Of a DNA stretch of 32,332 nucleotides, positions 1 to 32,332 are shown in pieces. Within the stretch, counting starts at the first letter, position 1; each line of letters starts with the position of its first letter. This DNA is from an archaeon (lineage in GTDB: Archaea > Nanobdellota > Nanobdellia > Woesearchaeales > GW2011-AR9). The position numbers and the translations under genes were made by a program. The stretch is taken from contig JAHFSD010000016.1 in the NCBI GenBank assembly GCA_023265925.1, positions 1 through 32,332 on the forward strand, given 5' to 3'. A model generated the notes under the pieces. The model did not search any database, was not told the DNA's origin, and saw only the letters and a list, made by a program, of their open reading frames with translations.

Positions 1-1022
1 AGAAAAATATTCACCTGGTTCCGCCGGACTATGTCCGCAAGCAGACCACGGCCAACAGTGAACGCTACATCACGCCAGAATTGAAACAGTGGGAAGAGAA
101 AATCCTGACAGCGGAAGAGAAGATGGTGCAGTTGGAATATGGCCTTTTCCAGGAAATTCTCCGGACGATCCAGAAACAAACGGCGGAAATTCAGGAGACG
201 GCACAGAAAATGGCGATGCTGGATATTCTCTGCTGTTTTGCCAAAGTCGCCATGGAACATAATTACACTAAGCCGGAACTGGCCGACTCCGGAATCATTT
301 ACCTCACCAACAGCCGCCATCCAGTCATTGAGCAGCTCGAGTCACGATTCATTGCCAATGACTTGCAGCTGAATCCGGCCGAGATGATGATCATCACCGG
401 TCCCAACATGAGCGGCAAAAGTAGCCTGATGCGGCAGATTGCGTTAACCGTCATCATGGCGCAGCTGGGCAGTTTTGTACCGGCGGAGAAAGCGGTCATC
501 GGGATTGTTGACCGCATCTTCACCCGCGTCGGAGCGATGGACGATTTGAGTTCAGGGCAATCGACCTTCATGATGGAGATGAGTGAAACGGCCTCTATTC
601 TGCACAATGCCACGGAGAAAAGCTTAATCATCCTTGATGAAATCGGCCGGGGAACTTCCACCTTCGATGGTGTGGCTATTGCCTGGAGCGTGGCTGAGCA
701 TCTCTACAATCAAATCCGTGCCAAGACGCTGTTCTCGACGCATTACCACGTCCTGAACAAGCTGGCGGAGAAATTCCCCCGGGTAAAAAATTACAATCTG
801 GCCGTCAAGGAAATGAAAGGCGAGATCATTTTCCTTTACAAACTGGTGGAAGGCGGCACCGATCAGAGTTATGGCGTTCATGTCGCCCAATTAGCCGGCC
901 TGCCGTTGGAAGTCGTGCAGCGGGCACGGGAGATACAGGACATCCTGCAGAAGGATGATGATATGACCAGGAAGATGAAAGCGAAGAAGTGGGAAGAACA
1001 GGTAAGTCTGGAAAGGTTTTGA
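1..1022 (+). CDS. mutS: DNA mismatch repair protein MutS, C-terminal part (5' end outside window)
   Basis: The reading frame is open from base 3 at the left edge, so this is the 3' part of a longer gene; the first in-window TTG (81) is internal. MutS recognises mispaired bases and uses ATP to switch into a sliding clamp. Visible are the lever/clamp end (YVRKQTTANSERY), the ATPase P-loop (GPNMSGKSS), the signature region (DDLSSGQSTFM), Walker B (LIILDEIGRGTSTFDG) and the switch histidine region (FSTHYH). The C-terminus after QRAREI is short and charged. The ATPase half is complete and looks functional. MutS is patchy in archaea, so an old transfer is possible. It converges on the minus-strand lipoprotein gene, with 2 bases between stops. 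Confidence 0.96.
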   Translation, partial: KNIHLVPPDYVRKQTTANSERYITPELKQWEEKILTAEEKMVQLEYGLFQEILRTIQKQTAEIQETAQKMAMLDILCCFAKVAMEHNYTKPELADSGIIYLTNSRHPVIEQLESRFIANDLQLNPAEMMIITGPNMSGKSSLMRQIALTVIMAQLGSFVPAEKAVIGIVDRIFTRVGAMDDLSSGQSTFMMEMSETASILHNATEKSLIILDEIGRGTSTFDGVAIAWSVAEHLYNQIRAKTLFSTHYHVLNKLAEKFPRVKNYNLAVKEMKGEIIFLYKLVEGGTDQSYGVHVAQLAGLPLEVVQRAREIQDILQKDDDMTRKMKAKKWEEQVSLERF

Positions 1023-1024
1023 CA

Positions 1025-1264
1025 TCATTCTAACTCAAACTTCTCCAACTCCTCTAGCCCCAAGTCCTCTTCGGTTTCCTCCACTAACGTATCCAGCTCA
1101 TCCAGTTCCTGTACATCCTGAGAGGCATTGATTTCTTCCGCTGCCGGGGTGGCCGGCGCTGCGGGTGGCACCCCTGTAACCTGCTTTGCTGGTTGGCAGG
1201 CCAGCAGAAAGAGCAAGGCCACAATGAGCAGGGAGCAAAGGAATTTTTTCATCATCTGTTTCAT
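1025..1264 (-). CDS. Small putative lipoprotein, 79 aa
   Basis: The N-terminus has a positive start, a hydrophobic core and a lipobox-like LLAC with Cys near residue 23, so the protein is probably exported and lipid-anchored. After a Pro/Ala-rich linker (PPAAPATPAA) the rest is strongly acidic (Glu/Asp/Leu) and probably disordered or helical. No enzymatic domain is seen. GAGGTGA lies six bases before the ATG and supports this start. The leader and start region is a tandem copy of a 36-bp unit (see repeat). The function is unknown; real gene status is supported by the signal peptide plus the Shine-Dalgarno site. Confidence 0.7.
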   Translation of the reverse strand: MKQMMKKFLCSLLIVALLFLLACQPAKQVTGVPPAAPATPAAEEINASQDVQELDELDTLVEETEEDLGLEELEKFELE

Positions 1265-1311
1265 GGCAGTTCACCTCAATATTTTTATCATCGGTCTCAT
1301 AGTAGTTCACC
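1240..1311 (-). repeat. Tandem 36-bp duplication of ribosome-binding site plus start codon, with mini-ORF
   Basis: On the minus strand GGTGAACTACTATGAGAC (copy from 1311) is followed 36 bp later by GGTGAACTGCCATGAAAC (copy from 1275). Both carry the Shine-Dalgarno core, ATG and GATGAT-AAAA. The first copy opens a 9-codon frame (ATG at 1300) ending in TGA at 1271-1273; the stop overlaps the Shine-Dalgarno of the second copy, which starts the lipoprotein gene. It may be a chance duplication or a leader peptide that couples translation. Confidence 0.7.
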
Positions 1312-1352
1312 TTAATAAAAAGAATAAAAATAAAGAAAGGTAATAAACCTTT

Positions 1353-1558
1353 CTATCCCAGGTGTAAGGAAAGCTGCTCTCAGGAAATTACTGGCAGGCC
1401 GGAAGCTCGGCGGAAAACCAGATGGAATAATCGTGGCAACAACGCTGTATATCCTAATGGTTTTCCGTTCCAACGACGACAGGGTGCTAGCAATCGTGTA
1501 GCCGAGCTTCCCTCTTGGCCAAGCCAGTAATTTCTAAGCTTTCTTTATACTATCCCAG
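1353..1558. mobile_element. Inverted-repeat element flanked by a 9-bp direct repeat (MITE-like or structured RNA)
   Basis: The 9-mer CTATCCCAG occurs at 1353-1361 and 1550-1558. Between them the two ends are inverted copies: GAAATTACTGGC at 1384-1395 matches GCCAGTAATTTC at 1523-1534 perfectly, and GGAAAGCT outside the left arm pairs with AGCTTTC outside the right arm. Inside are GGAAGCTCGGC (1401-1411) with GCCGAGCTTCC (1501-1511), and GGAAAACCA with TGGTTTTCC (1458-1466). No coding frame is evident. Terminal inverted repeats plus a target-like duplication suggest a non-autonomous transposon remnant; the nested pairing also fits a structured RNA of about 170 nt. The stop codon of the upstream coiled-coil gene lies in the right direct repeat. 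Confidence 0.6.
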
Positions 1559-2833
1559 CGGTGTTGGCAGCGGCGTGGGAATTCCCGTGGATGTATCATC
1601 AGCTGTGGGAAGGCTTGCTGCGCTCTCTGCTGCTGCCGGCACTCCTGCTTCTGCCACTGGTTCCGAAGGAACAATCAGCGGCCGCACTGGTGAGGGCACA
1701 CCCGGCTGCATCTCCATCTCGCCAATTTCTATTGCTATCTTCAGCTCTTTATACTTCATCAGCAATTCCCGGAGGGCAGTGCGTGCTTCCTTCATTGCCA
1801 GTTTAAACTGCTCCTGCTTCTCACGGGCAGCTTGCACTGCTTCTTTAGTTCCCTCCTCTTTAGCCGTCTTCCAGGCAGTACGGGCAGTCTCCTGAGCTTC
1901 TTGCAAAGCATCAATTTTCGTCCGGAAGGCAGCCAGTAAAGTTTCTAATTCACTGACATCGATATCAGCGCCTTTCTCCTGTAATTTGGCAATCCGTTCC
2001 TGCATCTGCTCGGCAAAATGGCCGTAGCTGCCGACGATATCTTCCTGCTTGTTGCTGATCAGGTCAGCCAGGATTCTACGCTGCTCCTTCCGGACTTCCT
2101 GCCAGAGCTTTTTAAGGTCTTTAATTTGCTTTTTCAATTCGGCACCAGAGACCTCATCTCCTAAGGCCAGAACTTCTTCTTTCTTGGCGGTAAGCTTCTC
2201 TTCCAAAGCGGCAATCCGATCCAAGGCATCCTGTTTCTCTTCCTCACTCAGCACTCTGGACGCTTCCACTTTGGCCTGCAGTTTCAGCAGCGAACGTTCA
2301 ATCAACTCAACCGTGTTGGCCAGATGCTGTTTCATGCCTCGCTTCAGGTCCATTTTTTTGGCCTGGCATTCATCAGTATCCTCTTTACATCTGGCTGCTT
2401 CCCGCAGGGATATTAAAGCCCCTTTCCCTTCCAGGAATTCCTGGCGCTTCTCTTCAAACTTTACTTTTTCTTCCAGAAATTTTTCCTTGTTTTCCTGCAG
2501 CTTTTCCTGTATTTTGGCCATCTTTTCTGCAGCCTTTTCCCGCTCTTTCTCTAATTTCTCCTGCAGTTTTTCCTGCTTCTCCCGTGATTTTACTTCTTCT
2601 TTATCTAATTTCTCCTGCGCCAAAGGCAGACCCGGCATACTAGGCATTCCATCTTTTGCCTCGCTTCCTGCCGCCGTTTGTTCCTCCATCTGTTTTTCTA
2701 TCTCTATATTAGGCAGGCTTATTCCTCCTTTTCCACCGCTTTCACCATTGCTCTTGGCCAGGGCCATTGGCACTATGCTCAATATAAACACCGCCAATAC
2801 GGCCATTGCTGCCAGTTTTTGCCACAGTTTCAT
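1550..2833 (-). CDS. Secreted coiled-coil protein, 427 aa
   Basis: The first 26 residues form a Sec signal peptide (hydrophobic stretch ending ALA-KS). From about residue 50 to 370 the protein is almost all Lys/Glu/Gln/Leu helix with heptad-like spacing (for example QEKLQEKLEKEREKAAEK), interrupted by a short CKEDTDEC segment. The last 55 residues are Pro/Ala/Ser-rich and probably extended. GGAGGT stands six bases before the ATG. The composition suggests an exported rod-shaped or cell-envelope protein; no enzymatic motif is seen. Similar Glu/Lys-rich secreted proteins of unknown role occur in DPANN genomes (from memory). Confidence 0.85.
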   Translation of the reverse strand: MKLWQKLAAMAVLAVFILSIVPMALAKSNGESGGKGGISLPNIEIEKQMEEQTAAGSEAKDGMPSMPGLPLAQEKLDKEEVKSREKQEKLQEKLEKEREKAAEKMAKIQEKLQENKEKFLEEKVKFEEKRQEFLEGKGALISLREAARCKEDTDECQAKKMDLKRGMKQHLANTVELIERSLLKLQAKVEASRVLSEEEKQDALDRIAALEEKLTAKKEEVLALGDEVSGAELKKQIKDLKKLWQEVRKEQRRILADLISNKQEDIVGSYGHFAEQMQERIAKLQEKGADIDVSELETLLAAFRTKIDALQEAQETARTAWKTAKEEGTKEAVQAAREKQEQFKLAMKEARTALRELLMKYKELKIAIEIGEMEMQPGVPSPVRPLIVPSEPVAEAGVPAAAESAASLPTADDTSTGIPTPLPTPLG

Positions 2834-2858
2834 GTTGGTACCTCCATTGTTGGTTTAG

Positions 2859-3119
2859 TATAGAGGACTTTGAATAACCCGCTGGATGCGGGATTATTCA
2901 AAGTAATCCCCTCAGAAACAGCAGTTTCTGGGGTGCAAGAAATAAGAAAACTATCTTATTTCTGCACTGAAAATAAGCAACGACTTATTTTCATGTGCCG
3001 GAAACTATGTTTCCCAGCATATTAGAGTTTTGAACTATTTGATAGGTTAACGAAAAACCGTGTTTTTCGGAAACCTCCGAAGGCTGCAGCCTTCGATAGG
3101 TTATTCAAAACTCTCTATA
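2859..3119. repeat. Array of seven back-to-back hairpins with 21-bp terminal inverted repeats
   Basis: The ends are inverted copies: TATAGAGGACTTTGAATAACC (2859-2879) against GGTTATTCAAAACTCTCTATA (3099-3119), 18 of 21 matching. Inside, hairpins follow each other almost without spacer: 2867-2904, 2908-2933, 2934-2966, 2968-2993 (10 bp perfect), 2996-3019, and an outer stem 3024-3034/3104-3114 (11 bp perfect) enclosing 3044-3076 and the 18-bp palindrome CGAAGGCTGCAGCCTTCG (3078-3095). Each stem has a different sequence. No coding frame is seen. It could be a foldback element, an RNA with several domains, or a DNA structure site. The remaining gap to 3268 holds AT-rich sequence with nothing else I recognise. 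Confidence 0.8.
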
Positions 3120-3268
3120 TTTATTCTCCTCTTCCTCGGCTTTTGCCTTTCCATGGCAGGTAGATAGGGCCATTTCTTTATAAACATGCTTTTGGGGAAA
3201 CTTATAAAGAAGCTCAATTTTTGCTTATTTTGCTTTAGGAAGGTTTATTTTAGACTTATATCCGATTT

Positions 3269-3385
3269 TTAGCTTGAAATTAAACCAATTAAGGAACTTG
3301 TAAATCCTCCCAAAGGAGAGCCGGATTCAACCAATTTTACCAATTCCTCTTTCACATACACCGGAAGATATTTCAAACTCCACAT
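3269..3385 (-). CDS. Candidate small protein, 38 aa, directly downstream of lhr
   Basis: The ATG (3383-3385) abuts the lhr stop (TAG-ATG) and the frame runs 38 codons. The peptide has an amphipathic stretch (YVKEELVKLVESG) and a mild hydrophobic end (GGFTSSLIGLISS). Support is the exact junction with lhr and a protein-like composition; no separate ribosome site is visible, so translation would rely on coupling. It could equally be a fortuitous frame. Function unknown. Confidence 0.4.
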   Translation of the reverse strand: MWSLKYLPVYVKEELVKLVESGSPLGGFTSSLIGLISS

Positions 3386-6079
3386 CTAGATTTTCAACTT
3401 CTCCCGATACTTCTCCCCTTCCTGTTTCTGCTGCATTTCGTCCCAAAAGGAAGCATAGGAAAATTCCTGTTCTTTTTCCCGCACCATCTTTTTTCCCTCT
3501 TTCAGGGCAATCCGCGCCAGCACTTCCTGATGCATCCGGCGCAGGAATTCCTGCTTATCTTCCATCCTGATGATGTCGCCATACCCTTCCATGATCAAAC
3601 CGAAGGCAAAGGGGCTGGGCAGCCCGCTATTCATTTCTTCCACGACGATCTTTCCTTCCGCAATCCCCTTGATGACCTGTTGGGCATGTTCGTAATCCAT
3701 CAGGTCCTCTAAAACTTCCCGCCTCGCTTCTTTCAGGATGGGAAAATTGTTACTGATCCGTTTGACGGCATTAAACAAAATCCGGCTGCCGATCTGCATC
3801 CGGCCCGCACTTTTCTTGTGGCCCAGGTACTGCCGGAGAATCATCAACGCCCGGGCAGCACAATGCCGGAAACGCCGCTGCATGATTTCACTGCGTTCCA
3901 CGGCCTGCTCTAAGAGGGAATAAAAATTCTCAGCGCTTAATTGTTGAAAAGCTGAGAGGGGATTAAATGTTTTTTCAGCGGAGAGATAAAATCCATTGTC
4001 CGTCACGCCCATTTCCACGTCACGATGCTGCGTCCGGCCAATGACTAAGCCCAAGGCCCGTGATAAACAATCATTAACCCTTCGTCCAAACAAGGAATGG
4101 ACAATCACGTATTTCCGTCCCTGATCAACATAGCTTTCCAGGAGAATCCGCCGGTCTGAGGGGATTTTGCTGAATTGGAACTGTTCCCGGAAATACTGAA
4201 CGATGCTTTCCGCGGCATTCTCATCCACATACAAATAATCGTGGACAAACTGGACGATCTCTTCCCGGCTTTTCTTCTCCCTGAACCGCTCTTCCATCAG
4301 CCGGCGAAAGCGGTTGATTTCCATCGCCAGGTCAAATGACAAAGGCAGCATCTCCGAAAACCAGCTGGGCACGGTAGGCGGGCGATTGGCCGAGGCGCTC
4401 ACTTGGGCAGTCATCCCTCTCGAGAACTTGAACAGATAGACATTGCCGCCTAAGACAAAGACGTCGCCCGGCTGCAATCGTTCCAGAAAGCCTTCATCAA
4501 TCATGCCGACGGTCTGCTCACCGACTTTAACGGTGATGTAGGTCTCTTCCGGAATGGTCCCAATGTTAGTCATGTAAATAATCCTGGCCATTTTCCCTTT
4601 CCTGCCGATGTTACCCGTTTCCTCATCATACCAGATGCGGGCATAGACGTGGCGCTCTTCCAGGCTGACATACTGCCCGGAAAGGTATTTGATCATCTCA
4701 AAAAAGTCTTCCCAGGGCAGGGTGTGGTAACAGTAACTTTTCCTGAGCAGATTGAAGAGTTCATAGATATTGATTATCTCATTGATGGCAATGCCGTAAA
4801 TATGCTGGGCGACGACGTCCAGCGCATTGCGCGGCAGATGAATGCGGTCAATCTTCTTCTCCTTGGCAGCTTTCAATAACAGGGCGCATTCCACCAGGTC
4901 ATCCCGATCCATGACGATGATTCTGGCTTTGACGGTAGCATGCAGTTGATGGCCGGCCCTTCCGGCCCGCTGCAGGAAACGAGCCACAGATTTGGGACTG
5001 CCCAGGCACAGGACGAGGTCAATGTAGCCAATGTCAATCCCCAATTCCAGCGAGGTCGAGGAAACGACGACTTTCAATTTTCCTTCCCGCAAATTCTGCT
5101 CGGTTTTGAAACGGCTGGTCTTACTTAAGCTGCCATGATGGGCAGCAATGGTTTGGTCGGGGTAGTGCTGGGGGAACAACTCCTTGAGGTTGTGCACAAT
5201 CCTTTCGGTGGCACTGCGCGTATTGGTAAATATCAGGGTCGTGCGATGCTCCTGCACGAGCTGATGGATAAGGTCGTACATCTTCCGGTGCATCAGTAGA
5301 TATTCAGATTCCACTAAACTTCTGACCGGGCTTAGCACCTGCAGATCCATATTCTTCAGGAATTGAACGTCAATAATGCCGCAGTCCCGCTCCTCTTCCC
5401 CATTATATCCCACTAAAAAGCGAGCCACCTCTTCCAGGGGAGCGATAGTGGCAGATAATCCGACTCTGCTCAGGCCGGGAGAGATGCGTTGCAACCGTTC
5501 CAGGCTGAGGCTGAGATGCACACCACGTTTATTTTCGGCCAGGGCATGGATTTCATCCACGATGCACCACTGCACGTCCTTCAGTTTCTCCTTGAATTTG
5601 GGAGAGTTAAGGACAATCGCCAGCGATTCCGGTGTGGTGATCAGTATATGAGGGGTATGTTTGAGCATCTTAGCCTTTTCGGAGGAGGGAGTATCGCCAG
5701 TCCTGACGGCAACGCGGATGCCTAACGGTTTGCCGGCCAACTGTTCCATTTCCGCCAAAGGCTGTTTTAGGTTTTTTTCGATGTCGTTACTCAAGGCCTT
5801 GAGCGGGCTGATATAGACACAATACACTTTCTCCTCGAGAATTCCCTTTTTGGCACTATCAACCAACTCGTTCAATATGGAAAGAAATCCCGTTAACGTT
5901 TTCGTCGCTCCGGTGGGAGCTGAAATCAGGACATTTCTCCGGCAATGCACTTCCATTACGCCATAGAGCTGCGGCAGCGAGAATTCCTTGAATTTGCTGA
6001 AGAACCACTGGTTGATTAAAGGATGAAGGATGGATTTTAGTTGCAGTTCGGTGTAGGGCTCTTCGAGTTTGGTGATCAT
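3386..6079 (-). CDS. lhr: Lhr-type superfamily 2 ATP-dependent helicase, 897 aa
   Basis: Lhr enzymes translocate 3'-5' on single-stranded DNA and unwind DNA or RNA-DNA hybrids in repair. Visible are motif I at about residue 52 (SAPTGATKT, with Thr where Gly is usual before the Lys), motif II DEIH near 173, motif III SAT near 208, LELGIDIG and motif VI QRAGRAGH near 370, then the long C-terminal part expected of the Lhr core (winged helix plus domain 4). The size matches the Lhr core. The frame is open to 6247, but the extra 56 residues would overlap the divergent gene, and ATG 6079 lies 25 bp from a TATA-like box (6100-6107), so I place the start there. Confidence 0.93.
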   Translation of the reverse strand: MITKLEEPYTELQLKSILHPLINQWFFSKFKEFSLPQLYGVMEVHCRRNVLISAPTGATKTLTGFLSILNELVDSAKKGILEEKVYCVYISPLKALSNDIEKNLKQPLAEMEQLAGKPLGIRVAVRTGDTPSSEKAKMLKHTPHILITTPESLAIVLNSPKFKEKLKDVQWCIVDEIHALAENKRGVHLSLSLERLQRISPGLSRVGLSATIAPLEEVARFLVGYNGEEERDCGIIDVQFLKNMDLQVLSPVRSLVESEYLLMHRKMYDLIHQLVQEHRTTLIFTNTRSATERIVHNLKELFPQHYPDQTIAAHHGSLSKTSRFKTEQNLREGKLKVVVSSTSLELGIDIGYIDLVLCLGSPKSVARFLQRAGRAGHQLHATVKARIIVMDRDDLVECALLLKAAKEKKIDRIHLPRNALDVVAQHIYGIAINEIINIYELFNLLRKSYCYHTLPWEDFFEMIKYLSGQYVSLEERHVYARIWYDEETGNIGRKGKMARIIYMTNIGTIPEETYITVKVGEQTVGMIDEGFLERLQPGDVFVLGGNVYLFKFSRGMTAQVSASANRPPTVPSWFSEMLPLSFDLAMEINRFRRLMEERFREKKSREEIVQFVHDYLYVDENAAESIVQYFREQFQFSKIPSDRRILLESYVDQGRKYVIVHSLFGRRVNDCLSRALGLVIGRTQHRDVEMGVTDNGFYLSAEKTFNPLSAFQQLSAENFYSLLEQAVERSEIMQRRFRHCAARALMILRQYLGHKKSAGRMQIGSRILFNAVKRISNNFPILKEARREVLEDLMDYEHAQQVIKGIAEGKIVVEEMNSGLPSPFAFGLIMEGYGDIIRMEDKQEFLRRMHQEVLARIALKEGKKMVREKEQEFSYASFWDEMQQKQEGEKYREKLKI

Positions 6080-6099
6080 GGAAAAAGAGGGTAGAACGA

Positions 6100-6123
6100 T
6101 TTTATAACAGAAGTATTTATTAA
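6100..6123. promoter_or_regulatory. Divergent TATA boxes for lhr and the DUF5654-adk operon
   Basis: The minus strand reads TTATAAAA over 6100-6107, centred about 25 bp before the lhr ATG at 6079. The plus strand reads TATTTATTAA over 6114-6123, centred about 29 bp before ATG 6147. Both spacings fit leaderless archaeal transcripts. Confidence 0.6.
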
Positions 6124-6146
6124 CCTTTTCAATCTTCCTTAAGCTG

Positions 6147-6440
6147 ATGCCCACCCCCACCACCTCCCAGATCATCCAAACCTCTATTATCACCGCTTTT
6201 ACGATAGCAGCCGCTTTAATCTGGAAAGATGTGATTGTGGAATTCATCGAACTGCTCGTTCCCCCACCAACAGGATTAATTTACAAATTCATTGCTGCAG
6301 TGATTGCCACTCTGTTGGTGGTCATTGCCATCTACGCCCTGCTGAAAACAGAATCGGAAGCCGAGAAAGTTATTAAGGAAATAAAAAAGAGGAACAATAA
6401 GAGAAATAATAACAGGAACAACCAGAGGGACAAGACATGA
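6147..6440 (+). CDS. DUF5654-like membrane protein, 97 aa
   Basis: Two hydrophobic segments are seen: about residues 11-27 (ending in LIWKD) and 47-67 (FIAAVIATLLVVIAIYALL). A Lys/Arg/Asn-rich cytoplasmic tail (KKRNNKRNNNRNNQRD) follows. The order TAF-W-D-hydrophobic-short loop-TM resembles the small archaeal DUF5654 family of unknown function (from memory). Its stop overlaps the adk start by ATGA, so the two are translationally coupled. The low-complexity Asn/Arg tail is coded by AAC/AAT/AGA/AGG runs. Confidence 0.75.
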   Translation: MPTPTTSQIIQTSIITAFTIAAALIWKDVIVEFIELLVPPPTGLIYKFIAAVIATLLVVIAIYALLKTESEAEKVIKEIKKRNNKRNNNRNNQRDKT

Positions 6441-7057
6441 AACTTATCATCCTCGGCCCTCCGGGAAGCGGCAAGGGAACGGTTGCCGAACGGCTGGAAA
6501 AGGAGTTCCACCTTAAACACATTTCTGCCGGTGAATTGCTGCGGGAAGAGGTGCGAAAGGATACGCTCATCGGCCGGGACATCAAGCCGGTCATGGAGAA
6601 AGGCGGGCTTGTTTCCAACCAGCTGGTCTCTGCCGTCGTGAAGCTGGAAGTGCAGAATAAAAAACAGTACATCCTTGACGGCTTTCCCCGCGCGCTGGAG
6701 CAGGCTAAGGGAATTGGAGAGCTGAAGATCAATAAAGTGCTGTATCTGGACGTGCCGCTGAACGTCGTCGTGGAACGTTTAGCGGGACGGCGAGTCTGTA
6801 AAAAGGGACTGCACAACTACCACATCAATTATCTCCCCCCTAAAAAAGCAGGGAAATGCGATTGGGACGGCACTCCCCTGCTGCGCAGGAAGGATGATGC
6901 TCCCGCAGCCATCCGGGAACGCTTTCGCGTCTATCAGCATGAAACCAGGCCAGTGATAGAATATTACCGGAAAAAGGGACTGCTGCTCACGGTTGATGCC
7001 ACTCCTGACCCGGAAACGGTGTATGGGAAGGTGAAGAAAACGCTGAGATTAAAGTAA
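6437..7057 (+). CDS. adk: Adenylate kinase, 206 aa
   Basis: It catalyses ATP + AMP = 2 ADP in the cytosol. The P-loop is at residues 7-14 (GPPGSGKG), followed by the AMP-binding segment (HISAGELLREE), the conserved LDGFPRALEQA and the LID domain ending in RRKDD..AIRERF. The LID looks like the zinc-bearing long type, but its ligand set is incomplete: one Cys with His residues nearby, then C-x2-D, instead of four clear ligands. The length is usual for long-form bacterial and archaeal Adk. The start overlaps the DUF5654 gene by 4 bp. Confidence 0.93.
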   Translation: MKLIILGPPGSGKGTVAERLEKEFHLKHISAGELLREEVRKDTLIGRDIKPVMEKGGLVSNQLVSAVVKLEVQNKKQYILDGFPRALEQAKGIGELKINKVLYLDVPLNVVVERLAGRRVCKKGLHNYHINYLPPKKAGKCDWDGTPLLRRKDDAPAAIRERFRVYQHETRPVIEYYRKKGLLLTVDATPDPETVYGKVKKTLRLK

Positions 7058-7191
7058 TCTAAAGTAGCCTAACGCCATGTAGCTGTCGCGTGCCCAATGA
7101 TCAAGGTAGATTAATCAGGGCTTCCCGAGAAACCAGATAATGAGAAAAAGTGAGGTAAGATATTTAAAGCCAGGCGTATTTTCCCCTCTTT

Positions 7192-7410
7192 ATGGAGACG
7201 TTCAAAATGAGCCCGGTTAATGTTTTAAGCATGATCCACGAAGATTTAGAATTATTGAAACGGGACCTGACTGAAATAAAACAAGTAATTAAGCTAGAGC
7301 CTGAACTTCGAGAGGAAGTAAAATTGCAGGTGCAAGAAGCTCGTCAACGAATTGCCCAAGGGAAATTTGTTCGTAATCAGGATATTCTAACAGAGTTTGG
7401 TAAAGAATGA
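7192..7410 (+). CDS. Putative antitoxin of a RelBE-like pair, 72 aa
   Basis: A small, charged, helical protein (LLKRDLTEIKQVIKLEPELREEVKLQV) sits directly before a RelE-like toxin gene and overlaps it by ATGA. The C-terminal GKFVRNQDILTEFGKE resembles the toxin-embracing tails of RelB or Phd-type antitoxins. A TATA-like box (GATATTTAAAG, about 7159-7168) lies 28 bp before the ATG. No clear ribbon-helix-helix is seen, so the antitoxin family is uncertain; the assignment rests mainly on the partner. Confidence 0.75.
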   Translation: METFKMSPVNVLSMIHEDLELLKRDLTEIKQVIKLEPELREEVKLQVQEARQRIAQGKFVRNQDILTEFGKE

Positions 7411-7685
7411 GTTATGAAATTGTCTGGGATGAGAAAGCTCAGGTGTTCTTACGAAAGATTCATCCGCCGGATGCCAAAAGAATTGTAAAGAAAGTAAACA
7501 GCATTGTCAACAACCCTCACCACTACTTGGAAATGCTGGTAGAGATAAAATCCTACAAGCTGAGGGTAGGTGATTATCGAGTTTTGATTGATGTTAATGA
7601 GAATAAGAAAGAACTTTCGGTTGTTTTGATTGGACATCGAAGAGATATTTATCAATATGTTCAGCGAAGTGGTTTTGGCATTTAG
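7407..7685 (+). CDS. RelE/ParE-superfamily toxin, 92 aa
   Basis: The fold pattern is typical: YEIVWDEKAQVFLRKI, then a helix, then YKLRVGDYRVLIDV, then VVLIGHRRDIYQ. RelE toxins cleave mRNA in the ribosome A site; the conserved R-x-GDYR-V and HR..IY positions are present. It is coupled to the upstream antitoxin by ATGA. Its stop overlaps the convergent 31-aa zinc-ribbon gene by 4 bp. Confidence 0.88.
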   Translation: MSYEIVWDEKAQVFLRKIHPPDAKRIVKKVNSIVNNPHHYLEMLVEIKSYKLRVGDYRVLIDVNENKKELSVVLIGHRRDIYQYVQRSGFGI

Positions 7686-7777
7686 TACTCACACTCACAG
7701 CAGCCTGAGCATTGCTTACAGCGGGCACAAATCTGGCCTTCCTCAACATCTTCTCCGCAAGCTGGACATTCTGGCAT
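7682..7777 (-). CDS. Micro zinc-ribbon protein, 31 aa
   Basis: It is a 31-codon frame with eight cysteines: CPAC near the start, CARC, then CSGCCEC before the terminal EY. The motif CPxCG..(13).CxRC would bind one zinc, and the Cys-rich tail could hold a second. GAGGTGA lies six bases before the ATG (7775-7777), the same site type used by the other leadered genes here. It closes a minus-strand gene train after the transketolase C-subunit gene. Specific role unknown. Confidence 0.72.
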   Translation of the reverse strand: MPECPACGEDVEEGQICARCKQCSGCCECEY

Positions 7778-7807
7778 GAATAGTCACCTCGCTTTTATCT
7801 CTTTCAG

Positions 7808-8062
7808 CTATTCTCCCTCCAGACAACAGCACCGCCGGACTTGACGGCCGCAGCCTCGACAAATCAAGCACAATGGACAGTGGGACAGCCGCGCTAATTT
7901 GTAGGCAGGATAGCTGCAGGTCGGGCAGATGAATTCTTTTTTGGTGATGGCTTTAACAACAGTTTGTGCCAGGGAACTCTTCAATCTCTTAGAACTCTTC
8001 TCTCTGACCCCTTTCCTTTTTGTCTTCTTTTTCTTTCTTGGTATCATCTTCCTCTGTATCAT
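7808..8062 (-). CDS. Basic zinc-finger protein, 84 aa
   Basis: The first 45 residues are very basic (IPRKKKKTKRKGVREKSSKR). The rest carries CPTC, CPLC, CRGC and RRCCC groups, giving enough ligands for two zinc sites. The architecture suggests nucleic-acid binding, but this is inference. ATG 8062 overlaps the stop of the transketolase C-subunit gene (ATGA); an alternative start at 8047 would give IPRKKKK close to the N-terminus. Confidence 0.7.
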   Translation of the reverse strand: MIQRKMIPRKKKKTKRKGVREKSSKRLKSSLAQTVVKAITKKEFICPTCSYPAYKLARLSHCPLCLICRGCGRQVRRCCCLEGE

Positions 8063-9075
8063 CTTCTTTTCATCCCCACTGCTTTCTTTACCGCTTTGAC
8101 AATATCGTCAGCGGTCAGGCCAAACGCTTTGAACAATTCTTCCGGCTCTCCGGATTCGCCAAAGCGGTCCCTGACACCCACGCGGATGACCGGAACCGGA
8201 CAATTCTCGGCAACGAATTCAGCCACTGCCCCACCCAGCCCGCCCAGAATCTGATGCTCTTCTGCCGTCACCAGGCAGCCAGTCTGTCGAGCCGCTTTCA
8301 GAAGCACAGCCCCGTCCAGTGGCTTCACCGTATGGCAATTTAATACCTGACAATCAATCTCCCGGTTCAGTTTTTCTGCTGCCAATAGTGCTTCATACAA
8401 CAACGGCCCATTAGCGACAATGGTGCAATCCTTCCCGGAACGAAATTCAGTGATTCTGTCAATCTGAAACGGCGTTTTTACCGTCGTGAACGAAGGATAT
8501 TCTGCTCGCCCAAAGCGAATGTAGACCGGCCCGGGATGTTCTGCTGCCGCAATGGTTGCTTTCTCACATTCCAGGTCATCACCGGGTACGAGGACAGTCA
8601 TTCCCGGCTGAAGTCTCATTAAAGCGACATCTTCCAAAGCCTGATGGGTCGCTCCGTCAGGGCCGACGGAAATGCCCGCATGCGCCCCGCCAATCTTGAC
8701 GTTGATTTCCTTTCCCGGCCGGCTGTGCCAGCTATTGTAACTGATAGTTGTCCTGATCTGCTCATTGTTCCGTCCGGGGCTGAAGACAGCATAGGAGGAG
8801 ATAAAGACCACTTTGCCCGCCATCGCCATTCCTGCTGCCAGGCTGGCCATGTTTTGTTCTGCGACGCCCACCTGCACAAACCGTTCCGGGAATTTCTGCT
8901 GGAACCAGAGGCTGCGGGTGGATTCCGTGAGATCGGCACAGAGCACGACGACATTAGGGTTTTTTTCTCCTGCTTTCACCAATCCTTTGCCATAGCCGTC
9001 CCTGGTTTTGGTGCGTTTGAGACTGGGGTCGAAGAGGTTAGGTACGAGATAGGCGGCAGGATTGATGTTTCTCAT
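8059..9075 (-). CDS. Transketolase, C-terminal subunit, 338 aa
   Basis: In many archaea transketolase is encoded by two genes; this one supplies the pyrimidine-binding and C-terminal domains. It matches in order: TRDGYGKGLVKAGEKNPNVVVLCADL, FVQVGVAEQNM with the catalytic Glu, GGAHAGISVGPDGATHQALEDVALMR, PGPVYIRFGR, and the C-terminal domain ending EEHQILGGLGGAVAEF and RVGVRDRFGESGEPEEL. Together with the N-subunit it moves two-carbon ketol units between sugar phosphates, often for ribose synthesis. It begins 9 bp after the LamG protein gene and so may be read from the surface-protein operon. Its partner gene is 7.8 kb upstream on the same strand. Confidence 0.95.
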   Translation of the reverse strand: MRNINPAAYLVPNLFDPSLKRTKTRDGYGKGLVKAGEKNPNVVVLCADLTESTRSLWFQQKFPERFVQVGVAEQNMASLAAGMAMAGKVVFISSYAVFSPGRNNEQIRTTISYNSWHSRPGKEINVKIGGAHAGISVGPDGATHQALEDVALMRLQPGMTVLVPGDDLECEKATIAAAEHPGPVYIRFGRAEYPSFTTVKTPFQIDRITEFRSGKDCTIVANGPLLYEALLAAEKLNREIDCQVLNCHTVKPLDGAVLLKAARQTGCLVTAEEHQILGGLGGAVAEFVAENCPVPVIRVGVRDRFGESGEPEELFKAFGLTADDIVKAVKKAVGMKRR

Positions 9076-9084
9076 GGTTGTGCT

Positions 9085-11691
9085 TTAGGGCCTAATAATT
9101 ACACTATTCGACTTTTTTGTTACTCCGTCCTGCAATCCATCATTGGGCGTCACTTCTGCTTCCCACACATCGTTAATTTCCGTTTCGTATGAATGGATCA
9201 GGCCGGTTCTATTATTGAACAGAGCAATGATCTGTTGCTGAGATAATGACCTATTATAAATATTTATCTCATCAATCGTGCCATTAAAGAACATATTCTG
9301 CGGCCATTGTCCGTCAGAACTTTCCAGCTCGCCAATGCTCCAGTTAAAAAGTGAGTAGGGAATGGACGATTGAGCTGCTGTCCACGACGTTATCCACTCA
9401 CCGTTCAGATACGTTCTCATTGCACCATTGTTAAACGTAGCAGCGACAAAGTACCAGGTGTGATTGTTCATTACTTTACCCGATGGATAGCCACTTGATT
9501 CCACAACTCCCGTGCTGTTAATGAACTCTAAAGCTATTCCACAGCCTTGCCCAATTCCATTATTGTACGTGCCATTGAAAGTATCAACCATAATTTGGCC
9601 TTGAGATTGGCCTTGCGCATTGGCTGTTCCTTTCACCACAATCCGTTCCGTCTTCAGGCAATTCTTAGGATAAATCCAGGCGGTTATCGAAAATGCCGTA
9701 AGAGATGCCAAATTTGACGAACCGGGAATAACAATAAAATCATTTGTTCCATCAAACTCGTAGGCACCCCAGCCATCAACTCCAGCGCCACTACTCCAGG
9801 TTATTCCGCTTTTTTCCACACCCTGATAGCCGTGACCGGAATAGTCCCAAGCGTTATTGCTGCTCGTGCCATTGATTCCTTCAAATGGCATATTTAAAGA
9901 AGTTATGGATGTGCTATTTCTAAACCAATTGGTAATATTCTTTCCAGGATTGCCATTCTTATCAAAGAGGTATTGGGGGTATAACGTCAGGTTTTGATTC
10001 GTGTTGTTCGTAGTAACCTCTGTTGAATTCAGAACAAGTATAGGAACGTACATAAAGAAACTAACGTTTTGGACACTGTTGTTCATATTTCCTCGTGTAT
10101 CGTTGGCGTAGACTCGAACGTTATAGAAACCAGTACTCATGGTGGAAAGTTGAAGAAGAGTGTAGTACCAGCTTGCATCTCTCATCGCGGTTACATTAAA
10201 TTGAGAATAATTCCACAGATTGGTAAATCCAAAGGTAACTTTGTCTACTGCGGTACTGTCATTGACGGAAACGTTAAAGACAATGGAAGCAGTGTATGGT
10301 AAAGTGCTGCCGTTCGTGTAATTCATGCCAAAGGTAGTGACATTGGGTGGCGTTTGATCCGAGGAGAGTTTAGTCTGCCGATAAAAGATACCAAGAGATG
10401 ATAAAGACAAATTTCCTATCCCGTTCGTATAGAACGTTAAATCAACGTCACAGAAACCTTGTGCATCGGGAATGCAGTTATCAACTGCTGTCTGAAGGCT
10501 TTGGCTGAAATCTAAGATTATTTGTGGCCCCACAAAATAGCCAACACGGCTCCAGACATTAGTTCCGTTTAAAAACATGGTAGCATTACGGATAGTACTA
10601 GCGATTGTTCTAGCAGAACTTTGCGTCATTGCTCCCGTTGCCAAACCATCGCCGGGCGCTACCTGGCAATACCAGGAATCTCCAACGCTCAAATTATTAT
10701 ATCCCAGAAGGGAGGTATTGTACTCAGTGCCACTTTGCTTTACACTATTTTTGTACCATTCAAAGGCAGATGCTTGTTCTGTATAGTTTTCAGGATCAAC
10801 GTAGGTGTAGTTACAAAGTAAATCCTGCCCGGCGGTAGGAAATTCTGGTAAAACTTTTATATTCGTCACGGAAGGGGCTTCATTGGTTCGATCACAGGTT
10901 TTATCGTTATTTTCAACAGTGGTATTTGTTTCATACACGATAAATGTTGCCGGGTTTTGCCGATTCCAGCTCACATAGGCATTTCCGCACCGATCTCCAG
11001 CATATAAAGTAGCATTAGCTGAACTCTTCTTTTTATAGTATCCCTGCACTATTTTTCCCTGGGTTGCGACGTTGTAACAATCGGTATCGCATCCGCTCGT
11101 GCCAGCATAAGGTTTACAAGCTGCCATATTTGGTGCACAAAATATAGTGCTACGTAAAGTCGCTTGTTCTTCGTACCCGGCGTCATCAGAACCGGTGTCA
11201 GAATGTGCCCGTACACTGGAAGTCATAAAGTCAACATTATCATTTACCTGATCACCAATGTATCCGGTTATTCCACTGAACCAAGGAGTTGCTCCCTGAA
11301 GCATTCCGCCAACAGATTCACTGTCACAGTCTGGGGAAGGATTCTGGTTAACTGCCATGAAAATGGTATTAGAGCCCGTCGGAGGCCCAGCATAGGTAAA
11401 ATTATAACATCGTGATGTGTTTAGAGGAGTATAGGAGGAAGAACTGGCAGTTAATTCATCTTTATTGGCTTGGTTTACTCCAAACTCAACGCTAAAAACC
11501 TGAACCCCTGTAGCATTATTACAGATCAAAGCAGTGCAATTCTTGTAGCATGTTCCCCCCTTACAATATATCCCACTATCCGTATAGCCAGCGGAGCAAG
11601 CAGCAGGAGTACAGCCAGTCCAGGCAGTAGTTGAGAGAGCACCAACTAGGAGCAGTAGCACTACTATGAAAACAGCACCTGCTTTTCTCAT
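9085..11691 (-). CDS. Secreted LamG-domain surface protein, 868 aa
   Basis: A signal peptide (residues 1-23, ending TTAW) is followed by a Cys-rich stretch (CTPAACSAGY, CKGGTCYKNC). A long middle part has Ig-like or Y_Y_Y-type beta segments (DKVTFGFTN, GFYNVRVYANDTRGN). Residues about 600-830 form a LamG/concanavalin-A-like domain (GYQGVEKSGITW, AYEFDGTNDFIVIP, FSITAWIYPKN, WYFVAATF, IDEINIYNRSLS). Many N-x-S/T sequons suggest N-glycosylation. LamG domains bind glycans or proteins at cell surfaces. There is no C-terminal membrane anchor. The start overlaps the previous gene by ATGA. Confidence 0.88.
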   Translation of the reverse strand: MRKAGAVFIVVLLLLVGALSTTAWTGCTPAACSAGYTDSGIYCKGGTCYKNCTALICNNATGVQVFSVEFGVNQANKDELTASSSSYTPLNTSRCYNFTYAGPPTGSNTIFMAVNQNPSPDCDSESVGGMLQGATPWFSGITGYIGDQVNDNVDFMTSSVRAHSDTGSDDAGYEEQATLRSTIFCAPNMAACKPYAGTSGCDTDCYNVATQGKIVQGYYKKKSSANATLYAGDRCGNAYVSWNRQNPATFIVYETNTTVENNDKTCDRTNEAPSVTNIKVLPEFPTAGQDLLCNYTYVDPENYTEQASAFEWYKNSVKQSGTEYNTSLLGYNNLSVGDSWYCQVAPGDGLATGAMTQSSARTIASTIRNATMFLNGTNVWSRVGYFVGPQIILDFSQSLQTAVDNCIPDAQGFCDVDLTFYTNGIGNLSLSSLGIFYRQTKLSSDQTPPNVTTFGMNYTNGSTLPYTASIVFNVSVNDSTAVDKVTFGFTNLWNYSQFNVTAMRDASWYYTLLQLSTMSTGFYNVRVYANDTRGNMNNSVQNVSFFMYVPILVLNSTEVTTNNTNQNLTLYPQYLFDKNGNPGKNITNWFRNSTSITSLNMPFEGINGTSSNNAWDYSGHGYQGVEKSGITWSSGAGVDGWGAYEFDGTNDFIVIPGSSNLASLTAFSITAWIYPKNCLKTERIVVKGTANAQGQSQGQIMVDTFNGTYNNGIGQGCGIALEFINSTGVVESSGYPSGKVMNNHTWYFVAATFNNGAMRTYLNGEWITSWTAAQSSIPYSLFNWSIGELESSDGQWPQNMFFNGTIDEINIYNRSLSQQQIIALFNNRTGLIHSYETEINDVWEAEVTPNDGLQDGVTKKSNSVIIRP

Positions 11692-14513
11692 GGTTTTTCC
11701 CCCCGTAACGTTATTTTGGAATAGATGACGGTGGCATTCTTAGGAAGCCTTACTCGAACGGTTTGATTGCCTGGAGACGTGTACACTAATCCCTTTTGAG
11801 TAAAGCCATCGGTAAAGCTCTTCTGGACGGACGTATTTTCATTGAACACAATCAGGTCAACATACTTGTAGTCCGTGAGGTTTCCATCGCTGACTTCTAC
11901 AAGAATAGAGTAATTGCCGGTATCGTTTACGGTAGTTTGCCATAATCCGGTAGAGTTGAATGGAGCGGAATAGCTCAGGTTAAGGGCATTACCATCAGGA
12001 TCGCTGGCATTGAGTTGAGCTGCTTTAATATCAATCAAATCGCCGGCAATGCCAGTAAGATTCAGAACTGGTTCCAGTACCGGGGGCTTATTTGAGGAAG
12101 AAACTGTAGAAAATAATGTAACCGGCGAACCAGCCCTTTTCAAGGCAAGTTCAGCCACGCCATCCTGATCCACATCGGCAATGGCAATGCCGTTGTCAAT
12201 AAAACCTTCAAATTCGTAATTGAACAATTCTGTTCCATCATTCTTTAAGACAAAAACGCGGTTGCCATCGTTTTCAGCGAAGATAACGTTGTTTGTTCCA
12301 TCATTATCAAGGTCGGCAACATTCGGACTCATGAACGAGGTTTTAAGCTGGTTACTCAGATTAAATGGCCATGAACCAGTACAGGCACTTCCATCATTGC
12401 CATTAAAGCAATAGACATTTCCCGGCACTGCTCCACCACTCAGCTGGCTCTGGGTAAGAAGCACAATTTCCAAATTGGCATCAGCGTCTAAATTCGCTAC
12501 TGTTGGCGTTGGCCGGGGAAGCTGACTCAAGGAAACCATTGCTTCCTGTGTGCCGGTTGCCGCATCACGAACGTAAAGGCGGTTGTAACAGGTCTTTCCG
12601 GCGGCACAGCTTCCAGTGTTGGTGGTGTAGACCAGTTCATATTTATTATCCGCATCAACGTCAGCAATAACGGCCGAACTTTCGATTCTTCCATCGCTAT
12701 TGCTCCACTTGAGAGATAATTTTGATGGCGCTGCCGGGTCATAATCAAAGACAGAGATGCCATACCAGCTGGGAACGACAATTTCCGGGTTATCATCGCT
12801 GTCGAGATTGGCAACAGATACGGTAGCGTATGCACCTCCATTTCCAAACGTATAATTCGCAAATTTAGTAGGCTGAACACCCGCCCCATTATCCTTGAGC
12901 ACATAGACTTCTCCAGGCCAATTAGGATCTATAGCTTCATGCACATCGGCAAAAATAATCTCATTCGTTCCATCCAGATCGATATCCACTACTGCCGTGC
13001 CTCCATCAAAATAAATTCTGTTCTCCCCGGCAGCCGGAGACCATTTGGGAGTCAAGTGATACCTCCATCGTTCGGTGATGGTGTTTCCATTGGTAATGTC
13101 GTAGGCATAAATGGTTCCATTCTTTACACCGGTAATAAGCTCTTTTTCCTTATCGCCATCGATATTCGCCAGCGTCGCCGGGAAATAAACCCCGCCATTG
13201 GTCAGTCCAACCATGGTTGTATCCCATTTCTTCTTGGTGTCGTAGGTATAGCCACTGTTGAAAGGCTGGTTGCTCTTTCGTTGTGTTTCGATAGTGTGAA
13301 TTTTGGTATAGCTATTGTATGACTGCTTACTAACCAAATTCACGATTTCCATGGCTCCATTGCCGTCGATATCGGCAACGATGGCTTTGACCACTTGTTC
13401 TTTGTCCGTGATGGCACCTGGTTCAAAGGCATACGAGTTTTTTTCTGTATCCTTGGCATGGCTCATGTCGCCTTTGAGTAAAGTAAACCCAGTTCTTCTA
13501 AAGTCGTGGTTTTCGGTGGGCCAGTCGATACGGACGGCATCGTCGAAGAGGCGGTATAAGCCGGCAACGGCACGCATAGAGTGGGGGATGGTGGCGTTGG
13601 CTTCTCTATCTACAGTTGCTGCATTTAAGTCCGCGCTGTTGTTAATGAAATTAGAACAACTTGTGTATCCCTCAGCAGCCCATAAATTTAAACTTCCCGT
13701 GCCACTGCATTGCCAGTTTTGGGCATTGTTATTTAAATCTCGATAAAAAGCATTTCCATTTCTATTATCTGAAGCCCAGTATTGAGTCTTTTGAGCAGTG
13801 TACCAGAAGAGACGAAACAACTCAATAGCCTGTCTATCACTTTCTGTAGGCGGGTCAACATTACTCCAAGTAAAACCATTTATCAAATTATCATAATTAT
13901 ATTGCTGACCAGCATAGTTTTTTCCATTGTATCTATTGAAAATGGCAGAATCCCCAGTATGTTCTTCAAGAATAGAATTTCCACCTGTTAAAGCATGACC
14001 ACCATGCGGATCGTCGAGAACATGGCTTGGCTGTGCCGCGTCTTCCAATAGATGGGCTACATGACCTAGCCAGTAGTAGGATTCATCTATTTCACCTTTA
14101 ACGTAAAGAGGAATTACTTTTTTTGTCCAGATTTCTCTTGCTTTAATATACGAACTTTGAGGATATTGAAGTAGTCCATAATTATAGTATTCAAAGCTGA
14201 TTAAATGAGTCAAAGGATTATCCGGTTGGAAGAAGTGATTTCTGAAAAAAGCGGTGATGGTATCCATAGCTCTATCCTCTTCGGCACTTCCAGTAACTAT
14301 ATCATCACCAGAATCGTAGGTTGAATTGATTGACGCATTTATACTCTTACCCAAGTGCAGCTTTATTTCATATGGGATTAACGGCCATACTTCTTTAGAT
14401 TCATTCGTAATATGTTCATGAACGGGTGTAGGATTTATCTTATATGCGAAAATACTATAAGTAAGTAGAATCAATATAAGTCCACTGGCAAATAAGAGTT
14501 TTACTTTTTTCAT
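11688..14513 (-). CDS. Secreted protein with zinc-dependent phospholipase C/nuclease-like domain and FG-GAP propeller, 941 aa
   Basis: A signal peptide (1-23) leads to a helical domain with a zinc-ligand pattern like bacterial phospholipase C and P1 nuclease: HEHIT near the N-terminus, then WLGHVAHLLEDAAQPSHV, DPHGGHAL and LEEHTGD. About residues 360-790 contain at least seven FG-GAP/VCBS-type blades with Ca-binding DxDxDG-like loops (ADIDGNGAMEIV, ANIDGDKEKEL, VDIDLDGTNEI, ADVDADNKYEL, ADLDNDGTNNV, ADVDQDGVAEL). A cadherin/PKD-like domain (ASDPDGNALNLSYSAP) precedes the end. An extracellular hydrolase carried on an adhesive propeller is a reasonable inference; the substrate is unknown. It overlaps both neighbours by ATGA. 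Confidence 0.85.
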   Translation of the reverse strand: MKKVKLLFASGLILILLTYSIFAYKINPTPVHEHITNESKEVWPLIPYEIKLHLGKSINASINSTYDSGDDIVTGSAEEDRAMDTITAFFRNHFFQPDNPLTHLISFEYYNYGLLQYPQSSYIKAREIWTKKVIPLYVKGEIDESYYWLGHVAHLLEDAAQPSHVLDDPHGGHALTGGNSILEEHTGDSAIFNRYNGKNYAGQQYNYDNLINGFTWSNVDPPTESDRQAIELFRLFWYTAQKTQYWASDNRNGNAFYRDLNNNAQNWQCSGTGSLNLWAAEGYTSCSNFINNSADLNAATVDREANATIPHSMRAVAGLYRLFDDAVRIDWPTENHDFRRTGFTLLKGDMSHAKDTEKNSYAFEPGAITDKEQVVKAIVADIDGNGAMEIVNLVSKQSYNSYTKIHTIETQRKSNQPFNSGYTYDTKKKWDTTMVGLTNGGVYFPATLANIDGDKEKELITGVKNGTIYAYDITNGNTITERWRYHLTPKWSPAAGENRIYFDGGTAVVDIDLDGTNEIIFADVHEAIDPNWPGEVYVLKDNGAGVQPTKFANYTFGNGGAYATVSVANLDSDDNPEIVVPSWYGISVFDYDPAAPSKLSLKWSNSDGRIESSAVIADVDADNKYELVYTTNTGSCAAGKTCYNRLYVRDAATGTQEAMVSLSQLPRPTPTVANLDADANLEIVLLTQSQLSGGAVPGNVYCFNGNDGSACTGSWPFNLSNQLKTSFMSPNVADLDNDGTNNVIFAENDGNRVFVLKNDGTELFNYEFEGFIDNGIAIADVDQDGVAELALKRAGSPVTLFSTVSSSNKPPVLEPVLNLTGIAGDLIDIKAAQLNASDPDGNALNLSYSAPFNSTGLWQTTVNDTGNYSILVEVSDGNLTDYKYVDLIVFNENTSVQKSFTDGFTQKGLVYTSPGNQTVRVRLPKNATVIYSKITLRGEKP

Positions 14514-14818
14514 TTCTCTTGATTTATCACTTTGATTTTACGATAACAGTAGAGTGTCAACGCTCCTAACAAAGCAAAAAAGAGGGGTGAAATAATAAAA
14601 AACCAAACTCCGAAAGGATAACCGCATGATTCACCGGCCTCTATCTGGGCCATTTTACAAAAAACAACGAATTCTCTCCCAAACATCCCCCTAAGAGAAG
14701 ATATATTAGAATTTTCAAAAGTTATGGACAAGAATATTTTTATAGCACCTACAAATAGGCCGATCATAAATCCTTTCTTCAAATATTCTTTAGTCTTGAA
14801 CCGTTCTTTAATATTCAT
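14510..14818 (-). CDS. Membrane protein with two transmembrane segments, 102 aa
   Basis: ATG 14816-14818 follows a GGGTGA site five bases upstream, so I prefer it to the longer frame from 14854. A basic N-terminus (MNIKERFKTKEYLKK) is followed by a hydrophobic segment (FMIGLFVGAIKIFLSI), a loop with two Cys, and a second hydrophobic segment (FFIISPLFFALLGALTLYC) with a basic tail. It overlaps the FG-GAP gene start by ATGA and the upstream relic by 11 bp. No family recognised. Confidence 0.75.
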   Translation of the reverse strand: MNIKERFKTKEYLKKGFMIGLFVGAIKIFLSITFENSNISSLRGMFGREFVVFCKMAQIEAGESCGYPFGVWFFIISPLFFALLGALTLYCYRKIKVINQEK

Positions 14819-15071
14819 TGTTTTCACCCGTTCCATCCAGATCAATATCAACAACTACGGTTCCACCGTTAAAATTAACCCGGTACAAGCCTGGAGCCGG
14901 AGACCATTTTGGCGTCAAGTGATACCTCCATCGTTCCGTTATCGTGTTTCCAGTGGTAATGTCATAGGCATAAATGGTTCCATTCCGCACACCGGTAATC
15001 AGCTCTTTTTCTTTATCGCCATCGATATTCGCCAGCGTGGCGGGAAAGTAAATTGCTCCGCTGACATTCAT
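14808..15071 (-). pseudogene. FG-GAP gene relic, 87 codons, still joined to the operon
   Basis: Residues from IYFPATLANIDGDKEKELI onward match one stretch of the large FG-GAP protein (coded near 12960-13200), with roughly four of five residues identical and clear DNA similarity. There is no signal peptide and less than two blades, so it cannot form a propeller alone. Yet an ATG overlaps the Cys-rich gene stop (TAATG at 15069-15073) and GGGGAGG precedes it, so it may still be translated. I read it as the stub of a second FG-GAP gene left by recombination; a donor for gene conversion is another option. Confidence 0.75.
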
Positions 15072-16114
15072 TATCCTCCCCATGATTTCCACCCCACTAG
15101 ATTCAATAGCCACATTTTAATAAGCTTGAAGATGCTGTTATCCTGCTCAACATTTTGTACTACAGAAGTATTCGTTGTTTCTTCTTCCTGAGCCGGTTGC
15201 GATTGTGTTGCAGGGAAGTCGATAGACCCAGAGAGATTGTTTTTTTCTATTTCAATAACTTCTACCGTACAGTTTTCATCTACACAGGTTTCATTCACGT
15301 CACAATCAGAATTGGAGTAGCATTTTAACACTGGAACGCAAAAGTTACGCAGACACTGAAATTTTTCACGACAGCTACAGTCTTGGCAACAGTTTTCCTT
15401 TTCATCGCAGATACGATCTCCACATACGGAAGGTTTCGGACAATCATTGAGACAGCTCTTATAAGTTTCCTCGGCATTACAGATACCGTCGCCACACCAG
15501 GGGCAATCAAGGGCACAAACCTCTCTTTCTAGAGGAACACAATATCCATCCCCGCAAGAATTGATACATTGGCCACCAGTACAATATTGGCTTTCATTAC
15601 AAGTATTTCCACAGGTGCCGCAATTCTTAGTATCATGTCCTACATCAACTACGTTACCATTACAACAAGCAGCACCCCAATTAGTTTCTTTACCATCACA
15701 ACAAGCATCACTTCGGCAAGTTTCACTAGTGCTGCAAATATTATCCCCACAAATGATGTGATTGGAAAAGATAGAAAGTTGAACGTCACAATTTTCATAA
15801 CCACCCGCATTCTGGTATGTAACTGAATAGACTCTGATAAAATAATCACTGTCTAACTCATAAGTCTCAGAGGGATGTAGTTTAGCTATTCTCTGATCAT
15901 TTATTCGTATATTCGCTTGGGATGAATGGTCACAGTATACTAAATTAAGAGTATAACTTTTTTCGAATAGATCTATTGTTTTTGGATTGTAAAGGTTGAA
16001 TGTGCCATGGCTCAACGTGCCATTGAACTGCAACACCTCTGCCCTCGTTCCCCAGAGAGAACTAATAAAAAAGACAAACAACATACCAAAAAATAGATTA
16101 TTTTTTAGGTTCAT
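15071..16114 (-). CDS. Secreted Cys-rich protein with CGDxxC repeats, 347 aa
   Basis: After a signal peptide (1-25) comes a beta-rich domain (about 30-115: LNLVYCD, ANIRINDQRIAKL, YELDSDYFIRVYSV) that is also present in the next gene upstream. From residue 118 there are at least four knots starting CGDxxC (CGDNICSTSETC, CGDGYCVPLE, CGDGICNAEETYKSC, CGDRICDEKENC), with many Cys expected to form disulphides outside the cell. A Thr/Glu/Gln-rich linker leads to a short hydrophobic end (FKLIKMWLLNLVGW). It overlaps the upstream gene by ATGA. Such Cys-rich exported proteins are frequent in Woesearchaeota-like genomes (from memory); function unknown. Confidence 0.85.
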   Translation of the reverse strand: MNLKNNLFFGMLFVFFISSLWGTRAEVLQFNGTLSHGTFNLYNPKTIDLFEKSYTLNLVYCDHSSQANIRINDQRIAKLHPSETYELDSDYFIRVYSVTYQNAGGYENCDVQLSIFSNHIICGDNICSTSETCRSDACCDGKETNWGAACCNGNVVDVGHDTKNCGTCGNTCNESQYCTGGQCINSCGDGYCVPLEREVCALDCPWCGDGICNAEETYKSCLNDCPKPSVCGDRICDEKENCCQDCSCREKFQCLRNFCVPVLKCYSNSDCDVNETCVDENCTVEVIEIEKNNLSGSIDFPATQSQPAQEEETTNTSVVQNVEQDNSIFKLIKMWLLNLVGWKSWGG

Positions 16115-16836
16115 CTTTTCCTCTCCAGCGTAACATCCACCAGATCATACCCTTCATATCCAAAATGGCAAAAGCGCTGATTGTCACACTGATCAAATTT
16201 GGCTGAATTTACTTTGAGGGCATACTTCCCATCCAAATCAAAGTCATGAAGCTTACCGACATCAACAACATCATTAAAATATAATCTTGGTGCCAGCACC
16301 CCATTAACCCGGAATTTACAGAACTTCTCAAATTGATCACAATACACGACATGAACGGCAAATTTACTATTATTGATATTCAGGCCACGGACATCATCAA
16401 GCCTATTGCGCATACTTAAAGTGAAATCTTCCCTATCCGCCGTTATGTTTTTGTACGGTTTATCAGAGAAGTTATGGCGTAACTCCAGATATTCCTGAGC
16501 ATACGCTCGATCATAGTTTAGTTTATCCTCATTAAAGACTTTGGCTAAGACGTGTTTTGGTACGCCTAGAGGTCTTCTTTGCTGTCCCTCGGCAAATCCC
16601 GCTGTGGTCGAATTTTCATATTTCAGTGTTGCTTCAATATTTATGATGTCTCCAATAAAGACTGTAACTTTATCAGCAATTAACGATAGAATTGACGTGA
16701 ACTGGTTGGTGGTGTCATCTGGCTCTACAATAACTGGTTGCGTTTCAGTGGCAGCTTCCTCTTCGCTTAAAGCTGTAGAAATAAGAAGTAAAGAAATTAA
16801 CAGTACAACCACCATCCCTCTTTTCATTAATTTCAT
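16111..16836 (-). CDS. Exported protein of unknown function, 241 aa; first gene of the surface operon
   Basis: A signal peptide (MKRGMVVVLLISLLLISTALS) precedes an acidic stretch. The C-terminal 80 residues (FAVHVVYCDQFEKFCKFRVN, DFDLDGKYALKVNS, DLVDVTLE) align by eye with the N-terminal domain of the downstream Cys-rich protein, so the two share a domain. The central part (RPLGVPKHVLAKVFNED, AQEYLELRHNFSDKPYKN) is not recognised. A TATA-like box 45 bp upstream would give a transcript with a short leader. The stop overlaps the next start by ATGA. Confidence 0.8.
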   Translation of the reverse strand: MKLMKRGMVVVLLISLLLISTALSEEEAATETQPVIVEPDDTTNQFTSILSLIADKVTVFIGDIINIEATLKYENSTTAGFAEGQQRRPLGVPKHVLAKVFNEDKLNYDRAYAQEYLELRHNFSDKPYKNITADREDFTLSMRNRLDDVRGLNINNSKFAVHVVYCDQFEKFCKFRVNGVLAPRLYFNDVVDVGKLHDFDLDGKYALKVNSAKFDQCDNQRFCHFGYEGYDLVDVTLERKR

Positions 16837-16877
16837 TACACTACCCTTTTTTCAATTGTTCAGGAACAACTTTTATC

Positions 16878-16885
16878 TATTTAAA
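16878..16885 (-). promoter_or_regulatory. TATA-like box before the surface-protein operon
   Basis: TTTAAATA on the minus strand lies in the 54-bp gap after the transketolase N-subunit gene. A start about 25 bp downstream would leave a leader of roughly 20 nt before ATG 16836. It would let the surface block be transcribed apart from the transketolase N-subunit gene. Confidence 0.45.
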
Positions 16886-16890
16886 TTTAT

Positions 16891-17760
16891 TCAATCAATC
16901 CCTTTCAGTATTCTCTCCTTCCACACTTTCAATTCCCGCAAGGCAACTTCTCCCTGCTCCCTGGTCGGCGGCTTGCCGTGCCATTCAAAATCATTTTCCA
17001 TGAACGAAACGCCTTTCCCCGGAACATTATGGGCAATGATCATCGTCGGCTTTTCATAAATCGTTTTTGCTTCACTACAAGCGTCAATGAAATGTTGAAG
17101 GTTATGGGCATCCACCTCAATAACGTGCCAGTTAAAGGCGCGGTACTTATCTGCCAGCGGCTCCAGGGGCATGATGTCTTCAGTATGGCCGTCAATCTGG
17201 ATATTATTCCTGTCCAGAATCGCCGTGACGTTCCGCAACTTGTTCTTTCCGGCAAATAAGGCTGCTTCCCAGGTCTGCCCGGCATCCTGTTCACCATCAC
17301 TGATGATACAGTATACTCTGTTTGGTTTTTTATCCATCAGAAAAGCATAAGCCCTTCCCGCGGCCTGGCTTAATCCGGAACCGAGCGGGCCGGAAGTGCT
17401 CTCTAACCCTGGTAAGCTGTTTCGATGCGGATGACCCTGTAGTCTTGTGCCAAATTTCCGCAGCGTTTTCAGCTCTGAGCGTGGAAAATATCCAGCATTA
17501 GCCATTGCCGCATACCGCACAGGACAGATGTGCCCATTGCTGAGAATCAGAATGTCGCGTTCCTCCCAGTCCGGATACCGGGGATTGTGTTTCAGGATAT
17601 TAAAGTATAGTGCGGTAAAGACGTCTGCCATTCCTAAAGGGCCGGCACTATGGCCGGAGCCAGCAGCAACGAGCGAAGTAATGATATCCTGCCGGACCTG
17701 GTTGGCGAGCAGCTTCAGCTTCTTCAGGTCGGTAGTTTTGGGGAGAGGGGAGATGGTCAT
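16891..17760 (-). CDS. Transketolase, N-terminal subunit, 289 aa
   Basis: This is the thiamine-diphosphate-binding half of an archaeal split transketolase. In order: GSGHSAGPLGMADVFTALYF with the catalytic His region, DILILSNGH, GTRLQGHPHR, STSGPLGSGLSQAAGRAYA, and the ThDP motif starting SDGEQDAGQTWEAAL and running to DRNNIQIDG. The C-terminus holds THIAHNVPGKGV-like residues (IIAHNVPGKGVSFMEND) and EWHGKPP. The first base of GDG is replaced, reading S-D-G. It starts 5 bp after a 31-aa membrane peptide gene. The C-subunit gene, normally adjacent, lies beyond the surface-protein block. Confidence 0.94.
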   Translation of the reverse strand: MTISPLPKTTDLKKLKLLANQVRQDIITSLVAAGSGHSAGPLGMADVFTALYFNILKHNPRYPDWEERDILILSNGHICPVRYAAMANAGYFPRSELKTLRKFGTRLQGHPHRNSLPGLESTSGPLGSGLSQAAGRAYAFLMDKKPNRVYCIISDGEQDAGQTWEAALFAGKNKLRNVTAILDRNNIQIDGHTEDIMPLEPLADKYRAFNWHVIEVDAHNLQHFIDACSEAKTIYEKPTMIIAHNVPGKGVSFMENDFEWHGKPPTREQGEVALRELKVWKERILKGID

Positions 17761-17765
17761 GGTTG

Positions 17766-17861
17766 TTAAATCACTCCAAATTGGCGAAGGAAAAAGTGGA
17801 GTCCCAACAAAATGAAAATCATGACAGCAACCCCAGCCAGTAACTCTTTGGTGTCTAGCAT
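17766..17861 (-). CDS. Micro membrane protein, 31 aa
   Basis: ATG 17859-17861 follows GAGGT with proper spacing. The peptide begins MLDTKELL, has one transmembrane segment (AGVAVMIFILLGLHFFL) and ends RQFGVI. It overlaps the preceding 38-aa gene by 7 bp and is 5 bp from the transketolase N-subunit start, so the three are probably co-transcribed. Function unknown. Confidence 0.6.
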   Translation of the reverse strand: MLDTKELLAGVAVMIFILLGLHFFLRQFGVI

Positions 17862-17971
17862 TGAATACCTCTTCGTATTACTTGAACTGCTAAAGCTACC
17901 ATGGCCGCAACCCCGATAATGCTTAATACTACTGCCAGCCAAAATATCCATACATCCTCTTTTTTTGCCAT
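17855..17971 (-). CDS. Micro membrane protein, 38 aa
   Basis: The frame starts MAKKEDVW at 17971, preceded by GAGAGGG (17979-17985) and a TATA-like box (CCTTTATTAATTAA, 18005-18018). It contains one transmembrane segment (WLAVVLSIIGVAAMVALAV) and a short basic end (QVIRRGIQC). It is the first gene of the train that leads into the transketolase N-subunit gene. Promoter, ribosome site and overlap together support a real gene. Confidence 0.62.
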   Translation of the reverse strand: MAKKEDVWIFWLAVVLSIIGVAAMVALAVQVIRRGIQC

Positions 17972-18145
17972 TGGAATTCCCTCTCTGGTCAGGACTAATT
18001 TTTGTTAATTAATAAAGGTTTTGGCGAGGAGCTGGCAAATTTCTGAAAACTTTCAGTAAGCCGGCTGTTCTTGATTATAGAACTCTAAGAAGAGTTTTGG
18101 AAACAGTAGCTGAATTAAAGAAAAGAAAGAATAATCTAACAAACT

Positions 18146-18427
18146 TCATACCCCTTCGTTCTCTTTCTGGCAATACTGCTCATAAAAGGTAAGGATTTCA
18201 GCTGTTTTTCTGGGATTCAGTGAATAATGAATTTCACCAGTTTTCTTTGCCGGCAATATCCATTCCTCTCTTTCTAACTCTTGTAAAGCCTCGCGAACGA
18301 GTTTTCCTCCACGAAGATGAGATGGTAATCCACCCAGAATATTTTCTGTGTGCGAGCCGCCCCATTTTCGCCATTGCACCAACTTACGAATTATCCTTAC
18401 TTTTATATCAAATACATTTAATTGCAT
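18146..18427 (-). CDS. Winged-helix DNA-binding protein, 93 aa
   Basis: The pattern is a small wHTH: IRIIRKLVQWRKWGGSHTENI for the first helices, VREALQELEREEWILPAK for recognition helix and strand, IHYSLNPRKTAEILTFYEQY for the wing and end helix. A TATA-like box (ATTTATAG, about 18450-18457) is 27 bp before the ATG, so the mRNA is probably leaderless. It is divergent from the other small wHTH gene at 18532. Likely a transcription factor; target unknown. The 174 bp between it and 17971 hold only the promoter of the micro-protein operon. Confidence 0.75.
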   Translation of the reverse strand: MQLNVFDIKVRIIRKLVQWRKWGGSHTENILGGLPSHLRGGKLVREALQELEREEWILPAKKTGEIHYSLNPRKTAEILTFYEQYCQKENEGV

Positions 18428-18531
18428 GACCTTAGAATCTTTAGGAAACCTATAAATCTTTCTAAGCTATTGTGAGATGTTGTTGTCTCAAAATAGAAAG
18501 ATTTAAATAGAGTTCTTCATTTGAGGATAAC

Positions 18532-18867
18532 ATGGAAGAAAAATCATTGTTTATAGAATTAGTAGGTGACTCTCCCACCATACGTATTTTGGACTACTTG
18601 TTAACAGAGCGAGAGTTAGATTTTTCTATTACCGATATGGCTGAACATGCCGGCATTGGTCGGGCAACTTTGTATCGGAACTGGGATTCGTTAATTAAGA
18701 ATAATATTATCGTTCCCACGAGAGTGATTGGAAAAGCTAAACTGTTTAAATTAAATAAAGAAAGTTCTAAAATTAAAAAACTAATAGAATTATATGATCT
18801 GTTAATCTTAGAAGAGCTTTACCAGCGTTCCCAAAGCCAAAAGCTGGAAATGGAAATTCCGGCGTAA
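18532..18867 (+). CDS. Winged-helix transcriptional regulator, 111 aa
   Basis: It has an ArsR/MarR-like pattern: SPTIRILDYLLTERELDFSITDMAEHAGIGRATLYRNWDSL spans helices 1-4 with HTH near residues 33-57, and IIVPTRVIGKAKLFKLNKES forms the wing. A helical tail follows that may dimerise. A TATA-like box (ATTTAAATAG, 18501-18510) and GAGGATAAC before the ATG are seen. It is divergent from 18146-18427; the two share a 104-bp intergenic region, so cross-regulation is possible. Confidence 0.8.
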   Translation: MEEKSLFIELVGDSPTIRILDYLLTERELDFSITDMAEHAGIGRATLYRNWDSLIKNNIIVPTRVIGKAKLFKLNKESSKIKKLIELYDLLILEELYQRSQSQKLEMEIPA

Positions 18868-18871
18868 TCAT

Positions 18872-18973
18872 CTAACAAAACTCACAGACGTTCTTCCCTT
18901 TCTTCACTGGGGGCTTCACAGTTTTCTTTTTCCCGGCTTTTTTCTTTGTTTTCTTTGTTTTCTTCTTGGCCAT
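18872..18973 (-). CDS. Lys-rich micro protein with terminal CEFC, 33 aa
   Basis: The ATG (18971-18973) is preceded by GAGGTGA six bases upstream and by a TATA-like box (TTTTATATAGG, about 19010-19020). The peptide is about half Lys (MAKKKTKKTKKKAGKKK) and ends NVCEFC, a possible half zinc site or a redox pair. Probably nucleic-acid binding from charge alone. It converges on the 18532 gene with 4 bp between stops. Confidence 0.62.
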   Translation of the reverse strand: MAKKKTKKTKKKAGKKKTVKPPVKKGKNVCEFC

Positions 18974-19020
18974 AAAGATCACCTCATTCTCCTGGCAGAA
19001 TGTGCTTATCCTATATAAAA

Positions 19021-19668
19021 TTAACTTCCGGGAAAAGTTTTCCAGGCCCGCTGAAGAATTTTCCCTGCTTCCTGATCTTCCACCTGCTCAAACTCCTGAT
19101 ACCATTGCCCGATCGCACCGAGGTAGAAAGGCTGTTCCAGGCCGAGCACTTCATCGGCTACTTTCTTGAGCCGTTCCACTGTTTCCGGAGCTGCCACCGG
19201 GACAGCAACAATGATCTTTTTAGGCTGTTGTTTCCGGAGAATCTGGATGGCCATGAACATCGTCGCACCGGTCGCGATTCCGTCATCTACCAGGATAACT
19301 GTTTTGTGATGGATAGAATACATCTTCCTCTTCCCCCGCAGCAGGAAATAGCGTTCTTGGACTTGCCGTTGTTTTTCCTGCACTTCCTTCTTCACATATT
19401 CCTTGCTCACTTCCGGATGGCTCAAAAGTTCTTTATTGAAGTACTTCTCCTTTAAACCTACTGCCCCCAAGGCCAGCTCTTCATTGAAGGGGAAGCCGAT
19501 TTTCCTGATGACCAGGACGTCCAAAGGCAGGTGCAGCCTTTGGGCTATTTCAGATCCTATCACCACGCCTCCCCGGGGAATGGCCAGAATGAGGGTATTT
19601 TTAGCATTTTTATAGGCCGAGAGCTGTTGGGCCAGTAGTCTACCAGCTTCTTTGCGGTGTTTAAACAT
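19021..19668 (-). CDS. Predicted phosphoribosyltransferase, 215 aa
   Basis: The type I PRTase fold is indicated by the PRPP-binding motif VILVDDGIATGATM with Asp128 and Asp129, and by AIPRGGVVIGSEIA and IRKIGFPFNEELALGAV in the N-terminal part. A long charged helix (VKKEVQEKQRQVQERYFLLRGK) is inserted before the PRPP motif, as in the COG1926 family of unknown substrate. A TATA-like box (TTTAAATAAG, 19693-19702) sits 30 bp before the ATG. Likely cytosolic; the base or acceptor is unknown. Confidence 0.88.
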   Translation of the reverse strand: MFKHRKEAGRLLAQQLSAYKNAKNTLILAIPRGGVVIGSEIAQRLHLPLDVLVIRKIGFPFNEELALGAVGLKEKYFNKELLSHPEVSKEYVKKEVQEKQRQVQERYFLLRGKRKMYSIHHKTVILVDDGIATGATMFMAIQILRKQQPKKIIVAVPVAAPETVERLKKVADEVLGLEQPFYLGAIGQWYQEFEQVEDQEAGKILQRAWKTFPGS

Positions 19669-19751
19669 TCTGGAGTAAAGACATACTTTACGCTTATTTA
19701 AAGATTCCCATCCAAAAGCTTTTTATACCCCAAAATATTGCTTACAGTATT

Positions 19752-19778
19752 ATGATTAAAAGAGGTGTCTTACGATGA
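19752..19778 (+). other. Eight-residue leader ORF overlapping the pilin-like gene start
   Basis: ATG 19752 opens MIKRGVLR and stops at TGA 19776-19778, which overlaps the ATG at 19775 (ATGA). The GAGGTG that serves the main gene lies inside this mini-ORF. A TATA-like box (CTTTTTATAC) near 19719-19728 would start the transcript just before it. Confidence 0.45.
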
Positions 19779-20317
19779 ATAAGAAAGGTTCCCTGGAATT
19801 GTCCATTCAGGCTATTGTTATTGTCGTCATTGCCTTTGTCGTTCTGGGGTTAGGGTTAGGGTTTGTGCGGGGACAGTTCAAGTCTATTACGGAAACCTCC
19901 AGTTCCGTCCAGGAACAGATCCGGCAATCAATCCTGGAAGATTTGAGGACCGGAGATAAGAAACTTAGTTTTCCGGCCACAACATTAACGGTTGAAAAGG
20001 GGCAGTCTCAGGACATTGCCATTGGCGTTAAAAATACGTTAGCCAGCGGAGATTTGCGGTTTAAAATAAAAATAACTACGCTGACAAAACAGGGTGCTCC
20101 CGCTGGCTATGATGTGCAAAAACAGGTAGAATATTTTCTGAGCGAAGGACCTTTTACACTGAAAGTAACGGATGCCGAGGCCTATAACATCAAAATCATT
20201 GCCTCTGGTGATAAGGGGACCTACCTGGTAAGCCTGAAAGTGGTAGAACTGGATGCGGGCGGGGCAGAAGTTTCCACGCCCTATGCAGAAAAAACCTTTT
20301 TTGTAAATATCATTTAA
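19775..20317 (+). CDS. Pilin-like exported protein, 180 aa
   Basis: The N-terminus MNKKGSLELSIQAIVIVV..GLGLGFV is a short basic leader, KKG, a Glu two residues later, and about 24 hydrophobic residues, as in archaeal type IV pilin-like proteins cut after Gly by a prepilin peptidase. The rest (FPATTLTVEKGQSQDIAIGVKN, LKVTDAEAYNIKIIASGDKGTYLVSLKVV) looks like one beta-sandwich domain exposed outside. It has a paralogue at 20650 with a similar N-terminus and layout. AGAGGTG precedes the ATG. Confidence 0.82.
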   Translation: MNKKGSLELSIQAIVIVVIAFVVLGLGLGFVRGQFKSITETSSSVQEQIRQSILEDLRTGDKKLSFPATTLTVEKGQSQDIAIGVKNTLASGDLRFKIKITTLTKQGAPAGYDVQKQVEYFLSEGPFTLKVTDAEAYNIKIIASGDKGTYLVSLKVVELDAGGAEVSTPYAEKTFFVNII

Positions 20318-20330
20318 ATGGTGTGATCCC

Positions 20331-20558
20331 ATGAGCAAAAACTCCAAGCGGCGCATGACCGATCAGCAGGAATTTGAAGTGATGAAGTTAGTGTTAGACA
20401 AATTTCTCTGGCTGGGTTTTGGCGTGATGGGTTGGGGGATGTACACGGCGATTCGTGACAGTTCTGTCCTGCCGGGCTTGTGGTACATGATTGCCGGGGC
20501 AGTCCTGCTGCTCTTATTTCTGGTGCTGATCGTGAAAGAGTACGAAATCATAAAGTAA
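20331..20558 (+). CDS. Membrane protein with two transmembrane segments, 75 aa
   Basis: A charged N-terminus (SKNSKRRMTDQQEFEVMK) is followed by FLWLGFGVMGWGMYTAI and LWYMIAGAVLLLLFLVLIV, with a short acidic/basic end. It lies 13 bp after the pilin-like gene and before the second pilin-like gene, suggesting a role in the same system. No family recognised. Confidence 0.75.
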   Translation: MSKNSKRRMTDQQEFEVMKLVLDKFLWLGFGVMGWGMYTAIRDSSVLPGLWYMIAGAVLLLLFLVLIVKEYEIIK

Positions 20559-20649
20559 ACGTTTTAAATACAGCCTCTTTCTGTCTCTCCGGGTCAACCT
20601 GAAAAAACAGAGCTAACGTTTATATACAGGTAAATTCTTTCTTCCCTTC

Positions 20650-21198
20650 ATGCACAAAAAAGGGGCGATCGAGTTGTCAGTCAATATGCTGGTCGTGATT
20701 ATTATTTCATTAGTCATTCTGGGAGGGGGGATTGCCTTCCTCTACAAACTCATCGCCGGCGCTGAGGATATAAGAAAAGATTTAGACCGGAGAACAGAGG
20801 AAGAACTGAGACGTTTGCTGGTGGAAGAAGGCAAAACGGTCGCGCTGCCTTTCCGCCAGGCGACAATTGAGCGGGAGGAAAGCCATGTTTTTGGCTTAGG
20901 CATCTTAAACATCGGTGGCAGTGGAGAACAGTTTCAGATTCAGGTGCAGCTGGCCAAAGTGATTGATAGACAGGGAGAAGACATCACCAGTGAAGTGTCA
21001 ACCGAAGAAGCGGAAAGCTGGGCTCTCTACATTAAAGAGCCGTTATTGATTAAAGAGAATGAGCACCATAGTGAAGGTATTTCATTCAGCATTCCCCGGA
21101 CTGCCTTGATTGGTCAATACCTCTTTGAAGTTCGGGTGGTGGCCGAAACAGGGGAGCAGTACGGCAATACCCAGAACATTATCATTGATGTTACGTAA
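20650..21198 (+). CDS. Pilin-like exported protein, 182 aa (paralogue of 19775 gene)
   Basis: The start MHKKGAIELSVNMLVVIIISLVIL matches the pilin-like leader of the gene at 19775. The following domain has a similar plan: charged helix (DLDRRTEEELRRLLVEEGKTVALPF), then beta strands (VFGLGILNIGGSGEQFQIQV, IGQYLFEVRVVAETGEQYGN). A TATA-like box (TTTATATAC, 20619-20627) is 27 bp before ATG, so the mRNA is probably leaderless and separate from the first pair. The 3' end overlaps the convergent tpiA by 8 bp. Confidence 0.82.
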   Translation: MHKKGAIELSVNMLVVIIISLVILGGGIAFLYKLIAGAEDIRKDLDRRTEEELRRLLVEEGKTVALPFRQATIEREESHVFGLGILNIGGSGEQFQIQVQLAKVIDRQGEDITSEVSTEEAESWALYIKEPLLIKENEHHSEGISFSIPRTALIGQYLFEVRVVAETGEQYGNTQNIIIDVT

Positions 21199-21862
21199 AG
21201 AGCCGTTCCAGGAATTCCTGGGGATTTTTTGCTTTGGCCGCGGCGTGCCCGATTAAAACTCCTTGTGCTCCCAACTGCAGCGCTTTCTGCAGGTCTTCCC
21301 GCCCCTGAATTCCCGCTCCGCATAAGACTTTAGTGGCCGGGCTGAGCTTTCTAACCAATTCCACTGCCTCTCTGATTACTTCCGGCTTGGCGTTCGTCAC
21401 AGAAACATTCCCGCCAATCAGTTCCGGCGGCTCATAGGCAAGATAATCGGGATGGAATTGGGCAACTTTTTTAACTTCCGGCAGGGAAGAGGCGCAGACG
21501 ACTGTAATCAGGTTATATTTTCGGCAGAGTTCTATTGTTTGTGCCAGTACTGGAAGTGAAATTTTCCGTTCCGAATGGTTCAACAACGTTCCTTTTACTC
21601 CCAGCAATCCCAATTCCTTCACGGAAATACTGCCGGTATGGGCGCCGTCTTCCACCGGATCGGCATGCTGGGAAAAAACCAGAAGCGGTAGTCCATAACT
21701 ATTTGCTTTTCCCACTACTTCCTTAATCATCGGGAGCGTCGGGGCGAGGGTGATAGTGTACTTTCTACTTCTTATTTTGGCCATCTTCTCGGCGAGACGA
21801 AGTCCTTTCTCACCCAGCGTTTCCGGGTAAGTCTTGAAGTTGAGCAGGATGAGGGGTTTCAT
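21191..21862 (-). CDS. tpiA: Triosephosphate isomerase, archaeal short type, 223 aa
   Basis: It interconverts dihydroxyacetone phosphate and glyceraldehyde 3-phosphate. Catalytic residues are in place: Asn8/Lys10 in LNFKTY, His96 in LLNHSERK, Glu144 in YEPPELIG. The phosphate-binding loops GGNVSVTNAKP and GAGIQGREDL are present, with ALQLGAQGVLIGHA near the end. The length of 223 is typical for archaea, which lack parts of the bacterial form. Its upstream region begins with the palindromic element at 21875-21974, which may include its promoter. It fits with transketolase as part of a minimal lower glycolysis/pentose network. Confidence 0.95.
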   Translation of the reverse strand: MKPLILLNFKTYPETLGEKGLRLAEKMAKIRSRKYTITLAPTLPMIKEVVGKANSYGLPLLVFSQHADPVEDGAHTGSISVKELGLLGVKGTLLNHSERKISLPVLAQTIELCRKYNLITVVCASSLPEVKKVAQFHPDYLAYEPPELIGGNVSVTNAKPEVIREAVELVRKLSPATKVLCGAGIQGREDLQKALQLGAQGVLIGHAAAKAKNPQEFLERLFT

Positions 21863-21874
21863 GTTGGAATGTTC

Positions 21875-21974
21875 TATATAGAGAAATGCGTTAATTAGGT
21901 GGCATCAATAACGCATTTCTAATATAGTGAAACGCTAAATTTATAGTAACATAATTAGCGCGTTTCACTATATT
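21875..21974. repeat. Two adjacent hairpins built from four related arms, upstream of tpiA
   Basis: AGAAATGCGTTA (21882-21893) pairs perfectly with TAACGCATTTCT (21909-21920); next, AATATAGTGAAACGCTAA (21921-21938) pairs with TTAGCGCGTTTCACTATATT (21955-21974) with a 2-nt bulge. All four arms resemble ATATAG(A/T)GAAA(T/C)GCG..TAA, so the outer arms can also pair across the whole element. It lies between the tpiA start and a convergently placed end of the next minus-strand gene. No coding frame. Confidence 0.75.
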
Positions 21975-21986
21975 AAAGTATTTCAT

Positions 21987-22205
21987 TCATTTCACCACTT
22001 TATATTTCACATCCACAAAGGCTTTCAGCTCTTTCCGTTTGGGCCTGGTGAGTTTATGGAAGAGATAGGCCAACAGGCCAATGATGAGAACAACCGGAAT
22101 CAAAATCAGAAAAATGTTGAGGGCGATGAACAGCAGGGCTAGCAGGAAGGCTACAATAAATACGCCGATGATCAGTGCTTTAAATCCCCGCAGGCGAGCG
22201 AACAT
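21987..22205 (-). CDS. Small membrane protein, 72 aa
   Basis: ATG 22205 lies 26 bp from a TATA-like box (CTTTTTATAC, 22227-22236), so I prefer it to the longer frame from 22274 that would overlap the upstream gene. The protein starts MFARLRGFKAL, has about 40 mostly hydrophobic residues (two close transmembrane segments around a Pro: LILIPVVLIIGLLAYLF) and a basic tail. No family recognised. Confidence 0.72.
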   Translation of the reverse strand: MFARLRGFKALIIGVFIVAFLLALLFIALNIFLILIPVVLIIGLLAYLFHKLTRPKRKELKAFVDVKYKVVK

Positions 22206-22240
22206 CCTAAGAGAAAAGGGAAAGCAGTATAAAAAGGCTG

Positions 22241-22816
22241 CTATTTTTTGATGGAAGATAGTATAAGCAGGCACAACCCCATGAAAACTGCCAGCAAAAA
22301 AATAGTCAGGCCTACTTTCACAAAAAATTCCTGCGGAAACGTCCGTATCAACAGCGACTCTTCCGGAAACAGCCAGTTCCCCTGCGGAAAAAACAGCTGG
22401 TGGAATAGGGTGAAAACAGAGGTAAAGCTAAGCAGGAGAAATAATAATACTATCCCGACTACCGCCAGTGTCGTGAGGCCGCCCCAGCGCAGAAAAGCCC
22501 GGCTGGTTTTGGCTCTCCAGGAAAAAGAAAAGAGGGAAACGACAGCAATAAGTAGTAAATAAAAAACAAAGTCAACCTTGTCCATGACTTTTTGCACGTC
22601 CCGCAGGTGGGAGAGTTCCTGCTCGGCATAGGGCACGGTCAGCATTTCCTGGCCATGAAGGAAATTGAGGGTGTTTTCCTGCGGAGGGGTGAGGGGATAG
22701 AACGCCAACGTCAGCTTGTAGGAAAGCAGCAGCAGAAATACGGGAAGGGTAAGGCAGAACAGGATGAACAATGCTTTGTTCCACAAGGCTTGATCTCTGG
22801 TCATAACAGTGGTCAT
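22241..22816 (-). CDS. DUF1461/TIGR01906-like integral membrane protein, 191 aa
   Basis: Four transmembrane segments are seen, with the family-like conserved block SFTSVFTLFHQLFFPQGNW followed by LFPEESLLIRTFPQEFF before the last segment, and an outer loop with HLRDVQKVMDKVD. ATG 22816 is 27 bp from a TATA-like box (CTTTTTATC, 22839-22847). The frame extends to 23077, but that extension is antisense-like in composition and would overlap the next gene. The family occurs in bacteria and archaea; its role is unknown. Confidence 0.83.
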   Translation of the reverse strand: MTTVMTRDQALWNKALFILFCLTLPVFLLLLSYKLTLAFYPLTPPQENTLNFLHGQEMLTVPYAEQELSHLRDVQKVMDKVDFVFYLLLIAVVSLFSFSWRAKTSRAFLRWGGLTTLAVVGIVLLFLLLSFTSVFTLFHQLFFPQGNWLFPEESLLIRTFPQEFFVKVGLTIFLLAVFMGLCLLILSSIKK

Positions 22817-22874
22817 GGAAAAGGAAAATTGGCTGGTAGATAAAAAGATGACGGTCGAAAAAGGATTGCTGGAT

Positions 22875-23294
22875 TTAACGCCTGATAATTGATCTCTGTA
22901 CCATTTGTAATGGGTAGATCTCACCCGGCCCATACACGCTCTTGGCCTCCGGCAGGAATTGCCTGATCGTCGGGTCAACCAGATATGTTCCTTCCGGTGC
23001 GATGACTTCGGCAATGACATGCCGCCCCCGTTCCCAGGCACTTTTTCCCGCAGGAACATTTCCATTTCTTTCGGCATATTCGAAGGAAAGAACTCTCATC
23101 CTCAAATCCGGCGCCTGTTGCCGCAGGTTGTCCTGCAGTTTGGCAACAGCAATATGGCAGAGGCCCTGGTAGGGTGAGGATGATGCTCGTAGGGCATTGC
23201 GCCGGACGGGAGGAAATCCCGGGAGGGCAATGGTGCCAGTAATGAGAATTTCCTGTTCGATTGTTCGTGCTAAGGATTCAAGGAGGGGGAGCAT
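22875..23294 (-). CDS. Possible Cys-His-Asp fold protein (transglutaminase/papain-like), 139 aa
   Basis: No family is recognised with certainty. The order Cys46 at a helix start (YQGLCHIAVAKLQ), His92 at a strand start (RGRHVIAEVI) and Asp107 in GTYLVDPTIRQF is the C-H-D triad layout of transglutaminase-like and papain-like proteins. VDPTIRQF is typical of such folds. If real it would be a cytosolic acyl-transferase, deamidase or peptidase. The promoter is weak. It is flanked by genes on the same strand, with gaps of 58 and 76 bp. Confidence 0.65.
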   Translation of the reverse strand: MLPLLESLARTIEQEILITGTIALPGFPPVRRNALRASSSPYQGLCHIAVAKLQDNLRQQAPDLRMRVLSFEYAERNGNVPAGKSAWERGRHVIAEVIAPEGTYLVDPTIRQFLPEAKSVYGPGEIYPLQMVQRSIIRR

Positions 23295-23370
23295 GGTGGT
23301 TGTAACTTCATGATGTCAGGCAACCAAAAGAATCACTATTTCATCACATACAATTGTGTCGTGGGGTTGG

Positions 23371-23619
23371 TCATTTTCGTTTACCTCGATACTTCCCACT
23401 ATCCATTCCCAACAGGCTTACAGCTGCACCACTATAAAAGGCAAGGGCACCAGGAACTGCTTTCCGGGCATAGTCTTGCCCCTGAACAGTTCCTTGGGCG
23501 ATCACGGCTCGTTCTATTTTGTTCCAGCCTTGTTCAGTTGGACGTAACGAATCGTAGGCACCGAGAGCCACTGAAGACCAGCCCAAAGCAATCAGAATAG
23601 CATCAATGGTTTGTGTCAT
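23371..23619 (-). CDS. Hypothetical protein, 82 aa
   Basis: A strong Shine-Dalgarno (AAGGAGG) is 9 bases before the ATG and a TATA-like box (ATTTATATAG, near 23686-23695) lies further up. Just before the ribosome site the leader can form a hairpin (TTCGATTAAAAATCGAA). The N-terminal 20 residues (IDAILIALGWSSVALGAYD) and a later stretch (VPGALAFYSGAAVSLLGMD) are moderately hydrophobic, so a small membrane-associated protein is possible. Not recognised. The 255 bp to the next gene hold this promoter and the one at 23844. Confidence 0.65.
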   Translation of the reverse strand: MTQTIDAILIALGWSSVALGAYDSLRPTEQGWNKIERAVIAQGTVQGQDYARKAVPGALAFYSGAAVSLLGMDSGKYRGKRK

Positions 23620-23874
23620 GTTTAGTTAACCTCCTTCTTTCGATTTTTAATCGAAGATCGTTTCTTACCCCCCCTAAACCGTCCCTTCTATATAAATCTT
23701 TCGTTGTTTTATAACTTACGAGTGGTTTACTGGTCTGATGGCGGGGGCTGGATTCCATCAATTTTCCACTAAGAGAATTTTCCCCCCACTACCTCTCGTT
23801 TCAGGGGAATAACAACATTTAACATAACCTAGAAATAGAAAAGTTTATATATTACTTATACTTACATAACATTA

Positions 23875-24510
23875 ATGAAACCACAAAACCGGGAAAACAT
23901 ACTGCGCCAGCTGGACGGCCTGCATACCATTGAAACGGCTGCCGAAGCGCTGGGCCGGGGCCGGCAGTCCACCCTCAACCTCCTTAGCAAACTCAAAAAA
24001 GAGGGCCATGTCACACTCTGGGCCGGGGGAGGCCGGAAAAAGCGGATTTATAAGATTACTATGACCAAACAGCGCCCCCGCTTTCCAGGCATGTGGGATA
24101 TTATCAACAAATATTCACCAAACTTCCAGCCCCGACCGTGGTATGATCATCAGGTGCATGGTCTTTATGGGCCGGAAGAAGCGTTGATTGATGCACTGCA
24201 GACGCAAAGCTTTCGCATTATCCTCGCCAGTATGCGCTTATTCAATCACCTCACCGACTGGCCCAAGTTATATCGCCTCGCCAAGGAAAAAGAGTGCTGG
24301 CAGAAAGTAGGTGCTCTCTATGATGTAGCAAGGTTGTTTTTGCGGGTGAGAAGGATGCCCGAACAGTATCGCCAGCAGAAACGGTGGCTTCGGCGCTTGT
24401 TTCTCATACGTGATTATGAGACGAAAGAGAAAGATTTTTATCCCATTGAGCAGTTCTGGAATGTGCCCATTCCTTTCCGCCGGGGCGACTTCGACAAGGT
24501 GTTGACATGA
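23875..24510 (+). CDS. HTH partner protein of nucleotidyltransferase module 1, 211 aa
   Basis: Residues about 1-62 form a winged helix (ILRQLDGLHTIETAAEALGRGRQSTLNLLSKLKKEGHV, then a GGGRKKRIYKIT wing). The remaining 145 residues are helical and basic (WYDHQVHGLYGPEEALIDALQ, FRIILASMRLFNHL, RVRRMPEQYRQQKRWLRRLF) and unfamiliar. A TATA-like box (TTTATATATT, 23844-23853) is 27 bp upstream. It overlaps the nucleotidyltransferase by ATGA. The layout recalls AbiE-type or other toxin-antitoxin pairs in which the HTH protein is repressor and antitoxin; this is inference. Confidence 0.72.
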   Translation: MKPQNRENILRQLDGLHTIETAAEALGRGRQSTLNLLSKLKKEGHVTLWAGGGRKKRIYKITMTKQRPRFPGMWDIINKYSPNFQPRPWYDHQVHGLYGPEEALIDALQTQSFRIILASMRLFNHLTDWPKLYRLAKEKECWQKVGALYDVARLFLRVRRMPEQYRQQKRWLRRLFLIRDYETKEKDFYPIEQFWNVPIPFRRGDFDKVLT

Positions 24511-25166
24511 TTACCTCGGAAGATCAGAACAGTTTGTTCCGGCTGATTGCCGGCCATCTGCAGAGAGATCTACAGTGCTATGCTTTTGGCGGCAATGCCA
24601 TGATCTTTTATGGCTATAAAGATGATACCAAAGATGTTGATTTATTATTTGAAGAGCAAGAATCCCGGGAGGAATTTATTCGGGTAATTGGTTCACTGGG
24701 ATTTGAAAAATGGAATCCTGGCGGAATTTACGTCCCGGAGAAATTACGGGTTGCCCATGCCCCTCTCGTGTTTAAAGGCGAGAGTGGCCGGTTTGACCTG
24801 TTTGTCGGCAAAATTTTTCAGACGATGTTAAGCCCGAAAATGAAGGAAGATTTGTATGCGGTGCACGATTTTCAGGGTAAACACCTGCTGCGAGTTCACG
24901 TTCTACGCAAAGAGCACCTGGTTCTTCTGAAAGCGGTGACGGAACGGCAGAATGATTTTGATGATATCCGCACCATTGTGGAAAAAGATACCCGTTTCGA
25001 CTGGCAGTATCTCATTGATGAAGTGCTCTGGCAGTATCAGCACGGCGATGGCTGGGTGCTGCTGGACGTGGAAAAGATGCTGCAGGAATTGAAGAAGTAT
25101 CTGTTTATTGAGGAGAAATATTTCCAACAACTCTATCGGGCTTCGGGAAAAGATAAAAAGTCTTAA
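24507..25166 (+). CDS. Polymerase-beta-type nucleotidyltransferase, module 1, 219 aa
   Basis: The NTase signature is present: AFGGNAM with Gly28-Gly29, then the metal-binding DVD (Asp43, Asp45) in TKDVDLLFE, and a third acid Asp97 in GRFDLFVG. Helical C-terminal parts (VLLKAVTERQNDFDDIRTIV) resemble AbiEii/DUF6036-like proteins, which add nucleotides to tRNA or proteins in toxin-antitoxin systems. Start is coupled to the HTH gene (ATGA). The stop falls inside the first 38-bp repeat. Domain is confident, the toxin role is not shown by sequence. Confidence 0.82.
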   Translation: MITSEDQNSLFRLIAGHLQRDLQCYAFGGNAMIFYGYKDDTKDVDLLFEEQESREEFIRVIGSLGFEKWNPGGIYVPEKLRVAHAPLVFKGESGRFDLFVGKIFQTMLSPKMKEDLYAVHDFQGKHLLRVHVLRKEHLVLLKAVTERQNDFDDIRTIVEKDTRFDWQYLIDEVLWQYQHGDGWVLLDVEKMLQELKKYLFIEEKYFQQLYRASGKDKKS

Positions 25167-25196
25167 GGCCCTTTCTCCACCAGCTTCTTTAATTCG
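25159..25196. repeat. 38-bp direct repeat, copy 1 (end of module 1)
   Basis: AGTCTTAAGGCCCTTTCTCC continues to AATTCG at 25196; 36 of 38 bases match the copy at 26802-26839. It overlaps the stop of the first nucleotidyltransferase gene. Read on the minus strand it encodes DELKKLVEKGP followed by a stop, like the tail of a displaced coding sequence. Confidence 0.85.
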
Positions 25197-25276
25197 TCGC
25201 TGTGAGGAAGCCCACTCTGGTCTATTTTCCACTGAAGAGAGAAAAGTATTTAAATAAGGGGTATTTTAATGGAGGA

Positions 25277-26134
25277 ATGACCATTTCCCAAACCGGCTTG
25301 TCTATAGTGCACCAGCTCGCGGAGGGCCGCAGCAGGATTGCCGAGATAGCGACCGCTCTGCACCGCAGCCAGCAGCAGATTCGGCGGGATGCACAACATC
25401 TCGAACAGAACGGCCTAGTCGAGCTGCCGCGGGGACAGATTATTGCACGGAAAATTCCCCTGACTAATCTGTTGTTACGACTCCTCTCTAACTATCCCAA
25501 TCTCATCCCCCTGCTGGCTGATTCAGGCTTGCCTATTCTTTCATTGTTACTGACGCCAACAACCAGCGGAGAGATCTCGGCAGTGACGAAACTAAAACCA
25601 AGCATGATTTACCGGAAGCTGCAGGAAGCCCGGCAATTAAGCATCGTGAAGAAAGAAAAGAAGCAATATCATCTTAATACTGAAATTTGGCCGGAGTTGG
25701 CTGCTGTTCTCAACGAATGGCGTGTGTTTGAGCAAACCGTGGACTGCCGAGTTCCTGCTGATGCCATTATTTATCACAAAGCCACCACAGAAATACTCTT
25801 TTCAACGAAAGAAAAAATCACTGCTGCCAAAACGGCTTTTTCGGCTTATCAAGAGTATGGTGTCAAACTACTCTTACCTCAAGAGTATTATCTCCTTCCT
25901 CCGCGAAAATTGACCAAACAGGAGATTTTTCTTCATTCGCTGGCAGTCACGGAAAAAGAAAAAACTGTACGTCATTTGTTATTTTTGGCTATCTTTTATC
26001 AAAAGCACCGGAAAGATTTATCACGAATTGTCCATCCCCTGCTGCAGGATATTAAAGATGTTTTACGGGGAAAATCTATAAAAGGTCATCCTTCCCTAGC
26101 CGAAATCAAGGAAAAAATGGAAATTTATCAATGA
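25277..26134 (+). CDS. HTH partner protein of nucleotidyltransferase module 2, 285 aa
   Basis: Two winged-helix regions are visible: residues about 1-60 (SIVHQLAEGRSRIAEIATALHRSQQQIRRDAQHLEQNGLV) and about 108-160 (TTSGEISAVTKLKPSMIYRKLQEARQLSIVKKEKKQYHL). The rest is helical (PADAIIYHKATTEILFSTKEK, KEKTVRHLLFLAIFY). The frame runs back to 25202, but a TATA-like box (TATTTAAATA, 25248-25257) centred 25 bp before ATG 25277 decides the start. The stop overlaps the nucleotidyltransferase start (ATGA), as in module 1. It is not clearly a homologue of the module 1 HTH protein beyond the first domain. Confidence 0.72.
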   Translation: MTISQTGLSIVHQLAEGRSRIAEIATALHRSQQQIRRDAQHLEQNGLVELPRGQIIARKIPLTNLLLRLLSNYPNLIPLLADSGLPILSLLLTPTTSGEISAVTKLKPSMIYRKLQEARQLSIVKKEKKQYHLNTEIWPELAAVLNEWRVFEQTVDCRVPADAIIYHKATTEILFSTKEKITAAKTAFSAYQEYGVKLLLPQEYYLLPPRKLTKQEIFLHSLAVTEKEKTVRHLLFLAIFYQKHRKDLSRIVHPLLQDIKDVLRGKSIKGHPSLAEIKEKMEIYQ

Positions 26135-26802
26135 TTACGGCATTTCAGCAAATCCTGGACTTGTTTATCGAAATAGAAAAAAACCTTCCTCAAAAAGCTG
26201 ATATTTTTGCCATTGGTGGGATGGTGCTGCTCCATCAGGGCCTCAAGCCGGCTACTAAAGATATCGATCTCGTCGTGGCGGCGAAAGATCAATTCACGCT
26301 GCTGGAAGCAACCCTGAAAGAAATCGGTTTCCACGGTAAAATTCCGACACCGCTGTATGCACGATTTAACATCAGCCAGATTTTCATGCGGGAAGATTTC
26401 CGGATCGACCTCTTCCAGCGCGCCGTCTGTGGTGAATTCTTCCTCTCTCCGGGAATGAGGCAGCGGGCCATCAGAATCATGGACAGCGACAAACTTTCCC
26501 TCTTCCTTTGTTCTAATGAGGACATTTTATTGTTTAAGAGCATGACGGAACGAGAAGGTGACCTGGACGATTGTCTGGCTCTGGCGAAACGAGGATTGCA
26601 GTGGAACGTCATTCTGGAAGAATTGCGGTACCAAATGAAACATACCGGCAATAAAGTATGGGTTACCTGGGTCGGGGAAAGGTTAGATCTCCTGCAGGAG
26701 AGAGGATTGAATATTCCGATCATGCCAGAGATAGATGCACTACGTTTTGAGTATTATGAAGAATGGGAAAGAAAGCTGAGTAAAGACAGCACTTCCAATT
26801 AA
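26131..26802 (+). CDS. Polymerase-beta-type nucleotidyltransferase, module 2, 223 aa
   Basis: The catalytic pattern is FAIGGMVLLHQG (Gly29-Gly30), TKDIDLVV (Asp44, Asp46) and FRIDLFQR (Asp93). LFKSMTEREGDLDDCLALAK parallels VLLKAVTERQNDFDDIRTIV in module 1, so the two enzymes are paralogues with much divergence. Both start MIT and overlap their HTH partner by ATGA. The stop touches the second 38-bp repeat. A toxin-antitoxin or defence role is plausible by analogy with AbiE-like pairs. Confidence 0.82.
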   Translation: MITAFQQILDLFIEIEKNLPQKADIFAIGGMVLLHQGLKPATKDIDLVVAAKDQFTLLEATLKEIGFHGKIPTPLYARFNISQIFMREDFRIDLFQRAVCGEFFLSPGMRQRAIRIMDSDKLSLFLCSNEDILLFKSMTEREGDLDDCLALAKRGLQWNVILEELRYQMKHTGNKVWVTWVGERLDLLQERGLNIPIMPEIDALRFEYYEEWERKLSKDSTSN

Positions 26803-26839
26803 GTCTTAAAGCCCTTTCTCCACCAGCTTCTTCAATTCG
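26802..26839. repeat. 38-bp direct repeat, copy 2 (end of module 2)
   Basis: AGTCTTAAAGCCCTTTCTCC continues to AATTCG at 26839, differing from copy 1 at two positions. It follows the second nucleotidyltransferase stop and is 9 bp from the gatE stop. On the minus strand it reads CELKKLVEKGL and stop. The two copies bracket module 2 exactly. Confidence 0.85.
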
Positions 26840-26848
26840 CAAAAATGC

Positions 26849-28675
26849 TTACGCCTTTTGCGCCTCAGAAAGCATCTTTCTGAGGGCATCACTGATAAAT
26901 TTCCCGGATGCTTTCCCCTGCAAGCGTTTCATCGCTATCCCCATCAAAGCCGCAAACGGCGCTCCGGCATGCTCTTTGATGATCTCCTTCAGGGCATTAT
27001 GGATATCTTCCGTGCCTAACGTGGCATATTTCTTCAGGTCAAACGTCCCTTTGATCAGGTCAATCAATACGTCGAGCATAATATCCTTATGAATCTTATT
27101 TTCCTGTAAGTAGTGGAACACCTCACGGAAATTCTCATCGGTCAGTTTCTCTGGATCCAGTTGATACTGCCGTTTGATGTCGAGAGGGGTGGATATCAAC
27201 GTCTCGGCGATGAAAGCCGGCTTGATCGAGGGATATTTCTCTGCCAATTCTTCAAACAGAAATACTTTATTTGATTTAGCGACAAATTCAGCCAAATCCC
27301 GGCTCAGCCCCAGCTGGTCCTGATAGCGCTGCATTTTTTCATCCAGCGTTTCAGGAAGGATAATGGTTTTGGTATCTGGAATTACCAGCGGCACATCCGT
27401 TTCCGGATACATCCTGGCCGCACCCGGCAGCGGCCGCAGATAGCTGGTCGTCCCGTCCGGATTAGCCTTGCGCACTTCGCCGGGGATGCCCTGCAGCACC
27501 TGCTGCGCCCGCTCATACACCGCTTCCAGGGCCCGGCGGGCTTGATGTTCTTCAGCGACGACGAGAACAAAGGCATCTTTCAGCCCGCAACTCAATTCCT
27601 CTTTGATGGCCTGGACTTCGTGATCGCTAATACCATAATTGGGCAATTCATCAGAATGAAATATTCCACCGACACCGGCTTTGACTTTTGCTCGGCCCGC
27701 CAGCTCGCTTCCCAGGCGATAGTGGGCACAGAGTTCCTTGCCCAGGAAGCCGGCTAACCCGTTCAATTTCATCCCTAAAACTTTTCCCTTCTGCTGCAGC
27801 GTTTTCTGAATGATTGTGGAGGAGGAACTCTTGAACAGCGCCGTAAGGTTATAGACAGCAAAGGAAACTAATTTTAACTTTTTCAATTCCTCTTTGATGG
27901 CCAGCAATTCCTTCTGCCGCTGGGCCTCATACTCGACGAGAAGAGGCAGTTGCCGTAAATCCTGTGCCCCTTTGATTTCAATCCTGGTCCCGCCGCGAAT
28001 GGATACATTCACATCCTGTCGTATGGTGCCAAGACCGCGCTTGACTCCCGGCAGCGAGCGGAGCAGGTAACCTATTTTCCTGGCGGCTTCCTGGCATTGT
28101 TGGGGAGAGGTGATGTCCGGTTCAGTTCCAATTTCAATCAAGGGAATGCCTAAGCGGTCTAATCGAAATACCCGCTCTGCTGCCGTTTCTGACACAATTT
28201 TACCGGCATCTTCTTCCAGGCAGATGTTGCTGATTCTGATTTTTCCCTGGCTGGTGTCAATCGAACCCTGCCGCCCCACTAAAGCCGTTCGTTGAAATCC
28301 GGAAGTGTTCGAGCCGTCAATGACCGTTTTACGCATCACCTGAACGACCGGTGTAATAACCGCCTTCACCGCGGTACAAAATTGTAAAGTTGTATAGAGC
28401 GCCGCGCTGTTTAATTCATGCGGCGGCTCTTCATCCGCTTCCACCAGACAGGTGGTATCAGCATAGCCTTCGTAGACAAAAGTTTTATCTTTATGCTGTT
28501 CTTCTGCTGCGGCAACATCTATTTGACCACTTTCTCCGGCCACGGCCCGCAATTTTCTGCGGAGTGTGAAATCAGGTGAATCGTCCCGCAGGATCGTCGG
28601 GCAGGAACAGAACAGCTTTTTGCCTTCCAGCTGCTGGTGGATTTCAATTCCTACTTTGAGGCCTAAATCCGGCAT
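26849..28675 (-). CDS. gatE: Glutamyl-tRNA(Gln) amidotransferase subunit E, 608 aa
   Basis: GatE with GatD forms the archaeal amidotransferase that converts Glu-tRNA(Gln) to Gln-tRNA(Gln); GatD is not in this window. Visible: KVGIEIHQQLEGKKLFCSCP at the N-terminus, YADTTCLVEADEEPPHELN, DGSNTSGFQRTALVG, RLGIPLIEIGTEPDI, GTIRQDVNVSI, the AspRS-like insertion (HSDELPNYGIS, PETDVPLV) and the helical tail ending MGIAMKRLQGKASGKFISDAL. The length is usual. The start is 27 bp from the TATA-like box shared with the divergent Toprim gene, giving a leaderless mRNA. Confidence 0.96.
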   Translation of the reverse strand: MPDLGLKVGIEIHQQLEGKKLFCSCPTILRDDSPDFTLRRKLRAVAGESGQIDVAAAEEQHKDKTFVYEGYADTTCLVEADEEPPHELNSAALYTTLQFCTAVKAVITPVVQVMRKTVIDGSNTSGFQRTALVGRQGSIDTSQGKIRISNICLEEDAGKIVSETAAERVFRLDRLGIPLIEIGTEPDITSPQQCQEAARKIGYLLRSLPGVKRGLGTIRQDVNVSIRGGTRIEIKGAQDLRQLPLLVEYEAQRQKELLAIKEELKKLKLVSFAVYNLTALFKSSSSTIIQKTLQQKGKVLGMKLNGLAGFLGKELCAHYRLGSELAGRAKVKAGVGGIFHSDELPNYGISDHEVQAIKEELSCGLKDAFVLVVAEEHQARRALEAVYERAQQVLQGIPGEVRKANPDGTTSYLRPLPGAARMYPETDVPLVIPDTKTIILPETLDEKMQRYQDQLGLSRDLAEFVAKSNKVFLFEELAEKYPSIKPAFIAETLISTPLDIKRQYQLDPEKLTDENFREVFHYLQENKIHKDIMLDVLIDLIKGTFDLKKYATLGTEDIHNALKEIIKEHAGAPFAALMGIAMKRLQGKASGKFISDALRKMLSEAQKA

Positions 28676-28697
28676 CCTTTCCGGAAAAGGAACAAGG

Positions 28698-28705
28698 TTT
28701 AAAAA
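28698..28705. promoter_or_regulatory. One TATA-like box serving two divergent genes
   Basis: TTTAAAAA on the plus strand (TTTTTAAA on the minus strand) is centred 27 bp from both the gatE ATG (28675) and the Toprim ATG (28729). A second AT-rich run at 28721-28726 is too close to act as a TATA box for the Toprim gene. Confidence 0.5.
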
Positions 28706-28728
28706 GGTTTAGGGGCAGTGTATAAATC

Positions 28729-29082
28729 ATGTCTTTTCAGGACAAGTTCCGGGCCTTGCTGCAGGAAATTCAGGAGAAAGACCTTCCCGTTCTGGTCGAA
28801 GGAAAAAAAGACCAGAAAACCCTGCAAAAATTGGGATTAGGCAACATTATCACGCTGAAGAAGCCGCTCTATCAGGTAGTGGAAGAGTTGGCAGCACCGG
28901 AAATTGTCATCCTTACTGATTTGGATAGAGCCGGGCGGCAGCTTTACCGCAAGTTATATCACGATTGTGTCCAGCGGGGGATTAAAGTCAATAATCGTCT
29001 GCGCTTATTTCTGCTGCAGGAAACGCCACTGGCACATATTGAAGGGTTGGATACTTATTTAGAAAATTCTGCTAATAAGTAA
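28729..29082 (+). CDS. Small Toprim-domain protein, 117 aa
   Basis: The Toprim core is seen: Glu24 in VLVEGKKDQKTL, and Asp64/Asp66 in VILTDLDRAGRQL. It is like the small primase/RNase M5-type proteins of archaea that carry a lone Toprim domain. The role in DNA or RNA processing is inferred from the family. It lies just before tRNA-Val, which it meets tail to tail with 1 bp between them, so an RNase M5-like RNA job would fit but is unproven. Confidence 0.87.
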   Translation: MSFQDKFRALLQEIQEKDLPVLVEGKKDQKTLQKLGLGNIITLKKPLYQVVEELAAPEIVILTDLDRAGRQLYRKLYHDCVQRGIKVNNRLRLFLLQETPLAHIEGLDTYLENSANK

Positions 29083-29083
29083 A

Positions 29084-29219
29084 TGGACCCAGCCGGATTT
29101 GAACCGGCGATCCCCGCCGTACTCAGCATGGTGATGCTGGGCGCCCAGCAAAGCTGTGCATGTGAAGGCGATGTCCTCTGCAGTTCCTTTTTCAGGAAAA
29201 GCCGCTAGACCATGGGTCC
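29084..29219 (-). tRNA. tRNA-Val (CAC) with anticodon-loop intron and D-loop insertion
   Basis: Acceptor arms GGACCCA and TGGGTCC pair fully and the discriminator is A at 29084. T-arm: GCCGG-TTCAAAT-CCGGC. Anticodon stem TCGCC/GGCGG with loop TTCACAC gives anticodon CAC once a 41-nt intron (29120-29160, after position 37) is removed. The D stem is GTCT/GGAC, but its loop is 30 nt (29177-29206) instead of about 8, so a second intron of about 22 nt is likely. The mature RNA would be 73-74 nt. No CCA is encoded. A TATA-like box (TTTATTAAAG, 29244-29253) lies 29 bp upstream. Confidence 0.88.
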
Positions 29220-29300
29220 TTGGCACAGGATTGTTGTAGCCCCCTTTAATAAATTTATGGGGAAATTCTTATAAACTGTCCTCTATCCTGAACTTCCACT

Positions 29301-29729
29301 ATGACACTCGTCGAACGGTTGTTGGAAGAGATTCCTGGCGCAGAAAAAGTCATCCAACTGCTCGCAGAACAACTATCAGATCTGCATATTCCTGAAGGGC
29401 CGAAAATACGTGGTCTTTCTTTATGTGGCACGGAAGATTTGGAATTAAGCTGTGAAGTTGCACCCCCTGCCGAAAGATACCGAAATAGCCCGTATGTCAA
29501 TTACCAGTGGCCGCATCTTATTATCCAGGCAACAACAGGATTGATCCAGGGAGTTCGAGGATCGGCAGGGTATTTTTCGGACTCTACTATCCTGGAAACT
29601 ACTGCCTCCAGAGCTCTTGTGAAAATTGTTTCGTCCGCTTCGGAAGGTGTCAACATCGGGCGGCCCGGACCACGGCAGTATGAAGCGATAGTAGAGATAC
29701 GCTATGCTTCAGGAAGTGGGAAAAATTAA
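29301..29729 (+). CDS. Hypothetical protein, 142 aa
   Basis: Not recognised. The N-terminal third is helical (VERLLEEIPGAEKVIQLLAEQL), the rest looks like alternating strands (LSLCGTEDLELSCEVAPP, WPHLIIQATTG, YEAIVEIRYA) in a soluble protein. A TATA-like box (TTATAAAC, 29269-29276) is 28 bp before the ATG, supporting a leaderless gene. It is followed by the four-way-junction sequence that begins at its stop codon. Confidence 0.68.
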   Translation: MTLVERLLEEIPGAEKVIQLLAEQLSDLHIPEGPKIRGLSLCGTEDLELSCEVAPPAERYRNSPYVNYQWPHLIIQATTGLIQGVRGSAGYFSDSTILETTASRALVKIVSSASEGVNIGRPGPRQYEAIVEIRYASGSGKN

Positions 29730-29826
29730 GAGCAGTGCCCGTCACCGTCAAGCTCGGGCGTGCCGTCCAAAAAGCAGGAATGGCTTTTTGAGGCACCAAA
29801 ATGCTCGTTGTCATTTTGCGTGCTCT
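29729..29826. ncRNA. Four-way-junction fold, about 98 nt, unknown
   Basis: The outer stem AGAGCA (29729-29734) pairs with TGCTCT (29821-29826). Inside are three hairpins: GCCCG/CGGGC (29737-29759), GTGCC..CAAAAAGC/GCTTTTTG..GGCAC (29760-29796) and CAAAATG/CATTTTG (29797-29818). The overall plan resembles a cloverleaf, but there is no T-loop or anticodon pattern on either strand. It may be a 3' UTR structure, a small RNA, or DNA-level structure. Strand unknown. Confidence 0.45.
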
Positions 29827-29850
29827 GGTGATCCAGGAGGAGTTAGTAAG

Positions 29851-29977
29851 TCGTATTAAGAGGTGAATCAATTTTCTAATCAGACTAAAACCTCTTGTTA
29901 TACGAGGATGAGGAGCGATGGCGACGAAAGCGCAGCGCTCCCAAGGATTTTCGCAGAAAATCCGCAGCGTGTGACGC
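29851..29977. repeat. Run of four hairpins left of the NTPase gene
   Basis: In order: TCGTAT..AGAGGT pairing with ACCTCT..ATACGA (29851-29905); GGAGCG with CGCTCC (29912-29941); GGATTTTC-GCA-GAAAATCC (29945-29963, perfect); GCGT-GTG-ACGC (29967-29977). With the four-way junction before it, most of the 260-bp gap 29730-29988 is paired sequence. No gene is seen in the gap. Confidence 0.7.
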
Positions 29978-30593
29978 AGGACGACATACTAATATTTTTT
30001 TGAATTTTCTACATTAATTAAAGCCATCGTGATTGCTTGTTTTGTATATTCTTTTCTGAGCAACCTACCATGAGTAAGAATTCCAATTGCTCCTTCAGCG
30101 GAGCCGACTTTGGGATTTTCTGTCAAACCAACTCTATGAAATGCTTGATTGATATCCAATTCCTCTTCAAAGACAAGTTTAGTTACATCATTAGGATATT
30201 CAAATGCAGAAGACAGGCCGATATGATAGTTTTGGCCGTCATAAATTGCACACGCACAAACATTCATATAGCCAGTTTTTGTATTGGGAACTTGCATTAA
30301 TCCATCTTCGAGGCCAAAACTATAATTACAATTTTGAAAAGCATTTCTTGCTCTGTTCATGGCTCCACGAATAGTTTCATCAACAGATTTTGGTTGCTCA
30401 GAAATTTCTGAACTAACTTCTAATCCAGAAACCTCAGCATTTGATAGAAAACCATAATCACGAATGGCTTCTCTAACAGCACCAACTTTTATATAATTTT
30501 GTGATCCTACATTAATTCTCATAATATAACTGTGGAAAATTCATTTATTAATAAATGTGTCGTCCGAGTAATATGTCGTATAACAAGGGGTTT
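29888..30593. mobile_element. Single-gene segment bounded by 18-bp inverted repeats
   Basis: AAACCTCTTGTTATACGA at 29888-29905 and TCGTATAACAAGGGGTTT at 30576-30593 are inverted copies (17 of 18). They bracket one gene, the non-canonical NTPase, and little else. A further inner pair is GGACGACA (29979-29986) and TGTCGTCC (30558-30565). The inner sequence is more A/T-rich than nearby genes. It could be a gene cassette or a non-autonomous element; no transposase or integrase is present in the window. Confidence 0.5.
29989..30522 (-). CDS. YjjX-type inosine/xanthosine triphosphatase, 177 aa
   Basis: It matches the YjjX family, which hydrolyses ITP/XTP to keep damaged purines out of nucleic acids: RINVGSQNYIKVGAVREAI at the N-terminus, SGLEVSSEISEQPKSVDETIRGAMNRA, SFGLEDGLMQV, and VGSAEGAIGILTHGRLLRKEYTKQAI near the C-terminus. 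The length is right. A palindromic AT box (CATTTATTAATAAATG, 30542-30557) is at TATA distance from the ATG. The gene is more A/T-rich than its neighbours and is bounded by inverted repeats, so recent transfer is likely. Confidence 0.88.
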   Translation of the reverse strand: MRINVGSQNYIKVGAVREAIRDYGFLSNAEVSGLEVSSEISEQPKSVDETIRGAMNRARNAFQNCNYSFGLEDGLMQVPNTKTGYMNVCACAIYDGQNYHIGLSSAFEYPNDVTKLVFEEELDINQAFHRVGLTENPKVGSAEGAIGILTHGRLLRKEYTKQAITMALINVENSKKY

Positions 30594-30677
30594 AACGAAA
30601 ACCACGCGTGCTTGGCTAATGAATCCTGTATTATCTCCTAAATCCTTTTAAAGAATAGGTCATTTTCTTCACTTCTC

Positions 30678-30790
30678 GCAGACGTGCCGGAGTGGTCAAA
30701 CGGGTACGGTTCAGGGCCGTATGGTTCAGTACCTACGCAGGTAATCGGGAAGAACTCTTTCCGGTCTGCAATCGAATCCTGCCGTCTGCA
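30678..30790 (+). tRNA. tRNA-Leu (CAG) with a T-loop intron
   Basis: Acceptor GCAGACG pairs with CGTCTGC, discriminator A. D stem CCG/CGG with GG in the loop; anticodon stem TACGG/CCGTA with loop TTCAGGG gives CAG and G37, as expected for Leu; a class II variable arm follows. The T stem GCAGG (30737-30741) only finds its partner CCTGC at 30778-30782, and the loop must read T..TCGAAT, so about 29 nt (30743-30771) containing a CGGGAA/TTTCCG hairpin are an intron. Mature length is 84 nt. A TATA-like box (TTTTAAAG, 30647-30654) is upstream. No CCA is encoded. Confidence 0.88.
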
Positions 30791-30796
30791 TTTTTT
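30791..30796 (+). terminator. Poly-T terminator after tRNA-Leu
   Basis: Six T residues follow the discriminator base directly, as expected for archaeal intrinsic termination. Confidence 0.6.
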
Positions 30797-30821
30797 CTAT
30801 ACAGCTATTCAGATAATCACT

Positions 30822-31523
30822 CTAATTGCATTTTGCTCCTATCCCAGGATCTGGACTGCAACCATTTTGACAAGAATGGGGGATTAGTATGTGCTGTTGA
30901 TTACCACTATCATCGTTACTATTTAGGGCACAGACTTGTTCATGTAAAGTATTGCCGCTGCAGAAATCTGTAAACAATAAATATTGAGGTAGAATAACTC
31001 CACCCCGAATACTGGGATAATCTCCTCCATCGTTGTCCTGACATTTACAGGTGGCGCCGCAGCCATCCGAGTTGACAGTGTTACCATCATCACAAATTTC
31101 ACCGAAAGCAGAAGCGCTATCTATTATATCATCACCACAGCGGCGATTTTTGCAATCGGTACGACAGGCAGCATTAGGAGCATTGCTATTGGCACTGCCT
31201 TGATCACATTGTTCCCCTAATTCCGGTTTCTCATTCCCACATACGGGGGCAGGAGGTATAATACTTATCAAAGGTTTTTCAGAAGGTGTTTCAGATTTTG
31301 CTTTGGCAACTTTTTTCGCAATTTTTTCTACATCCATTTTATACTTCCCATAAGAACTGTAGTAAGCTTCCCCCACGATGTTTCCTTCCTCATCCACGAT
31401 TTCTACTGTAGAATGAACCTGAAAGCGCAGGACGATAATAACGGAGGCAATCAGCGCGATGACCACTAGAAATGTCAGGGCTTGAGGAGAAAGTTTTGGT
31501 TTATCTTTAGGTCTTTTTGCCAT
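30822..31523 (-). CDS. Membrane-anchored Cys-rich protein with DUF4215/Myxo-like repeat, 233 aa
   Basis: ATG 31521-31523 follows AGAGG and a TATA-like box (CCTTTATATC, 31561-31570), so I prefer it to the longer frame from 31631, which would run into the tRNA-Pro promoter. A basic start (AKRPKDKPKLS) leads to one transmembrane segment (ALTFLVVIALIASVIIVL), then an extracellular part: CGNEKPELGEQCDQG, CRTDCKNRRCGDDII, FGEICDDGNTVNSDGCGATCKC. This is the Cys-rich repeat found in many secreted proteins. The C-terminus has more Cys pairs. The role is unknown; likely a surface protein. Confidence 0.82.
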   Translation of the reverse strand: MAKRPKDKPKLSPQALTFLVVIALIASVIIVLRFQVHSTVEIVDEEGNIVGEAYYSSYGKYKMDVEKIAKKVAKAKSETPSEKPLISIIPPAPVCGNEKPELGEQCDQGSANSNAPNAACRTDCKNRRCGDDIIDSASAFGEICDDGNTVNSDGCGATCKCQDNDGGDYPSIRGGVILPQYLLFTDFCSGNTLHEQVCALNSNDDSGNQQHILIPHSCQNGCSPDPGIGAKCN

Positions 31524-31632
31524 AATCTGCCTCTTCTGTAATGGTATGAAAACGTGGAAGGATATAAAGGTTACGCTTGGCAAATTTCTGGGGGAAAACC
31601 TTTTAAACTGTTCGTCTTCTTTTCTCATCAAC

Positions 31633-31787
31633 GGGGCCGTAGTCTAGCTTGGTCTCAGCAAGGCAGCTTGCTTGGGGGCAATAGGATTCACCCTTGGGGT
31701 TATTTAACCATAATGGGTGCGACCGGAGTTCGAATAGTCTCCGACTATCAACCGAGAAGCGGAGCATCGAATATCTTCGCGGCCCCA
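31633..31787 (+). tRNA. tRNA-Pro (GGG) with three introns (D loop, anticodon loop, T loop)
   Basis: Acceptor GGGGCCG pairs with CGGCCCC (31780-31786), discriminator A. The anticodon stem CACCC/GGGTG encloses 21 nt; removing 14 nt (31700-31713) after position 37 leaves TTGGGGT with anticodon GGG and G37. D stem GTCT/GGAT encloses 38 nt (31646-31683), about 29 more than normal, with a GCAAG/CTTGC hairpin. T stem CGGAG (31724-31728) pairs with CTTCG (31775-31779) only if about 39 nt (near 31736-31774, with ATAGTC/GACTAT) are removed from the T loop. Mature length is then about 73 nt. A TATA-like box (TTTTAAAC, 31601-31608) is 28 bp upstream. Confidence 0.85.
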
Positions 31788-31903
31788 GTTTTTTTCTTTG
31801 TCTAGCGTTAGCTTCCGGGGTTGATAAGGGGCAGAGCCCCTTATATCTTAGCGGCCCCAGTTTTTTTCTTTGTCTAGCGTTAGCTTCCGGGGTTGATAAG
31901 GGG
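31771..31903 (+). repeat. Tandem duplication of tRNA-Pro 3' end plus downstream sequence
   Basis: 31771-31831 and 31843-31903 (61 bp, one mismatch, period 72 bp) are copies. Copy 1 starts in the last intron and holds the final tRNA exon and its poly-T terminator; copy 2 repeats the exon (GCGGCCCCA) and terminator. Between them ATAAGGGGC and GCCCCTTAT form a perfect hairpin (31824-31844). Confidence 0.9.
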
Positions 31904-31931
31904 TGTGCCAGTTGATAAAAGGCAAAACCTT

Positions 31932-32332
31932 TCACACAATAGTAAACGTCACCGCGCCGCCCATCGCCGCATAGCTGCCGATGACAATCATCTTGATTAA
32001 CGTAGCCGCATCAGCAGGAATCGCTGCAAATAGCCACAAAGCAATCAATTCTACCATGGCGGCAATCAGGTAAAGCAGAATCAGCTTTCTCCAGATGATG
32101 GTATAGCCTTTCTTCTTCACAAAATCTTTCTCGTTCTTATAGATTAACAGGCCGGAGATAAACAGGACAAACAGCAGAATGCCCAGAATGTTCCACCAGG
32201 GCAGGCGTAGAGCCAGCTCTTCCAGGTTGAGAAGGTTTCGGCCGATGCCTACTCCCAGGAATGCTCCGGCCGTCCCACGGATGAGTTCCAGGACATGCTT
32301 CCGCCGGAAAGTGAATGTTCCCAGTTGAAATA
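31932..32332 (-). CDS. Polytopic membrane protein, at least 132 aa (5' end outside window)
   Basis: The frame is open from the right edge; a GTG at 32120 is internal. Visible are a segment [16 protein letters not shown], a first clear transmembrane helix ([20 protein letters not shown]), a charged loop ([12 protein letters not shown]), a helix ([19 protein letters not shown]) and a last hydrophobic stretch ([20 protein letters not shown]). The family is not recognised. It lies 28 bp from the end of the tandem repeat, converging on the tRNA-Pro unit. Confidence 0.78.

Follow-up and report, generated by a model that had tools for sequence, protein, structure and literature searches.

Multiple-intron tRNA genes have been described in the Thermoproteales, together with intron transposition (PMC8450103; PMC4033280), and Pyrobaculum calidifontis carries 71 introns in 46 tRNA genes (PMC8450103). 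Among the Asgard archaea, 92-95% of the tRNA genes of Atabeyarchaeia and Freyarchaeia are given as intron-bearing (PMC11291895), and multiple or non-canonical tRNA introns have been reported for N. equitans and for ARMAN-1/2 (Micrarchaeota) (PMC4033280). With respect to the splicing endonuclease EndA, reviews class alpha4 enzymes as narrow in specificity and assign a broad specificity to the (alpha-beta)2 and epsilon2 types (PMC6379350; PMC4033280). The locus reported here is of a known kind, being an archaeal multi-intron tRNA gene with bulge-helix-bulge (BHB) introns, and the type of enzyme that accompanies it is unexpected.

The window, i.e., the whole stretch of 32,332 nucleotides that was analysed, is contig C57 of a 1.2-Mb MAG that is 86% complete (the host genome). 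At positions 31633-31787 of the forward strand it contains a tRNA-Pro(GGG) gene interrupted by three introns, all of them removable. Three introns in the tRNA-Pro(GGG) gene of a DPANN archaeon had been proposed by a first-pass annotation and are supported by the present analysis; its insert sizes (29, 14 and 39 nt) and coordinates were correct, its assignment to Pro from the anticodon GGG and G37 holds, and the exact intron junctions were refined using BHB geometry. The gene and its immediate flanks are composed as follows:

31600-31607 (+): TATA-like box CTTTTAAA, lying 26-33 nt before G1, a putative promoter element judged by its sequence
31633-31652 (+): exon 1, nt 1-19, with the 5' strands of the acceptor and D stems and the D loop to G19
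31653-31681 (+): intron 1, 29 nt, D loop 19/20, with bulges GG^T and AA^T and central helix GCTT/GGGC
31682-31699 (+): exon 2, nt 20-37, with the 3' strand of the D stem, the 5' strand of the anticodon stem, anticodon GGG and G37
31700-31713 (+): intron 2, 14 nt, canonical position 37/38, with bulges GG^T and AA^T and central helix TTGG/CCAT
31714-31734 (+): exon 3, nt 38-59
31735-31773 (+): intron 3, 39 nt, T loop 59/60, a canonical BHB with bulges AA^T and TA^T and inner helix CTCCG/CGGAG
31774-31787 (+): exon 4, nt 60-73, with the 3' strands of the T and acceptor stems and A73, CCA not being encoded
31789-31795 (+): terminator-like T-run directly after the gene, a candidate terminator judged by its sequence

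Scoring was performed with a custom covariance-type tRNA parser in which long introns of flat cost are allowed anywhere. When introns were forbidden, the spliced 73-mer scored 64.6, whereas retention of any single intron lowered the score to 34.6 or less and the unspliced region scored 10.7, in agreement with the earlier claim that the gene folds as a tRNA only if the inserts are removed; the 73-nt product lacking all three introns is the sole version with a tRNA fold. When introns were allowed, the gene scored 43.4, as compared to a maximum of 27.8 for the shuffled sequence (25 shuffles) and 36.0 for the shuffled window. ARAGORN identified the spliced product as tRNA-Pro(ggg). A search for another fold giving a shorter intact tRNA found none, and this candidate is ruled out because no intron-free fold of the region scores above 10.7. 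Rfam matched no RNA family in the window at the gathering threshold, and at four intron-family loci searched to E<=1 it matched tRNA only; a group I intron or other catalytic RNA was rejected on the lack of any such match in the window and at these loci.

At the D- and T-loop junctions the BHB has the canonical 3-4-3 geometry, with 4/4 central pairs each, and the 37/38 junction has 3/4. In intron 3 the central helix is T54T55C56G57/CGAA with the T stem outside, placing the predicted cuts at A58A59^U and UA^U60, while the inner hairpin of intron 1 is AGCAAG/CTTGCT. The central helix of intron 2 has a U-U at one end and its inner helix is almost absent. A hairpin had been ascribed to each of the three inserts, which applies to those of the D and T loops; the 14-nt insert has only a potential 4-bp hairpin in competition with BHB pairing. 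The D-loop introns of tRNA-Pro from three species all have 4/4 pairs (GCTT/GGGC in the host genome, GCCT/AGGC in G001 and GCTT/GAGC in G017), and the helix occupies the same offset in G001 and G017, so that pairing is conserved though the sequences differ. Across the scored introns, at least 3/4 central pairs at the canonical offset were present in 36/36 T-loop (59/60) introns, as compared to 0.19-0.23 in shuffles (three genomes), and at least 3/4 central pairs in 39/49 anticodon-loop introns, as compared to 0.16-0.21 in shuffles (three genomes). The T-loop introns share a terminus, (Y)GAA plus two nucleotides, which pairs with the conserved TTCR; they have this end in common because one half of the T-loop helix is the nearly universal TTCR.

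From this geometry, the route to the mature tRNA can be proposed. A precursor of about 155 nt would be transcribed, in which the outer helix at each junction would be provided by the neighbouring stem (D, anticodon or T), and the 4-bp central helix by exon loop nucleotides paired with the end of the intron. Each 3-nt bulge would be cleaved between its second and third bases, the six cuts presumably being made by a single alpha-type EndA acting as a homotetramer, and the exons would then be joined by RtcB.

The exons are settled because relatives of the same family carry the gene uninterrupted. Such orthologues are present in G002, G016 and G022, and that of G016 is identical to the spliced tRNA-Pro at 69/73 positions, the four differences consisting of a compensatory change from U27-A43 to C27-G43, a change from G-U to A-U (28-42) and one unpaired base. 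Intron 1 is missing from these three genomes as well as from G012 and G020, whereas the orthologues of G001 (same genus) and G017 have introns in both the D and T loops. The orthologue of G012 has only a 37/38 intron, of 14 nt and with a sequence unlike that of the host genome, the orthologue of G020 only a T-loop intron, and the orthologue of G021 an intron at 53/54. These different combinations show that introns have been repeatedly gained or lost at fixed sites.

Interruption is not particular to this gene. In the host genome 37 tRNA genes were found by the custom parser, of which 35 are interrupted, by approximately 64 introns (a first set of 35 genes accounts for 60 of them, to which Pro(TGG) and Pro(CGG) add two apiece). 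In G016, 27 of 31 tRNA genes are interrupted (48 introns), and in G034, a single contig from another family of the order, 15 of 21 (21 introns). This census is incomplete: it covers the stretches around search hits, its detection routes are for the most part biased towards genes with few introns (four genes entered via an intron family), a few intron boundaries are off by 1-2 nt, and a fixed rule left out class II variable arms. A set of 80 named Woesearchaeal loci near EndA gave one tRNA in its scanned part, and is unusable as a census while indicating few false positives. Within the window exactly three tRNA genes score above noise, Pro(GGG) at 43.4 and the two listed below, the next candidate scoring 34.7 and the best candidate of the shuffled window 36.0:

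29084-29219 (-): tRNA-Val(CAC), two introns (D loop, approximately 20 nt; anticodon loop, 41 nt), parser score 51.8
30678-30790 (+): tRNA-Leu(CAG), class II variable arm, 29-nt intron in the T arm (approximately 54/55), parser score 49.4

The T-arm intron of Leu(CAG) has 4/4 central BHB pairs. As a separate observation, the anticodon-loop intron of Val(CAC) resembles one in Ser(CGA) of G034.

Multi-intron tRNAs are therefore normal for a Woesearchaeales-type DPANN archaeon. The first-pass annotation had considered them unusual in a DPANN-like genome, a view not supported by the 35/37 interrupted genes of the host genome, by two relatives that are alike or by the precedents of N. equitans and ARMAN-1/2 (PMC4033280). 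Standard detection misses most of these genes: ARAGORN reported no tRNA in the whole window (0/3), and the Rfam tRNA model identified above threshold 7 of at least 37 tRNAs in the host genome and 3 to 19 in seven relatives. Tallies of tRNAs from Woesearchaeal MAGs, which serve as a quality measure, will come out too low.

A Woesearchaeal EndA profile found one EndA gene per genome in 8/8 genomes. The gene of the host genome (L001:1474-2070) encodes a protein of 198 aa with one N and one C domain, with up to 79-86% identity to proteins of Woesearchaeota/Nanoarchaeota MAGs, which is the basis for calling the host a Woesearchaeales-type DPANN archaeon, and the catalytic residues Y134/H144/K175 are present in 38/38 Woesearchaeal EndAs. 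The predicted fold (pLDDT 80.7) is closest to M. jannaschii 1a79, with a TM of 0.91 to the target and 40% identity. No match to a second EndA subunit was obtained in the host genome with either PF01974 or the Woesearchaeal EndA profile at E<=10, and no second EndA gene was found in G034, G028, G006, G015 or G003 either; additional PF01974 hits, weak and below the cut-off, were confined to G009, G014 and G016. The Crenarchaea-specific loop (CSL) is absent, a 10-residue gap being present at the loop in the alignment with S. tokodaii EndA. The enzyme thus has neither the epsilon2 architecture, a three-unit chain of approximately 390 aa, nor the (alpha-beta)2 architecture, as neither a structural subunit gene nor the CSL was found. 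The single gene and the likeness to 1a79 point to an alpha-type enzyme, probably an alpha4 homotetramer. RtcB is present, in the host genome as two pieces at contig ends.

Homologous introns recur among the tRNA genes of a single genome. In the host genome, 10 introns of different tRNAs are homologous, nine of them located in T loops and the tenth in the anticodon loop of Ala, and G016 has a separate, unrelated family (AACCTTTTGGAAAAGCTTGACCAAAAC...) whose five members occupy four T loops and an anticodon loop (L277, L279, L281, L298, L299). The core of the 10-member family, which recurs in other genera, comprises two conserved hairpins with some paired changes and follows the pattern GC[AC]AGTTACACTA[TG]GC[AG]AGTCGTACTCA plus a GTGGGG hairpin. 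Copies of the core outside introns are found in L205, L235, L241 and L202, several of them antisense just 3' of tRNA genes, and those in L205, L235 and L241 are flanked by direct repeats of approximately 19-24 nt. A viral origin of the dispersed core was rejected on the lack of an exact match in viral contigs. A different repeat, here named repeat F, trails the tRNA-Pro(GGG) gene as part of a 72-nt tandem duplication (31759-31902) that contains the tRNA-Pro 3' end and the repeat:

31791-31844 (+): hairpin repeat F (GGGGTTGATAAGGGG..CCCCTTAT), copy 1, trailing the tRNA
31846-31859 (+): extra copy of the tRNA 3' end from nt 60 (TCTTAGCGGCCCCA)
31863-31903: partial copy 2 of hairpin repeat F

Repeat F occurs at seven loci of the host genome, every one directly 3' of a tRNA gene (Pro three times, Val twice, Leu twice), and in most cases the next feature is a copy of the 3' end of the same tRNA starting at nt 60; the array that it forms downstream of Pro(TGG) has three units and includes tRNA 3' ends that start at this same nucleotide.

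The repeats and the duplicated 3' end downstream of the gene, and the incomplete state of the genome, would fit a decayed pseudogene with chance insertions, a functional tRNA-Pro(GGG) being located elsewhere. Such decay is highly improbable, considering that every exon helix is intact and that there is a compensatory change with respect to a relative, that the introns are placed exactly at BHB geometry and at sites where relatives have introns, and that this is the only Pro(GGG) gene found, introns being present in Pro(TGG) and Pro(CGG) as well. The tRNA-Pro(GGG) gene of this Woesearchaeales-type DPANN host is almost certainly intact, with three independent BHB introns that would be spliced out. 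As regards the enzyme, the first-pass annotation had held that the gene implies an endonuclease of broad specificity; this does not follow from what was found, since the D- and T-loop BHBs are canonical and the single alpha-type EndA, without CSL, resembles the narrow-specificity M. jannaschii enzyme. Removal by relaxed specificity, through a cryptic two-subunit EndA or through an alpha-type EndA relaxed by a basic residue 61, is rather unlikely. It would draw on residue 61 itself, which is basic in 38/38 EndAs (32 K, 6 R), aligns with F in M. jannaschii and lies at the loop end where crenarchaeal enzymes bear the specificity loop, on the best sequence match of EndA, which is the catalytic subunit of an enzyme of broad specificity, that of N. 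equitans, and on the 10/49 anticodon-loop introns with fewer than three central pairs; set against these are the eight genomes (one of them a single contig) with no second EndA gene, the missing CSL and the canonical geometry of all 36 scored T-loop introns. Either strict BHBs suffice for EndA or K/R61 relaxes it, and the T- and D-loop data favour the former, while the invariant K/R61 leaves some room for a relaxed specificity. The alpha-type EndA may need the latter after all for introns within the stems and the D region of other tRNAs, which may not all fit a strict BHB.

For the spread of these introns, a path can be outlined. Woesearchaeal tRNA genes have accumulated BHB introns at many sites, with T-loop 59/60 as a hotspot because the universal TTCR already supplies a ready-made BHB half; any intron with (Y)GAA and two further nucleotides at its end would thus be spliceable from almost any tRNA, and homologous introns could spread between tRNA genes, in a direction and by a mechanism that are conjectural. 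A tentative reading regards the T-loop introns as short mobile DNA elements, or as descendants of such elements, which insert at 59/60 and are tolerated since they can be spliced. It accords with a 10-member family distributed over nine T loops and one anticodon loop with a core conserved across genera, with the extra-tRNA core copies bounded by direct repeats, and with repeat F lying 3' of a tRNA gene at 7/7 of its loci, usually ahead of a 3'-end copy from nt 60; but no transposase or integrase is linked to the intron core or to repeat F, RNA-level transfer between tRNAs would yield the same pattern, and there are also T-loop introns, that of Pro among them, which are short and unrelated. A similarly speculative picture would combine tRNA fragmentation at the level of Thermoproteales with a plain alpha-type EndA, 59/60 acting as a universal landing site at which tiny hairpin elements become introns and spread, so that tRNA introns might be domesticated or still-active mini mobile elements.

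The system resembles that of Thermoproteales in that a single tRNA can hold as many as three BHB introns, with both canonical and non-canonical sites in use, and in having similar introns across different tRNAs of one genome (the 10- and 5-member families). It differs in its DPANN host and its single alpha-type EndA gene without CSL, as compared to the (alpha-beta)2 EndA with CSL of Thermoproteales, in the strong T-loop 59/60 hotspot, and in intron families not found in Rfam. Intron densities are comparable to those of Pyrobaculum calidifontis and of the Asgard genomes of PMC11291895; as in Atabeyarchaeia and Freyarchaeia, a different lineage, most tRNA genes are interrupted, with many non-canonical sites and many multi-intron genes, while shared intron families and the EndA type are not reported in the available part of that source. 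ARMAN-1/2 and N. equitans, also DPANN, have broad-specificity epsilon2 and (alpha-beta)2 endonucleases (PMC6379350), neither of which was found here. With M. jannaschii EndA (alpha4, 1a79) the Woesearchaeal enzyme shares a single gene of alpha size, the catalytic Y/H/K, the fold and the lack of a CSL, but the former is listed as narrow, whereas the latter serves far more introns and has the invariant K/R61.

Within the open-licence PMC literature, the only return from a search for Woesearchaeal tRNA introns was a paper on group I introns and rRNA, and, provisionally, neither the lineage, nor its T-loop hotspot, nor this enzyme combination seems to have been described there. A DPANN order is thereby added to the few archaeal lineages with mostly interrupted tRNA genes, and a test case is provided against the proposal that intron-rich tRNAs accompany a loop-bearing, broad-specificity endonuclease; a simple reason is also offered for the T-loop hotspot and for the spread of introns between unrelated tRNAs.

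Elsewhere in the window, the reverse strand encodes an Lhr-type helicase (3386-6247), a GatE-type Glu-tRNA(Gln) amidotransferase subunit (26849-28675) and, at 22241-23077, a protein matching Lit (lipoprotein intramolecular transacylase, PF07314), a family known from bacteria and here located on an archaeal contig.
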